Shown here: positions 1-55,916 of the stretch, piece after piece
Position numbering within the stretch: position 1 is the first letter of the stretch
Layout of the letters: each line of letters starts with the position of its first letter
NCBI GenBank assembly: GCA_029266035.1
Contig: JAJUFH010000021.1
Coordinates: 1 to 55,916, forward strand
Length of the DNA: 55,916 bases
Source of the DNA: Sinomicrobium sp.
GTDB taxonomy: Bacteria > Bacteroidota > Bacteroidia > Flavobacteriales > Flavobacteriaceae
Direction: 5' to 3'
Notes under the pieces: model-generated
What the model was told of the DNA's origin: nothing
Databases searched by the model: none
Seen by the model: only the letters and a program-made list of their open reading frames with translations
Made by a program: the position numbers and the translations under genes

Positions 1-137
1 ATTCTTTGTAATTTCATAGACACGTAGAATAGAAAAACCCCGTTTTTTGGCACTTTGGCCAATTTTCGGGGTTTTGTTTCTCTAAATTACGGATTAATTC
101 ACTGAATTACAAATGTTTATTTAATTCTGAATGTACC
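1..137. repeat. Left copy of the window-flanking inverted repeat
   Basis: Bases 1-137 are the reverse complement of 55738-55874 with 3 mismatches (at 101, 103 and 135, facing 55774, 55772 and 55740). The core holds a hairpin with arms AAAACCCCG (34-42) and CGGGGTTTT (67-75). A 9-base inverted pair, TTTGTAATT (5-13) and AATTACAAA (105-113), surrounds it. The copy is cut by the window start, so its full length is unknown. No protein is encoded. It looks like a small palindromic interspersed element. Confidence 0.9.
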
Positions 138-159
138 TTTTATAGGAGTGAAAATATTC

Positions 160-200
160 AAAAAAAAGCCCGAAAGCGTTTGTTTTCGGGCTTTTTTTTG
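160..200 (-). terminator. Intrinsic terminator of aqpZ
   Basis: An A-run, a GCCCGAAA / TTTCGGGC stem with a short loop, and a T-run lie directly after the stop codon of the aquaporin gene. The symmetric A/T flanks would let it work in both directions. Apart from the terminal repeat, bases 138-209 hold nothing else. Confidence 0.85.
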
Positions 201-209
201 TCGATATAG

Positions 210-899
210 CTATTGAGAATCGCTGTCTTTTTTAAAGACGCGATATACCAGTCCGGCCAGTATAGCTCCGACGATAGGAGCCACGATAAATAACCAGAGT
301 TGCTGTAAAGCGGGTCCGCCTACAAAAATGGCCTGACTAATACTACGTGCCGGGTTTACAGAGGTGTTGGTCACAGGAATACTAATCAGATGAATCAGGG
401 TGAGGGCAAGTCCGATAGCAATTCCTGCAAAGCCCGCAGGGGCTCTTTTGTCGGTGGCGCCGAGGATTACGATAAGAAACATAAATGTCATCACGATTTC
501 TGTGAGTAATGCCGCCTGCATACTGTAACCACCCGGCGATTGGTCGCCGTAACCATTGGAGGCAAAACCGCCGATATCACTGCCATTTCCAGTGGCGATA
601 ACATAGAGTATGCCCGCAGCCAATAAACCGCCCAATATCTGAGCTACGATATAGGGAGCTAGTTCTTTTCCACTAAAGCGCCCTCCGATAAATAATCCTA
701 CAGATACCGCAGGGTTGAGGTGTGCTCCCGAAATGTGCCCCAAACTATACACAATGGTCAGTACAGTTAAACCAAAGGCTAGGGCAACTCCTAGAAATCC
801 GATTCCTGTTTCTGGAAATGCCGCCGCCAGAACTGCACTTCCGCATCCTCCCAGCACCAGCCAGAAAGTACCGATAAATTCAGCTAAAAATTTTTTCAT
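210..899 (-). CDS. aqpZ: Aquaporin Z, water channel
   Basis: A 229-residue inner-membrane channel that lets water cross the membrane passively. The two NPA boxes are intact (residues 62-64 in the motif SGAHLNPA and 182-184 in NTSVNPARS). The selectivity-filter residues of the water-specific AqpZ type are visible: Phe42, His170, Thr179 and Arg185. Six hydrophobic segments fit the family, and the length matches E. coli AqpZ (231 residues). A charged tail (KKDSDSQ) ends the protein. It reads away from the small membrane protein genes upstream with a 63-base gap, so it may be transcribed alone or with them. An intrinsic terminator follows. Confidence 0.96.
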
Positions 900-962
900 A
901 GGTTATTAATTAAGTTAAACTAACAATAGGGAGTCTCGTTAAATGTATTGAAGGAAAAGTAG

Positions 963-1283
963 TTACAGATTGTATTGCTCCTGCATGATTTCGTATTGTT
1001 CCATGATGCCATCCATACCAATAGTAGCTATGAGTGTGATGAAGTATACAAAATAGGCAAGGTTCAACACTATGCCGATAATGGCGATAATCTTTGCCGT
1101 TTTTACATTGTTGTAGTTGCTGTACAATTCGGGTTCTAATTTATATTTTTTTGTGTCTTTGTTGGCCAGAACTAGAGCTATGACTGCAGGTATAATCCCC
1201 AAGCCGTAAAAACAGCAACACAGTAAAGAGGCGATTCCGAGTACAAGAGCCATGGTGGCATTTGGTAATTTTTGCGTTTCCAT
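963..1283 (-). CDS. Small CCC-motif (DUF4190-like) membrane protein
   Basis: A 106-residue protein with two hydrophobic segments (about 10-40 and 63-90). Three consecutive cysteines (LLCCCFYG, residues 21-26) lie inside the first. The layout matches the CCC-motif/DUF4190 proteins common in Flavobacteria, which have no known function. It lies 18 bases after the DUF2752 gene on the same strand, a pairing often seen in this family, so the two are probably co-transcribed. The tail is polar and Gln/Glu-rich. Confidence 0.75.
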   Translation of the reverse strand: METQKLPNATMALVLGIASLLCCCFYGLGIIPAVIALVLANKDTKKYKLEPELYSNYNNVKTAKIIAIIGIVLNLAYFVYFITLIATIGMDGIMEQYEIMQEQYNL

Positions 1284-1301
1284 AAGTAAAGTTTAGTTTG
1301 T

Positions 1302-1580
1302 TTAAATGAATTTAAGCATATAATTTCCAAGAATAAAGACAACGCTGATTGCGGCCAATATCCATGAGACATTTGAAAGCTTACTCTTTTCCCAAAGCTT
1401 ATCCGCCAGCAATGAGGCAAAAAATAATACGAGGGGGTAGATGGCAGGGTACATGTGAAAAGCTCCGATAAAATCACCTTCAAATATAAGGGCAATAGCG
1501 CGCTGCATTCCACATCCCGGGCATTCTATGCCGAGAATTTGCTTGTTGATGCAGGGAAGCATATAGTGATCTGCCTTCAA
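1302..1580 (-). CDS. DUF2752 family membrane protein
   Basis: A 92-residue protein. Near the N-terminus is the motif ECPGCGMQRA (residues 19-28), the hallmark of DUF2752, followed by two hydrophobic segments. Function is unknown; the CPxCG pair could bind a metal or form a disulfide. The start lies only 59 bases from the divergent gene at 1640, so the promoter must sit in that short gap. It is probably the first gene of a two-gene unit with the CCC-motif protein. Confidence 0.8.
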   Translation of the reverse strand: MKADHYMLPCINKQILGIECPGCGMQRAIALIFEGDFIGAFHMYPAIYPLVLFFASLLADKLWEKSKLSNVSWILAAISVVFILGNYMLKFI

Positions 1581-1595
1581 AATTGAAAAAGGTAT

Positions 1596-1627
1596 TTGTA
1601 CGGTTATCTAAATTAATATTATTTTTG
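1596..1627 (+). promoter_or_regulatory. Bacteroidota-type promoter for the small membrane protein gene
   Basis: TTG (1596-1598), a 21-base spacer, then TATTTTTG (1620-1627), matching the Bacteroidota -33/-7 consensus TTG...TAnnTTTG. It ends 12 bases before the ATG at 1640. This supports that start over an in-frame upstream one at 1583, which would overlap the promoter. Confidence 0.6.
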
Positions 1628-1639
1628 AGAAAAAGAAAT

Positions 1640-1867
1640 ATGCGCCTTAAAAATCACCCTTTGTTTTATCTTTTTCTGATTGTTATCGGAGCAGTTATGG
1701 CTTTTGTAGGCCAGGGACAAGGAGGCGAAGACAAGCCTTATATACTGATAGTGGGATTTGTTTTGTTGATGTACGGTCTCTACGGGACTGCCACAAAATG
1801 GGTAAAAGACAATCCGCGTCAAGATGAAGAGGATGATTCAGACGAGGATGAAGAGGAAACCACATAA
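1640..1867 (+). CDS. Small two-span membrane protein with acidic tail
   Basis: A 75-residue protein starting MRLKNHPLFYLF. It has two hydrophobic stretches (about 8-28 and 33-51) and a very acidic C-terminus (12 Asp/Glu within EEDDSDEDEEE and its surroundings). I do not recognise a function. Similar short proteins precede the Smr-domain gene in many Flavobacteria, and here the gap to that gene is 15 bases, which indicates an operon. The frame stays open upstream to 1583, but the promoter position argues for the start used here. Confidence 0.7.
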   Translation: MRLKNHPLFYLFLIVIGAVMAFVGQGQGGEDKPYILIVGFVLLMYGLYGTATKWVKDNPRQDEEDDSDEDEEETT

Positions 1868-1882
1868 TTTAGGATTTCGGAG

Positions 1883-2431
1883 ATGGAAGAAATAGGAAAG
1901 GGAGACCGGATAGAGGTTATAGACGATTCGCTTCGCGGGGATGTGATCGGTGTAGAGAAGGGGATACTTGTAGTGCGTACTGATGAGGGTTTTGAGTTGC
2001 GCCTGTCTAAGGCCGAGGTGGTAAAAATACCCGATGAATCCTTGTTGCACAATACCTCTTTGTCCCCCGAAAAATACCTTGCACATAAAGAACAACCCAA
2101 GCGAAGAAAAAAACCGACACCTAAGGCTAAAGAACGCGATATGCCAGGGATGGAAGTAGACCTTCATATCGAAAAATTGGTGTCGTCTGTAAAGGGGCTC
2201 AGCAATCACGAGATGCTCAATATTCAATTAGACACGGCTAGGAGACAACTGGAATTTGCTATTCGAAAACGGATCAGGAAGGTGGTGTTTATACACGGTG
2301 TGGGCGAAGGGGTGCTCAGAGCTGAACTCGAATTTCTCTTCGGTCGATACGACAATCTCAAATATTACGACGCGGATTACCGAAAATACGGAATGGGAGC
2401 TACCGAAGTTTATATCTACCAGAATGCGTAA
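1883..2431 (+). CDS. DUF2027/Smr-domain protein (MutS2 C-terminal-like)
   Basis: A 182-residue cytoplasmic protein. The N-terminal part (1-60) is a small beta domain of the DUF2027 type (GKGDRIEVID, then a KOW-like GDVIGVEKG). A basic linker (71-85) follows. The C-terminal Smr domain has both diagnostic motifs, DLH at 93-95 and HGVG at 138-141. Smr domains are nucleic-acid nucleases or RNA/DNA-binding modules; the exact role in Flavobacteria is not established. It follows the small membrane protein gene by 15 bases. The peptidyl-prolyl isomerase gene downstream has its own promoter. Confidence 0.88.
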   Translation: MEEIGKGDRIEVIDDSLRGDVIGVEKGILVVRTDEGFELRLSKAEVVKIPDESLLHNTSLSPEKYLAHKEQPKRRKKPTPKAKERDMPGMEVDLHIEKLVSSVKGLSNHEMLNIQLDTARRQLEFAIRKRIRKVVFIHGVGEGVLRAELEFLFGRYDNLKYYDADYRKYGMGATEVYIYQNA

Positions 2432-2439
2432 AATATCGC

Positions 2440-2447
2440 TATCTTTG
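2440..2447 (+). promoter_or_regulatory. -7 element of the peptidyl-prolyl isomerase gene
   Basis: TATCTTTG matches TAnnTTTG exactly and lies 21 bases before the ATG at 2469. No clear TTG is seen at the -33 position. Confidence 0.5.
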
Positions 2448-2468
2448 CAACCTTAAAAATATGAACTT

Positions 2469-3401
2469 ATGCAAAATGGAATTTATGCGAGATTCCACAC
2501 CACTAAAGGGGAAATCCTCGCAAAACTCACTCACGATAAGACGCCTGGTACGGTTGGAAACTTCGTTGGACTGGCAGAAGGAACCTTAAAAAATGACGTA
2601 AAAGAGGAAGGACAGCCTTATTACGACGGATTGAATTTTCACCGAGTAATCCCGGATTTTATGATTCAGGGTGGATGCCCTCAGGGAACCGGCGTAGGAG
2701 GTCCTGGCTATCAGTTTGACGACGAGTTTCATCCGAACCTCAAACACAGCGGTCCAGGCGTGCTTTCGATGGCCAATGCCGGCCCGGGTACCAATGGAAG
2801 CCAGTTCTTTATCACTCATGTAGAAACGGCTTGGTTGGACAACAAGCATACGGTATTTGGTTTTGTAGAAGAAGGTCAGGATGTGGTAAATGCCGTTCAA
2901 CAGGGAGATCGTATAGAAAAGCTGGAAATTGTAAGAGTAGGTGAAGAGGCAGAACAATGGGATGCCGTTGAGGCCTTTAGAAAATTTGAAGCCTCTAAAG
3001 AAGAGCGACTCGCCTTGGAAAGAGAGCGGGCAGAATCGGCTTTACGCGAGCTTACCGAGGGCTTTGAAAAGACAGAAAGCGGACTTTGGTATAAAATATT
3101 GGAAAAAGGAGAAGGAGAAAAAGCTGTGAAGGGAAAAGAGGTTGCGGTTCATTATGAAGGGATGCTTACTGATGGTACCGTATTCGATTCTTCTTTCAGG
3201 AGAAATCAGCCCATCAGTTTCCGACTAGGTGCCGGACAGGTAATTTCCGGTTGGGATGAAGGTATTGGTTTGCTCACTACCGGAGGTAAGGCGAGATTGG
3301 TAATTCCCCCACAATTGGCCTATGGAAGCCGAGGAGCTGGCGGAATTATCCCTCCCAATGCCACTTTGGTTTTTGATGTGGAACTGGTGAAAGTAGGATG
3401 A
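2469..3401 (+). CDS. Cyclophilin-FKBP fusion peptidyl-prolyl isomerase
   Basis: A 310-residue protein joining two unrelated prolyl isomerase folds. Residues 5-158 are cyclophilin: FHRVIPDFMIQGG (57-69, with the catalytic Arg59), NGSQFFIT (109-116) and WLDNKHTVFG (122-131). Residues 160-200 form a charged, Glu/Arg-rich helical linker. Residues 203-310 are FKBP: VHYEGMLTDGTVFDSS (227-242), GQVISGWDEG (256-265) and YGSRGAGG (285-292). There is no signal peptide, so it should act in the cytoplasm on folding or trigger-like chaperone work. The fusion is known in Bacteroidota. It has its own promoter and a terminator downstream. Confidence 0.93.
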   Translation: MQNGIYARFHTTKGEILAKLTHDKTPGTVGNFVGLAEGTLKNDVKEEGQPYYDGLNFHRVIPDFMIQGGCPQGTGVGGPGYQFDDEFHPNLKHSGPGVLSMANAGPGTNGSQFFITHVETAWLDNKHTVFGFVEEGQDVVNAVQQGDRIEKLEIVRVGEEAEQWDAVEAFRKFEASKEERLALERERAESALRELTEGFEKTESGLWYKILEKGEGEKAVKGKEVAVHYEGMLTDGTVFDSSFRRNQPISFRLGAGQVISGWDEGIGLLTTGGKARLVIPPQLAYGSRGAGGIIPPNATLVFDVELVKVG

Positions 3402-3477
3402 TATAATACGCTGCACAAAGACGCAGTAGTCAAGCTTTGCAGTGAGCAGGAAGAGTTTCCTGATGTTCGATAAAATG

Positions 3478-3518
3478 AATCGCGGTGGTTTAATTAAAAC
3501 TATCGCGATTTTTTTTTA
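3478..3518 (+). terminator. Intrinsic terminator after the isomerase gene
   Basis: Arms AATCGCG (3478-3484) and CGCGATT (3504-3510) with further pairing inside (GGTTT with AAAAC), followed by a T-run. Confidence 0.8.
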
Positions 3519-3618
3519 GATATGGCATAAGTAGGTGATAGAGAGAATGTATATCTGTGTGAATGTTAACCTTTTGTATAAACAGACATTAAAAGGCAAA
3601 CTAATACATTCATACATC

Positions 3619-4800
3619 ATGAAAACACAATCCAATACTTACAGTTTTTTAAGGGGGTGCTACCTCTTAGTGTGCAGACTGTTTTGTTTTTCAGAAAAGC
3701 AAACTGTTGCGAAGACCAAATTCGGACTAATGTCGCTTTTGTTCGCTATTGTACTGCTTTGCAGCTGTGATAATGACAGTGACAACAATGACGACATGGA
3801 CGACAATTTGCCTCCTGAAGAAAATTTGTTTGACTGTGAGGCGAGTATCGACTTTGAAGATCAAACTCTAAACGAAACATTCACTCCCGGTGTTAACTTT
3901 ACCGCTTCTGAACACTCGGTGTACATCGGAGATTTTACATTTGGAGATGGCACTTCCTATGCTGAAGATACAGCTCAAATACAAAACAGCATCAGTCCTG
4001 ATAGTACCGGATTGAGACTTTGGTTTGAAAATACTAAAGCAGGCTTTTATTTTGGCGGTGATCTCAGTGGTCTCAGTTTGCGGTATAGCGATTACGGAGG
4101 TAATTCAAATATTGTGGTCAATGGCGAGTTGGTCATATTTAAAGAATTTTCTGAGATAGACGGTACTACTATTAGTGGCGTAGATATTTCGGCTCGCATT
4201 GATACCCCCAGTTATATCAGTGACTTGGGAATACTTCAATTAGATGGTGACATAAGGTCTTTTGCTATAGGTGGACAGGAATTGGCCGTAGACAACCTCT
4301 GTGTTCAGTATGCCGAAACTTCTGGAGATTGTGATGTAAACATGGCTTTTGAAGATCAAACCTTAGGCGAAGTTTTAACTTATGGAGATGAAATTACCGC
4401 TTCGGGATACACGGTTAATTTGCAGGAGTTTACGTTTGGAGATGGTGATACCACTGACGAGGGAGAGGTCTATGTGAGCAATAACCTTATGGCCGGTGGT
4501 TCCGGATTGGATATCGGGTTTAACAATCTCAATGCAAATTTTGACTTTGACACTGGCATCAGCGGTCTAAGCATGCGATATGGTGCTTATGGAGGAAATT
4601 TGAATATAGAGATCAATGGCGAATTTGTCAATTTTGAACAATTTTCAGAAATAGACGGTACCACCATAGGAGGCGTTGAGTTGAGCTTACCGGTATACGG
4701 GGGCGATAGAGGTATATTGAAGCTGAGCGGTACTATATCTTCACTGCTTATAGGCGGACAGGAACTTTGGATAGACGATGTGTGCATTTCATTGCCATAG
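3619..4800 (+). CDS. Lipoprotein with two tandem copies of a beta-rich domain
   Basis: A 393-residue exported protein of unknown function. A hydrophobic stretch ending LLFAIVLLCSC gives a lipobox-like cysteine, followed by a very acidic run (DNDSDNNDDMDDN). Such a run after the lipid cysteine is the kind of signal that sends Bacteroidota lipoproteins to the cell surface. The rest is two homologous units of about 160-170 residues. Both contain F-E-DQTL, FTFGDG, SGLS-RY, YGGN and a shared FSEIDGTTI-GV segment, and both end in IGGQEL. The start is uncertain: ATG at 3619 gives a long positive N-region, while ATG at 3730 would start right at the signal core. It converges on the peroxiredoxin gene. 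Confidence 0.8.
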   Translation: MKTQSNTYSFLRGCYLLVCRLFCFSEKQTVAKTKFGLMSLLFAIVLLCSCDNDSDNNDDMDDNLPPEENLFDCEASIDFEDQTLNETFTPGVNFTASEHSVYIGDFTFGDGTSYAEDTAQIQNSISPDSTGLRLWFENTKAGFYFGGDLSGLSLRYSDYGGNSNIVVNGELVIFKEFSEIDGTTISGVDISARIDTPSYISDLGILQLDGDIRSFAIGGQELAVDNLCVQYAETSGDCDVNMAFEDQTLGEVLTYGDEITASGYTVNLQEFTFGDGDTTDEGEVYVSNNLMAGGSGLDIGFNNLNANFDFDTGISGLSMRYGAYGGNLNIEINGEFVNFEQFSEIDGTTIGGVELSLPVYGGDRGILKLSGTISSLLIGGQELWIDDVCISLP

Positions 4801-4825
4801 TAATCAGCCTTGCCACATATTTATT

Positions 4826-4866
4826 AAAAAAGGAGCGATAACACTGTGTTTGTCGCTCCTTTTTTA
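4826..4866. terminator. Bidirectional terminator between lipoprotein and peroxiredoxin genes
   Basis: An A-run plus GGAGCGA (4832-4838) pairs with TCGCTCC (4853-4859) plus a T-run. It lies between two convergent genes and can serve both. Confidence 0.85.
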
Positions 4867-4892
4867 TGGTGATATATTACAATACCTTCTGT

Positions 4893-5534
4893 TTAGTCGA
4901 GGTTAGGTTGTGGCGTAAGCCTTAGATAAGGTTTTACTTCTTTAAAGCCCTTTTTGAATATACCTGTAGCCTCTTCGTTGGAAATTGCAGGAGAGATAAC
5001 TACATCTTCACCGTTTTTCCAGTTTGCAGGAGTGGCCACTTTGTGATACTGAGTGAGTTGTAAAGAATCGATAACTCTCAGCAGTTCGTCAAAGTTTCTA
5101 CCGGTAGAAGCCGGATAGGTGATTATCAATTTGATGGTCTTGTCTGTACCAATTACATAAACCGAACGAACAGTAAGTGTAGAGTTGGCATTGGGGTGGA
5201 TCATGTCGTAAAGGTCGGAAACCTTGCGGTCTTCATCGGCAATGATAGGGAAGTTGACCGTGGTAGATTGGGTTTCGTTGATGTCCTTAATCCAGCCTTT
5301 GTGCGATTCCAGTCCGTCTACGCTAAGTGCAAGTACTTTTACATTTCTCTTAGCAAATTCGTCCTTGTATTTTGCTACAGCTCCGAGTTCGGTAGTACAT
5401 ACCGGGGTGTAATCTGCGGGGTGTGAAAAGAGAATGCCCCATCCGTCTCCGAGGTATTCGTAGAAGTCTATTTCTCCTTCGGAGGTCTGCGCCTTAAAGT
5501 TTGGAGCCTTATCTCCTAATCTCAGTGTACTCAT
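4893..5534 (-). CDS. 1-Cys peroxiredoxin (Prx6 subfamily)
   Basis: A 213-residue cytoplasmic thiol peroxidase that reduces hydrogen peroxide and organic peroxides. The peroxidatic cysteine is Cys46 in HPADYTPVCTTELG. It is the only cysteine in the protein, so no resolving Cys exists and an external thiol must recycle it, as in the 1-Cys Prx6 group. Length and the long C-terminal arm (from about 165) fit that group. The next gene upstream (5668-6228) encodes a thioredoxin-fold protein on the same strand, 133 bases away, which may or may not be the partner. No recognisable -7 element is seen in front. Confidence 0.93.
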   Translation of the reverse strand: MSTLRLGDKAPNFKAQTSEGEIDFYEYLGDGWGILFSHPADYTPVCTTELGAVAKYKDEFAKRNVKVLALSVDGLESHKGWIKDINETQSTTVNFPIIADEDRKVSDLYDMIHPNANSTLTVRSVYVIGTDKTIKLIITYPASTGRNFDELLRVIDSLQLTQYHKVATPANWKNGEDVVISPAISNEEATGIFKKGFKEVKPYLRLTPQPNLD

Positions 5535-5667
5535 AACTTTATTTTTAATGTTGTTTTTATATAAAACTATTTAGTCGATAAAATTAGTAGACTAATATGA
5601 GAAAACGAAATTTTGGGCATAAAAAATTTAAATAAAGGAATAGTTTTTTGCAATGGATAGAGCGGGT

Positions 5668-6228
5668 TTACTGTTTTTTCCATTTTATGTTACACCCTAT
5701 ACTGGGTTTTTGCACTTCACTGACGCTTTGTCCGTTTAACAAAGCGTCTAGAGCTCCTCTGAGGTCATGGCCTGTTACCGGAATGCCGTTTCCCGGTCTC
5801 GCATCGTCCAACTGTCCTCGATATACGAGGAGGAGCTCGGCATTGAAGATATAGAAATCGGGAGTACAGGCGGCGTCGTACGCTTTGGCTACCTCTTGTG
5901 TTTCGTCGTAGAGGTATGGGAAAGTAAATCCTTGTTCTGCTGCGTTTTTAGTCATGAGTTCTGGGGAGTCTTGAGGGTAATTTTCTACGTCGTTGCTGGA
6001 GATGGCTGCAAAGGCGATTCCCCTTGGAGTGTATTCTTTAGCTAAGGCTGCAATCCCGGGATTGACTAGTTGTACGAAAGGGCAGTGGTTGCATATAAAC
6101 ATGATTACCGTAGCCTTTTTTCCTCTAATGCTATCGAGATTTATATGTTTTCCCGAAACCGTATCGGGAAGCTCAAATGGAGCTGCTTTTGTTCCTAAGG
6201 GAAGCATATTACTGGGTGTCCTTGCCAT
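5668..6228 (-). CDS. Thioredoxin-fold (AhpC/TSA-like redoxin) protein with CNHC active site
   Basis: A 186-residue protein with an AhpC/TSA-type thioredoxin fold. The active site is CNHCPFV with Cys46 and Cys49, and a cis-Pro region is visible at CTPDFYIF (about 120-127). No signal peptide is present, so it is probably cytosolic. This family is widespread in Bacteroidota and is usually annotated only as thioredoxin family protein; the substrate is unknown. It could reduce the single-Cys peroxiredoxin encoded next to it, but that is inference from position only. Confidence 0.87.
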   Translation of the reverse strand: MARTPSNMLPLGTKAAPFELPDTVSGKHINLDSIRGKKATVIMFICNHCPFVQLVNPGIAALAKEYTPRGIAFAAISSNDVENYPQDSPELMTKNAAEQGFTFPYLYDETQEVAKAYDAACTPDFYIFNAELLLVYRGQLDDARPGNGIPVTGHDLRGALDALLNGQSVSEVQKPSIGCNIKWKKQ

Positions 6229-6316
6229 TTTTATCTGTAAAAAAACTAAAATAGAGGTATAGGTATATGAGCGATACCTGCGAGAGGCTAAGTTACAATT
6301 TTTTGTGAAACCTCTC

Positions 6317-6347
6317 TTGTACGGGGTATTTTACTGTAGTATTTTTG
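6317..6347 (+). promoter_or_regulatory. Consensus Bacteroidota promoter of the CsaA-like gene
   Basis: TTG (6317-6319), a 20-base spacer, then TATTTTTG (6340-6347). This is one of the best matches to TTG-N19/20-TAnnTTTG in the window. It lies 31 bases upstream of the ATG at 6379. Confidence 0.7.
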
Positions 6348-6378
6348 AGGGTGTAACAACTAATTAAACCTTAGTAAT

Positions 6379-6714
6379 ATGGAAATAAGCTGGAGTGATT
6401 TTGCAAAAGTAGAGATGCGCATAGGCACCATTGTTGAAGTTCGCAATTTTCCCGAGGCACGTAAGCCTGCTTATCAGCTAGTTATCGATTTTGGAAAAGA
6501 AGTCGGAATACGCAAGTCGTCGGCTCAGATTACCAAAAGATACAAAAAGGAAGAGCTGTTGAATCGTCAGATTGTAGCCGTGGTGAATTTTCCGAAAAAA
6601 CAAATCGCAAATTTTATGAGTGAATGCCTGATTATAGGTGCTGTAGGCGATGAAGGAGATGTGGTGTTGCTCGCCCCCGATTTTAAAGTGGAAAACGGAC
6701 AGAGGATTGCTTGA
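6379..6714 (+). CDS. csaA: CsaA/YgjH-type tRNA-binding domain protein
   Basis: A 111-residue stand-alone OB-fold of the EMAP/Arc1p tRNA-binding type, starting MEISWSDFAKVEMRIGTI and carrying KSSAQIT and NFPKKQIANFMSECLI, both typical of CsaA. Family members bind tRNA as dimers; the Bacillus protein was also reported to have secretion-related chaperone activity. It has its own promoter. It converges on the M14 peptidase gene with a 35-base gap. No domain is missing compared with the usual length of about 110 residues. Confidence 0.9.
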   Translation: MEISWSDFAKVEMRIGTIVEVRNFPEARKPAYQLVIDFGKEVGIRKSSAQITKRYKKEELLNRQIVAVVNFPKKQIANFMSECLIIGAVGDEGDVVLLAPDFKVENGQRIA

Positions 6715-6749
6715 TAGCATATTCCTCTATCCGTTTTAAGTTTATGGAA

Positions 6750-9266
6750 CTACATTAATTTGTTGAAGAAAATCGCATTCATCAACAACTTATTAGTGCC
6801 AAACCAGAAGGCTCTGAAATTGGTGTTGTCGGTAAACAAAATAACTCTTCCTTTGCCCGATTTTAGCACCTTAAAGGGGACGGATTCTTTCAGTAGTTCG
6901 AGGTTTTCTTCAGAGATATACCCGCTTACAAGAGGGGTGTCGGTATATTGAATAGGATTGTTGTAGCTCTGTTCGCTGGGTTCCATAAAAACATTGGTAT
7001 TTCGAAACAGCGCTATGTCAGTGTTTTTATACCCAAAATTTATAGGGTGTGACCGATCGGTGGTCGCTTTAAATATAGCACCACCCGTTACCTGTGCTCC
7101 GCGAAAATTCCGCTGTTCTTCAAAAGTGATGTCTTTGGCGACAATGGCTTTCTTTCTGAGGTTTACATCGATAAGTTCATTGCTTTTTAGCCAATTTATA
7201 GCATTTCTGTAAGCGATAAGTGTACCTCCTTCTTTTACCCATTTCTTTAGCTTATTGGCAATAGAGCTGTCTATACCACTTCGAGTATTGGTGATTATAA
7301 AGGTGTTGTATTTGTCGAGGTTTACCCGGTTAAAATAACTCTCGTCTATTTTGGTGACGGGGATATTGTATCGCTGATCTAGTAAGTGCCACACTTCTCC
7401 AGCATCATATGGGGTAATGCCAATGCCAGTAAGCATAGCTATTTTTGGAGTGTTGAGTGTTCTGAATTGACTACTGCCGAGATCTGTCCCTATGGCGTGT
7501 CCGGTAGATACACCCTGTATTTCTATATGTGATTCTTCGGCAACTCTCGTTAAAAAAGAGTATAGCTCATCGCTGTTTATGATTTGGTTTTGTACCGGAA
7601 TCATTACGGTACCGTAATCGTACTGCTGTCCGTTTATGGAGAAAACTTTTTTCCCCACCTTGGCGCGTATCCCTTTTTGCAGTATTTGATAGAGGGCTTT
7701 CGGAGTGTAGTACTCATGCCACTCAAACAGATAGGCATAGTTGCTTTTTTCTGTGACTTTCCCTTTTGGAAGTTGGAGATCTTCGATTTTACGACCGGTA
7801 TGAGAGCTGTTTGTGTCGGTGTAATCCAGGCCAAATGCCAAGGGAAAAGTCCAGGATGAAATATCGTAGAAGAGGCTGTCTGTAAACTCGGTGCGGGTTT
7901 CGAACATAGCCTCAATAATCTTGAAATTTTTCTGATTACGGGGTACGATATAGCTATACCCTTTTTTGTACACTTTGCCTTTTTCTGTAAAATCGTCGGC
8001 CACATCGTATAATTCGATTTGGTGTTTTTTGAGTACTTCTGCCAGATGATAGGTTTTGGCCGCATCTTTTTCATCGCCAAATACTATGGCACTACCTTTA
8101 CTTTTTGCAGCTTCTGAACGGGTTTTGTCGTAGAAATCTCGTTGGTAGTCGAGCAGTTTTTTTCGCATGTTTTTAGCTGCTTCAAGTGTAGAAAGGGCAG
8201 TGGTGAACTGGTTTTTTATGGTAAAGGGAAAGGTCAGAAGTCCGTTGTCACTTTCCTGTATATGTCCTCTTGAGCTACCCTGCTCAAAGAGGATGCCCAC
8301 TCCGCCGTTTATATCGGGAAAAGTAGAGCCTTTACCGTAATAGAAATCGTCGTAATTCTCTTCTGAAAAATAGAGCGATCCGATGCTGTCTAGGGCCTTT
8401 ATATGAAACTCTGCGATCTCTCTGGTCAGTTCTTGGTTCATTTCGGAGGTGAGTGGGTGTACTCGTGAAGGTTCTCCCGGTTGAAAGAAGAAGGTAGAAT
8501 TTGTGCCCATTTCGTGGTGGTCGGTAAGGATGTTGGGTAACCATTGGTGGTAGGTAGCTAATCTGGAGCGGCTTTCGGGCAATTGGATAGGAAGCCAATC
8601 GCGGTTCATATCAAACCAGTAGTGATTGGTTCTTCCCCCCGGCCATGTTTCGTGGTACTCCCTTTCATTATTATCCGGATTGAGGTTATAGCTCCGATTT
8701 GTATTGGCCCAATGGGCAAATCGCTGCATACCGTCTGGGTTAAGAGAAGGGTCAAAGAGTATAACAACGCTCTTGAGTAACTCTTCTATTTCTTGTCCTT
8801 GCCCGGCTGCGAGGTAATAGGCTGCCAACATTGCGGCATTAGACCCGCTGGGCTCGTTGCCGTGAATAGAGAAGCCTTGATATACCACTACAGGCATAGT
8901 ATCTGTGTTTAGATTTCCGCTTCCCGCTTCGGTGAGTTTGATATGTTGTTGTCGAATATTTTCGATATTACTTTGATTTTCAGGAGAGGAGATGATAAGT
9001 AGGGGTAAGGAGCGCCCTTCGTATGTAGTACCTCGTTCTTCCAGGGTAATTCGATTGGATGAAGCAGCTAGTACCTTCATGTATTCGATAAGTTTGTCAT
9101 GGCTCACGTGCCATTCGCCAACCTCAAAACCGATAACGCTTTTCGGGCTTGGGATATCCGGGTTGTACGTAATGTTTTGAGGTAGGTAATAGTCGAGGTC
9201 TGAAGTTTGCTGTGCATACGAAAAGCGTATGAATACCAGTAGAGATAGTAGTGCTAATTTTTTCAC
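6750..9266 (-). CDS. Secreted M14-family zinc carboxypeptidase
   Basis: An 838-residue exported peptidase. Residues 1-18 form a signal peptide (cleavage near SYA-QQ). The M14 zinc site is readable: His135 and Glu138 in FSIHGNEPSG, a third His in the DHHEMG motif (250-251), and the catalytic Glu328 in GILFEQGSSRG. The N-terminal 350 residues are the peptidase. The remaining part has a Rossmann-like stretch (PKIAMLTGIGITPYDAGE, about 605-622) resembling glutamine-amidotransferase-like domains seen in this flavobacterial group. It probably trims peptides in the periplasm or outside the cell. It has no operon partner. Confidence 0.92.
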   Translation of the reverse strand: MKKLALLSLLVFIRFSYAQQTSDLDYYLPQNITYNPDIPSPKSVIGFEVGEWHVSHDKLIEYMKVLAASSNRITLEERGTTYEGRSLPLLIISSPENQSNIENIRQQHIKLTEAGSGNLNTDTMPVVVYQGFSIHGNEPSGSNAAMLAAYYLAAGQGQEIEELLKSVVILFDPSLNPDGMQRFAHWANTNRSYNLNPDNNEREYHETWPGGRTNHYWFDMNRDWLPIQLPESRSRLATYHQWLPNILTDHHEMGTNSTFFFQPGEPSRVHPLTSEMNQELTREIAEFHIKALDSIGSLYFSEENYDDFYYGKGSTFPDINGGVGILFEQGSSRGHIQESDNGLLTFPFTIKNQFTTALSTLEAAKNMRKKLLDYQRDFYDKTRSEAAKSKGSAIVFGDEKDAAKTYHLAEVLKKHQIELYDVADDFTEKGKVYKKGYSYIVPRNQKNFKIIEAMFETRTEFTDSLFYDISSWTFPLAFGLDYTDTNSSHTGRKIEDLQLPKGKVTEKSNYAYLFEWHEYYTPKALYQILQKGIRAKVGKKVFSINGQQYDYGTVMIPVQNQIINSDELYSFLTRVAEESHIEIQGVSTGHAIGTDLGSSQFRTLNTPKIAMLTGIGITPYDAGEVWHLLDQRYNIPVTKIDESYFNRVNLDKYNTFIITNTRSGIDSSIANKLKKWVKEGGTLIAYRNAINWLKSNELIDVNLRKKAIVAKDITFEEQRNFRGAQVTGGAIFKATTDRSHPINFGYKNTDIALFRNTNVFMEPSEQSYNNPIQYTDTPLVSGYISEENLELLKESVPFKVLKSGKGRVILFTDNTNFRAFWFGTNKLLMNAIFFNKLM

Positions 9267-9297
9267 GATTGGTTGCTTTTACAGTTGATGATAAATA

Positions 9298-9330
9298 TAA
9301 AAAACCGTTCCTTTTTGAGGGGAACGGTCT
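9298..9330 (-). terminator. Terminator of the DUF3276 gene
   Basis: Arms ACCGTTCC (9304-9311) and GGAACGGT (9321-9328), followed on the minus strand by a T-run. It separates the DUF3276 gene from the M14 peptidase gene. Confidence 0.8.
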
Positions 9331-9353
9331 TAGATTTTTAGAAATTTTGACCT

Positions 9354-9725
9354 CTAAATGTCGTCAAAACTCAGGTCGGTAAAATTATCGCTGGGAGAAG
9401 ATTCTCCGTCAATTCCGATAACTTCCTTTTTAAAATCTTTTTGATGACGTTCTGAAATTACCTCTTCTCCTTTTTGGTCTACCACATAATCGGTCATTTC
9501 AGTTAGTATTTCCCTAAAAGCCTCAAAATCTTCCTTATAGAGGTAGATCTTGTGTTTTTTGTAGTGGAAAGAACCATCATCATGTGTAAATTTTTTACTT
9601 TCCGTAATGGTGAGGTAGTAATCTCCTGCTTTGGTTTCCCTTACATCAAAGAAATAAGTTCTCCTTCCGGCCCGTAAAACCTTAGAGAATATTTCATCTT
9701 TCTCAAGTAAATCTTTTTCACTCAT
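9354..9725 (-). CDS. DUF3276 Pur-alpha-like nucleic-acid-binding protein
   Basis: A 123-residue protein. Residues 12-85 match the DUF3276/PUR domain of Bacteroidota and spirochaetes: a beta-sheet with AGRRTYFFDVRETKAGDYYLTI-type strands, then a helix (EDFEAFREILTEM). Bacterial PUR proteins bind single-stranded DNA or RNA with the fold of eukaryotic Pur-alpha. The C-terminal tail is acidic and Ser-rich. No cellular role is established. It is a single gene with its own terminator and lies about 80 bases from the end of the ABC exporter gene. Confidence 0.85.
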   Translation of the reverse strand: MSEKDLLEKDEIFSKVLRAGRRTYFFDVRETKAGDYYLTITESKKFTHDDGSFHYKKHKIYLYKEDFEAFREILTEMTDYVVDQKGEEVISERHQKDFKKEVIGIDGESSPSDNFTDLSFDDI

Positions 9726-9805
9726 AATCCCTCTAATCTTAAATTAGTTGTATAGTTAAACGGAATCAAAAATGTGAAAAAAAATGAAAACAAGCAACAA
9801 AAATA

Positions 9806-11563
9806 TTAGATTTCTTTTTCGGGAAGCTGATTTAAATACAGTTTTTTATAATATCCTTCTGTATTTACAAGTTGATTGTGAGTGCCTTGCTGTATTACTT
9901 TACCTCCTTCGAGCACAATTATTCTGTCGGCATTTCGTGCTGATGAAACCCTGTGACTCACGATTATGGTAGTCTTATTGCTGGAAACCTTGTGAAGGTG
10001 TTTGAGTATTTTTTCTTCTGTTTCCGTATCTACGGCAGAGAGGCAATCGTCAAATAGATAGATTTCCGGGTCTTTGAGCAAGGCTCTGGCAATGGCGATG
10101 CGCTGTTTTTGTCCTCCGCTCAATGTAATACCGCGTTCTCCGAGAACCGTGTCGTACTTCTTTGTGAATTTCTCAATGTTTTTGTGTACCTCTGCCCGTT
10201 TTGCGGCATTTTTTACCTCTTCGTCGGTGGCTTGCGGTTTTCCGAATTTTATATTGTTTTTGATGCTGTCGGAAAAGAGAAAAGCCTCTTGAGGTACTGC
10301 ACCTATGGCTCCCCTCAAGTCGTTGAGATTGAGCTCTGTTATAGGGGTGTCGTCTATGAGTATATCTCCTGACTCGGCGTCGTAAAGTCGCGATATCAGG
10401 TCGAGTATGGTCGATTTTCCCGATCCTGTATGGCCTATTACAGCCAGGGTTTCGCCGGGATTTAGAGTGAAGGATAGATTTTTTAGGGCGGTGACTCCGG
10501 TGTCTTCATAGGTAAATGAAACATCGCGAAATTCTATTTTACCCTTTATCGGGGTATGGGTGCTAATGTGATTCTGTATTTGGGGAACTGAATTCAAAAA
10601 TTCGTTGATCCTTTTCTGAGAAGCTTCGGCTCGCTGTACTGTGGAGGTGACCCAACCTACTATGGCCACCGGCCAGGTAAGCATAGAGATGTATATGATA
10701 AATTCGGCAATGGTACCTACCGTGTCTATATCTCCGTTTATATATTGTTGTCCTCCAACATATATGGCTATAGTACTACTGATACCGATAAGGAGTACCA
10801 TAAGAGGCATAAACCATGCTTCTACTCTGGCGAGATTCATGCTTTTTTCTTTCCCTTCTTCGGCCAGTTGTTCCAATTCTCTGTTTATTCTGGGGTGTAT
10901 TCCGTAAGCCTTGATGACGAATATACCGGAAAAGGTTTCCTGAGAAAAAGTAGAAAGGGTGGAAAGGTATTGCTGCACCACGGTACTCTTTTTGTGAATA
11001 ACCCGGCTTATCTTGTACATGAGTATGGAGAGTATGGGAAGGGGAATAAGACTGTACATAGCCATGGTGGGAGATTTGTAAAACATAATTGGGACAACGC
11101 ACAAAAAAAGTGTAAGTGTCTGAATGCTATACATCACTGCCGGACCTGTGTACATACGCACCTGATTGACATCCTCACTGATACGGTTCATCAAGTCGCC
11201 CGTACGGTTCTTTTTGTAAAAATTAAGAGAGAGTTTTTCGTAATGGGCAAATATTTCGTTTTTGAGGTCGTACTCTACATATCTGGAAACATTGATTATG
11301 GTTTGGCGCATCAGGAAGGTAAAGAAGGCAGAAAGAAGGGTGGTTCCTACAATAACCAATATATTGGTGAGCAGAAGGGCGGTGAACTGTGCCCTATCGG
11401 CATTCGGATCGGAGAGGAATTGTTCTACCGCCGCTATAGATTTGCTGACATAGGGAGGCATAATCAGGGAAAATATCCGAGCTATAATGGTAATTACAAT
11501 ACCGATTAGAATTTTTGTTCTGTACTTTTTAAAGTATTTGTTGATGTATTTCAGTTCTTTCAT
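9806..11563 (-). CDS. ABC-type exporter, fused permease and ATPase
   Basis: A 585-residue half-transporter. Residues 1-310 hold six membrane spans (type-1 exporter fold, MsbA/MdlB-like). Residues 340-575 form the ATPase: Walker A GHTGSGKST (377-385), signature LSGGQKQR (481-488), Walker B IYLFDD (501-506) and H-loop VSHR (535-538). The residue after Walker B is Asp506 where most ABC proteins have the catalytic Glu (FDDCLSAVD). This variant is known from MdlA/YheI-type half-transporters and suggests slow or asymmetric hydrolysis. The substrate is unknown. A -7 element sits 34 bases upstream of the start. Confidence 0.92.
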   Translation of the reverse strand: MKELKYINKYFKKYRTKILIGIVITIIARIFSLIMPPYVSKSIAAVEQFLSDPNADRAQFTALLLTNILVIVGTTLLSAFFTFLMRQTIINVSRYVEYDLKNEIFAHYEKLSLNFYKKNRTGDLMNRISEDVNQVRMYTGPAVMYSIQTLTLFLCVVPIMFYKSPTMAMYSLIPLPILSILMYKISRVIHKKSTVVQQYLSTLSTFSQETFSGIFVIKAYGIHPRINRELEQLAEEGKEKSMNLARVEAWFMPLMVLLIGISSTIAIYVGGQQYINGDIDTVGTIAEFIIYISMLTWPVAIVGWVTSTVQRAEASQKRINEFLNSVPQIQNHISTHTPIKGKIEFRDVSFTYEDTGVTALKNLSFTLNPGETLAVIGHTGSGKSTILDLISRLYDAESGDILIDDTPITELNLNDLRGAIGAVPQEAFLFSDSIKNNIKFGKPQATDEEVKNAAKRAEVHKNIEKFTKKYDTVLGERGITLSGGQKQRIAIARALLKDPEIYLFDDCLSAVDTETEEKILKHLHKVSSNKTTIIVSHRVSSARNADRIIVLEGGKVIQQGTHNQLVNTEGYYKKLYLNQLPEKEI

Positions 11564-11597
11564 AAAATCGTCAAAAACGAAGCTGTGTGTATCGGAG

Positions 11598-11605
11598 CAA
11601 AGATA
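11598..11605 (-). promoter_or_regulatory. -7 element of the ABC exporter gene
   Basis: On the minus strand this reads TATCTTTG, a perfect TAnnTTTG, 34 bases before the start codon. No well-spaced TTG is visible. The rest of the 312-base gap between the divergent exporter and nusB genes holds only the nusB promoter. Confidence 0.5.
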
Positions 11606-11790
11606 CGGGATTCAAAACAATTACGGGTATACTAAAAGGATGGGATGTGCGGATTTTGTGTGAATTTTACAATTGAATTTGTGCGATATGACAGGAAATA
11701 CAAATTATTTGTATAGGGGGTGAGCACCCGAAAATGCTATGGTGGTATGTGGTGTCTGATTGAAAATTGAGTTAAGGTAATATAAAAAAC

Positions 11791-11822
11791 TTGTAATTTG
11801 AAATCGGAAACCTTTATTTTTG
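11791..11822 (+). promoter_or_regulatory. Promoter of nusB
   Basis: TTG (11791-11793), a 21-base spacer, then TATTTTTG (11815-11822). It overlaps an upstream in-frame TTG codon at 11798, so the true nusB start must be downstream, at the ATG at 11876. Confidence 0.6.
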
Positions 11823-11875
11823 CAGGGCGAAAGAATAGTTCTATCGCCTCGATTTTTCAAGACAGGTTCTTTAAT

Positions 11876-12820
11876 ATGCTAACAAGAAGACATATTCGCG
11901 TTAAGGTAATGCAGTCTATCTACGCACTCACACAGTCTCAGGAGGCTGATTTGGATAAGGAAGAAAAGTTTCTTTCTACAAGTATGGAGAATATGTACGA
12001 CCTCTATCTGATACTGCTCAACCTGTTGAGGGAAATGAGCAAAATGGCTGGGGAGAAGCTTTCAGCTTCCGAAAAGAAATATCTCGCCACAGATGAAGAA
12101 AAAAATCCCAACAGGAAATTTGTAGACAATCAGGTGATTGCCTTGCTGGTGAATAACGTCAGTATTTCCGACGAACTGGAAAACAAAAAATTGAACAACT
12201 GGTATCTCGACGAGGAGTACGTAAAAGTATTGCTCCGAGAAATGGAGGAAAGCGAGTTTTATCGCTCTTATATGTCTACAAGAGAGTCGACATTTCAGGA
12301 AGATAAAGAATTTGTTCAGGAGCTTTTCAAGGAGGTGATAGCACCAAATGAAAAACTCTATGAATATATAGAGGACTACAATCTGACCTGGGTTGACGAT
12401 TTGCCGCTGGTAAATACTTTTATTTTAAAACAATTCAGAAAGGTGAAACCTTATGCGGAGGAGTCTTATTTTCTTCCTAGGCTTTTTAAAGACGACGACG
12501 ACAGGTTCTTTGCTAGAGAACTCTTCAGAAAAACATTGCTGAACGACGAGATACTGGCAAAGGAGATAGCCGGAAAGACTCCGAATTGGGATGCCGATCG
12601 CATTGCCGAAGTAGATGAGGTGCTGTTGAAGATGGCTATATGTGAATTTTTGAAATTTCCGTCCATACCTGTTAAAGTGACGATGAATGAATATCTCGAG
12701 ATTGCCAAGGAGTACTCTACGCCCAAGAGCAGTATTTTTATCAACGGTATACTCGACAAAATGGTAAAGGAGTTCCAATCGGCCAATAAATTGAACAAAG
12801 CGGGGCGTGGATTAATCTAA
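11876..12820 (+). CDS. nusB: Transcription antitermination factor NusB (long form)
   Basis: A 314-residue protein starting MLTRRHIRVKVMQSIYALTQS, the standard beginning of Bacteroidota NusB. The classical NusB fold lies at the C-terminal end (about 200-305: DEVLLKMAICEFLKFPSIPVK, NEYLEIAKEYSTPKSSIFINGILD). The N-terminal half is an additional helical segment found in this phylum. With NusE (S10) it binds boxA RNA and promotes antitermination of rRNA transcription. It is followed by the DUF1573 and yajC genes, a typical flavobacterial order. The start was chosen from the promoter position. Confidence 0.95.
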   Translation: MLTRRHIRVKVMQSIYALTQSQEADLDKEEKFLSTSMENMYDLYLILLNLLREMSKMAGEKLSASEKKYLATDEEKNPNRKFVDNQVIALLVNNVSISDELENKKLNNWYLDEEYVKVLLREMEESEFYRSYMSTRESTFQEDKEFVQELFKEVIAPNEKLYEYIEDYNLTWVDDLPLVNTFILKQFRKVKPYAEESYFLPRLFKDDDDRFFARELFRKTLLNDEILAKEIAGKTPNWDADRIAEVDEVLLKMAICEFLKFPSIPVKVTMNEYLEIAKEYSTPKSSIFINGILDKMVKEFQSANKLNKAGRGLI

Positions 12821-12863
12821 TTATCCTTATTTTTACACCGTTTAGTAAAAGAATTAATTATAT

Positions 12864-13316
12864 ATGATTATGAAAAAAGTTTTATTACTCGCATTTGCAG
12901 TGGCAGCTTTTACAGCTTGTAAAGACAATGCCACCAGTAAGGTGAAATCTGAAAACGTAGAACAGGCTGCTATCAGAGATGAGGCTTCTAAGAAGTTTCC
13001 CGTAGTCGAGTTTGATAAAGTAGAACACGATTTTGGCACCATTGAAAAAGGTAAGCCGGTAGAGACGGTGTTTAAGTTTACCAATACAGGCGAAGCTCCT
13101 CTTGTTATTACCGATGCTACCAGCAGTTGCGGGTGTACAATTCCGGAATATCCTAAAAACGAACCTATAGCTCCAGGAGAAACAGGAGAGCTGTTGGTGA
13201 AGTACAACGGTTCAGGACAGGCTGCTATCTCTAAAACCGTGACCATTGTCACCAATACTGAAAAAGGGAATGAGCAGGTGAGGATAAAGGCTTATGTGGA
13301 GGAAGCCGCCAATTAA
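12864..13316 (+). CDS. DUF1573 lipoprotein
   Basis: A 150-residue exported protein. The signal sequence ends at a lipobox-like FTAC (Cys20). A single DUF1573 Ig-like domain follows (residues 48-145), with the typical EHDFGTIEKGKPVET and SSCGCT motifs. The paired cysteines in CGC are conserved in the family. Function is unknown. It lies between nusB and yajC, spaced 43 and 28 bases, so the three are likely co-transcribed. An alternative start two codons later (12870) is equally possible. Confidence 0.87.
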   Translation: MIMKKVLLLAFAVAAFTACKDNATSKVKSENVEQAAIRDEASKKFPVVEFDKVEHDFGTIEKGKPVETVFKFTNTGEAPLVITDATSSCGCTIPEYPKNEPIAPGETGELLVKYNGSGQAAISKTVTIVTNTEKGNEQVRIKAYVEEAAN

Positions 13317-13344
13317 AACAGTGAAAACTTCTTTAAATTAACTT

Positions 13345-13638
13345 ATGGAATCAATCAGTCAACTTGCTCCTTTTTTATTGATGTTTGTGGTGATCTATTT
13401 TTTTATGATTCGCCCGCAGATAAAACGGCAGAAGCAGGAAAAGAAATTTGCATCAGAGCTCAAAAGAGGTGACAAGGTAGTTACCAAAAGCGGGATGCAC
13501 GGTAAGATTGTAGAATTGAACGATGCCGATCAATCCTGCGTAATAGAAACACTTGCAGGTAAAATAAAGTTTGAACGATCAGCGATTTCCATGGAAATGA
13601 GCGCAAAGCTCAAGGCTCCGGAAGTATCAAATAAATAA
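13345..13638 (+). CDS. yajC: Preprotein translocase accessory subunit YajC
   Basis: A 97-residue protein with one N-terminal membrane span (about 6-24), the motif FFMIRPQIKRQKQ right after it, and a cytoplasmic domain with GDKVVTKSGMHGKI. All are diagnostic of YajC, which associates with SecDF and the SecYEG channel at the inner membrane. The length is normal. It closes the nusB-DUF1573-yajC unit and is followed by a terminator. Confidence 0.95.
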   Translation: MESISQLAPFLLMFVVIYFFMIRPQIKRQKQEKKFASELKRGDKVVTKSGMHGKIVELNDADQSCVIETLAGKIKFERSAISMEMSAKLKAPEVSNK

Positions 13639-13658
13639 TACTACCCGCACTAAAAAGC

Positions 13659-13689
13659 AAAAAACCGTCTCGCTGGAGGCGGTTTTTTT
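13659..13689. terminator. Terminator between yajC and pepT
   Basis: An A-run and ACCGTCTC pair with GAGGCGGT plus a T-run around the four-base loop gctg. The genes on either side converge, so it can serve both. Confidence 0.8.
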
Positions 13690-13756
13690 GTGCTTATTAA
13701 ACTTCTAAGCCGTTGATAGAAATTTTTTCTCTTTGATACTGGCTTTCTTTATCGGG

Positions 13757-14983
13757 TTATTTTTGTTCTGCCGTGATTTTAGCAATTTGTACAATCACTT
13801 CAGTAGCTTTTTGCATGCTCTGTACGGGTACGTATTCGTATTTTCCGTGAAAGTTGTGTCCGCCGGCAAATATATTCGGACAGGGGAGTCCCATATACGA
13901 GAGTTGAGAACCGTCGGTACCTCCGCGTATAGGTTTGATAATAGGGGTTATTCCCACAGCTTTCATCGCTCGTTCTGCTATCTCTACAATATGGAACACA
14001 GGTTCGATTTTTTCGCGCATATTGTAATATTGGTCCTTGATCTCGAGACTTATGACATTGCCATATCGGAAATTCAATTCGTTGGTTATTTTTTGAAGTA
14101 GCTCTTTTCGCGCTTCAAACTTGTCAAAATCGTGATCTCTTACAATACCTTCAAGCACGGTGTTTTCTATATCTCCCTTTATGCTGGAGAAGTGAAAAAA
14201 TCCCTCTGTACCCTCCGTCAATTGCGGTATTTCTCTATGTGGAAGCATATTGGCAAATTTGTTGGCTATCAATATAGAATTTACCATTTTTCCCTTGGCA
14301 TATCCGGGATGTACACTTTTTCCTTTTATTTTAATGGTAACACCGGCAGCGTTAAAGTTTTCGTATTCCAGCTCTCCTATCTGACTACCGTCCATAGTAT
14401 AGGCCCATTCCGCTCCAAACTTTTCTACATTGAACTTGCTCGCTCCACGTCCTATTTCTTCGTCGGGCGTAAAACCTACTCTGATTTTCCCGTGTTTGAT
14501 TTCGGGGTGTTCTATCAAATATTCCATGGCGGTTACGATTTCCGTAATTCCGGCTTTGTCATCTGCCCCGAGCAAGGAGGTGCCATCGGTAACGATAAGA
14601 GTTTGCCCTTTGTACTGTATAAGGTCTTCAAAATAACGCGGAGAGAGAATGATATTTTCCTCTTTGTTTAACACTATGTCTTTTCCGTCGTATTTTGGTA
14701 TAACTCGGGGTTTTACATTAGCACCGTTAAAATCGGGAGAGGTATCCATATGTGCGATGAAACCTATTACAGGAACCTCGCGATCTATATTAGATGGCAG
14801 TGTTGCCATCACATAACCGTTCTCGTCTACCGAAACATCTTGCATGCCGATGCTTTTGAGTTCTTCAACCAATTTGTTGGCGAGAATCCATTGCTTGGCA
14901 GTACTTGGGGTGGAGGTCGATTTAGGGTCGGATTGGGTGTCTATGGTCACATAGCTGATAAAGCGGTCTATTATCTTCTGCAT
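13757..14983 (-). CDS. pepT: Peptidase T (tripeptide aminopeptidase)
   Basis: A 408-residue cytoplasmic metallopeptidase of the M20 family that removes N-terminal residues from tripeptides. Zinc-binding and catalytic residues are visible: His78 and Asp80 in [10 protein letters not shown], Asp141 in LLGADDKAG, the Glu pair 175-176 in TPDEEIGRG, and a C-terminal His in [11 protein letters not shown]. The dimerisation domain inserts at about 205-315. The length matches E. coli PepT (408). It is a single gene, divergent from osmC. Confidence 0.96.
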
Positions 14984-15065
14984 TCCAAAAAAATTTTTAC
15001 GAAAATACTACGAATAGCGGTAATTATAAAATTTTGAACCGCTTCTTTGTCAACAGAAATTGGGC

Positions 15066-15165
15066 TATTTTTGCACTAATAGGACAGCTTGATCTCCTTG
15101 TACCTCACACCGTGGGGCCCAGCGTTTATTCCCAGAGTTTAGCTCTGTCAAAATTTGTATCTTTC
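15066..15165 (+). promoter_or_regulatory. Tandem candidate promoters and structured leader of the OsmC gene
   Basis: Two -7-like elements lie 92 bases apart in the pepT-osmC gap: TATTTTTG at 15066-15073 (perfect) and TATCTTTC at 15158-15165 (last base off). The DNA between them can form two short hairpins (CCTCAC/GTGGGG and AGAG/CTCT). Transcripts from the distal site would carry a leader of about 130 bases. No known riboswitch or RNA family is recognised. Confidence 0.35.
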
Positions 15166-15202
15166 CGGAAAATTTCGGCAATAATTTAATACCTGTAATA
15201 CC

Positions 15203-15631
15203 ATGGCAAAAGAGAAAGGGGTTGTCGCCTGTAACGGATTGGACGATTATATGACCAGAGTCACCGATGGAAAACATGTCTTTTTTGTCGACGAGCCGGA
15301 AAGTGCAGGGGGAAAAGACAAGAAGGCTTCACCTTCAGATTATCTTTTGGGTGCTTTGGCGTCTTGTACAGCGATAACCATGCGGATGTATGCTCAGCGA
15401 AAAGAGTGGTCGCCTGGAGCGATAAACGTACGAGCCTTCTTCGCCCCTGTGATGGCATCGGAAGGAGTGCAACAGCGAATCTGGAAAGAAGTCTCTTTTG
15501 AAAATGAACTTTCAGAAGCACAGATAAAGCGCATGATGGAAATTGGGGAAAAGTGTCCTGTAAGTAGAGTGTTGGGTACAGCCATACCGATGGAGATGAA
15601 AAATGTAAAGTGGAGTACCGAGGAAAAGTAG
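15203..15631 (+). CDS. OsmC/Ohr family protein
   Basis: A 142-residue cytoplasmic protein with the OsmC fold. The two redox cysteines of the family are present: Cys55 in ALASCTAITM and Cys118 in GEKCPVSRVLG. OsmC and Ohr proteins reduce organic hydroperoxides through these cysteines using lipoylated or other thiol donors. The sequence is closest to the YhfA/OsmC-like subgroup with an unknown physiological substrate. It stands alone between pepT and the hpt-adk fusion gene. Confidence 0.9.
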   Translation: MAKEKGVVACNGLDDYMTRVTDGKHVFFVDEPESAGGKDKKASPSDYLLGALASCTAITMRMYAQRKEWSPGAINVRAFFAPVMASEGVQQRIWKEVSFENELSEAQIKRMMEIGEKCPVSRVLGTAIPMEMKNVKWSTEEK

Positions 15632-15723
15632 TCGAATATAGTTTACAATTGTTGAGATGTTACAGTTGATTCGAAATGTTTAAATAGGAATAAAGAAACT
15701 GTCGATCGAAAAATCTAATATTG

Positions 15724-15731
15724 TATATTTG
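15724..15731 (+). promoter_or_regulatory. -7 element of the hpt-adk gene
   Basis: TATATTTG, a perfect TAnnTTTG, 83 bases before the GTG start at 15815. Confidence 0.45.
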
Positions 15732-15814
15732 TGCCTTTGAACTTTTTTGATAGAAGTTTAAACAGGTTTTTATCAAGGCTAAAAGCCATTTTTTAAGGTG
15801 TTTTTTGAATTGTT

Positions 15815-16939
15815 GTGCTGAGACTTCACGATAAATATTTTGAACCGTTCATTTCTGCGACCGATATCGATCGGTCGGTAGAACGTTTAGCGCGACAAAT
15901 TAGCAGTGATTTTCCAGGAGAGGTGCCGATTTTTGTAGTGGTGCTAAACGGTGCTTTTATGTTTGCTTCAGACTTTTTGAAAAAGTACCCTAGGAACTGC
16001 AAAATATCTTTTGTGAAACTGGCCTCATATCAAGGGACTTCTTCTTCAGGACAGGTAAAGCACCTTATCGGCTTGGAGGAAAATGTAGAAGGACAGACTG
16101 TAATTGTGCTGGAAGATGTGATCGATACAGGAAATACTCTGGTGGAAATTCACCGTATATTTTCCGGTATGAATGTTAAAAAAATTAGGGTGGCCACGCT
16201 TTTTTACAAGCCAGAAGCCTACAAGCAGTCGTTTCCTGTCGATTATGTGGGTATGAAATTACCTGAGCGTTTTGTCGTAGGATATGGTCTTGATTACGAC
16301 GGATTGGGAAGAAACCTCCCTGAAATATACCAATTAAAAGAAAGAAATATGATTAATTTAGTACTCTTTGGAAAGCCGGGAGCTGGCAAGGGAACTCAGG
16401 CAGTTTTTTTAAAGGAAAAGTACAATTTGGTACACATTTCAACAGGTGATGTGTTTAGGTACAATATCAAGGGAGAGACCGAGCTCGGAAAACTGGCAAA
16501 GCAGTATATAGATCGAGGTGAGCTAGTTCCTGATGAGGTGACCATCAATATGCTGCAAGCTGAGGTAGATAAGAATCAGGGAGCGGAGGGATTTATCTTT
16601 GACGGTTTTCCGAGAACTACTGCCCAGGCTGATGCCTTAGATCAATTGTTGAAAGCTAAAGGGATGAGTGTCAGCGCGACCATAGCGTTAGAAGCCGATG
16701 ACGAGGTCTTGATCGGCAGATTACTCGAACGTGGAAAACTAAGTGGGAGAAGCGATGATCAGGACGAGAGCAAGATCAGGTTTCGCTTTGAAGAGTACAA
16801 CCAAAAGACGGCTCCTCTTATCGATTACTACAAGAAGAGGGGTAAGTTTTTTAGCGTAAATGGTATAGGGAGTATAGAGGAGATAACAACTCGTTTGTCG
16901 GAGGTTATAGAAAAACTGGATACTGCGGTAAACAAATAA
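15815..16939 (+). CDS. adk: Hypoxanthine phosphoribosyltransferase-adenylate kinase fusion
   Basis: A 374-residue two-enzyme protein. Residues 1-177 are an HPRT-type phosphoribosyltransferase with the PRPP-binding loop VIVLEDVIDTGNT (96-108). Residues 179-374 are adenylate kinase: P-loop GKPGAGKGT (186-194), DGFPRT (263-268) and a short LID (RGKLSGRSDD, 307-316), which is the short form without a zinc finger. The first enzyme makes IMP/GMP from bases, the second balances AMP, ADP and ATP, so the fusion links purine salvage with nucleotide phosphorylation. The arrangement is common in Flavobacteriia. The start is GTG. It is followed after 28 bases by obg, probably in one transcript. Confidence 0.94.
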   Translation: MLRLHDKYFEPFISATDIDRSVERLARQISSDFPGEVPIFVVVLNGAFMFASDFLKKYPRNCKISFVKLASYQGTSSSGQVKHLIGLEENVEGQTVIVLEDVIDTGNTLVEIHRIFSGMNVKKIRVATLFYKPEAYKQSFPVDYVGMKLPERFVVGYGLDYDGLGRNLPEIYQLKERNMINLVLFGKPGAGKGTQAVFLKEKYNLVHISTGDVFRYNIKGETELGKLAKQYIDRGELVPDEVTINMLQAEVDKNQGAEGFIFDGFPRTTAQADALDQLLKAKGMSVSATIALEADDEVLIGRLLERGKLSGRSDDQDESKIRFRFEEYNQKTAPLIDYYKKRGKFFSVNGIGSIEEITTRLSEVIEKLDTAVNK

Positions 16940-16967
16940 TCCGAATTTAGGATAAGAGCCATAGACT

Positions 16968-17969
16968 ATGACGGAGGGGAATTTTGTCGATTACGTAAAA
17001 ATATATATTTCGTCGGGAAATGGGGGAAAAGGATCTGCCCACCTGAGGAGAGAGAAGTACGTACCCAAAGGTGGACCAGACGGCGGTGACGGCGGACGAG
17101 GTGGACATATAATAGTGAGGGGGGACAAAAACTTGTGGACGCTTTTCCATTTCAAATTTAAAAAACACTTCCGTGCTGGACACGGCGAACACGGAGGGAG
17201 TAGTAGAAGTACCGGAGCCGATGGGAGCGATGTGTATTTAGATGTGCCTCCGGGAACTGTGATAAAAGATACGGAAACGGGACAGATGCTGTTTGAAATC
17301 ACTGAAGACGGAGAAGAAAAGGTTGTAGCCCGTGGAGGTAAAGGAGGTCTTGGAAACTGGCATTTTAGGTCGTCCACCAACCAAACACCGCGCTATGCGC
17401 AACCCGGACTGGAAGGAGAGGAGAAAAATATAACCTTAGAACTAAAAGTGTTGGCCGACGTAGGACTGGTAGGTTTTCCTAATGCGGGAAAATCGACCCT
17501 ACTTTCGGTGGTCACCGCAGCCAAGCCCAAGATAGCTGATTACGAATTTACCACCCTAAAACCCAATCTGGGAATAGTACAGCATCGGGATTTTCAAACT
17601 TTTGTAATGGCCGATATTCCCGGAATTATTGAGGGTGCAGCCGAGGGAAAAGGACTCGGACACTATTTTTTGAGGCATATTGAACGCAATTCTATACTGT
17701 TGTTTTTAATACCTGCTGATAGCGATGATATCGCAAAACAGTACAGTATACTGCTAGACGAACTAAGGAGGTATAATCCTGAGATGTTGGATAAGAACCG
17801 GCTCATCGCTATCTCTAAATCGGATATGCTGGATGAGGAACTCAGATCTGAAATGAACGACGATCTTCGCAATGCTTTTGACGGTACTCCCTATATTTTT
17901 ATTTCGTCGGTAGCTCAACAAGGGATACAGGAACTCAAAGATCGCCTTTGGGAGATGCTCAACCGCTAG
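16968..17969 (+). CDS. obg: GTPase Obg/CgtA, ribosome assembly
   Basis: A 333-residue essential GTPase that acts in 50S subunit maturation and stress signalling. Residues 1-160 form the glycine-rich Obg fold (GGDGGRGGH and other Gly runs). The G domain follows: G1 GFPNAGKST (169-177), G2 around Thr195-196, G3 DIPG (216-219), G4 SKSD (283-286, Ser in place of the usual Asn) and G5 SSV (313-315). The C-terminal OCT extension of Bacillus Obg is absent, as usual in Bacteroidota. It is co-directional with the hpt-adk gene 28 bases upstream. Confidence 0.96.
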
Positions 17970-18004
17970 CAAGGCTAGAGAGTGATACTTTTGCATAAAT
18001 TGCT

Positions 18005-18012
18005 TACTTTTG
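18005..18012 (+). promoter_or_regulatory. -7 element of the DUF4136 gene
   Basis: TACTTTTG matches TAnnTTTG and lies 16 bases before the ATG at 18029. A second perfect copy of the same octamer is at 17986-17993, 19 bases upstream. Confidence 0.45.
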
Positions 18013-18028
18013 AGAAAAGCAATATGTT

Positions 18029-18553
18029 ATGCGAATTAGTGTTGTATTAATAATTCTTCTGTTTTTTGTGAGCTGCGCTTCCGTGAAAACTGATTACGAT
18101 CCCTCGGTACAATTTTCTAAATACAGGACTTATGGGTTCTATCCCGATATGCGTTCGGGCTTGAATCAACTCGACGAGAAGAGAATAGTTGTTGAAGTGG
18201 AAAGCCTTTTGCGGGCAAGAGGAATGAGTTTGTCAGATCGTCCAGATATGTACATTAATATTTTCACTAAAAGTTATGAGAGACCCTATAACAGTTCTGT
18301 GGGAATTGGATTGGGAACCGGAGGCCGCCGAGGTGGAATAGGGATTTCTGGTGGCATCCCCATCTCTATCCGCTCTAATGCTACCTCACAAGAAGTGACT
18401 TTCGATTTTATTGATGCCGAAAAGGATGAGTTGTTTTGGCAGGGGGTTTATGAGGTAAAAGTGCGCAAAAACGCGAGTCCGGAAGCCAAACAAGAGGTGT
18501 ATCGCAAGGTGGTGGAAAAGGTATTTGCTGCCTATCCCCCCGAGATGAAATGA
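18029..18553 (+). CDS. DUF4136 lipoprotein
   Basis: A 174-residue lipoprotein. The signal sequence ends at VSCAS with Cys16 as the lipid attachment site. The DUF4136 domain covers about 20-170, with the typical DYDPSVQFSKYRTYGF start and a glycine-rich central loop (about 88-112). Proteins of this family are common in Bacteroidota and Proteobacteria as outer-membrane lipoproteins of unknown function. It converges on the small heat-shock protein gene. Confidence 0.88.
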   Translation: MRISVVLIILLFFVSCASVKTDYDPSVQFSKYRTYGFYPDMRSGLNQLDEKRIVVEVESLLRARGMSLSDRPDMYINIFTKSYERPYNSSVGIGLGTGGRRGGIGISGGIPISIRSNATSQEVTFDFIDAEKDELFWQGVYEVKVRKNASPEAKQEVYRKVVEKVFAAYPPEMK

Positions 18554-18555
18554 CA

Positions 18556-18589
18556 GAAGCCACCTCAAAAGGGTGGCTTCTTCAAATTT
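18556..18589. terminator. Hairpin between DUF4136 and hsp20 genes
   Basis: A perfect nine-base stem, GAAGCCACC (18556-18564) with GGTGGCTTC (18572-18580), lies right behind the DUF4136 stop codon. The T-run after it is weak (TTCAAATTT). Confidence 0.65.
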
Positions 18590-18611
18590 ACTGACTAGAC
18601 TAAATCTATGA

Positions 18612-19037
18612 TTAAGAAATCGCAATAAGTTTTTTAGCCTTGGGTAATGCTTCTTCTCGTTTTGGTAATGTGAGTTTTAGAATGCCATTTTCGTATGAAG
18701 CATTGATGTCGTCGTCATTTACAGTATCGGGAAGATTAAAGGTTCTCTTAAAGGAAAAATGGCGGTACTCTCTATGGCTGTATCTCTCGTTTTCCTCATT
18801 TTTTTCTTCCTTGTGTTCAGAAGTGACGGTCAACACCTTGTCGTCTACCTCGATATTAAAATCCTCCTTGCTCTTTCCGGGGACTACCAACTCTACTGTA
18901 AACTCCTTGTCGTTTTCCTTGATGTTTACAGCTGGAATACGGGTAGCTGTTTGAATACCTCCCATCCAGTCGGGTTTAAAAAAATCTTCGAAAATAGTGG
19001 GAAACCAAACATCGTTATTTCTTTTTATAAGGCTCAT
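18612..19037 (-). CDS. Small heat-shock protein (Hsp20/alpha-crystallin)
   Basis: A 141-residue ATP-independent holdase chaperone. The alpha-crystallin domain covers about 35-130 and ends in the strand motif YENGILKLTLPK. The C-terminal IAI tripeptide (KKLIAIS) is the IXI anchor that mediates oligomer assembly. The N-terminal arm (MSLIKRNNDVWFPTIFEDFF) is the usual flavobacterial one. The upstream 260-base gap is AT-rich and shows no clear TAnnTTTG element on this strand. Confidence 0.95.
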   Translation of the reverse strand: MSLIKRNNDVWFPTIFEDFFKPDWMGGIQTATRIPAVNIKENDKEFTVELVVPGKSKEDFNIEVDDKVLTVTSEHKEEKNEENERYSHREYRHFSFKRTFNLPDTVNDDDINASYENGILKLTLPKREEALPKAKKLIAIS

Positions 19038-19234
19038 AATACTGTTGTTTTAAAATTAGACATTTTTGTTTTTCGATTAGTGTATAGCAAATAAAAGTCC
19101 AATATTAAAAATAAGACAATTTGTCATTTTACATTTGATTTTCGATGACAAAAAGTCAGTTTTGTTGTTTGCCAAGCCCAGAAAAAGGAGAGAAAGTTGG
19201 TGTTGTGATAGAGCGGGATGAAATGGAGGAGTAT

Positions 19235-19273
19235 AAAAAAACTCCCGGGAAAATTAATTCCCAGGAGTTTTTT
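19235..19273 (-). terminator. Terminator of sucC
   Basis: An A-run and ACTCCCGGGAA pair with TTCCCAGGAGT and a T-run, immediately behind the sucC stop on the minus strand. The 19038-19234 stretch before it holds no gene. Confidence 0.85.
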
Positions 19274-19303
19274 AATATACTTTTTTGAGTATGATATGAA
19301 ATC

Positions 19304-20497
19304 TTAGCTCAAAACTTCTTTTACTTTATCGGCAGCCTCTTGGAACTGTACAGCTGAGTGAACGGCAAGACCTGAATTGTCTATCAGTTCTTTGGCGATT
19401 TCGGCGTTCGTTCCTTGTAGTCTTACAATAATTGGAACTTGTATGCTATCTCCCATATTTTTGTAGGCATCTACTATACCTTGAGCAACGCGGTCGCAAC
19501 GTACAATACCTCCAAAGATATTAACGAGTATAGCTTTTACGTTGGGATCCTTGAGAATGATACGGAAAGCAGTTTCCACGCGTTTAGCATCGGCAGTTCC
19601 ACCTACATCCAAGAAGTTGGCAGGCTCTCCACCAGCTTGCTTAATAAGATCCATGGTAGCCATAGCCAAACCAGCACCGTTTACCATACATCCCACATTT
19701 CCGTCTAGGTCTACATAGTTTAGTCCAACTGCTTTGGCCTCTACTTCTATGGGGTTCTCCTCGCGGAGATCACGCATTTCATTATAGTCTTTATGACGAT
19801 ACAGTGCATTGTCGTCAAGAGTTACCTTGGCATCAACGGCCATAATCTTATCGTCTGATGTTTTTAGTACGGGGTTAATCTCGAACAAGGAAGCATCAGA
19901 TTTAATATAGGCGGTGTACAGCGCGCTTACAAATTTAGTCATTTCTTTAAACGCAGTTCCGCTGAGTCCGAGGTTAAAAGCAATCCTTCTCGCTTGGAAA
20001 GGCTGTAGGCCTACTGCTGGATCGATCTCTTCTGTAAAGATGAGATGAGGAGTTTTTTCGGCAACTTCTTCGATGTCCATTCCACCTTCTGTAGAGTACA
20101 TTATCATGTTTCTACCCTTGGCACGGTTTAACAATACAGACATATAAAATTCAGAAGTCTCACTATCGCCAGGATAGTACACATCTTCGGCTACCAACAC
20201 CTGGTTTACTCTTTTCCCTTCCGGAGGGGTTTGCGGAGTTACCAGATCCATACCTATAATCTGCTCAGCTAATTCCTCTACCTGTTTCAGGTCTTTGGCC
20301 AGTTTTACACCGCCCCCTTTACCACGTCCACCTGCGTGTATTTGAGCTTTGATAACATGCCAACCGGTTCCGGTTTCCTGAGTGAGTTGTTTTGCCGCCG
20401 AAACAGCTTCCTGAGCATTGTGCGCTACGATACCGCGCTGAACCCGTACGCCAAAACCGGCCAGTATTTCTTTTCCCTGGTACTCGTGTAAATTCAT
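19304..20497 (-). CDS. sucC: Succinyl-CoA ligase (ADP-forming) beta subunit
   Basis: A 397-residue subunit of the TCA-cycle enzyme that makes ATP from succinyl-CoA. The start [17 protein letters not shown] is the universal SucC beginning. An open frame continues 25 codons upstream but runs through leader hairpins and is not expected to be translated. The N-terminal ATP-grasp domain covers about 1-240 ([13 protein letters not shown], glycine loop) and the CoA-ligase domain 245-397 ([24 protein letters not shown]). The alpha subunit gene sucD is not in the window, a common separation in Flavobacteria. Confidence 0.96.
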
Positions 20498-20539
20498 AAC
20501 AAAGATTTCAATCTGTTTGTATTTATTTTTCTTTTTACA

Positions 20540-20624
20540 AATCGGATTTTTTGTCCGATTGCCTGTGTACACTTAGTCGTAAACCCGACTAAATTGCCGT
20601 TTGTTTAAATAAAGTACAAAAGTA
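20540..20624 (-). promoter_or_regulatory. sucC promoter and two-hairpin leader
   Basis: On the minus strand TACTTTTG (20617-20624) matches the -7 consensus. The resulting leader of about 115 bases contains two perfect seven-base stems: TTAGTCG/CGACTAA (20573-20579 with 20586-20592) and AATCGGA/TCCGATT (20540-20546 with 20554-20560). The rest of the sucC-lysA divergent gap (20625-20823) shows no structure I can support. Confidence 0.45.
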
Positions 20625-20823
20625 ACAAACCTACCCTAATATAAACCAGTTTATCCCTGTTTTTTTAAGTAGATGTGCTAAACAGAAAAGGTCTTGATAT
20701 GGTATTGACACAACCTATATGGCTGTTTGCCGTTGTGAAGATGATATTTTGTTTTATATATCACAAATTGTTTGTTTTTTATTTTATAGTTCCGTTTTTT
20801 CTTTTCTCTGTAGGTAAAACATT

Positions 20824-20831
20824 TATATTTG
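20824..20831 (+). promoter_or_regulatory. -7 element of lysA
   Basis: TATATTTG matches TAnnTTTG and lies 44 bases before the ATG at 20876. It supports that start over an in-frame TTG at 20843, whose distance to this element would leave almost no leader. Confidence 0.5.
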
Positions 20832-20875
20832 TGCGCTTATAGTTGAAAATACCGAATATTAATATTGTTATTTAT

Positions 20876-22135
20876 ATGAATAATCAGGATCTGTTACAGG
20901 TAGCGAATGAATACGGAGCTCCGGTATACGTTTACGATGCAGAGAAAATAATTTCTCAGTACGAAAGACTTACTACTGCTTTTGGAAAGGTAAAGCACCT
21001 GAAAATAAACTATGCCGTAAAAGCGCTTTCCAATATTTCGGTGTTAAAGTTACTGAATAAACTCGGAAGCGGATTGGATACCGTTTCACTACAGGAGGTA
21101 CAGTTGGGTTTAAGGGCAGGATTTTCTCCGGGAGACATTATATTTACTCCCAACGGAGTCTCCTTGGAGGAGATAGAGGAGGTTTCGGCTTTAGGGGTAC
21201 AGATCAATATCGACAACCTTTCTATATTGGAACAATTCGGAGCCAAACATCCAAATGTTCCGGTGTGTATCCGCATCAACCCTCATGTGATGGCAGGAGG
21301 AAACACCAATATTTCGGTAGGTCATATCGATTCTAAATTCGGAATCAGTATTCACCAAATACCACACCTGCTTCGCATTGTTGAAAATACCAAGATGCAT
21401 ATAAACGGCATTCATATGCATACCGGGAGCGATATTCTCGATATAGAGGTCTTCCTATACGCCTCCGAAATTCTTTTTGACACGGCAAAACAGTTTGAAA
21501 ATCTCGATTTTATCGATTTTGGAAGCGGATTTAAGGTACCTTATAAAGAGGGAGATATAGAGACTAATATAGAAGAATTAGGAAAGAAACTCTCTAAACG
21601 GTTCAACGAATTCTGCAAGGAATACGGCAAAGACCTGAGCCTGGCTTTTGAACCCGGTAAGTTTTTGGTGAGTGAGGCCGGGTGTTTTCTGGCTAAGGTA
21701 AACGTAGTAAAACAAACTACTTCTACCGTTTTTGCGGGAGTAGACTCTGGTTTTAATCACTTGATTCGCCCTATGCTTTACGGAGCTCATCACGATATTG
21801 TCAATATCTCTAATCCCGGCGGGCGTGATCGCTTTTATTCGGTGGTAGGCTATATCTGTGAGACAGATACTTTTGCCAACAACCGTCGCATTGCCGAAAT
21901 CAACGAAGGAGATGTGCTTTGCTTTAAAAATGCCGGAGCCTATTGTTTTACTATGGCCAGCAATTACAACTCTCGATTTAGACCTGCAGAAGTATTGTGG
22001 TATAACGGACAGTCGCATCTCATCCGAAAACGCGAAACCTTCGAAGATCTAGTACGCAATCAGGTAGAGGTCGATTTGAATACGGTAAAACAACAAACAA
22101 CACAATTGGAGGAAGAAAACATAGCCGTAAAATAA
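20876..22135 (+). CDS. lysA: Diaminopimelate decarboxylase
   Basis: A 419-residue PLP enzyme that makes L-lysine from meso-diaminopimelate, the last lysine step. PLP binds Lys49 in KINYAVKALS. HMHTGSDI carries the ring-stacking His, EPGKFLVSEAG the phosphate-binding region, and CETDTF is the active-site Cys loop from the partner subunit. The fold III barrel covers about 20-270 and the C-terminal beta domain the rest. It is a single gene, convergent with the copper-type cluster, with a shared terminator. Confidence 0.95.
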   Translation: MNNQDLLQVANEYGAPVYVYDAEKIISQYERLTTAFGKVKHLKINYAVKALSNISVLKLLNKLGSGLDTVSLQEVQLGLRAGFSPGDIIFTPNGVSLEEIEEVSALGVQINIDNLSILEQFGAKHPNVPVCIRINPHVMAGGNTNISVGHIDSKFGISIHQIPHLLRIVENTKMHINGIHMHTGSDILDIEVFLYASEILFDTAKQFENLDFIDFGSGFKVPYKEGDIETNIEELGKKLSKRFNEFCKEYGKDLSLAFEPGKFLVSEAGCFLAKVNVVKQTTSTVFAGVDSGFNHLIRPMLYGAHHDIVNISNPGGRDRFYSVVGYICETDTFANNRRIAEINEGDVLCFKNAGAYCFTMASNYNSRFRPAEVLWYNGQSHLIRKRETFEDLVRNQVEVDLNTVKQQTTQLEEENIAVK

Positions 22136-22175
22136 AACCCGTTTTTAAAAGGGAAAGTAGTATACATTCAAATAC

Positions 22176-22222
22176 AAAACCTGTGGTTTGAAGGCTATAA
22201 CTTCTATACCACAGGTTTTTCT
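22176..22222. terminator. Bidirectional terminator between lysA and the peroxidase gene
   Basis: A 12-base stem, AAAACCTGTGGT (22176-22187) with ACCACAGGTTTT (22208-22219), with an extra GAAG/CTTC pair inside the loop and a T-run. The flanking genes converge. Confidence 0.85.
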
Positions 22223-22247
22223 TATTACAAGGCTGTCTTTTATATTT

Positions 22248-23273
22248 TTATTCTATTGCTGTAAAGTTTGCATCACTCAGCGTTTTCATAAATGCAATCA
22301 GCTCTTCTTTTTCTCCTTCTGTAAGAGGAATGCTATTGCCGTTTTCTTTAAGTATAGGATCGAGGTTGGGAGCGTCGATGACGCCATTGTCAAAATAGTC
22401 TAGCACCTCTTTTAGAGTAGAGAACTGTCCAAAACTCCCGTAAGGAGCAGTGTATTCTACATTTCTCAACGAGGGTACTCTGAAACTCATATAGTCTTCC
22501 GGTTTTCCGGTAACTCTACCGCGGCCGGCCTCATCGGGATTAGGGTTTGTTGGAAATCCTATATTTCTGAAACTTTGGTCGGTAAACAGTTCTGTACTGT
22601 GACAAGCTGCACATTTCTGCTCGAAAATTTGATAGCCTCTCAATTCGCTTGCCGTAAAAGCTTCTCCTTCGTTCCGCATCACCCTGTCGTATTTGCTGTT
22701 GGCCGAGATCAGGGTGTATTCGTATTGGGCGATGCTGTTGTAAATTCGTTGAGGACTTATCTCTTCGTCTCCAAATGCCTTGACAAATAGTTTTTTGTAG
22801 TCCGGGTCATTGCTGAGTTTGTCGATGATTTCGAGAATGGATGAATCCATTTCTTCATGGGTTACAATGGGTACCAGAGGTTGTTTTTCGAGTAGGAGGA
22901 TATTGCCGTCCCAGTTGTAAAATCTCATAAAGGACATATTCTGTATGGGCGGGGTGTTGCGCAGTCCTATCCTGTGGTGCACTCCTATGGCCTGGGGGCG
23001 ATTGTCGGTAAAGGCATTGGACTGTTGGTGGCAACTGGCGCAGGAAATACTGTTGTTACTGCTGAGTTTTTTGTCGTGAAACAGTTTTTTGCCCAGTTCC
23101 ACTCCGTATAGGGTAGGGGGATTGGCTTTTACCGAGGGATTGAGCTCGGGAAAACCTTTAGGAATATATATCGGGATCTCCGGATTGTCATAAAAAAATG
23201 AGGCTTCTGTGCCGTCTGCTTCACAGGACAGCAACAGCAGTACGATGGCGAAGATCCCGAATGTCTTTTTCAT
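22248..23273 (-). CDS. Di-heme cytochrome c peroxidase-like lipoprotein (MbnH/CcpA type)
   Basis: A 341-residue exported di-heme protein. The signal ends at LLSC (Cys17), so it is probably a lipoprotein. Two heme c sites are intact: CASCH (78-82) and CAACH (221-225). The order LFHDKKLSSNNSISCASCH, then RNTPPIQN, then NWDGN is standard for bacterial peroxidases and MauG-like enzymes. In methanobactin loci the related MbnH oxidises a Trp of its partner MbnP to kynurenine. Here an MbnP-family gene lies directly upstream (28-base gap), so that pairing is more likely than a plain H2O2-scavenging role. Last gene of the cluster. Confidence 0.92.
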   Translation of the reverse strand: MKKTFGIFAIVLLLLSCEADGTEASFFYDNPEIPIYIPKGFPELNPSVKANPPTLYGVELGKKLFHDKKLSSNNSISCASCHQQSNAFTDNRPQAIGVHHRIGLRNTPPIQNMSFMRFYNWDGNILLLEKQPLVPIVTHEEMDSSILEIIDKLSNDPDYKKLFVKAFGDEEISPQRIYNSIAQYEYTLISANSKYDRVMRNEGEAFTASELRGYQIFEQKCAACHSTELFTDQSFRNIGFPTNPNPDEAGRGRVTGKPEDYMSFRVPSLRNVEYTAPYGSFGQFSTLKEVLDYFDNGVIDAPNLDPILKENGNSIPLTEGEKEELIAFMKTLSDANFTAIE

Positions 23274-23301
23274 GCCTTATTTGTAGCTGGGTGTGGCTAT
23301 A

Positions 23302-24177
23302 TCAGTTGATTACTTCTTCTACAGAAAACATTCCGCTGAGGTCACTGGTGCCATTTCCGCCCAGATTATCCACAAATTTCAGCATAGCTTCAGCCGTATG
23401 AATGTTGGGTGTAGCATTGTCTTCTGCACTATCTCCAGTACTCAGGATAATAGTGTTGGTCTTTCCGCTGAGCAGTTTGTCAAAATCGGCCTTGATCGTT
23501 ATGGTGGGAGCATTTTTCCCTACTGTAGCATTTACTGGAAGGTTTAAGCTAATATCCCTGTAGGCATCCACTCCTTGCGTATAGCTCTCTTCGTCTCCCT
23601 TGGTACCGGTTACTGTACTCCCGGTATGAATAGACATTTGTTTGTGATCGGTATCGTAAAAGCCTTCCAGTTTTACAAACCGGTAGCCGCTTCCCCATTC
23701 CCACATCATTTCCGTATCGTTAGCTCCTGCTGTGGCATAGAAATTAGGAAACCTCAGTTCGTCTAGAGTATTCAGCTCTTGTTTGATTCCCAGACCAAAT
23801 TTTATACCGCTGTATTCTCCTGAAGGAATGTTGGTCAACACAAAATCTAAACTTTCCGATTTTGACTGGTCTATCACGGTTGCTCCTCTGTCGAGGTCGT
23901 TTATGTGATAGGGGAACTCCTCTCCGTTTTTACCTATCAGCCGGATGTTGCTGATCGCGTATTTCAGTTCTGAAAAATGATGAAGCTGTCCGGCTGCCGA
24001 TTTGTTTGTGGTAGCCTCTGCGGAGGTAGCATTTCCGAGAACAATACCCGTGTCTTTAAAGGTGTTGTGAAAGTGTAGGGTGATCTCGTTGGCGACGGGA
24101 TTGTCGTCGTTTGAGCTACAGGATAGTAGCGTAAATGTCAAGATTGCAAACAGTAGGAGGTTTTTGTAATATTTCAT
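23302..24177 (-). CDS. mbnP: MbnP-family copper-binding lipoprotein
   Basis: A 291-residue lipoprotein (lipobox LLSC, Cys20). The C-terminal two thirds match the MbnP family: FHNTF and FSELKYAISNIRL near the start, then MMWEWGSGYRFVKLEG (157-172), the family's most conserved stretch, which carries Trp159 and Trp161. In characterised MbnP a Trp is converted to kynurenine by the di-heme partner and then takes part in copper binding. Ser/Thr/Asp-rich loops fill the rest. An open frame runs 65 codons upstream into the receptor gene but is only a shadow; the start MKYYKN with a clear signal peptide is used. Followed by the di-heme peroxidase gene. Confidence 0.88.
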   Translation of the reverse strand: MKYYKNLLLFAILTFTLLSCSSNDDNPVANEITLHFHNTFKDTGIVLGNATSAEATTNKSAAGQLHHFSELKYAISNIRLIGKNGEEFPYHINDLDRGATVIDQSKSESLDFVLTNIPSGEYSGIKFGLGIKQELNTLDELRFPNFYATAGANDTEMMWEWGSGYRFVKLEGFYDTDHKQMSIHTGSTVTGTKGDEESYTQGVDAYRDISLNLPVNATVGKNAPTITIKADFDKLLSGKTNTIILSTGDSAEDNATPNIHTAEAMLKFVDNLGGNGTSDLSGMFSVEEVIN

Positions 24178-24206
24178 TGTTTTGATGTTAAGATTGATGT
24201 TTGTGT

Positions 24207-26189
24207 TTAAAAATTGAATTTCAGTGAGGTGAAAATGTTTCGTCCCATTCTCGGTATATTGCCCCAATCGGCATAAGTGCTGTAATATTGGTCGAACAGA
24301 TTTTCTGCACCCACTTGTACAACAGTTACGCAATCGCCCATTGCAAAAGTGTAATCGGCAGAGACATTCCATATCGCATAGGCCGGGGTTTGGTCTTCTC
24401 CGTAAAAGGGACTGTAATCCCTTTGTGTCGCATCGCCGTTAAAGGAGGTTTGTAGGCCAAATTGATCTACTTTAAAATGCAAGGTGGTTTGATAGCTCAA
24501 TGGGCGGATAAAAGGAAGGTTCCCATCGTTTGCATCTCTTCCTCGCGCATAGGTGAGTGCCGCTTCCCAATGCAGATTGGACAAAACTTGATAGCTGGCG
24601 TTTAGCGACAGATTGAAAAGGGTTGCATGGGGCAGAGAAGTATAGCCTTTTACTCCCACCGACTGATAATTCATAGGACTTCCGGCGTTTAAAATTTTCC
24701 CGACGATATAGTTTTTAATGTAGAAGTAGTTGACCTTGGCCTCTATGCTTGCTTTGTTGTTTTTAAATCCTGCACCGGCATTGATTTCATAGGAAATCTC
24801 GTTTTTTAGATTTGGATTTCCTATGTAGTCGTAGCGGTCAAAGCTGTTGTATATATAGTATCCGTAGCCCTCAGATACCGAAGGTGCCCTGTGCCCGTAT
24901 CCCGACCCGATACTAAATTGAAAGTCTCCTGTTTCCAGCAGGTATCCCAGGTGTAGGTTTGGGAGAAACCTCGTCTTTTCGGCAGCTGCTTCGGGGTGAA
25001 ATATACGGTTGAATTCGGCGTATTTTGAGCGGTTGTAATGCAGGGCGACAGCGCCTCCGAAATTCAACCGGCTCTTTTCTGAAATCTCCCAAGAGCCGTT
25101 GGCAGAAACCCCGGCAAAGCGGGTGGTGACCTCCGGCCAGCTATAGGCAAACATCGTCTTTTTGCTACGGTCTTGTGGGTACATATGCATTTCGGCTATC
25201 GAGAGGTTTTCATAGGCATTCAGTTGTATTTCGGAGGTGAATCGGCCTTGTTGCAGACTGGTTTTTGAAAGTAGACCATAGGTGGTGCTCCATCCGGGCA
25301 TATCCATGTGAACTAGGTTTTCAGGACGGGTGGTGTCGTCCATATAGTGTTCAATAGCATTGAAATAGAGCTTGGTTTCCCAGTTTTTTGCCAGCTTACC
25401 TTCAAATAGCTGTCGGTAAGAAACAGAGGTGATTATCGCCCTAGACAACCACAAATCCATAGGTAATGCGGGAAAACCGACATTTTTGGCTACGTCAAAA
25501 ATCGCATCGGCTCTCACCGAAGAGCGTTCTCCTGTTTTATAAGCCATTCCTAGAGAGGTGTTGAATTTACTAAACTGTGAGTGTTTCACTTCGTCATTAT
25601 TCCCATCCGAATAATTGCCTGCCTTTCTGTAGGAAACGCTTGCATCTGCCGCCAGCCTTTTGCCGGAGTAGGATATATTACCGAGGTTAAACCACTGATT
25701 GTTGTTGAACTCAAAACCGGACTGATAACTAGCGCCCCATTTTTTTTCCAATCCGAAAGGAGTATTTTTTCTGTTCAGGTCGATATTCCCTGCAATGGTG
25801 GCGCCGTGCAGACTGCCAGTCTGTCCTGATTTTATTGCTATACCCGAAAGGTTATTGCTCTCTACATACGAAGTAACGGGATCCATCTTATCGGTACAGG
25901 CACCGAAAATATGCATTCCATCTATGGTTACCGAGGCGCGTTCGCTACTCATATTGTGGAGTAAAGGCTCCCAGGCGAAACTGCCTCGTTTTATAAAACT
26001 TATATCGGTAGAGGAAGAGAGGTATTCATCTACAGTAACTCCCATTTTTAAATCGGTCTCTATCTTCTTTTTGGCTGTACCTACTACTTCTACTTCTTCT
26101 AGAGTTTGTACACTGTCTTTTTCTGCTGGTACGGTTTGAGCATTAGCGGCCATTGTTCCGAAAATTGCTATTGCGATGATAAACTTCAT
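24207..26189 (-). CDS. TonB-dependent copper receptor, OprC/NosA-like
   Basis: A 660-residue outer-membrane receptor with signal peptide (1-18, ANA-Q), plug (about 30-145) and beta-barrel ending in aromatic-rich SLKFNF. Copper type is indicated by CTDKM (Cys98-Met102, a CxxxM motif in IFGACTDKMDP) and by HYM (His281-x-Met283). These are the two halves of the CxxxM-HxM site described in Pseudomonas OprC. A further Met/His cluster, HMDM (294-297), lies nearby. There is no STN or carboxypeptidase-like N-terminal extension. It sits between the YtkA-like and MbnP genes with gaps of 4 and 29 bases. Confidence 0.9.
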   Translation of the reverse strand: MKFIIAIAIFGTMAANAQTVPAEKDSVQTLEEVEVVGTAKKKIETDLKMGVTVDEYLSSSTDISFIKRGSFAWEPLLHNMSSERASVTIDGMHIFGACTDKMDPVTSYVESNNLSGIAIKSGQTGSLHGATIAGNIDLNRKNTPFGLEKKWGASYQSGFEFNNNQWFNLGNISYSGKRLAADASVSYRKAGNYSDGNNDEVKHSQFSKFNTSLGMAYKTGERSSVRADAIFDVAKNVGFPALPMDLWLSRAIITSVSYRQLFEGKLAKNWETKLYFNAIEHYMDDTTRPENLVHMDMPGWSTTYGLLSKTSLQQGRFTSEIQLNAYENLSIAEMHMYPQDRSKKTMFAYSWPEVTTRFAGVSANGSWEISEKSRLNFGGAVALHYNRSKYAEFNRIFHPEAAAEKTRFLPNLHLGYLLETGDFQFSIGSGYGHRAPSVSEGYGYYIYNSFDRYDYIGNPNLKNEISYEINAGAGFKNNKASIEAKVNYFYIKNYIVGKILNAGSPMNYQSVGVKGYTSLPHATLFNLSLNASYQVLSNLHWEAALTYARGRDANDGNLPFIRPLSYQTTLHFKVDQFGLQTSFNGDATQRDYSPFYGEDQTPAYAIWNVSADYTFAMGDCVTVVQVGAENLFDQYYSTYADWGNIPRMGRNIFTSLKFNF

Positions 26190-26193
26190 ACTG

Positions 26194-27111
26194 TCAGAAT
26201 AAAATATCGATAAACAATTCGCTTTTTACTCCTTCCACTCCTGGAGTAAAATCTGAAGGTACTTTAGTCCCTTTTACGATTTTTCCGCTTTGGTCCAACA
26301 AGATAAAGTTGAGCGTCCAGTTGCCAGTCATGGTGTAGTTTACTACTCCGTGATACAGGCTGTCGCTTTGCTGAGTCAAATCTCTGTTGTTGGGAGAAGA
26401 GTGGTTTCCCATAGAGGGCTCTGGCATTCTCGGATCTAATTGCAGTGTATACCCATTTACCCGACTGTATGAAAAATGAGAAGAGTCGGGAAAGGTCTCG
26501 GGTTCTCCTGTGGGGTGATTGCGCTTGTAAATACCAGCTACGATATCGTTTTCGGCCACTTCTGGCTTTCTCGGAGCTATAAGAGCTATGGTGTAGGCTT
26601 CGCCATCATTTCCTGTAAACGAGGTCATATTCAGGTTTTTATTGGTCTGCTCGTTTACGGTGATGGAGCCATTGGTTTGGTAGGACACTCCGTTTACTGT
26701 AAAACCGATATAGATTTGCCAATCGCCCTTCTCACTCTCTTCGGTAAACACCGCATAGCCTTCAAAATACCCGTCGTCGTTGTGAGTAAGGTGGTATTGA
26801 TGTGGGCAAGACAGATTGCTTCCATCGGCATACCTGCTCATAATTGGAAGGGAAGTTACTGTCGAGGCGTTTGCGTTTTTACCCTTAGAGTCTTCAATTT
26901 TTACGCGAATTTCGTTATATCCCTTGCGGAATTCGCCGTTTGGGACTTCAATACTGATATTGTAGCCTTGGGTGTGGAGAGTGGTTGCCTCTTCAAATTC
27001 GTATCGATCAGTTTCTGAATTACCGGCCTCCGCTTCGTAATCTGCTTTATCTATGGTACATGACACAGCGGTACAGCATAACGCCATGACAAAAAATATA
27101 AATTTTTGCAT
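26194..27111 (-). CDS. YtkA-like lipoprotein of the copper cluster
   Basis: A 305-residue lipoprotein (Cys18 in TAVSCTI). It contains two beta-sandwich regions. The first (about 35-150) resembles YtkA/FixH-type periplasmic domains, with PIMSRYADGSNLSCPHQ (Met, Cys and His close together) as a possible metal site, followed by GYFEGYAVF and GDWQIYIGFTVNG. The second (about 165-305) has PEPSMGNHSSPN and a GNWTLNF strand. The function is unknown, but position directly ahead of the copper-type receptor (4-base gap) suggests metal capture at the cell surface or periplasm. The start MQKFIFF was chosen over an ATG 16 codons upstream because of the signal peptide. Confidence 0.72.
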   Translation of the reverse strand: MQKFIFFVMALCCTAVSCTIDKADYEAEAGNSETDRYEFEEATTLHTQGYNISIEVPNGEFRKGYNEIRVKIEDSKGKNANASTVTSLPIMSRYADGSNLSCPHQYHLTHNDDGYFEGYAVFTEESEKGDWQIYIGFTVNGVSYQTNGSITVNEQTNKNLNMTSFTGNDGEAYTIALIAPRKPEVAENDIVAGIYKRNHPTGEPETFPDSSHFSYSRVNGYTLQLDPRMPEPSMGNHSSPNNRDLTQQSDSLYHGVVNYTMTGNWTLNFILLDQSGKIVKGTKVPSDFTPGVEGVKSELFIDILF

Positions 27112-27167
27112 TTTTGGTGATGTTGGATGAGTATGGCTATTTCCGAGAATCCGGAACAACGATAGTT

Positions 27168-27605
27168 CTATTTTTCCGATATTGCCTTTTGGGCTTTAGC
27201 CATGCTCTCTTCGATGAGGTCTCTCATCTTGTTGACCTCTTCGCGTTCGGTTTTCAGCAATTCGATATCCCTTTGCAACTCTTCAGTAGTCTTTTGCAAG
27301 GGATCGGTGCCATAGGGAAATTTTTCACTGAAGTCTTTCATCCAATCCATCATGGTGGTATGCGATAATTTCAAACTGTCCAGTATCCCGGTATGTGACG
27401 ATGAAACAGAATCTGTTTCTTCTTTTAGGGTTTTGGACAGCTTGTTGAGCTCTCCCATTTTAGGCATTACCTCGTCGTGAACGGCGATGATTTCTTGATA
27501 GAGTTCTTTGTATTTGTTAACTTCCTCAGAAGCTTTGTCACTGCAAGAGATAGTTGCCGTAAATGCGATAACCGACAACAGAGAAAAAAGGGTATACGAT
27601 CTCAT
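27168..27605 (-). CDS. Coiled-coil lipoprotein
   Basis: A 145-residue lipoprotein (lipobox TISC, Cys21). The mature part is almost all helical and heptad-like: KYKELYQEIIAVHDEVMPKM, then about 95-140 with repeated Glu/Lys and Leu/Ile spacing. His and Met residues occur (HDEVMPKM, SHTTMMDWMKD). Similar proteins in Flavobacteria are usually labelled viral A-type inclusion protein because of their coiled coils, which is not a functional assignment. It starts the five-gene run down to the di-heme peroxidase and has a palindrome and direct repeats upstream. Confidence 0.75.
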   Translation of the reverse strand: MRSYTLFSLLSVIAFTATISCSDKASEEVNKYKELYQEIIAVHDEVMPKMGELNKLSKTLKEETDSVSSSHTGILDSLKLSHTTMMDWMKDFSEKFPYGTDPLQKTTEELQRDIELLKTEREEVNKMRDLIEESMAKAQKAISEK

Positions 27606-27643
27606 TGAATATATTTTTTGAATAAATAAATGTGATTGTCACC

Positions 27644-27697
27644 TACCGGAAAATTGTTTGATTACCGGAAGGGTGATGTTGTAATGATAACCATTAC
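27644..27697 (-). promoter_or_regulatory. Candidate operator region ahead of the copper-type cluster
   Basis: Two direct copies of TACCGGAA (27644-27651 and 27663-27670) are spaced 19 bases start to start, about two helical turns. Next to them is a 17-base near-perfect palindrome, GTAATGATAACCATTAC (27681-27697, one mismatch pair). Both lie 39-92 bases upstream of the coiled-coil lipoprotein gene. They could bind a metal regulator; neither matches a box I can name. Confidence 0.35.
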
Positions 27698-27703
27698 GAC
27701 TGC

Positions 27704-28072
27704 TTAAGACAACGAGATCGGAGGTTTGAGGAAGGTTTTGATAAAAAGTGAGTTGTAGTGTTGCTGCTTGAGGCAGAAGTTTTCTTGTCGATGGGCGACG
27801 GTTGGGGTATCGGGCGCTTTTGTAACGATATTCTGGTGGAAGAGAAGTTGGTGTTCAAATTTTACGGTAAGAGTTTTATCTTTCTCGTCGTTTTCCACCT
27901 CTTTTTTTACTGCACTCATCAGGTAGCACTTGCCGAAACACTGCTCTTCAGGTTTGTCTTTGTTGATACATAGTACCTGCGATATATAGTCGTAATTTAG
28001 CGCATAATCCAGAAAGGGAAAGGCCGGTTTTAGACTGATAACTACCGCTACTATGAAGAAAAACTGTTTCAC
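27704..28072 (-). CDS. Small exported Cys-rich protein of the copper cluster
   Basis: A 122-residue protein. A hydrophobic N-terminus (MKQFFFIVAVVISLKPAFPF) suggests a signal peptide or anchor. The core motif CINKDKPEEQCFGKCYLM has three cysteines spaced C-x10-C-x3-C, a pattern recurring in short Bacteroidota proteins near metal-transport genes. A His/Lys/Gln-rich tail follows (FEHQLLFHQN, VAHRQENFC). The function is unknown; metal binding is a reasonable guess. A -7 element (28077-28084) lies so close to the start codon that the transcript would be nearly leaderless. Confidence 0.68.
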   Translation of the reverse strand: MKQFFFIVAVVISLKPAFPFLDYALNYDYISQVLCINKDKPEEQCFGKCYLMSAVKKEVENDEKDKTLTVKFEHQLLFHQNIVTKAPDTPTVAHRQENFCLKQQHYNSLFIKTFLKPPISLS

Positions 28073-28076
28073 AGTA

Positions 28077-28084
28077 CAAAAGTA
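28077..28084 (-). promoter_or_regulatory. -7 element ahead of the Cys-rich protein gene
   Basis: On the minus strand TACTTTTG matches TAnnTTTG and ends 4 bases before the ATG at 28072. If used, it would give a leaderless or almost leaderless mRNA. Confidence 0.4.
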
Positions 28085-28095
28085 AGGAATATAAG

Positions 28096-28737
28096 TTAGT
28101 TCTCGAAGACGTATTGTATAATATTAGCACCCATTTGTAGTGCCTTTTGCCGTACTTCTTCGGGATCGTGATGTACTTCGGGATCTTCCCAACCGTCGCC
28201 CAAATCAGATTCGAAGCTGAACAAGAATACCAATCGATCTTCGTGAAAATATCCAAATGCCTGTGGGCGTTTATTGTCGTGTTCGTGTATTTTGGGCAAG
28301 CCGTCGGGAAAGTGGAACTTCTGGTTGAATATAGGATGGTCTGGCGGAATTTCGATCCAAGTCTTGTCTGGGAATACTTTCTGCATTTCCTTTTCGATAT
28401 ATGGCTTGAGTCCGTAATTGTCGTCTACGTGAAGAAAGCCTCCCGACAACAGATAAGTACGAAGGTTTTCTGCTTCCTTCTCACTGAAAAACACATGTCC
28501 GTGTCCAGTCATATGAAGCAAGGGGTACTGGAAGATATCTATACTCCCCACCGCAACAGTGGCCGGTTTTTCTTCTATATGGGTGTTCAGTTGCTCGTTG
28601 CTGAACCGGATGAGATTGGGTAGGGCAGTGGGGTTGGCATACCAGTCGCCTCCTCCGCCGTATTGGAGAACAGCGATCTCCTGTGCAGCTACCAAAGAAG
28701 AGGTGAGAAACAGAAACAGTACGACCAGTTTGTTCAT
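28096..28737 (-). CDS. DUF4159 family exported protein
   Basis: A 213-residue protein with a signal peptide (1-18, VAAQ). The DUF4159 domain fills the rest: LQYGGGGDWYANPTALPNL, then PLLHMTGHGHVFFS, GGFLHVDDNYG and a C-terminal RLVFLFSFESDLGDGWEDPEVHHDP. The fold is related to class-I glutamine-amidotransferase-like domains, but no catalytic triad is claimed. In Bacteroidota such proteins are found in the envelope; the function is unknown. It lies 23 bases upstream of the Cys-rich gene, but a -7 element in that gap suggests separate transcription. It is followed by rsmE upstream (24 bases), so it may be read through from there. Confidence 0.87.
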   Translation of the reverse strand: MNKLVVLFLFLTSSLVAAQEIAVLQYGGGGDWYANPTALPNLIRFSNEQLNTHIEEKPATVAVGSIDIFQYPLLHMTGHGHVFFSEKEAENLRTYLLSGGFLHVDDNYGLKPYIEKEMQKVFPDKTWIEIPPDHPIFNQKFHFPDGLPKIHEHDNKRPQAFGYFHEDRLVFLFSFESDLGDGWEDPEVHHDPEEVRQKALQMGANIIQYVFEN

Positions 28738-28761
28738 ATTGTTTTTTTTGATTTGATACCG

Positions 28762-29469
28762 TTATTGATTTACAAGTGCTGCCGTATGACAGGCCACTAC
28801 GGCGGCAGTTTCGGTGCGGAGCCTCGTGTTTCCCAAAGATATGGGAATATATCTTTTGTGCAGTGCCTTTTCGATCTCCTCTAGGGAAAAATCGCCTTCC
28901 GGTCCGATCAATATGGTGTAATGCTCTCGAGCTACAAGTCGCTGTTGTAGCAGAACGCGCTCCTGCTCTTCCTCGCAGTGTGCTATAAAAGTCTGTCCTT
29001 TTCGTTCCTGCTCCAGAAAGTGCGATAGAAGTAAAGGGGGATTGAGCTTGGGTAAATAGGTGGAAAGCGACTGTTTCATGGCCGATTGAACAATCTTTTC
29101 CAACCTTTCACTTTTAACGGTCGTCCTTTCAGAATGGTCGCAGATCACTGGTGTTATTTCGTCTATCCCAATCTCTGTCGCTTTTTCCAGGAACCACTCG
29201 TAGCGGTCGTTCATCTTGGTAGGAGCCACTGCCATATGCAGGTAATAAGGCTTCCTGGGCTGAGTGTTTTGCCCAGTGATGGCTATGGTGCAATGCCTTG
29301 AATCGGCAAGGGTGATTTCGGCTTGGAACAATTGGCCTCGACCATCGGTAAGATGTATGAAATCGCCTTCCGATTTTCGAAGGACTTTTACAATATGTCT
29401 GCTCTCTTCTCGGTCGAAGGTAAACGAATCGCTCTGATCAGTAATATCGGGATTAAAAAATAAATTCAT
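28762..29469 (-). CDS. rsmE: 16S rRNA m3U1498 methyltransferase RsmE
   Basis: A 235-residue SPOUT-class methyltransferase that methylates U1498 of 16S rRNA. An N-terminal PUA-like domain covers about 1-75. The C-terminal knotted SAM-binding domain has ILIGPEGDFSLEEI and SLGNTRLRTETAAV, both diagnostic. The start MNLFFNPDI was chosen because it is the family's usual beginning; an ATG six codons upstream is possible. It is followed after 24 bases by the DUF4159 gene, a frequent pairing in Flavobacteria. Confidence 0.95.
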   Translation of the reverse strand: MNLFFNPDITDQSDSFTFDREESRHIVKVLRKSEGDFIHLTDGRGQLFQAEITLADSRHCTIAITGQNTQPRKPYYLHMAVAPTKMNDRYEWFLEKATEIGIDEITPVICDHSERTTVKSERLEKIVQSAMKQSLSTYLPKLNPPLLLSHFLEQERKGQTFIAHCEEEQERVLLQQRLVAREHYTILIGPEGDFSLEEIEKALHKRYIPISLGNTRLRTETAAVVACHTAALVNQ

Positions 29470-29567
29470 CGACTTTAACTTATCCACCGACTTACAGATT
29501 TGTCGACATGGCTTGCTACTTTAGTGCGAAGATAGGAATATTTACGTATCGTATTCAATCTTTATAC

Positions 29568-30590
29568 CTATACTTTAAAACGAGCTTTAGCAGTTACACC
29601 CTGAGAAGAAAAATTGTTTTCCAGATATTTGAGATAGCCTGTGATACCGATCATGGCGGCATTGTCTGTGGTGTATTCGAATTTTGGAATATAAGTTTTC
29701 CAACCGTATTTTTTTTCCCCTTCTTTTAAAGCGTCTCGTATTCCGGAATTGGCCGATACCCCACCGCCAATGGCAATCTGTTTGATGCCTGTTTCCTTGG
29801 AAGCCTTTTTTAGTTTGTCGATCAGTATGTTTACAATGGTGTGCTGTATGGAGGCACAGATGTCTTTCAGGTGCTGTTCTACAAATGAAGGATCCTCTTT
29901 CTGGTGTTTTTGTACAAAATAGAGTATAGAAGTCTTCAATCCACTGAAGCTGAAATTCAGTCCGCCTACCTTGGGTTTCGGAAAGCTAAATGCTTTGGGA
30001 TTACCCTCTCTGGCATAACGGTCGATCAACGGCCCCCCGGGATAGGGAAGTCCGAGTATTTTGGCGCTTTTGTCAAAGGCTTCTCCTACGGCATCGTCGA
30101 TGGTTTCTCCTATCACCGTCATATCGAAAAAATCATCTACGCGTATAATCTGCGTATGCCCTCCGCTAATGGTCATGGCGAGAAAGGGGAAGGAGGGTTT
30201 GTTTTGTCCTTCGTCTTCTATAAAATGAGCGAGGATATGCGCTTGCATATGGTTTACTTCGATGAGCGGGATGCGAAGTCCAAGTGCGAGAGACTTGGCA
30301 AAGGAAGTTCCTACGAGCAGCGAACCCAAAAGTCCCGGACCGCTTGTAAAAGCTATGGCAGATAAGTCTTTTTTACCGATATTTGCCTTGTTTAGGGCTG
30401 TGTGTACTACGGGAACAATGTTTTGCTGATGTGCCCGCGAGGCCAGTTCGGGAACAACACCGCCGTATTCTTCGTGAATTTTTTGGGTAGCGACAACATT
30501 ACTCAAAACTTTTTCGTTAAGGAGTACGGCAGCCGAAGTGTCATCACAGGAAGATTCGATGGCGAGAATATATGTGTTTTGTTCCTTCAT
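29568..30590 (-). CDS. tsaD: tRNA N6-adenosine threonylcarbamoyltransferase TsaD
   Basis: A 340-residue essential enzyme of t6A modification, transferring threonylcarbamoyl to A37 of ANN-decoding tRNAs with TsaB and TsaE. The ASKHA fold is recognised by ILAIESSCDDTSAAV (8-22), the metal site HMQAH (His114 and His118), SGGHTQI and GGVSANSGIR. The start MKEQNTYIL is supported by the -7 element at 30621-30628; the frame upstream of it overlaps that promoter and is not counted. It is divergent from tamB, a typical flavobacterial arrangement. Confidence 0.97.
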   Translation of the reverse strand: MKEQNTYILAIESSCDDTSAAVLLNEKVLSNVVATQKIHEEYGGVVPELASRAHQQNIVPVVHTALNKANIGKKDLSAIAFTSGPGLLGSLLVGTSFAKSLALGLRIPLIEVNHMQAHILAHFIEDEGQNKPSFPFLAMTISGGHTQIIRVDDFFDMTVIGETIDDAVGEAFDKSAKILGLPYPGGPLIDRYAREGNPKAFSFPKPKVGGLNFSFSGLKTSILYFVQKHQKEDPSFVEQHLKDICASIQHTIVNILIDKLKKASKETGIKQIAIGGGVSANSGIRDALKEGEKKYGWKTYIPKFEYTTDNAAMIGITGYLKYLENNFSSQGVTAKARFKV

Positions 30591-30620
30591 CTGGACTTTT
30601 GGAATAAAAATTGCTAGCTG

Positions 30621-30628
30621 CAAAGGTA
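30621..30628 (-). promoter_or_regulatory. -7 element of tsaD
   Basis: On the minus strand TACCTTTG matches TAnnTTTG, 31 bases before the ATG at 30590. Confidence 0.5.
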
Positions 30629-30716
30629 AGTATTTTATAGCTGTTTCGAATAATTTGGCCAACTACCACCGCGCTTGTTTATAAACCCTTAAATAGTGTA
30701 AGGACTTATCAGAAAA

Positions 30717-33700
30717 TTGAGGAAAATAGTAGTCAGGCTATTTATAGCGCTGTTCTTGTTGCTGATTGGGCTAAGTGTTTTTCTAGTGCTTCCCCCAGTA
30801 CAGACTGCTATTGCCAAAAAAGTGACAGCTGTACTAAATGAAGACTTCGGAACTGATATTGAAGTGAGAAAGGTTTATATCTCTTTTTGGGGCAGTGTGA
30901 GTCTCCGCGATATCTATATAGCCGACCACCATCAAGACACTCTGATTTCGGTAGGACGACTGAACACTTCACTGCTGAGTGTGAGAAATATAAAGAGCAT
31001 GATAAACGGTAAGCTCAATTTTGGAGATATCGATATGCAGGGGGTGTATTTTCATCTTAAAACCTATGAGGGAGAAGAGTCGACTAATCTCGACAATTTT
31101 GTGGCAAAACTGGAGGGACAGGATACCACAAGGACCAAAACATCTACTTTTTTACTCACCACTTCAGAAATACAATTGGAGGATGCGCGTTTTCGCATAA
31201 CTGACAGCAATGCTAAAAAACCAGATATTCTCTATTTCAAAGAATTGAATGCCGAAGTTGAAGACTTTAAGATAGAAGGCCCCGAAGTAGATGCAAATGT
31301 TAGGCAATTGGGATTTGTAGCAGATAGGGGGATTAGGGTAGAAAATCTGAAAACCAATTTTTCATATAGTCTGAACCAAATGGATTTTAAGGAGCTTTCT
31401 ATAGAAACTCCACGGTCTAGTATCAGAGGTGAACTGTCTTTTTTGTACCAAAGAGAAGATATGTCAGATTTTTTAAACAAAGTAAAAATCAAGGGTAGTT
31501 TTTCCAATGCAACCATAGCCTTTGATGAGGTGAATGTGTTTTACAACGAATTTGGAGGAGGAAGACAGGTGACATTCAGTTCGGAGGTAGACGGGGTACT
31601 AAACCGTTTACACACCACAAATCTCAGAGTAACCACCGATAATACGAGCATCAATGGGGATTTTGATTTCAAGGGACTCTTTTCTCCCGATATTCCTTTC
31701 CGCATAGATGCAGATATCAGCTGGGTTTCTTCCAATTATTATCAGCTTACGGGGCTACTTCCAAATATCTTGGGGCATGCCCTTCCTTCAACGCTTGCCA
31801 AGCTCGGACAGTTTAAGGCGAGCGGAAAGGCTGTGATTACCAAAAATGCTGTAAAGACAGATCTTGAATTGGAGACCGAACTCGGAAAAGGCTCTTCAAA
31901 ACTGGAGCTTACCGATATAGACGATATAGACAACGCTTCCTACACAGGTTCTATCAGTATGACCGATTTTGATTTGGGAGAATTTATAGAAATAGAGAAG
32001 TTGGGTAAGACATCGCTTCACGTAGATGTAGACGGCAAAGGGTTTACTAAAGAAAATCTCAATACGGAAATCATAGGAGAGGTAAACAGCTTGGCGTACA
32101 ACGCTTATCACTACAAGGATATAGCGGTGGCGGGGGTGGTCAAAGATCAGCTGTTCGACGGTTCTCTGGTGTCTATGGATGAAAATCTTGAAATGAATTT
32201 TGAAGGTCTTGCCGATCTGTCGGGAGAAGAAAATCAGTTCGATTTTAGAGCCTCTATCACCCATGCCGACCTCCGCGCTCTCCACTTTGTGTCGAGAGAT
32301 AGCATATCGATCTTTTCGGGAGATATCAGTATGAATATTAGCGGGAATGATGTGGATAACCTAAAGGGAGAGATCGGTTTTCTGGAAACGAGTTACAAAA
32401 ACCAGAACGACAACTATTACTTTGAAGATTTTAAAATTATTTCTGTTATCGACGAGACCGGAAGAGTGCTTACCGTAGACTCTCCCGAGATTATCAATGG
32501 TTTTATGAAGGGCAATTTCTCGTTTAGAGAACTTGGCAAAATAGTGCAGAATTCCGTAGGGAGTATCTATACTAATTACAGTCCGCACGACATTATGCCC
32601 GATCAGTATGTAGATTTTAACTTTTTTATAAACAGCAAGATTATAGAAGTGTTTTTTCCGGAAATCAAATTGGGAAAAAACACCTATATAAAAGGTGAAA
32701 TGATTGCCGATGAAGGCGATTTTAGATTGAATTTTCGCTCTCCTAATATAGATGCCTTTGGAAGTAAAATTGAAAATATCGATTTGCAAATAGACAACAA
32801 GAACCCGTTGTTTAATACCTATGTAGAAGTAGGTGAGATACACACGGGTTTTTACGATATTTCCAATTTTAATCTCATCAATACTACCATTAAGGATACG
32901 CTGCTGTTCCGCACCGAATTTCGAGGTGGAGATGGAGGCAAGGACGAATACAATCTCAATTTTTACCACACCATAACCCCCGATAATAAGTCGGTGATAG
33001 GATTCAAGCGATCCGAGATCGGTTTTAAGGGAAACAAATGGTTGTTGAATAAAGACAACAATCGCCAAAATCGAGTGGTTTTTAACCAGACTTTGGATAC
33101 GGTGACTATAGAAAAGGTGGTGATGAACCACGAGGAAGAGCAGATCAATCTACAGGGAAAGATAATCGACTCTACTTACAAAGACCTCTCTGTGCTTTTT
33201 AGGAATGTAAATTTGGACAAGGTGACCCCGGATATCGACAATCTGAGTTTGAAAGGATTGGTAAATGGAGAGTTTTACGTGCTTCAACAGCGCGATAACT
33301 ATTTTCCATCGTCTAGCCTTCGCATCGATAATTTTACGCTCAACAATATCGATCTCGGGAATTTTGATGTTGGAATAGTAGGGAGTCAAAACCTCTCGAG
33401 TTACGGTATCGACGCGGTTATTCAAAAGGGGAATAGTAAAGTTTTGGATGTAGTAGGAAATGTCTCTTTCGACAATAATACTCCCTCTATGGATGTGGAG
33501 ATGAAACTGTCAGGTTTAAATATGACGGCATTCAGTAAATTAGGAAAAGACGTTATATCCGATATCCGCGGATATGTGTCTGGAGATGCTCATCTCACAG
33601 GAACTTTTAAAAAACCTGATCTCAGTGGGCAACTCCAACTACAAGACGCAGGGATGAAGATTCCTTATCTCAATGTAGATTTGGATTTTGCCCCTAATAC

Positions 33701-35180
33701 TGCCGTTGATCTTTTTGGACAAACTTTTAAATTTGACAATGTAAATCTCACCGATACCAAGTATAAAACAACCGCCTCGCTGAATGGAACCATTACGCAT
33801 AACCATTTTTCTGATTGGTATCTCGATCTCGGACTGGATACGGGTGGGAAGCGTTTTTTGGCACTCAATACTCCAGAGACAGAAGAGGAATTGTTTTACG
33901 GCACAGGCTTTATCAATGGGGAAGCCCAGATTTATGGACTCACAGACGAACTCACTATCAAGATGTTTGCCGCTACGGCTAGAGGGACATCGCTGAAGAT
34001 TCCTCTCGACAATGAGGTGACCGTTGGAGATGCTTCTTTTATCAATTTTATAGACAAAAATGGCGAAACCTCTTTTAGCTCCGACGAGCGAGAGTTACAG
34101 AGCTACAAGGGACTCGAACTGGAATTTGATCTAGATATAAATCCGGAAGCGGAAGTAGAAATTGTGATAGATAAAGAATTGGGAAGTTCGCTAAGGGGGC
34201 GTGGTGCAGGAAATATACTGTTAGAGATTAACACCAACGGTAAATTTAGGATGTGGGGAGATTTTACAACCTATAGTGGAGATTACAATTTTAAATATGG
34301 AGGGATTATAGAGAAGAAGTTTAAGGTAAAACCCGGAGGGTTTATGAGCTGGAATGGGGATCCGCTCAGAGCTAATGTAAACCTAGAGGCAGTGTACAAT
34401 CTGAATGCCAATCCGGCGGTTTTATTAGACAACAATTCGGTGACGCGCAAGATAGAGACCGATCTTATTATAAAGCTGAATGGGGAATTGCTACAACCTG
34501 ATATCGACTTCGATATTCAATTTCCGGGTACCAATGCTGTTATAAATTCGGAGTTGCAATACAAGCTCGACGACAAGAGCAAGAGGGAGTTACAAGCACT
34601 TTCACTCTTGTCGCAGGGAGCGTTTATCAATAACGAGATCAATATAAGTGGAGGAGGAGTAGCTGGGAATTTTATCGAGTCGGGTTTTAGTATGCTCAAT
34701 GATATACTGAACTCTGGCGATGGTAAATTTGATATAGGTCTGTCGTACGAACTCGGTACAAGAGATCCCAATCTCGATTTTGAGACCAGAGACAGGTTTG
34801 GGGTAACGGTTTCTACTCAGATAAGCGACCGCATACTGTTGAACGGCAAAATTGGGGTACCTATAGGAGGTGTGGCAGAAACTGCAGTGGCGGGTGATGT
34901 TGAGGTACAAATACTCCTCAATGAAGACGGTACGCTGAGAGCTCGTATCTTCAATAGAGAAAACGAGATTCAGCAATGGCTGGCCGATCGGATAGGTTAT
35001 ACTCAAGGAGCGGGTTTGTCGTATCAGGTAGACTTTAATACCTTTCGGGAATTGCTCCAAAAGGTATTTACGCCCAAAGAAAAGAAAAGCAGGGAAGCCT
35101 CTCCCAAGGAGGCTACTTCTGCCGAAACTATGGGCAATGGTTTGGTGAGATTCGGAAATAAGACAAGTAGCGGAAACTGA
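30717..35180 (+). CDS. tamB: TamB-like translocation and assembly module protein
   Basis: A 1487-residue AsmA/TamB-type bridge protein. One N-terminal membrane span (about 7-27) anchors it in the inner membrane. The long middle is repeated beta-strand (Taco/AsmA-like) expected to form a periplasm-crossing groove. The C-terminal DUF490/TamB domain runs from about 1080 (GRGAGNILLEINTNGKFRMWGDF) to 1460. Such proteins move phospholipids and support outer-membrane protein assembly. The only usable start is TTG at 30717, since a TAA lies six codons upstream in frame. The C-terminal tail is Lys/Ser-rich. No tamA gene lies in the window. Confidence 0.93.
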   Translation: MRKIVVRLFIALFLLLIGLSVFLVLPPVQTAIAKKVTAVLNEDFGTDIEVRKVYISFWGSVSLRDIYIADHHQDTLISVGRLNTSLLSVRNIKSMINGKLNFGDIDMQGVYFHLKTYEGEESTNLDNFVAKLEGQDTTRTKTSTFLLTTSEIQLEDARFRITDSNAKKPDILYFKELNAEVEDFKIEGPEVDANVRQLGFVADRGIRVENLKTNFSYSLNQMDFKELSIETPRSSIRGELSFLYQREDMSDFLNKVKIKGSFSNATIAFDEVNVFYNEFGGGRQVTFSSEVDGVLNRLHTTNLRVTTDNTSINGDFDFKGLFSPDIPFRIDADISWVSSNYYQLTGLLPNILGHALPSTLAKLGQFKASGKAVITKNAVKTDLELETELGKGSSKLELTDIDDIDNASYTGSISMTDFDLGEFIEIEKLGKTSLHVDVDGKGFTKENLNTEIIGEVNSLAYNAYHYKDIAVAGVVKDQLFDGSLVSMDENLEMNFEGLADLSGEENQFDFRASITHADLRALHFVSRDSISIFSGDISMNISGNDVDNLKGEIGFLETSYKNQNDNYYFEDFKIISVIDETGRVLTVDSPEIINGFMKGNFSFRELGKIVQNSVGSIYTNYSPHDIMPDQYVDFNFFINSKIIEVFFPEIKLGKNTYIKGEMIADEGDFRLNFRSPNIDAFGSKIENIDLQIDNKNPLFNTYVEVGEIHTGFYDISNFNLINTTIKDTLLFRTEFRGGDGGKDEYNLNFYHTITPDNKSVIGFKRSEIGFKGNKWLLNKDNNRQNRVVFNQTLDTVTIEKVVMNHEEEQINLQGKIIDSTYKDLSVLFRNVNLDKVTPDIDNLSLKGLVNGEFYVLQQRDNYFPSSSLRIDNFTLNNIDLGNFDVGIVGSQNLSSYGIDAVIQKGNSKVLDVVGNVSFDNNTPSMDVEMKLSGLNMTAFSKLGKDVISDIRGYVSGDAHLTGTFKKPDLSGQLQLQDAGMKIPYLNVDLDFAPNTAVDLFGQTFKFDNVNLTDTKYKTTASLNGTITHNHFSDWYLDLGLDTGGKRFLALNTPETEEELFYGTGFINGEAQIYGLTDELTIKMFAATARGTSLKIPLDNEVTVGDASFINFIDKNGETSFSSDERELQSYKGLELEFDLDINPEAEVEIVIDKELGSSLRGRGAGNILLEINTNGKFRMWGDFTTYSGDYNFKYGGIIEKKFKVKPGGFMSWNGDPLRANVNLEAVYNLNANPAVLLDNNSVTRKIETDLIIKLNGELLQPDIDFDIQFPGTNAVINSELQYKLDDKSKRELQALSLLSQGAFINNEINISGGGVAGNFIESGFSMLNDILNSGDGKFDIGLSYELGTRDPNLDFETRDRFGVTVSTQISDRILLNGKIGVPIGGVAETAVAGDVEVQILLNEDGTLRARIFNRENEIQQWLADRIGYTQGAGLSYQVDFNTFRELLQKVFTPKEKKSREASPKEATSAETMGNGLVRFGNKTSSGN

Positions 35181-35203
35181 TGGAATTGTATCTGAATTTT
35201 CGG

Positions 35204-37036
35204 CTACATTACATCTTTTTTAATGCGATTCCAAACAGCCATAAGTAGTATGCCCGATATCAATACAAGAGCAGTAAGCCCTATGGCCATCGGATAATTT
35301 CCGTATATCCAGTAACCTGTGGCAAACAAGCAGGAATATATAAGTATGCAGCCCAGTATTGTGGCGAGTATTCCCGATGGTACTGCCCATTTTTGTCTCC
35401 CATCTACAATATTGACATCTTCAGCACGAGCTTGGTCTGTGATTTTTTTCCAGCCCGGTCCTCCCGGCTGTGTTGTCTGATAAAAACTGTAAAGCACTTC
35501 TTTGTCTTCCGGTTTGGTGATAAAGGTGACGATCAGCCATACGAGAGTGGTTATAATTACTGTAATGGGAAGCGTAGCCCACGAAGGGAATACTCCAGCG
35601 GTGAGCGTGCCGTCTGTCGCCGTACTTCCGAAGAGGAAACTCCCGAGGGGAGACAAGGTAAACACCATACTAATAATGGCAGCGGTAAACATTACCGAAA
35701 TTTCACTCCAAGCATTGATGCGCCACCAGAACCATCGAAGTATATATACCAATCCTGTTCCGGCTCCAAACATGAGGATGATGTCGAACAGCTGCTTGGC
35801 ATTGGTGAGCAGAAGCGCAAGTATAGCACTTGTTACCATAAGTAGTACGGTAGCTAATCGCCCAATATTGACCAGTTCTTTTTCCGAGGCATTTTTCCGA
35901 AGATTCTGTCTGTAAAAATCATTGACAATATATGAAGAACCCCAGTTGAGTTGGGTTGAAATAGTACTCATATAGGCTGCTCCGAGAGAGGCGAGTACCA
36001 CACCCAGCAAACCACTGGGAAGTTTGGTCAGCATAGCCGAATAGGCCAGATCGTGTCCTAATTTACTTTCTTCTACATTTGGAAAGGCCTGATGTATACT
36101 TGCTATATCGGGAAATACGACGAGTGAGGCTAGTGCTACTAATATCCACGGCCATGGGCGGACGGCATAGTGCATAATATTGAAAAAGAAGGTAGAGGCT
36201 ATGGCGTGATTCTCGTTTTTAGCAGCCAGCATACGCTGAGCGATATATCCTCCACCTCCCGGCTCGGAGCCCGGATACCACGAGCTCCACCACTGCACGG
36301 CCAATGGGATAATGAGAATGGTAATCAGAGCTTCCTTATCCGAAAAATCGGGGAGTATAGAGATTTTGTCGATTACATTCTCATGCTGAATCATTTTGGT
36401 TATTCCTCCTACTTCTGGGATATTAACGAGATAATAGGCCGCACCTATTGCCCCGACCATAGCCACAAAAAACAATATAAAATCGGTGTATACAACTCCT
36501 CTGAAACCTCCTATAGCACTAAAGATAACGGTGACAACACCCCCGATTAACAGAGTTTGTACAGGGGTGAGCCCCAGCATTACACTGGCTATTTTAATAG
36601 CAGCAAGGTTTACTGCGGCAAGCGTAATGACATTAAAGAAAAAACCGAGGTATATCGATCGAAAGCCCCTGAGGAATTTGGCGGGTTTACCTCCGTAGCG
36701 CAGTTCGTAAAATTCCATATCGGTAAGCACATTAGATTTTCGCCATAGCTTGGCGTAAATAAACACTGTAGACAAGCCCGTGAGGAGAAAGGCCCACCAA
36801 GTCCAGTTTCCCGAAACCCCACTTCCTCTTACCAGGTCGGTAACAAGGTTGGGTGTGTCTGTAGAGAAAGTGGTGGCAACCATAGAAAAACCGAGAAGCC
36901 ACCAAGGCATACTCCTTCCCGAAAGAAAGTATTCTGTAGTGTTCTTTCCTGAAGATCGGGAAACGAGAAGCCCTACGAGAAGGGTAATAGCAAACAACCC
37001 GATAATAATTGAATAATCTAATGTTGAAAGTTTCAT
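35204..37036 (-). CDS. Sodium:solute symporter (SSS family)
   Basis: A 610-residue inner-membrane transporter with about 14-15 spans. Family features include YFLSGRSMPWWLLGFSMVAT near residue 36-55, the GFRGVVYTDFILFF segment (180-193) and LGAAYMSTISTQLNWGSSYIVND around 355-377. SSS members couple sodium to uptake of sugars, amino acids or vitamins; the substrate cannot be told from sequence alone. The neighbouring nagB remnant and GlcNAc-type kinase gene make an amino sugar plausible. It converges on tamB with a 23-base gap. Confidence 0.93.
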   Translation of the reverse strand: MKLSTLDYSIIIGLFAITLLVGLLVSRSSGKNTTEYFLSGRSMPWWLLGFSMVATTFSTDTPNLVTDLVRGSGVSGNWTWWAFLLTGLSTVFIYAKLWRKSNVLTDMEFYELRYGGKPAKFLRGFRSIYLGFFFNVITLAAVNLAAIKIASVMLGLTPVQTLLIGGVVTVIFSAIGGFRGVVYTDFILFFVAMVGAIGAAYYLVNIPEVGGITKMIQHENVIDKISILPDFSDKEALITILIIPLAVQWWSSWYPGSEPGGGGYIAQRMLAAKNENHAIASTFFFNIMHYAVRPWPWILVALASLVVFPDIASIHQAFPNVEESKLGHDLAYSAMLTKLPSGLLGVVLASLGAAYMSTISTQLNWGSSYIVNDFYRQNLRKNASEKELVNIGRLATVLLMVTSAILALLLTNAKQLFDIILMFGAGTGLVYILRWFWWRINAWSEISVMFTAAIISMVFTLSPLGSFLFGSTATDGTLTAGVFPSWATLPITVIITTLVWLIVTFITKPEDKEVLYSFYQTTQPGGPGWKKITDQARAEDVNIVDGRQKWAVPSGILATILGCILIYSCLFATGYWIYGNYPMAIGLTALVLISGILLMAVWNRIKKDVM

Positions 37037-37432
37037 AAAGTTGTAGTTAGTCGTTTTGCTTGTTGATATTAAAAGTGCTCAGCCAAGACACTTAACGCAT
37101 CAGATTCGCTATCTATAATTATACATTTGATTTTCATCGGTAAATTGTGCATTTAGAGGGCTATCTGAAGTTTGTTTACAGGGGTGAAACCCTAGTGAAA
37201 CGAACGTCAAAACTCAAAACGAGAGAAAAAATAGATGTAATTTTACTGATAACAAAATGTTTTTAAAAAAAATTAAAACTTCAAAATACTAATATTTATT
37301 GGTGTTAAAAGGATGTTATTGGTGCTGGTTTGACTGTTGTTTAGCTGAAAAATTTCCATCCACACGATCTAAACCATACTTTAGATTGCTGAAAAACTAT
37401 AATTCATTTCATTAGTTATTCGTCTGATTACG

Positions 37433-37744
37433 AAGGTGCTACGTTGTATAAAACCGGAATCTTATATGGACGATTGTTGGGTGTGGCTGTATCGCGGAGC
37501 ATGGCACGAGTGGGGTAGAGGAGATAGAATGGCTGTTTCTACGAGTCCCGATCAAGTGGTATAAAAGCGGAATGCTATACTGTTACATCAGTCGCAGAAA
37601 GATCGCGTAATGTTTCGGGGTGATGATTTCAGAGAATTTTGGGTTCGCGCTGAAGAGCAAAACAAAGCTACGGCCGGATTGTACGACGCTTTGGTACTCG
37701 CAGAATACGAGGCTATAGAAGCGTTTAAGCGATATTACTTTTAG
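37433..37744 (+). pseudogene. nagB: Decayed 3' end of a long Bacteroidota-type glucosamine-6-phosphate deaminase (nagB)
   Basis: About 100 codons in one frame resemble the C-terminal end of the roughly 640-residue NagB/LmbE-fusion proteins of Bacteroidota. Readable marks are WVWLYRGAWHEW, MAVSTSPDQV, HQSQKDRVMF, REFWVRAEEQNKATA and LAEYEAIEAF, then a natural TAG. A TAA stop (37562-37564) interrupts the frame at a place where one base change would restore a sense codon. Upstream, at 37400, the frame is closed and no isomerase domain or deacetylase motif is seen. The gene is therefore a truncated remnant. Assignment rests on my memory of the family's C-terminus. Confidence 0.7.
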
Positions 37745-37792
37745 TATTGTAGATTATTGTATGAACAGTCAAAGGGTTTATAGGGATGTGAT

Positions 37793-38003
37793 TTATTGCT
37801 TTTGAATCCGCTTTTCTAAGTTGTTAAACCAATCTTTTTCTAACAGAGGAAACTGTTGTTTTAGAGGAATTTGGAAGACAGTGTCCAAATGGAAAATAAT
37901 AGTTATTAAAGTAGTCTCCGACGGTTGAGTTTATCTTTCGCGTAAAGGTGTTGAAGCTAAACGTAAAAAGTTTTCAACGAAAACGTTAGAGATTTCCAAA
38001 CAC
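37793..38003 (-). pseudogene. Unidentified coding remnant
   Basis: On the minus strand one frame stays open for 45 codons, ending in a natural-looking tail (VFQIPLKQQFPLLEKDWFNN, then LEKRIQKQ and TAA at 37793-37795). Upstream of an in-frame TAA (37931-37933) it continues for about 23 codons (NVFVENFLRLASTPLRER). No ATG is present. The composition looks coding, but I do not recognise the family. It converges on the nagB remnant. The remaining parts of the gap (37037-37432) hold nothing I can support. Confidence 0.35.
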
Positions 38004-38037
38004 GAGCAATAAGGTTTTTATGTAGAAAATTATTAGA

Positions 38038-38045
38038 TATATTTG
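38038..38045 (+). promoter_or_regulatory. -7 element of pfkA
   Basis: TATATTTG matches TAnnTTTG, 23 bases before the ATG at 38069 and 14 before the alternative ATG at 38060. Confidence 0.4.
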
Positions 38046-38068
38046 ATAGCTTCATTAAAATGGAATAT

Positions 38069-39055
38069 ATGTCAAACAACATAAAGAAGATCGCTGTACT
38101 GACTTCCGGAGGGGATGCTCCGGGGATGAATGCAGCTATCCGTTCTGTAGTTCGTACCTGTGCGTACCACAATGTGGGATGCGTGGGAATATACAGGGGA
38201 TACCAGGGGATGATAGAAGGAGATTTTAAAGAGATGAATGCCCGTAGTGTAAACAATATCATCAACCGAGGGGGTACCATTCTCAAATCGGCGAGATCGA
38301 CAGAATTTCAAACTCCTGAAGGGAGAGAGAAGGCTTATAAAAATCTATGCGACCACGATATTGATGCTTTTGTGGTAATAGGAGGTGATGGTTCTTTTAC
38401 CGGAGCTATGCTGTTTAGTGAATCTTATGATTTTCCGGTAATGGGTATTCCGGGAACTATAGACAACGATATTTACGGCACGAGTTTTACACTGGGATAC
38501 GATACTGCACTTAATACAGTAGTGGAAGCCATAGATAAGATCAGAGATACGGCTATTTCGCACAACCGCCTGTTTTTTGTGGAAGTCATGGGGAGAGATG
38601 CCGGGCATATAGCGCTGAATACAGGTTTGGGAGCCGGGGCAGAAGAAATTCTTATCCCCGAAGAGGATTTAGGTCTCGATCGTTTACTGGAATCTATGGA
38701 GCGAAGTAGACGGTCTGGAAAATCGTCGAGCATAGTAGTGGTGGCAGAGGGTGATAAAATAGGAAAAAACGTTTTTGAACTCAAAGATTACATAGAAGAT
38801 AACCTGCCTGATTACGACGTACGTGTTACGGTTTTAGGTCATATTCAAAGAGGAGGAAGACCCACTTGCTTCGACAGGGTGCTGGCCAGCCGTATGGGGG
38901 TTAAAGCCGTGGAGAGTTTGCTCGAAGGAAAAACTCATTATATGGTAGGACTTGTCAAAGATAAAATCGTATTAACGCCTCTGGATCAAGCAGTAAAAGG
39001 GAAGTCGAAGATTGATAGAGAACTCCTCAGGGTGTCTGATATTATGACCACCTGA
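38069..39055 (+). CDS. pfkA: ATP-dependent 6-phosphofructokinase
   Basis: A 328-residue glycolytic enzyme that phosphorylates fructose 6-phosphate. ATP is bound by LTSGGDAPGMNAAIRS and GGDGSFTGA; the catalytic loop is GTIDNDIYGTSFTLGYDTA with the catalytic Asp after TI. Gly at the GGDGS motif indicates the ATP type rather than the pyrophosphate type. The length equals the bacterial homotetramer (about 320). The start MSNNIKKIAVLTSGG was preferred over one three codons upstream. The gap gene follows after 50 bases, so a glycolytic operon is likely. Confidence 0.96.
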   Translation: MSNNIKKIAVLTSGGDAPGMNAAIRSVVRTCAYHNVGCVGIYRGYQGMIEGDFKEMNARSVNNIINRGGTILKSARSTEFQTPEGREKAYKNLCDHDIDAFVVIGGDGSFTGAMLFSESYDFPVMGIPGTIDNDIYGTSFTLGYDTALNTVVEAIDKIRDTAISHNRLFFVEVMGRDAGHIALNTGLGAGAEEILIPEEDLGLDRLLESMERSRRSGKSSSIVVVAEGDKIGKNVFELKDYIEDNLPDYDVRVTVLGHIQRGGRPTCFDRVLASRMGVKAVESLLEGKTHYMVGLVKDKIVLTPLDQAVKGKSKIDRELLRVSDIMTT

Positions 39056-39093
39056 TCACCTTGAGAGAGTTTGAAAATAAAATTTAATTCTAA

Positions 39094-40107
<1,014 letters not shown>

Positions 40108-40143
40108 TAAAAACCAAACAACCTCGTTTTACAAGAGTGTTAT

Positions 40144-40191
40144 AAGAGGCGGCAAACAGAGAATACGACGCGTTTGTCGGCTCTTGTTTTT
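40144..40191 (+). terminator. Terminator of the pfkA-gap unit
   Basis: A 14-base stem (one mismatch, one G-T pair) between AAGAGGCGGCAAAC (40144-40157) and GTTTGTCGGCTCTT (40172-40185), followed by GTTTTTG. It separates gap from the kinase gene, whose start lies 25 bases downstream. Confidence 0.75.
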
Positions 40192-40215
40192 GGGGTGTTG
40201 TAATAAACAGAAATT

Positions 40216-41073
40216 ATGATATTGGTTGTTGATAGCGGTGCTACAAAATCAGACTGGATTGCCCTTGATGAAGCGGGGAATAAGTTATTTCTTACCAGAA
40301 CTCTCGGTCTCAGTCCAGAGGTGCTTACCAAAGAAATTATAGCGGAGCGGCTTGCCAATAACTTCGAGCTCAGCGATAACAGAGAAAAAGTAACGCAGCT
40401 TTATTTTTACGGTGCCGGCTGCGGTACCGATCGGATGAAAAATTATCTGACCAAGATATTTCAGAATTTCTTTGTGAATGCTAAGTTTTCCATAAAAGAG
40501 GATACCTATGCGGCTATTCACGCAACGGCAAATCCCGGGGAGCAGGCTATAGTCTGTATTCTCGGAACCGGTTCCAATTGCAGCTATTACGACGGACATG
40601 AGGTTTTTCAAAAGATTACCTCTCTCGGTTATATTCTGATGGACGATTGTAGTGGAAATTATTTTGGACGTCAGTTGCTCAGAGATTATTACTATCACAG
40701 GATGCCTGAAGGCTTAGCTCACAAGTTTTCAGAGGCCTACGAGCTCGATGCGGATGTCATTAAAAACAATCTCTACAAAGAACCTAATCCCAACACCTAT
40801 CTCGCTACCTTTGCGAGGTTTGTCATCGAAAATAGACAATACGAATACAGTCGTAAACTCATACGTAAAGGCATGCAGTTGTTTATCGACAACGCCATTC
40901 GTCAATACGAGCAGGCCGATACTGTAGCTATACACTTTATAGGAAGTATAGCTTTTTATCTTCAGGAAGAGCTAAGGGAAATAATGGCGGAAAACAAGTT
41001 GACCGTTGGGAGAATACTGAGACGTCCCATCGATAATCTAGTGGAATATCACAGGAATATCGCTTCTAATTAG
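40216..41073 (+). CDS. BadF/BadG-type kinase, likely N-acetylglucosamine kinase
   Basis: A 285-residue ASKHA-fold kinase. The first phosphate loop is VVDSGATKSDW (4-14), the second ILGTGSNCSYYDG (115-127), and GYILMDDCSGNYFGRQLLRDYY is the family's adenosine-side motif. BadF/BadG-family members of this size in Bacteroidota are annotated as N-acetylglucosamine kinases. Supporting context is the nagB remnant 2.5 kb upstream and the symporter gene. No enzyme assay evidence can be inferred, so the substrate stays probable only. It converges on ridA with a shared terminator. Confidence 0.87.
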   Translation: MILVVDSGATKSDWIALDEAGNKLFLTRTLGLSPEVLTKEIIAERLANNFELSDNREKVTQLYFYGAGCGTDRMKNYLTKIFQNFFVNAKFSIKEDTYAAIHATANPGEQAIVCILGTGSNCSYYDGHEVFQKITSLGYILMDDCSGNYFGRQLLRDYYYHRMPEGLAHKFSEAYELDADVIKNNLYKEPNPNTYLATFARFVIENRQYEYSRKLIRKGMQLFIDNAIRQYEQADTVAIHFIGSIAFYLQEELREIMAENKLTVGRILRRPIDNLVEYHRNIASN

Positions 41074-41099
41074 GTGAGACTCATAAATAAAACTATCAG

Positions 41100-41147
41100 A
41101 TTACTGGGTGTGATAAAATAATAATTACTACACCCAGTAATTGTTTT
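41100..41147. terminator. Terminator between the kinase and RidA genes
   Basis: A perfect 12-base stem, ATTACTGGGTGT (41100-41111) with ACACCCAGTAAT (41130-41141), with a T-rich stretch behind it. Confidence 0.8.
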
Positions 41148-41527
41148 TACAACACTGCTATCATCGATATTTCTACATTGACAAATTTGGGTAGGTTGGC
41201 TACCTCTACAGTCTCTCGAGCTGGAGCATTTTCTTCGTTGAAGTAGCTGGCATACACCTCATTGATACGCGAAAAATTGTTCATGTCACTGATAAATATA
41301 GACGATTTTACAACGTTTTCAAAAGTCATTCCAGCTGTCTTGAGAATGGCTTCGAGGTTTTGCATTACTCTGGTTGTCTCTTCCTCTACAGACCCTGAAA
41401 CAAGTGTTCCGCTCTCGGGATCCAAAGGAATCTGTCCCGAGATATAAAGCGTATTTCCAGCGAGTACCGCCTGATTATACGGTCCAATAGGAGCCGGAGC
41501 CTGATCGGTGTTTATAATCTTTTTCAT
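41147..41527 (-). CDS. ridA: RidA family enamine/imine deaminase
   Basis: A 126-residue trimeric enzyme that hydrolyses reactive enamines/imines from PLP-enzyme side reactions. The family signatures PIGPYNQAV (17-25), YISGQIPLDPESG (32-44), the catalytic Arg in APARETVEVANLPK and the end VNVEISMIAV are present. It is cytoplasmic. The gene lies between the kinase gene and lptD, separated from the latter by a pyrimidine-rich repeat. Confidence 0.95.
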   Translation of the reverse strand: MKKIINTDQAPAPIGPYNQAVLAGNTLYISGQIPLDPESGTLVSGSVEEETTRVMQNLEAILKTAGMTFENVVKSSIFISDMNNFSRINEVYASYFNEENAPARETVEVANLPKFVNVEISMIAVL

Positions 41528-41570
41528 TTCAAAAGTTTTAGGTTACACTATATTTTTGTTTACAGTCACA

Positions 41571-41659
41571 ATCTCCTCATCTCCCCATCACCAAATCCCT
41601 CCATCACCTCATCTCCGCATCACAAAGTCTCCGCCTCACCCCATCTCAAAATCACCTCC
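41571..41659. repeat. Degenerate short tandem repeat next to the lptD stop
   Basis: About eleven imperfect units of 7-10 bases based on ATCWCCNC (such as ATCTCCTC, ATCTCCCC, ATCACCTC, ATCTCCGC). The stretch is almost free of G on the plus strand, and the last units run into the final codons of lptD. It is likely to vary in copy number. Confidence 0.75.
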
Positions 41660-44381
41660 CCAGTCCTCTGTTGGGTTCGCGTCTTTTTTCCCATTTGATA
41701 TCGCTGAGCATGGAACTCTTTATCCCGATAAAGAAATACCACGAAGTACGGGTTCCGAAGGGAGTCCAGCTAAAGTTCATGCGCCAGCTTTCCAAATCTC
41801 GTTCAAAGCGGAGTTGGGTAAAACTGAACCCTTTGTTTTTAAAGTCATAGCCAGAGGAGACTCCTACGCGCCATTTTGGTGTCAGCTCCACATTTCCTGA
41901 GAACATGAGTGAGTTGTTGCTAATATCCCGTTGTCTGGCGGTATTCGAATAGGTCATCGAATAGGCAAGTCTCAAATCCCAGGGTAGCTTTGACCCGTAT
42001 AATTTGGTGTCTTCTTCCTCTTCTTCGTCATCGTCGTCTTCTGGAAACATTCGTCCGTCGCTGTAATCCATAGACGAACCGAAAAGGTCGTCGTCTCGTC
42101 CACCACTAGCTGTATTGTCGTTGTCGCGATCTATGCCGCTTCCTTCAAATGTCTTGCTCGATATGGTATAACTCGTCGTGACATTGGCATTGGTAAAACG
42201 GAACAGGCCTCCTCCGTTGTCTATATTCCACTTGTTTATTTTTCTCCCTGCATTGTCTATGGCATAGGGGTCGAGTGTACCGCCAAAATTGACGGTCATC
42301 TTTCCGTCAAAAAATGGAATATTACCAGTAAATCTCAAGGGTTGCCAGGGCAGCGAGTCGGCTACAGCGTTGTAACTGGTGTTGAAGTTGAGGTTGAGCA
42401 GGGTAATCTTTTTGGGTTCTGTAGCTGTAGTATCCTTGTCTTTAACCTTGGCCTCAAAATTGTTTTGCAGCGAAAAACTTACGCTGTTACTCATACTTCT
42501 TCCGGGGGCGCCGTACAGTCCGCCTTCAAAACGGGTGTATTCTCTGATTTCTCCTTCTTCATTGGCAACATACTCCTCGTAATACTGGTCAAATCCGGGA
42601 GTGTATCCATAGCTTATAGAAGGTCTCATAACATGTCGAACAGCCTGTATTTTGCTATCTTCATCAAAAACAAGGGTACCGTATAGTGTGGTTCCCAGGC
42701 TGGCTCCAAAACTGTATTGAGCGAAGCGATCGAAGCCGTTGATGGTGTCTGTAGGAGCCATTTCGAGCTCGGGATCGTAGTCGTGTCGGCGAATAGTCTT
42801 GAGTTGCCAAGTCTCGTCGTAATTTACATTGAGCGAAGCACTCAGGTATTTCAAAATCTTAAAGTTTGTACTTATCGGTATAGAATGTCTGAACCCGGTT
42901 CTGGCATCGGCAAACATCTCTTTTTTGAAAAACAGGGAGTCGGTGGTCTGGAAACTGTTTTCGGCTCTCAGACTGTACTGAAAGTTGATGTTTTGCAAAA
43001 TTCCTTTTTTGACTCCCGATTTCGGAGCAAAGGGATATATCCGTTCTACACTGGCCTGAAGTGTAGGCAGTGTCATATTTATGGTCTCTGTATTGGTGTT
43101 CTGTGAGTGAGAGGCAGTGAGACTCACATTTACCGCAGGATACCCCGGAAAGGTCTTGGAATACGAAATAGACGAAGTCAGCGTATTCTGCATAAAATTC
43201 CCGGTATTGATCTGGTTGTACGAATCTTTGTAATACCGGCTACTACCGAGGTTTACACTGGCAGAGAATCGAGAGTTGGGACTGGCCTTAGCGTCTTGGC
43301 TGTGCGACCACTGTATGTTGTAGGTAGTACCCCGGCTGTAATCGGGAAATCCTTTTTGGCCCTGTACGAGGTTTTCAAATCGGAAATTGAAATTCCCCCG
43401 GAAACGGTAGCGTACGGAATAACTACTTTCTGTGCGGAAGCCGTAACTTCCATTGGTGTAGTAATCTCCCAATACAGCGAGATCTACATAGTCGTTTATA
43501 GCAAAATAATACCCGCCGTTTTGCAAAAAATACCCCCTGTCGTTAATCTCACCAAAGGTGGGGAAAATCAGGCCCGACTCACTGCTTTTTTGAGACATGG
43601 GAAAATAGGCAAAGGGTACGGCAATAGGAGTAGGTACATCGGCGATGTACATATTGCTAAATCCTGCAATCACCTTTTTTTTGGGTACAAACTTTGCTTT
43701 CCTCACTCGGATGTAGTATTCTGGATCGTCTAAGTTCTTAGAGGTAGTGAGTTTTCCTTCGTGTAGAAAATAGACCGAATCGTTTTCTTTTTTGGTGACT
43801 TCGGCAAACACGTTCATTTCTCCTCCTACGGTTTGCTCAGAGCGAGAATTCCAAATCAACGCTCTTTGAGTGTCGAAATTATAACGGATGGAGTCCGGTT
43901 CTACTATATTGCTCCCTTGTTTGAAGTACGGTGCTTGTACAAGCGTACCGGTAGTGTCTTTTATTCTACCTGCGTAAACCTCTTTCTTTTCGTAATCGAT
44001 AACGATGATACCCGCTTTGAGTTCGGTGTCTTGATAGTACACTTCGGCTTCGTTGTACAGGTATATCTTATTTTCGCTCCGGACTGTTTTCTGATAGTCT
44101 TTAGCCTTGTATTTGATTTGGTCGTCCAGGAAGTTTTTTTTCTTCACCACACTGTCTTTACTTATACTGTCGCGAGAAATACTGTCTTGTACAATGCTGT
44201 CTTGTAGCACAGAGTCCTTTATCGCCAGATCGGGAAGTATCTCCGATACCGGTATATCGGTCGAATCTTGCTCGGCCTCAATGTTGAGGGACTGCCTTAC
44301 CGGAAGTTCCTGCGATTGGAGAAACAGTGGGCACAACAGCAAAATAAGCATTAAAAGTATGTATGGGTTATTTGCTTGCAA
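41652..44381 (-). CDS. lptD: LPS-assembly protein LptD (flavobacterial type)
   Basis: A 909-residue outer-membrane protein that inserts lipopolysaccharide. A signal peptide ends near LLCPLFLQSQE. A linker (about 30-80) contains a four-residue repeat of the form xDS[IV] (KDSVLQDSIVQDSISRDSIS). An OstA/LptA-like domain follows (about 90-220: KTVRSENKIYLYNEAEVYYQ), then a long barrel. An Asp/Glu-rich loop (DDDDEEEEED, about 806-818) lies near the end. No LptE gene is seen. It is divergent from the amidase gene, a common Flavobacteria arrangement. Confidence 0.9.
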   Translation of the reverse strand: MQANNPYILLMLILLLCPLFLQSQELPVRQSLNIEAEQDSTDIPVSEILPDLAIKDSVLQDSIVQDSISRDSISKDSVVKKKNFLDDQIKYKAKDYQKTVRSENKIYLYNEAEVYYQDTELKAGIIVIDYEKKEVYAGRIKDTTGTLVQAPYFKQGSNIVEPDSIRYNFDTQRALIWNSRSEQTVGGEMNVFAEVTKKENDSVYFLHEGKLTTSKNLDDPEYYIRVRKAKFVPKKKVIAGFSNMYIADVPTPIAVPFAYFPMSQKSSESGLIFPTFGEINDRGYFLQNGGYYFAINDYVDLAVLGDYYTNGSYGFRTESSYSVRYRFRGNFNFRFENLVQGQKGFPDYSRGTTYNIQWSHSQDAKASPNSRFSASVNLGSSRYYKDSYNQINTGNFMQNTLTSSISYSKTFPGYPAVNVSLTASHSQNTNTETINMTLPTLQASVERIYPFAPKSGVKKGILQNINFQYSLRAENSFQTTDSLFFKKEMFADARTGFRHSIPISTNFKILKYLSASLNVNYDETWQLKTIRRHDYDPELEMAPTDTINGFDRFAQYSFGASLGTTLYGTLVFDEDSKIQAVRHVMRPSISYGYTPGFDQYYEEYVANEEGEIREYTRFEGGLYGAPGRSMSNSVSFSLQNNFEAKVKDKDTTATEPKKITLLNLNFNTSYNAVADSLPWQPLRFTGNIPFFDGKMTVNFGGTLDPYAIDNAGRKINKWNIDNGGGLFRFTNANVTTSYTISSKTFEGSGIDRDNDNTASGGRDDDLFGSSMDYSDGRMFPEDDDDEEEEEDTKLYGSKLPWDLRLAYSMTYSNTARQRDISNNSLMFSGNVELTPKWRVGVSSGYDFKNKGFSFTQLRFERDLESWRMNFSWTPFGTRTSWYFFIGIKSSMLSDIKWEKRREPNRGLGR

Positions 44382-44698
44382 TGCTTTAAATCCTATTTTT
44401 GTATAAAATATAGCCTGATGTGTGATCTGTGCTTCGGAGGTGTTAGCCTCCGGCCTGTGATTACATTGGCAAAGATGTGAAAAAAATATGCGAATTCCTC
44501 GAAACGGTTTTTGATTTTGTGTTTTTTTTGCGAGACGGGGACTCCTCGCTAAATGGGAGTACCAAATTCTCTGTGAGGGTATTGTGTGTTAAAAACAAGG
44601 TTAACCCCAAATAACGCTGGTTTCTTACAATATTTTTTCACGAGATCGTTTAAAAATAACAGTGTTACCACGAGGAATTCTCTCAAAAAAATAAGTGC
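44382..44698. other. Divergent lptD-amidase intergenic region
   Basis: 317 bases without a gene. Two small hairpins are visible: CGGAGG/CCTCCG (44435-44440 with 44447-44452) and GCGAG/CTCGC (44530-44534 with 44545-44549). On the minus strand CATCTTTG (44470-44477) differs by one base from the -7 consensus and could serve lptD. No confident promoter for the amidase gene is seen. Confidence 0.4.
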
Positions 44699-45796
44699 AT
44701 GAAAAAAAGGCTATGGTTGTTGTCGGTGTTGCTTACAGTTGTAGGTTGGCACAGTTCTTTTGGTTGGGAAAACGGGAATGATGAGCATCGAAACAAGAAG
44801 TTTACCGTAGTGCTCGACGCTGGTCATGGTGGTCACGATCCGGGTAAAGTAGCCAACGGTGTAAAAGAAAAGGATATCGCCCTCGATTTGGTGTTGTTGG
44901 TAGGGAAAGAGCTGGAAAAACATCCGGATATCAAGGTGGTTTACACCAGGAAGACCGACAAATTTGTCAATCTATACGTAAGGGGAAAAATTGCCAACGA
45001 AGCCGAAGCCGACCTCTTTGTGTCTATTCACTGCAATGCGCATCACTCCAATGCTTATGGCAGTGAAACTTATGTGCTAGGACTGCATGCCAACAGGCAG
45101 AATTTTGAAGTAGCCAAGGCAGAAAACGAGGTTATTTATCTGGAGGAAAATCACGAGGCAAATTATGCCGGATACGATATCAATTCTCCTGAATCTATCA
45201 TTGGTCTTACCATTATGCAGGAAGAGTTTTTAGGACAGAGTATACGTCTGGCCAAATTGCTGCAGGAAAATTTCTCGGTAAAACTCAAGCGCAAAAACAG
45301 AGGAGTAAAGCAGGCTGGTTTTATAGTGTTACACCAAACTTTTATGCCCAGTGTACTCATAGAGACAGGCTTTATTACCAACAAAAACGAAAAGAACTAT
45401 CTGAGTTCTAAAAAAGGAAAAACAGAAGTGTCCGACAATATAGCCGAAGCGATCATCAGATATAAAAAAGATTTGGCGGTCAATACAGCTATAGACAATT
45501 TTCAGGATGTTTCTAATGAAGGAGAAACCGCTGCAGCTGCGGGAGTGACTTTTAAGGTACAAATCGCAGCTGGAGGTAATAAAATTGAGACCAAACGCTA
45601 TAATTTTAGGGGGCTAGAACCCATTTCTATGGAACAGGAGGGTAGTGTTTATCGCTATTTGTATGGAAACACTACCGAGTATGAGGAAGCTAAGAGTTTG
45701 CAGCGTCAGGCCAAAGCCAAAGGCTATAAAAGCGCTTATATCGTAGCCTATCGCAACGGTCAGCGCATTTCGGTAGAAGAGGCACTGAGGCTTTAG
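44699..45796 (+). CDS. N-acetylmuramoyl-L-alanine amidase with SPOR-like tail
   Basis: A 365-residue exported zinc amidase that cuts the bond between MurNAc and L-Ala in peptidoglycan. A signal peptide covers 1-22. The Amidase_3 domain (about 34-258) shows VLDAGHGGHDPG (zinc His), IYLEENHEANYAGYD with the long flavobacterial insert, LFVSIHCNAHHS (zinc His) and VLIETGFITN (catalytic Glu). Residues 283-365 form a SPOR-like domain (FKVQIAAGGNKIET to AYIVAYRNGQ) that would target it to denuded glycan strands at the division site. Confidence 0.94.
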   Translation: MKKRLWLLSVLLTVVGWHSSFGWENGNDEHRNKKFTVVLDAGHGGHDPGKVANGVKEKDIALDLVLLVGKELEKHPDIKVVYTRKTDKFVNLYVRGKIANEAEADLFVSIHCNAHHSNAYGSETYVLGLHANRQNFEVAKAENEVIYLEENHEANYAGYDINSPESIIGLTIMQEEFLGQSIRLAKLLQENFSVKLKRKNRGVKQAGFIVLHQTFMPSVLIETGFITNKNEKNYLSSKKGKTEVSDNIAEAIIRYKKDLAVNTAIDNFQDVSNEGETAAAAGVTFKVQIAAGGNKIETKRYNFRGLEPISMEQEGSVYRYLYGNTTEYEEAKSLQRQAKAKGYKSAYIVAYRNGQRISVEEALRL

Positions 45797-45857
45797 TTGT
45801 TTACAAGTCAATTTGTGATATTTCTGTAAATAATAGAGAGAGAAAACGAATTTTATA

Positions 45858-45865
45858 TATCTTTC
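45858..45865 (+). promoter_or_regulatory. Possible -7 element of the SGNH hydrolase gene
   Basis: TATCTTTC differs only in the last base from TAnnTTTG and lies 28 bases before the ATG at 45894. Confidence 0.3.
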
Positions 45866-45893
45866 TCTTCAAAAGTTTAACCAAATTTAAATC

Positions 45894-46553
45894 ATGAGAA
45901 TACGATACTGCTTTGCATTGTTGTTCATCTTGTCCTTTTTCAGCTTACAGGCACAAGATGCAACCCGTTTTGAAAAAACTATAGTTAAATTCCGACAACA
46001 GTCAGACACTCTCGACGTTTCCAATTACGACGCTGTGATGGTAGGGAGTTCTTCAGTGCGTTTTTGGAAGGATATAAATTCTTATTTTCCGGGCTTTTCA
46101 TGGCTTAACAGAGGGTTTGGAGGATCGCATATGAGCGATGTATTACACTACAAAGAAGACCTGGTATTTAGGCATCCCTTTAAGAAGATATTTTTGTACG
46201 AAGGAGATAACGATATCGTTACAGGAAAAAGTGTTGAAAGGACAAAAGAAGATTTTGAAAAGCTATTGGATGAAATAAGAGAGCGCATGCCCGAAACGGA
46301 TGTTTACGTTATCGGAGTAAAACCCTGTGTGAGTAAGAAAAGAGCGGCTAAGCGAGAAGAATACATAAGGTTGAACCAGCAGATAAAAGAACTGTGTGAT
46401 CGTAACGAAAAACTCCACTTTATAGATGTGTGGGACGATATGTTGGATGCCAATGGCAACGCCAGACCTGAGCTATTCCGCGAAGACGGAACGCATATGA
46501 ATGCCAAAGGATATGCCATCTGGGCAGAGAATATCAAACCTTTTTTGAAATAG
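45894..46553 (+). CDS. Exported SGNH/GDSL-family hydrolase
   Basis: A 219-residue protein with a signal peptide (1-20, LQAQ). The SGNH motifs are visible: the block-I nucleophile region MVGSSSVRFW (49-58), a Gly in NRGFGGSHMSD, Asn in EGDNDIV and the block-V Asp/His in DGTHMNAKGYAIW near the end. Family members are esterases or acetylhydrolases acting on carbohydrates or lipids; the substrate is unknown. Its 3' end overlaps the convergent CHAT gene by 20 bases. Confidence 0.9.
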   Translation: MRIRYCFALLFILSFFSLQAQDATRFEKTIVKFRQQSDTLDVSNYDAVMVGSSSVRFWKDINSYFPGFSWLNRGFGGSHMSDVLHYKEDLVFRHPFKKIFLYEGDNDIVTGKSVERTKEDFEKLLDEIRERMPETDVYVIGVKPCVSKKRAAKREEYIRLNQQIKELCDRNEKLHFIDVWDDMLDANGNARPELFREDGTHMNAKGYAIWAENIKPFLK

Positions 46554-49188
46554 ATTGATTTGCCTTTGCGCTTTTGGAATACTGTTGTTTTCTACGGTTT
46601 AAGTATATCAATAATACTGCAAAAGTGACAATCAGGATTGCGAATATAGCATATTGGTAATCGGCGGTGTAGGTTTGTTTTTGCTGAAGGTTGCCGTAAT
46701 ATACAAATGCTCCCCAGTAATACGGAGATTTTTTGATGTTGGAAATTTTGTCGTCGGCGAGATAATCTGTTTTTGCTTTCCGGTTGGCTGTAGCTGCTCC
46801 GTATTTTTCGCAATGTCGATAAAAAGAGGTCATCAATTGGGCTGTTGCTCGGTCGTTGACTTTCCAGAGTGAAAAGAGAAGTTGTTTTGCTCCGGCATAC
46901 TGAAAACCACGAGCTATGCTTATCGGTCCCTCGCCTTTTTGTATTTTTCCTATTCCGGTTTCACAAGCACTTAGAACCACCAATTTGGGTTTAAATTCCA
47001 AGCTATATAGCTCGTGTAGTAGCATAGTGTCGTCACTGAAAGCAATACTGGGAGGAACCACAAAATTCCCGCCACTGGAATGTGTAGAAAGATGGAGAAT
47101 ACCGTAGTTTTTTGCATTTTGCACAAAAGAACTTTTGGTGGCATTTTTTCCGGTGATAATCGCTGCTTCTGTCAGAGCTTTGATACTCTGAGCTTCTTCG
47201 AGAGAGTAGGGAAGTGCTTCAGGGGTACCTTCAAAGACTGGAAAAATGCCGAGTAGTTTTTTTCCGGAGATAGGCGGTGAAGCCCGGTGGTAAAAAGAGG
47301 CAGAGGTGAGATAGGAAACCTGGTGACGATATAGGAGAAAAGGCATGGTTTTGTATGAAACGCTCTCACTTTTTGAAGTGAGCAGGGTTTCGATAGGTAT
47401 AAAAGATAGCAGGCCATCTGGTACAACAATAAGTTTTTTTTCGGAAATAGGAAACGGGAATAGCTTGTTGAATAATGAATGGGCTTTATGGGCATAATCT
47501 GAAGGGTTGTTGTTTATGGAATGTGGATCCTCAAAAAGGCTGAGGTACGCTCTGATTAAATTATCAGTCTCAACCGTATTGTCTTCACGGTACATTTCTG
47601 AACTATTGCTGCTGACGGAAAAGATAAACCGTTGCTTCTTTCCACTAAAGTAAATCACCATGCACGCCTGGTCGTCTCGCAGTAATTGCCTGATACTATC
47701 GAGAGATATCTTTTGGTCCGGATTTATCATAGACGGGTATTTCAGGTATGCTTTTTTGTACAGTGCCCCCAGTTGTAATTGAGTATCATTAAGCGCTTCG
47801 GTATAGTGTTTTGTACCCTGTATATTTCCCGAAAGTTGAGCGCGTACTAGTTTGTTGATGAGTTGCTCCTGTTGTGCAGACCATTTTTTCACTTCAGAGA
47901 GCAGAGGATCGTCGGGAAAAGCTTCAGCGATTGATTTGCGATAATCGGTTTTTTTGAGAATAGATGCCTTGTTGTTTTCGGAATAGTGGAATGCACGTTC
48001 CATATATTGAGGATTTCCGGTATCTCTGTACATGTCATAGAGAAGTGCAATGCACTTTTCACTGCGGTTTTTGTCTTCTGCCAATTGTAATAGTGCAGCT
48101 TCTTGTGTGATGATTTGCGTTCTGATAAGTTTAGAGACGTGAAAGCTGAGTTCGTAATATTCCAGCGATTTTTCCGGTTCAGATTGAAGGGCAGCCATGG
48201 CGTCGAAAACGGATATAAACACATTTTCGGCATAGAGCATCTCTGTAGTGGGTTTATCGTGTTTCCGGTGTTGAGGTAATAAAAAATTTAATGCGCGGAA
48301 CAACAAGTCTTTAGCCTTAGGATACTGATGATTTAAAGAAGCTAGTTCAGCTTTTTCAACGTAAATCCGAGCCAATTCTCTAGCTGACAAAGAGTGTGTC
48401 AACAATTCGTTTTCTGCCCTATCTAGATAATTTTCAGCTTTGGAGAGTTCTCCTTTTGCCTTGGCGAGCTGTGCAGCATTGCGATACAGATTGAAAGCGA
48501 TTTGAGGTTGTGTTTTAGAAACTTTTTGAAGTGTTTTTTCTACGGCATCGTATTGTTTCAATGCAAAATAATTGGCGGCCAGATTGTTGAGTAGGGATGT
48601 TTTCTGTTCTGATGCCAGAGAAGAAACCGACAGCTGGGTTTCCAAAAGGCGAGCGGCCATACGAAAATTTCCCGCATTGTGATACACTACGGAAAGATTG
48701 AGAATGGCGGCTGTTTCCTGTTCTGTATCGTTTTGTTGTTGTGCGATAAAGAGATAAGACTTTATAGTGTTTTCTGCCCTTGTTAGGTCGCCGGAAATGG
48801 TGTACAGGTTTCCTAAGGGTTTGAGACAAAATTCTGTGATGTCGTAATGCTCAATTTTCCGACCTCTGTAATTTTGCCATGCTTTTTCATATAAAGCTAT
48901 GGCTTTTAGGTATGCACCGTTCTCGCGGTAATAATACCCCATATTGCATTGTAAAATCAGTAAGGCGGTGTATTCTTCAAGACTATTCGCTTTTGTGGCG
49001 TATTGTATTTCTTTTGTCTCCAATTCTCTGAGAACTACTGGAGACGGGGAGGTGGAAAGTCTGTCTATATCGTCGTATATATGTGATGTGAGCTGTGCTT
49101 TGAGTAGAGAAGAGTACAGTATCAGTACAGCGATTAACCATATTTTTTTTACGGTTATCTTGTTGTATTTCCTTCTCAGAATTTCCAT
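46534..49188 (-). CDS. Membrane-anchored TPR-CHAT protease
   Basis: An 884-residue exported protein. A signal peptide (1-31, LLKAQ) is followed by about eight TPR-like helical repeats (80-360). The CHAT caspase-like domain spans about 575-832. The catalytic dyad is intact: His703 in GILHLSTHSSGG and Cys742 in VVLSACETGIGK. YYWGAFVYYGN (823-832) is the usual CHAT end. A single span (846-863) and a Lys/Arg-rich tail anchor it, leaving the protease outside the cytoplasm. It is the last gene of a three-gene unit; its start overlaps the PKD gene by 13 bases. Confidence 0.93.
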   Translation of the reverse strand: MEILRRKYNKITVKKIWLIAVLILYSSLLKAQLTSHIYDDIDRLSTSPSPVVLRELETKEIQYATKANSLEEYTALLILQCNMGYYYRENGAYLKAIALYEKAWQNYRGRKIEHYDITEFCLKPLGNLYTISGDLTRAENTIKSYLFIAQQQNDTEQETAAILNLSVVYHNAGNFRMAARLLETQLSVSSLASEQKTSLLNNLAANYFALKQYDAVEKTLQKVSKTQPQIAFNLYRNAAQLAKAKGELSKAENYLDRAENELLTHSLSARELARIYVEKAELASLNHQYPKAKDLLFRALNFLLPQHRKHDKPTTEMLYAENVFISVFDAMAALQSEPEKSLEYYELSFHVSKLIRTQIITQEAALLQLAEDKNRSEKCIALLYDMYRDTGNPQYMERAFHYSENNKASILKKTDYRKSIAEAFPDDPLLSEVKKWSAQQEQLINKLVRAQLSGNIQGTKHYTEALNDTQLQLGALYKKAYLKYPSMINPDQKISLDSIRQLLRDDQACMVIYFSGKKQRFIFSVSSNSSEMYREDNTVETDNLIRAYLSLFEDPHSINNNPSDYAHKAHSLFNKLFPFPISEKKLIVVPDGLLSFIPIETLLTSKSESVSYKTMPFLLYRHQVSYLTSASFYHRASPPISGKKLLGIFPVFEGTPEALPYSLEEAQSIKALTEAAIITGKNATKSSFVQNAKNYGILHLSTHSSGGNFVVPPSIAFSDDTMLLHELYSLEFKPKLVVLSACETGIGKIQKGEGPISIARGFQYAGAKQLLFSLWKVNDRATAQLMTSFYRHCEKYGAATANRKAKTDYLADDKISNIKKSPYYWGAFVYYGNLQQKQTYTADYQYAIFAILIVTFAVLLIYLNRRKQQYSKSAKANQSISKKV

Positions 49189-51182
49189 ATAGCATACAGC
49201 TGTATCTGGTTGTGTGGATTGTTGAGGTTGTAAACATACCTGGCTCCGATGCTGGGACCTATGCGTGCAAGCCCTGCGTTAAATCCGACAAAGATTCCCG
49301 TTTGAAAATTTTGGAAGGCATGTGTGACGTCGGTTTGACTTATTTCATCTTTGGTATTATCTCTAAAATCGATTCCCTCCGACGGTATAACCAGGGAGTA
49401 TTCACTGGTAGTCGTGGTACATTGCGCACTGCTGAGATCGGTTCTAAACTGAATTCCGCTTCCCACAGCCAGATAATTGTTGATGTTATACCGATACGAT
49501 ACGGGTACAATATACAATGAGATATTGCGGTATTCTTCCAAGGCTTTTAGCCTGTAAGTGTCTATGGTGTTATTATTTCCTATGACCTCTTCGGTAAATG
49601 TTTTCAGCTTGTCGAAAGAATTGGCGGAGAGCATGATTTCTGCCTGCAGATACCCTCGATAGGATTTGTAGGGAGATATGGTTGCTCCTACAAAATATTC
49701 CTTGTGGTGATCCAGATCAGGGCTCCACATATAGCCGGCCTTTGCTCCTATGGATATTCCGGGAAGGAAGCGGGTGATGGCGTAATTAGTGATAACAGGC
49801 TCGTTCTTATCGAAAAAGATGGCTGTACGACTTTTGGTTTCTATCTTGTGAAAATTTTTGCCAGGTTTTATTCGGTATTTTACAAAGCCTTTAGTAGAGT
49901 CGTATTCTTTGACATTTTGTTGTTCGCTTCCCGGAAGATATATATTTTTAAAAGTAAAAATGGCTTTATTTTCCTTATAGGTGGTGTCTATACAGCTATA
50001 AGAAACCTCTTTGTCGTCTGGGCATATCGGACATTTGGGGTGGAGGTCTTCTATTTCGATAGTACTCTTATCAAATATTTCCGGAATCTCAGTTTCCAGC
50101 CGTATGGTGTTTGCCGGACCTTCGCCATTGTTCTGAAATCTTATTTTGTAGCGAAAAGTTTTGAAGTTTGCCAGCCGGTAATTCATCACAGTAGCATTTG
50201 AAGACATACGATTGGGATCGTGGGAGGTGACTATTTCCATTTCCATGTCCTTTACCTTGTGATTGTCGTAGTTTTCATCCGGTACATAAATACTCCTTAC
50301 GGTGACTATGGCGCTGGTGTCTTTCAGCATTTCTGGGGCGGTGCGCAGGCTAAAGAAAATATTGCGTTCCTCTTCGGGAGCCATCTGATTAAATTCCAAA
50401 ATACTCCAGTCTTTGTAATAGCTTTTTGACTCTTCGAGAGTGAGTGGGAGGTTTGTCCTTTCTGTAGTGTCTTGCACTTGTTGTCTCGCTAAGCTAAAGT
50501 TTGCTGTGGAAGCCAGCATAGGTTCTCCGTTTGCAGTTATTCCGGTGTAGGCAAACTCCACCTCCGATATGCTTCTTTCACCGTGATAGGTGCGGGTATC
50601 AATAAGTTCGAAGTTCTTTTCTTTGTATTGCTGTTCGTTGTAAAAAAGATATAGCTTACCTCTGGTAACATAGGGTTTAGGGTTTTTATAGCTCAGAATA
50701 ACGACAATATCTTCTTCCGGAACGGGTTCGCGATTTCGCTGTAATAGTAGATCTTCACCTAGCGAGGCCTGATCGTTATAATTTTCGGTAATCGTTTTAA
50801 CTTCTAACTTTTGCGGGCGAGTACTGGGGGTTTTGCCATTGTCGTAATGATTGGTAGCCCATAAGTTAACCTCATAGGTTCCCTGGTTTTTATAGGTGTG
50901 TAGGGGTTGTTCTTCACGACTGTAATTACCGTCTCCAAATTCCCAAAAATAGGAGTAATAGGCCTTGGGTGCCCCAGCCATTTGGATTAGAGGGGGAGGC
51001 TGTGGCAGGAATTCTACTGCATTTCCTGAAATATGGGGGGTAAAGGTGACTGTTCGCTGCACGCTGTCAGACAATTGTTCTTCCTGTGCAATACCCGTGA
51101 GATAGAATAACGTGGCGATTGTAATAGTAAGGATATTCTTGCCGTTGCTCTGTGGTGATATGTGGTGTATAAGTGATATCAT
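49176..51182 (-). CDS. PKD-domain protein with probable C-terminal outer-membrane barrel
   Basis: A 668-residue exported protein. A signal region (about 14-33) precedes a PKD domain (about 60-125: YYSYFWEFGDGNYSREEQP, then HTYKNQGTYEVNLW). The middle part has a DUF11-like segment (YKIRFQNNGEGPANTIRLET). From about 455 alternating strands and aromatic ends (AGYMWSPDLDHHKEYFVGA to YAIWKF) suggest a small beta-barrel. The function is unknown. The gene follows the lipoprotein gene by 18 bases and overlaps the CHAT gene, so all three should be translated together. Confidence 0.8.
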   Translation of the reverse strand: MISLIHHISPQSNGKNILTITIATLFYLTGIAQEEQLSDSVQRTVTFTPHISGNAVEFLPQPPPLIQMAGAPKAYYSYFWEFGDGNYSREEQPLHTYKNQGTYEVNLWATNHYDNGKTPSTRPQKLEVKTITENYNDQASLGEDLLLQRNREPVPEEDIVVILSYKNPKPYVTRGKLYLFYNEQQYKEKNFELIDTRTYHGERSISEVEFAYTGITANGEPMLASTANFSLARQQVQDTTERTNLPLTLEESKSYYKDWSILEFNQMAPEEERNIFFSLRTAPEMLKDTSAIVTVRSIYVPDENYDNHKVKDMEMEIVTSHDPNRMSSNATVMNYRLANFKTFRYKIRFQNNGEGPANTIRLETEIPEIFDKSTIEIEDLHPKCPICPDDKEVSYSCIDTTYKENKAIFTFKNIYLPGSEQQNVKEYDSTKGFVKYRIKPGKNFHKIETKSRTAIFFDKNEPVITNYAITRFLPGISIGAKAGYMWSPDLDHHKEYFVGATISPYKSYRGYLQAEIMLSANSFDKLKTFTEEVIGNNNTIDTYRLKALEEYRNISLYIVPVSYRYNINNYLAVGSGIQFRTDLSSAQCTTTTSEYSLVIPSEGIDFRDNTKDEISQTDVTHAFQNFQTGIFVGFNAGLARIGPSIGARYVYNLNNPHNQIQLYAIWKF

Positions 51183-51200
51183 TTCTGTATTTTATCCGGG

Positions 51201-52166
51201 TTAGGGTAAGTCGTTTATGACTGATATAAGAGTTTCGGAGCTCGCTCTTTGTGTTTCACTATGAGCAAGGGTGTAGGTAGTGTTTTCTGTGACCGTTATT
51301 TCTTTTATTCCATACCTCCATTGTCCGTCGTCTTCCGAGAGGAAAATGAGATAGGCTTGCGGTATGTCGGGAAGGGGATAAGGAGAGTGGAACATTCCAG
51401 TTTCTCTGTCGTAATGAAGTTGTGCCAGTCCATTGTTGTCGTTAGGATAGGCGATGTACACCCTGGCATTATCACTGTTGTATCCCTCCGATACCAGAAC
51501 CCGGATGTCGTTTGTGGTCTCGGAGAGTTCTACGTTTTTGCTTATAGCCCTCCATTTGCCATAGAGAAAACTGGTGATGTAATTGTCAGCTTCGACTAAG
51601 AGTCCTCCGTCTAAGGGGAGCCATGGGGCGGTTCCCTGATAGATTTCATCACCATTCCAAAGGTTCAATTCCCGATCTGTTTCTGGCAGTAGTGAAAAGG
51701 GAATGGTAATCAGCATTTCGCAGTTGCTGAAGAGCTCGGAATCACCTTGGTAAAGGTGAACACTAAAGAAGGCCCCTATATTGAGTAAAGCCGTAATATC
51801 TGTGTTAGTCCTGGCCCATGAAGGAATGCTGGCGAGAAGGGTAGTTCTCCGGTCGTAATACTGAAGAAATTTCAAACTTACTTCTCCGTCGACTGATGTT
51901 CCGTCTACGGTGTTCACACAGTTAGGGTAAACGCGGATTTGTGTTCCCTTAGCGGAGGTCGCATACAGCCCTTCGTTGGTGTTAAACACAAAGGTTTCTG
52001 CCAGACTATCCGTAAACTGTTGTTGTAATCGCTGAAAGTCTTCTCTTGTAGGCGGGTTGAAACTTGTGTTTTCCGGAGGGTCATCGCAACAGGTTTTGCG
52101 ATCACAACTACCGAGTAATGGATAAAGAAATAGTATAAAAACACAAGGGAATATTACAGTCCTCAT
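51201..52166 (-). CDS. Lipoprotein of the CHAT operon
   Basis: A 321-residue lipoprotein (LLGSC lipobox; further cysteines in CDRKTCCDD just behind). The mature part is beta-rich, with SAKGTQIRVYPNCVN and DGEVSLKFLQYYDRRTTLL, a pattern seen in many Bacteroidota surface proteins of unknown function. A Thr/Ser-rich C-terminus follows. It is the first gene of the unit leading to the PKD and CHAT genes. The start MRTVIFPC was chosen over an ATG eight codons upstream because of the signal peptide. Confidence 0.75.
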   Translation of the reverse strand: MRTVIFPCVFILFLYPLLGSCDRKTCCDDPPENTSFNPPTREDFQRLQQQFTDSLAETFVFNTNEGLYATSAKGTQIRVYPNCVNTVDGTSVDGEVSLKFLQYYDRRTTLLASIPSWARTNTDITALLNIGAFFSVHLYQGDSELFSNCEMLITIPFSLLPETDRELNLWNGDEIYQGTAPWLPLDGGLLVEADNYITSFLYGKWRAISKNVELSETTNDIRVLVSEGYNSDNARVYIAYPNDNNGLAQLHYDRETGMFHSPYPLPDIPQAYLIFLSEDDGQWRYGIKEITVTENTTYTLAHSETQRASSETLISVINDLP

Positions 52167-52266
52167 ATTGGAATTGGTTTTGGTTAGCAATTCAAAAATA
52201 GGAAAAAACTTGATAGAGAGGGGTTTTCTTTTATTTTGTTCCTCCTAGCCCGGTTACAAACAGTTT

Positions 52267-52305
52267 GAAATCCCGCTCCGAAATGACATACGGAAGCGGG
52301 ATTTC
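52267..52305 (-). terminator. Hairpin behind the first paralogous lipoprotein gene
   Basis: A long stem, GAAATCCCGCTCCG (52267-52280) with CGGAAGCGGGATTTC (52291-52305), one bulged base. It lies downstream of the gene ending at 52372, with only a weak T-run. Confidence 0.6.
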
Positions 52306-52371
52306 TTCACTAATGAACCTAAAAAAATAGTGTTGTGGAGATCCTTTTATGGTATTGATGATATTTCTTTG

Positions 52372-53217
52372 TTACCACAGCCAATCGAAGAATTCAACTA
52401 CAGCTGAGGCTGCACTGGCTGCTCCTGCTCCAATACCTGCCCCTGGACCTGCGCCTACGCCGCCGGCAAATGCTCCTGTTATCGCTCCGCCGATTGCTCC
52501 TTCTACGTCTGATTTTCCCACACATTTCCAGCAGTATTCCGCAGCTAAACTTTCATCGGCATTAGACCAATTGCTTTGCGATTTTAACACGTGCATTTCA
52601 TTGTGCCAATATGCGGCCGAATGGCGTGCCACGGTAGCGTAATTTAAAAGAGCGTATTTTTCAATTTCGTCCATTCTGGTATCTTCGAGTATTTTTGCTT
52701 CTGCGGCTTTGATTTCCTCTATGTATTTCAGAATACGATCTGTAGCCTCTCCTTCTTCAACATCGTCTAACGTCAATAAGGTAGGGAAGGGCCACTTAAT
52801 AATGTCGCAAAGTATTGGAATATCGAAGTATTTACATAATCTGGATATAGATTCAGATCCCGGATAGTGTATTTTAGCTTCAGCATAGAAGTCGAATACT
52901 TTGTGGTAAATCTCGATATCTGATGCTTCAAAGTCTATCTTTTTTACACTGTGAAACTCCTCTATTAAGGAGAAGAGCTTTTCACGGTTCATCTCTTTAG
53001 AACTGAGGTCGACTCGGGTGATGAAGAAATCTAGGAACTCGTTGTGCAGCATCCCTTGATCGTCGTAGGGGTTCTTTTCATAGCGCATTTCACTTACTTT
53101 GATTTCTCGTTCTTTTTTTTCAATCGGCAGAGGAGTATTATCGTCTTCCTGATCGCAAGAAACTACTACTGTGAGTACTGTACATATGGCTAAGGCCATT
53201 TTAAATAACTTTTTCAT
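52372..53217 (-). CDS. Paralogous lipoprotein A with four Cys and glycine-zipper tail
   Basis: A 281-residue lipoprotein (lipid Cys21, VVSC). Paralogous to the gene at 53366. Shared marks are NPYDDQGMLHNEFLDF (49-64), LLNYATVARHSAAYWHN (190-206), a Cys pair at 128 and 137, and a CxxC pair (CWKC, 229-232). After it comes a Gly/Ala-rich stretch (237-275) with GxxxG-like spacing, hydrophobic enough to insert in a membrane, as in bacteriocin-like or glycine-zipper proteins. No enzyme motif is seen. The upstream block at 53257-53315 is shared with the paralog. Confidence 0.75.
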   Translation of the reverse strand: MKKLFKMALAICTVLTVVVSCDQEDDNTPLPIEKKEREIKVSEMRYEKNPYDDQGMLHNEFLDFFITRVDLSSKEMNREKLFSLIEEFHSVKKIDFEASDIEIYHKVFDFYAEAKIHYPGSESISRLCKYFDIPILCDIIKWPFPTLLTLDDVEEGEATDRILKYIEEIKAAEAKILEDTRMDEIEKYALLNYATVARHSAAYWHNEMHVLKSQSNWSNADESLAAEYCWKCVGKSDVEGAIGGAITGAFAGGVGAGPGAGIGAGAASAASAVVEFFDWLW

Positions 53218-53256
53218 CTTGTTTTGATTTTGAATTATCCTACTCTGTTTTTTTTA

Positions 53257-53315
53257 AAGGTTTTTCAGAACCCACCTTTGTTTTTATATATATCAAGAGA
53301 TAAAATTTTTGTTAC
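53257..53315 (-). promoter_or_regulatory. Conserved upstream block of lipoprotein gene A
   Basis: About 60 bases align with 54232-54294 in front of the paralog at roughly 80 percent identity by eye. On the minus strand the block begins with GTAAC and a T-rich spacer (TTTTATCTCT), then a TATA-like stretch and ACAAAG. The GTAAC at a -35-like position fits an ECF sigma promoter. Confidence 0.5.
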
Positions 53316-53365
53316 CTCTAATACGACTATTTTTTTGCAAATTTTGAAATTAGGGGTGATAACGA

Positions 53366-54193
53366 CTAATAAAGCATGAATACTGCGCTTGCGTAAGCCC
53401 CGAGAATAGCCCCTGTAGTATCGTTTAATAGTGCACTCCCCACAGCGGTAGCAACAGCGTCTACGCGCACTACATCGCACAAATAGCATGGTCCTATAGC
53501 GGCTACACTTTGTTCGGCAAACTCGTACCAGTCGCTTTTCGATTTTTGTACGCGCATTACGTTGTGCCAATAGCCCGCAGAATACCTTGCTACTGCAGTG
53601 TAGTTTAATAGGGCAATGCGCTCTTCATCATTCAGTTCACTGTTCTCCAGTATCTTGTTTTCTTCGGTTTTGATAGATTGCAGATAGTTGAGGGCGCGTT
53701 CGGTGTCGGTGAGATTTTCATCGTCATTTCCCTCACTGTTAAAAAACGGATCGGGCCAAGTAGGTGAGGGGTTATAAGGGCCAGGAGTCCCGATATTGCA
53801 TAAGAAAGGTACGTATTCGCAAAGATTTAAGATCAGATTGTCACCGTACATATTCGCTTCTTCAAAGATATATATGGCTTCTTTAAAGGTTCCGATGTCT
53901 ACGGTGTTAAAATCCATTTTCTTAGATTCGTAAAATTCTTTTGTAATTGCAATCCAACGATCGGGATTGATGTCTTTTACGTCTTCCGTATGCGCTATGT
54001 AGAAATCGAGTAATTCGTTGTGTATCACCCCCTGTTCGTCATAAGGGTTTTTTTCATTGCACATTTCTTTTGCAGTAATTTCCCGTTCTTCTTTTTTTTG
54101 GGTCAGATCTAGATCTTCATCTGCTTGGGTAGTATCGCAGGAGATCATTAGAGAACCCAGGATTAAGGCAGTTGTAAAAAATAAATTTTTCAT
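53366..54193 (-). CDS. Paralogous lipoprotein B with four Cys and small-residue tail
   Basis: A 275-residue lipoprotein (lipid Cys19, MISC). It shares NPYDEQGVIHNELLDFYI (49-66), LLNYTAVARYSAGYWHN (195-211) and a Cys pair at 125 and 132 with paralog A. A CxxC pair (CYLC, 236-239) precedes a small-residue-rich stretch (243-272) that is less glycine-rich than in A. A Pro-rich insert (137-150) is unique to B. Function is unknown. It lies next to and divergent from the ECF sigma gene. Confidence 0.75.
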   Translation of the reverse strand: MKNLFFTTALILGSLMISCDTTQADEDLDLTQKKEEREITAKEMCNEKNPYDEQGVIHNELLDFYIAHTEDVKDINPDRWIAITKEFYESKKMDFNTVDIGTFKEAIYIFEEANMYGDNLILNLCEYVPFLCNIGTPGPYNPSPTWPDPFFNSEGNDDENLTDTERALNYLQSIKTEENKILENSELNDEERIALLNYTAVARYSAGYWHNVMRVQKSKSDWYEFAEQSVAAIGPCYLCDVVRVDAVATAVGSALLNDTTGAILGAYASAVFMLY

Positions 54194-54231
54194 TACATTT
54201 TAATTTTAGATTTGTTTCTACTTTAATTTTT

Positions 54232-54294
54232 AAGGTTTTTCGGAAACCATCTTTGTTTTTCTATCTATACATCCAGAGATAAAAGATTTGTTAC
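54232..54294 (-). promoter_or_regulatory. Conserved upstream block of lipoprotein gene B
   Basis: Second copy of the block described for gene A: GTAAC, TTTTATCTCT, TATA-like bases and ACAAAG on the minus strand, 39 to 101 bases ahead of the start. It differs from copy A by a 3-4 base insertion in the middle. It lies between gene B and the divergent sigma-factor gene. Confidence 0.5.
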
Positions 54295-54352
54295 CCATAT
54301 CTGAAAAACTTTTTTATTTTAGTACTTTAATCCGCTAATAGACCGAAGAGGT

Positions 54353-54940
54353 ATGGCAGACAAGAAAGTGCACGACGACCAGAAGTATATAGAGGGACTG
54401 CTACAGAACGATGTTCGGGTTGTAAATGCTATTTACGAAAAATTTGTACCTAAAGTGGTTCGCTATATCTGCAATAATAGCGGAGATGCTTCGTCTGCTG
54501 AAGATGTTGTGCAAGAGGTGTTACTCGTTATATACAAACAGGCGAGAGACAAAGGATTACAGCTTAGCTGTCCGTTTGACGCTTACTTTTTCCTGCTTTG
54601 TAAGCGGCGATGGTTAAACGAGCTAAAAAAACTTTCCGGAAGAGAGGTAACAATGGGAGAGCAGGAGGTATATAAAGATGAAGGGGCTGAAATCCTGCTT
54701 GCCGAAACCTGTGTAGAAGAAGAGAAAGAAAAGATCTTTACCGCGATGTTTCAACGGCTTGGTGAGGTGTGTAAGGAGTTACTCCAGATTAGTTTTCGAT
54801 TGAAGTCTATGGAAGACGTAGCTGAGAAAATGGGAATAACATATGCCTATGCGCGAAAGAAAAAATCACTTTGTACCGGTAAACTGGCCGAAATGATTCG
54901 TCAGTCTCCGGAATATAAAAAATTAAAATCCTCTCTCTGA
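54353..54940 (+). CDS. ECF-type RNA polymerase sigma factor
   Basis: A 195-residue sigma factor with only regions 2 and 4. Region 2 includes SSAEDVVQEVLLVIYKQ (52-68) and the DNA-melting segment around CKRRWLNELKK (83-93). Region 4 has a helix-turn-helix (SMEDVAEKMGITYAYARKKKS, 152-172). Region 3 is absent. Its stop codon overlaps the next start (TGATG), which implies translational coupling to the putative anti-sigma gene. It is divergent from lipoprotein gene B and may control both paralogs. Confidence 0.88.
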   Translation: MADKKVHDDQKYIEGLLQNDVRVVNAIYEKFVPKVVRYICNNSGDASSAEDVVQEVLLVIYKQARDKGLQLSCPFDAYFFLLCKRRWLNELKKLSGREVTMGEQEVYKDEGAEILLAETCVEEEKEKIFTAMFQRLGEVCKELLQISFRLKSMEDVAEKMGITYAYARKKKSLCTGKLAEMIRQSPEYKKLKSSL

Positions 54941-55686
54941 TGGACGAAATGGACGTAATATTATTTGAGGCCTATCTTTCCGAAAATCTTTCGATTTCGG
55001 AAAGAGGGGAAATGGAGCGACGCTTAGAGCAGGATGCAGATTTTAGAGAAGCTTTTGAGGCTTTTCGGGAAATTCATAGCTATTTGGAGGCTACTTTTGG
55101 AAGAGAAGCTGAAACGGAGGCTTTCAAAGAAACGCTAAGCGAGGCCTCTGCTGCTTATTTTGAGAATGAGAGGGTACGGAGTTTATCCAATGTCCGTGAG
55201 AAGGGGAGAATAAAACTATGGCAGTTTGCCGTAGCGGCATCCATACTACTGCTCTTGGGTATTTTTATTTCCCAGAACTTTACATCGCCTTCTTATGAGG
55301 ATTACGCACATTATCCTCAGATTAGTCTAGCCGTAAGAGGAGATAGCAATGCTGTACTACAACAGGCAGAACAGGCTTTTAATACCGGAGATTACACTGA
55401 AGCGGCAGCACTTTTCGGAAGTCTTCCGGAAGAAGAACGCAAGCAGCCTGAAATTGTGCTGTATCACGCTATAAGCCTGGTGGAACAAGGGGAGTATGAG
55501 AGGGCCGATGGAATGTTTAAAACTCTTTTTGAGTCGACCTCGGCGTTTAAAAACGATGCTATGTGGTACGGAGGACTAAGCCTGCTTAAACAGAATAGGG
55601 TAGAAGCGTGTAAAACACTGCTTGAACAAATACCTGAAAGTTCTGAATATTTTGACACTGCTAAAAAACTGCTCAAAAAACTGTAA
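54940..55686 (+). CDS. Putative anti-sigma factor with periplasmic TPR domain
   Basis: A 248-residue protein. The N-terminal part (1-60: ILFEAYLSENLSISERGEME) resembles the short helical sigma-binding domain of anti-sigma factors. A span at 93-111 crosses the inner membrane. The C-terminal part (138-240) holds two or three TPR-like repeats (LQQAEQAFNTGDYTEAAALF, VEQGEYERADGMFKTLF) that should face the periplasm. It is coupled to the ECF sigma gene through a TGATG overlap. No sigma-binding residues can be proven from sequence, but layout and order fit the group. Confidence 0.8.
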   Translation: MDEMDVILFEAYLSENLSISERGEMERRLEQDADFREAFEAFREIHSYLEATFGREAETEAFKETLSEASAAYFENERVRSLSNVREKGRIKLWQFAVAASILLLLGIFISQNFTSPSYEDYAHYPQISLAVRGDSNAVLQQAEQAFNTGDYTEAAALFGSLPEEERKQPEIVLYHAISLVEQGEYERADGMFKTLFESTSAFKNDAMWYGGLSLLKQNRVEACKTLLEQIPESSEYFDTAKKLLKKL

Positions 55687-55737
55687 GGGGTTTAGTGGAA
55701 TACAGGAAATATCAAAACAAAAACGCCGGAATTACTT

Positions 55738-55874
55738 GGCACATTCAGAATTAAATAAACATTTGTAATTCAGCGTATTAATCCGTAATTTAGAGAAACA
55801 AAACCCCGAAAATTGGCCAAAGTGCCAAAAAACGGGGTTTTTCTATTCTACGTGTCTATGAAATTACAAAGAAT
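55738..55874. repeat. Right copy of the window-flanking inverted repeat
   Basis: Inverted copy of 1-137 with 3 mismatches. A core hairpin with arms AAAACCCCG (55800-55808) and CGGGGTTTT (55833-55841) is framed by TTTGTAATT (55762-55770) and AATTACAAA (55862-55870). Outside, CGGAATTAC occurs directly on both sides (55727-55735 and 55877-55885), like a target duplication. The hairpin with its T-run may also end transcription of the anti-sigma gene. The last 31 bases (55886-55916) hold nothing I can support. Confidence 0.88.
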
Positions 55875-55916
55875 TTCGGAATTACAACACACATTTTCAT
55901 TTTTATCTTCCACGGA

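Follow-up and report, generated by a model that had tools for sequence, protein, structure and literature searches.

The stretch of DNA analysed here (the window; 55,916 nucleotides from Sinomicrobium sp., Bacteroidota) carries six genes at positions 22248-28072 encoding an OprC-like TonB receptor, an MbnP-family lipoprotein, a diheme MbnH-like protein, a YtkA-like lipoprotein, a coiled-coil lipoprotein, and a short Cys protein (CysR). All six open reading frames lie on the minus strand, in agreement with the initial annotation, which had read them as a same-strand copper-uptake cluster. The parts are of known kinds; what is new is the fixed operon in which they stand and an altered MbnH.

Comparison of gene neighbourhoods, which the initial annotation had proposed, revealed that the same-strand order YtkA-receptor-MbnP-MbnH is kept in all 80 loci, which were collected via the receptor, and that MbnH adjoins MbnP in 80 of 81 family loci. 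CysR was present in 78 of the 80 receptor loci, lying 5' of YtkA in 76 of them, and 35 of the 80 relatives, but not the window, carry a second CysR copy 5' of MbnP-MbnH. We rejected the coiled-coil gene (27168..27605, minus strand) as a core member because it was found in only one of the 80 receptor loci; HDEVMPKM and MMxWM are kept in 4/4 aligned sequences of this lineage-specific lipoprotein. Screening of the 96.8%-complete draft genome for MbnB_TglH_ChrH (PF05114) gave no match to an MbnB-family gene, which supports the earlier view, drawn from the sequence, that the cluster is a methanobactin-independent arrangement and sets it apart from the Methylosinus system. MbnP/MbnH pairs outside methanobactin loci have been known since 2013 (PMC3621798).

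The receptor (24207..26189, minus strand) contains CTDKM at 98-102 in the plug and HYM at 281-283 in the barrel, at the residue numbers claimed for an OprC-type CxxxM-HxM site. Alignment to OprC of Pseudomonas aeruginosa (PDB 6fok) placed these motifs on the four OprC copper ligands, with Cys98/Met102 and His281/Met283 in register with Cys143/Met147 and His323/Met325 (numbering from PMC8610252), and the four positions were invariant in 46/46 aligned Bacteroidota receptors, together with five further Met, candidates for a counterpart of the methionine track that leads to the OprC site. Shuffling the receptor 5000 times gave 67 sequences with both motifs at any position, and their presence measured against chance is weak evidence on its own. 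TIGR01778 was the top-scoring NCBIfam model at 101.8 bits, far under its equivalog cut-off of 472.45. The receptor also differs from OprC in that its gene, in this Bacteroidota lineage, follows a YtkA-like lipoprotein gene and precedes MbnP-MbnH. A CxxxM-HxM receptor of a flavobacterium, the OprC-like G2EC70 of Bizionia argentinensis, has already been reported (PMC11213822), in a paper whose main text leaves MbnP and YtkA unmentioned.

The MbnP-family lipoprotein (23302..24177, minus strand; 291 aa) starts at ATG 24177, whereas the mechanical open reading frame opens earlier, at 24372 within the receptor gene; from this ATG, the previously assigned Trp159 and Trp161 are correctly numbered. The protein matched Pfam MbnP (PF20243) with an E value of 1.3e-35 and 123.4 bits, above the cut-off of 27, and TIGR04052 (NCBIfam) with 63.2 bits, under the cut-off of 140. 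Searching the PDB with the single sequence gave no match, whereas a family-profile search recovered 7l6g, MbnP from Methylosinus trichosporium, with WxW and His184 lined up with its W-N-W and His (E=0.0046). Foldseek with the AlphaFold model, in which the Trp loop at 155-164 has pLDDT <50, returned only the six 7l6g chains at E<=0.001 (best 4.7e-9; TM 0.53-0.56). WxW and His184 were each kept in 93/93 family rows, MbnP rows <200 residues having been left out. The Methylosinus trichosporium MbnP/MbnH system (PDB 7l6g and 6e1c) has in common with the window the MbnP fold, WxW, the His, and an adjoining gene for a diheme MauG-like partner. Because the only Cys of the window MbnP is the lipobox Cys, it lacks the four-Cys motif of its Methylosinus counterpart.

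The MbnH-like protein (22248..23273, minus strand) carries the two CxxCH heme motifs already noted, Cys78-His82 and Cys221-His225, and matched Pfam CCP_MauG (PF03150) above cut-off (E=2.6e-51), which together with the PF20243 match and the 7l6g agreement bears out the MbnP/MbnH pair; TIGR04039 was its best NCBIfam model at 206.8 bits, with the cut-off at 362.85. In a tree of 63 sequences, the receptor-linked MbnH formed one clade. The position of the axial Tyr294 of MauG was Phe, Leu, or Met in 92/92 receptor-linked MbnH, as compared with Tyr in 74/74 other MbnH, and is Phe294 in the window, where the alignment to MauG is gapless and places 294 on chain position 294. The HDG motif of other MbnH, including that of Methylosinus (PYMHDG), was likewise replaced in this lineage, reading PYGSFG in the window protein. 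By contrast, the inter-heme Trp121 (92/93; Leu in L218), Glu141 (93/93), and Tyr293 (92/92) were kept. C-terminal positions were scored in 92 of 93 because the type A MbnH row of L219 is a split open reading frame that is gapped there; before counting, we had excluded MbnH rows <280 residues and repeated copies of type A sequences as well as, for two of the three locus sets, any row scoring <100 bits. Loss of the Tyr as a general correlate of receptor association was considered and rejected, since three loci (L130, L134, and L144) in which MbnP/MbnH adjoins receptor and/or YtkA genes keep it.

CysR (27704..28072, minus strand) is a 122-aa protein with a GTG start at 28072, an N-terminus that is hydrophobic by eye, Cys35/Cys45/Cys49 (C-x9-C-x-G-x-C), and a C-terminal KPPISLS, and it gave no convincing Pfam or NCBIfam match. 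Its features agree with the rules published for CutF-like leaders, namely <150 aa, CxxxC, Pro-Pro <=15 residues from the end, and a next same-strand gene <=1000 nt away (PMC9973294): Cys45/Cys49 form the motif, Pro-Pro stands at 117-118, and the next gene begins 98 nt downstream. We therefore propose CysR as a candidate copper-sensing leader ORF of the type of CruR from Bordetella pertussis and CutF from Rhodobacter capsulatus, which are short exported-type proteins, as CysR may be, and likewise have a Cys motif and a near-terminal Pro-Pro and are encoded by the first gene (PMC9426467, PMC9973294). According to the same reports, such leaders head copper operons that can hold OprC-type receptors, SCO, and MbnPH-like genes; the literature that we found on them describes no experimentally tested leader from Bacteroidota. 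CysR differs from CruR/CutF in its Cys-to-Pro-Pro spacing (66 vs 45), in the residue before the Pro-Pro, which is mostly His, Pro, Arg, or Lys, in the second in-operon copy, and in lacking a DUF2946 match. A DUF2946 origin was tested and unsupported: PF11162 does not match CysR, has no match in the host genome, and has no CysR-family place among its places.

Among 221 distinct CysR family members, the Cys motif was found in 212 and a Pro-Pro <=20 residues from the end in 220, of which 203 have it 1-5 residues from the C-terminus; the spacing between the two was 62-72 (sd 2.0; 211 measured), and few columns are conserved beyond them (mean column identity 30%). The median gap from CysR to the next gene was 162 nt (257 nt before YtkA), vs -17 nt between YtkA and the receptor. 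TAnnTTTG is the -7 box consensus known from Bacteroidota promoter work, and a box of this type (TACTTTTG; 28077..28084, minus strand) lies 12 to 5 bases upstream of the CysR GTG. Such a box was found upstream of the first CysR in 45/77 loci, leaving 32 without it, as compared with 7% of shuffled sequences, and before YtkA, the receptor, MbnP, and MbnH in only 1/78, 0/80, 1/80, and 1/80, respectively; before the second CysR it occurred at chance level (2/36). The CysR-YtkA gap gave a mean RNA folding z of -2.67 (25 tested), and a specific attenuator hairpin is unsupported there because the MbnP-MbnH control gap folds more strongly (-3.48; 22 tested). Forty further CysR loci lead into MbnP/MbnH (11, one of them having MbnH without a detected MbnP), into receptors, all with CxxxM and HxM (12), or into genes without a tested copper motif or recognised copper identity (17); six of these 17 are TonB receptors, and the group to which they belong shows no CxxxM-HxM in its aligned rows. 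Several loci have SCO1 genes in the vicinity of CysR, with Pfam confirmation for L243 and L227.

The YtkA-like lipoprotein (26194..27111, minus strand; 305 aa, ATG start) has, like MbnP and MbnH, a lipoprotein-like start, and its C-terminal YtkA-like stretch contains the conserved Met229, Met234, His237, Met261, and Trp265. YtkA (PF13115) scored 24.9 bits, just below the cut-off of 25.9. PDB sequence searches yielded only chance-like or Ig-fold matches, and Foldseek placed the Helicobacter pylori copper protein CrdA at rank 11 (TM 0.82 over a 108-residue target), a match that is suggestive only because the list consists mostly of antibody and other Ig-like chains. YtkA domains have been described in copper delivery, as in YtkA/CtaK and the YtkA domain of YcnJ from Bacillus subtilis (PMC13344008); the protein here differs in that it is a lipoprotein of 305 aa and its gene stays linked to that of an outer-membrane receptor. 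The initial annotation had called the YtkA-like, coiled-coil, and Cys-rich partners undescribed, which no longer fits the YtkA domain, given these precedents, or the kind of protein that the Cys-rich gene encodes, given the CutF-like/CruR rules.

Taken together, copper uptake is supported by the fixed operon and, in the vicinity of the CysR family, by SCO1 genes and by receptors with CxxxM-HxM, and we infer from sequence comparisons, with a probability of about 0.7, that the operon serves methanobactin-independent import of ionic copper under copper limitation, with CysR leader control and an MbnH-modified MbnP. Counting against this reading are the scores of receptor, MbnP, and MbnH under the NCBIfam cut-offs, the altered MbnH, the 32 first-CysR loci and nearly all second copies without the promoter box, the 17 CysR loci that lead elsewhere than into copper genes, and, for the leader, the missing DUF2946 similarity and the different spacing. 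That the cluster instead imports another ligand, such as chelated metal, zinc, or haem, or guards against copper and peroxide, appears improbable: the receptor does match NCBIfam haem/haemoglobin-receptor (97 bits) and ZnuD (30 bits) models and MbnH belongs to a peroxidase superfamily, but OprC entries are its only sequence matches among solved structures at E up to 1, and the four invariant copper ligands, the five further invariant Met, and the SCO1 neighbours argue against such a role. The initial annotation had expected Trp-to-kynurenine conversion, and it is conceivable, if somewhat doubtful, that MbnH turns one WxW Trp into kynurenine via bis-Fe(IV), as would be expected from Methylosinus, with Tyr293 or another ligand compensating for Phe294. 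Retention of both hemes, Trp121, Glu141, and Tyr293 would suit this, as would the agreement of MbnP with 7l6g in fold, WxW, and His184. Against it stand the absence of Tyr from the axial position throughout the lineage and the replaced HDG, and the near-infrared bis-Fe(IV) signature was reported to be lost in BthA Y463H, as in MauG Y294H (PMC6405878). Because of the missing Tyr and HDG, kynurenine chemistry cannot be assumed for receptor-linked MbnH, and the expectation is weakened.

CysR might also act as a mature protein, as a periplasmic copper chaperone or membrane-anchored copper binder rather than a leader ORF. Its conserved Cys motif, hydrophobic N-terminus, and frequent copper-gene neighbours would fit, but we consider this unlikely, given the low conservation outside the Cys motif and the Pro-Pro at the end, the fixed spacing between these two, the long gap to the next gene, and a promoter box that precedes CysR and almost no other operon gene. 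This pattern agrees with the CruR/CutF leader ORFs, whose proteins are reported as undetected in cells (PMC9426467, PMC9973294), and CysR is probably a small leader protein adjusting the gene set to copper supply.

In the copper-import model, the YtkA-like and MbnP lipoproteins would retain copper at the outer membrane, probably on the side facing outwards; its passage into the periplasm would go through the OprC-like receptor. MbnH may oxidise the Trp159/Trp161 loop of MbnP, building or tuning a copper ligand with His184; standard MbnH chemistry should not be presumed for this step, because the axial position is altered and HDG is lost. CysR would sense copper as a nascent chain, in the manner of CutF/CruR: the ribosome translating it would pause at its C-terminal Pro-Pro, and copper bound to the Cys motif would alter whether the remaining operon is expressed; by analogy with CruR, copper would switch the operon off, and the second CysR of the 35 relatives may gate MbnP-MbnH separately. 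A more speculative version, to which we give a low likelihood, is that one or two ribosome-bound copper-sensing leaders gate the importer and the surface MbnP/MbnH separately, that MbnH without a Tyr-ligated second heme makes a Trp-derived WxW copper ligand without going through MauG-type bis-Fe(IV) chemistry, or makes a product other than kynurenine (e.g., a Trp-Trp link or hydroxylated Trp), and that loaded MbnP hands copper directly to the receptor.

Copper import in Gram-negative bacteria is poorly understood, and the operon with its fixed order, which Flavobacterium, Chryseobacterium, Sphingobacterium, and relatives carry, would offer a tractable non-methanotroph system of MbnP/MbnH and copper receptor. 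The altered MbnH allows a direct test of whether an enzyme can oxidise a protein Trp without the axial Tyr, and the CysR leader gene yields a clear prediction of translational copper control in Bacteroidota.

A scan for the sigma-70-type promoter consensus returned 12 sites vs 11.8 expected. Terminator-like sites numbered 13 vs 7.0 expected, 11 of the 13 being on the plus strand.

The operon comprises six minus-strand genes spanning 22248-28072. First in transcription order is CysR, a short cysteine protein with a GTG start (27704-28072); next come a coiled-coil lipoprotein at 27168-27605 and a YtkA-like lipoprotein at 26194-27111. A TonB-dependent receptor (24207-26189) stands fourth, before an MbnP-family lipoprotein (23302-24177) and, last, a diheme lipoprotein resembling MbnH (22248-23273). 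It is flanked by a DUF4159 gene upstream, 23 bases from CysR, and by a convergent lysA on the other side. Using a receptor-alignment search of named genomes, we confirmed 549 loci and used the best 80, from Flavobacterium, Chryseobacterium, Winogradskyella, Sphingobacterium, Maribacter, Parapedobacter and others. The same-strand order YtkA-like, receptor, MbnP, MbnH was present in 80/80. Because these loci were picked by receptor closeness, this demonstrates that the order is fixed within the lineage rather than how frequent it is. Of the 80, 78 carry CysR: it precedes YtkA in 76, and in 35 a copy stands between the receptor and MbnP genes. The coiled-coil gene occurred in one locus. Neighbors outside the operon differed, the commonest family being other TonB receptors (27/80 loci). 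The operon is real and conserved, and its most likely function is copper import. Its pieces are of known kinds; the variant is new in that they form a constant set, headed by a leader gene, and in its altered MbnH lineage. We found no description of this gene combination in the literature consulted, mostly non-subscription papers, and an earlier description may exist.

Across 395 sampled phylum genomes, with at most three candidates scored per genome, the receptor was detected at E up to 1e-60 in 23. By our tally of forty loci fetched around receptor or YtkA matches in this sample, the full operon was found in 8, CysR-YtkA-receptor in 13 and YtkA-receptor in 13, both without MbnP, and YtkA alone in 3, while in the loci L130, L134 and L144 MbnP-MbnH lay beside YtkA and/or receptor genes in a different order. 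We also scanned for a TAnnTTTG box within 100 bases upstream and 15 bases downstream of each start, placing the CysR start 34 residues ahead of the first cysteine. The box was found at 45/77 first CysR genes (7% when shuffled), compared with 1/78 for YtkA, 0/80 for the receptor, 1/80 each for MbnP and MbnH, and 2/36 for a second CysR. The window's own box is 12 bases upstream of the CysR GTG. This distribution fits a single transcript starting at CysR.

The closest named relative of the receptor, among the best 80 of 549 matches, was that of Sinomicrobium sp. N-1-3-6 (79% identity). Sequence matches to solved structures at E up to 1 were OprC entries only (best E 7.5e-11), and the alignment placed CTDKM on the plug motif and HYM on the barrel motif of OprC, whose copper ligands are reported to be Cys143, Met147, His323 and Met325 (PMC8610252). 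The corresponding Cys98, Met102, His281 and Met283 were kept in all 46 aligned Bacteroidota receptors, as were Met295, Met297, Met334, Met336 and Met346; the 46 had been retrieved through similarity either to the receptor in the window or to the adjacent YtkA. This supports the OprC-type CxxxM-HxM site proposed in the initial annotation. Given that the receptor scored far below the TIGR01778 cut-off despite this match, we consider it OprC-like in build and not a member of that equivalog. A flavobacterial CxxxM-HxM receptor was reported earlier from Bizionia argentinensis (PMC11213822). A second receptor class adjoins CysR at seven fetched loci (L247, L242, L251, L249, L261, L252 and L259), with the plug motif ACPNRMD, the same letters as in OprC, and the barrel motif HLM.

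The MbnP protein matched Pfam MbnP over the cut-off. Its AlphaFold model (mean pLDDT 79.6; Trp loop 155-164 of low confidence) had no structural hits at E up to 0.001 other than 7l6g, MbnP of M. trichosporium, with all six of its chains (TM 0.53-0.56). The family profile aligned WEW on WNW and His184 on a histidine of 7l6g (E 0.0046), whose molecule name has a four-Cys motif, whereas the window MbnP does not carry one. In the MbnP of receptor-bearing loci (type A), Trp159, Trp161 and His184 were each kept in 93/93; in 74 others the counts were 70, 42 and 74. Two further histidines characteristic of type A, His66 (92/93) and His260 (91/93), are candidate extra ligands.

MbnP occurred in 99/199 genomes of the same family, at 110 places by our count, of which 81 were examined, the window included. 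MbnH adjoined MbnP in 80 (exception L077); the Pfam and fold matches support the MbnP/MbnH assignment. Ten of the 81 were type A; 22 had CysR but no receptor, with a different outer-membrane-type protein following MbnH (type B); 49 had neither receptor nor CysR (type C). The pair has been reported far beyond methanobactin producers since 2013 (PMC3621798), and a search of this genome gave no MbnB-family gene, in agreement with a methanobactin-independent arrangement. In 45 of the type C loci (L038-L111, e.g. L107, L110), MbnP-MbnH lies between a Pfam-less repeat lipoprotein and SUF-type iron-sulfur genes (SufBD and Fe-S biosynthesis domains by Pfam in representatives), a conserved neighborhood that lacks an obvious copper gene. 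The outer-membrane-type protein after MbnH in the 22 type B loci (315-330 aa; no Pfam match) has a Cys-rich start, CxxCGCSxSxGSxGF, and a similar protein directly follows CysR at other loci; L063:10514-11509 and L238:3623-4576 are examples of this group. Folding of the short MbnP-MbnH gaps of L152-L231 was stronger than in shuffled sequences (mean z -3.48; 22 gaps tested).

The expectation of an MbnH-like tryptophan-to-kynurenine conversion was weakened. Type A MbnH keeps two CxxCH hemes, Trp121 (92/93) and Glu141 (93/93), and the partner keeps WxW. However, position 294, which aligns without gaps to position 294 of the MauG chain and to a tyrosine of 6e1c, was Phe in 66, Leu in 25, Met in one and a gap in one, with Tyr in 0/92 scored, whereas it was Tyr in 74/74 other MbnH. 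Tyr293 was present in 92/92 scored rows, and PYG-S-F-G or a near form replaced the PYMHDG of other MbnH. In a tree of 63 of 167 sequences, which included trait columns, type A MbnH formed a single clade (100/100 support, branch length 0.99). For BthA Y463H, loss of the near-infrared signature of bis-Fe(IV) is reported, as it is for MauG Y294H (PMC6405878), suggesting that in type A the second heme has a different ligand residue or else the chemistry is not the same. Mainly because of the missing Tyr294, kynurenine formation should not be taken for granted. One Sphingobacterium multivorum record (L219:11825-12739) has MbnH split in two ORFs, through sequencing error or decay.

In the YtkA-like protein, Met229, Met234, Met261 and Trp265 were kept in 92/92 operon sequences; among 31 distant sequences each was kept in 29 to 31. 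For His237 the counts were 92/92 and 20/31. Its structural match to H. pylori CrdA covers about one domain's length; in Bacillus subtilis, YtkA domains are reported to assist the assembly of CuA (PMC13344008). Under a permissive pattern, lipobox-like starts were found in 78 YtkA-like, 80 MbnP and 80 MbnH proteins (n=80 each), often followed by acidic residues resembling the Flavobacterium surface-export signal SDDFE (PMC5080379), which makes surface exposure of all three plausible.

Among 221 distinct CysR members, most from loci selected for MbnP or receptor, C-x(7-12)-C-x-[GA]-x-C was found in 212, and 220 have a Pro-Pro no more than 20 residues from the C-terminus, which is followed in 203 by 1-5 residues. 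The spacing from last Cys to Pro-Pro was 62-72 (sd 2.0, 211 measured), and the median gap to the next same-strand ORF, with starts taken as most upstream possible, was 162 nt (220 measured). PF11162 did not match CysR. CysR shares features and partners with CruR, in which CXXC is reported as required for copper control and C-terminal RAPP for expression (PMC9426467) and which arrests translation in vitro (PMC12992588), and with CutF-like proteins (5,334 cases by rule, 19-40% Bacteroidota depending on normalization; PMC9973294). In a less biased set of 40 loci, out of 58 matches in 118 phylum genomes with known operon and receptor-pair places excluded, the next gene by our tally was MbnP in 10, MbnH alone in 1, a receptor with CxxxM and HxM in 12 (motif in all 12), a receptor without motif check in 2, a TonB receptor of a group whose aligned rows lack CxxxM-HxM in 6, an outer-membrane-type protein with a Cys motif in 4 and another kind of gene in 5. 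SCO1 and YHS genes recurred nearby (Pfam for L243, L227, L192). At L254, a 468-aa MbnH-family ORF directly follows CysR, with no MbnP match. At L237, L245 and L257, whose receptors lack CxxxM-HxM, CysR precedes a TonB receptor and a PepSY_TM-type gene (Pfam for L257), as has been described for crtA-crpH of Bordetella.
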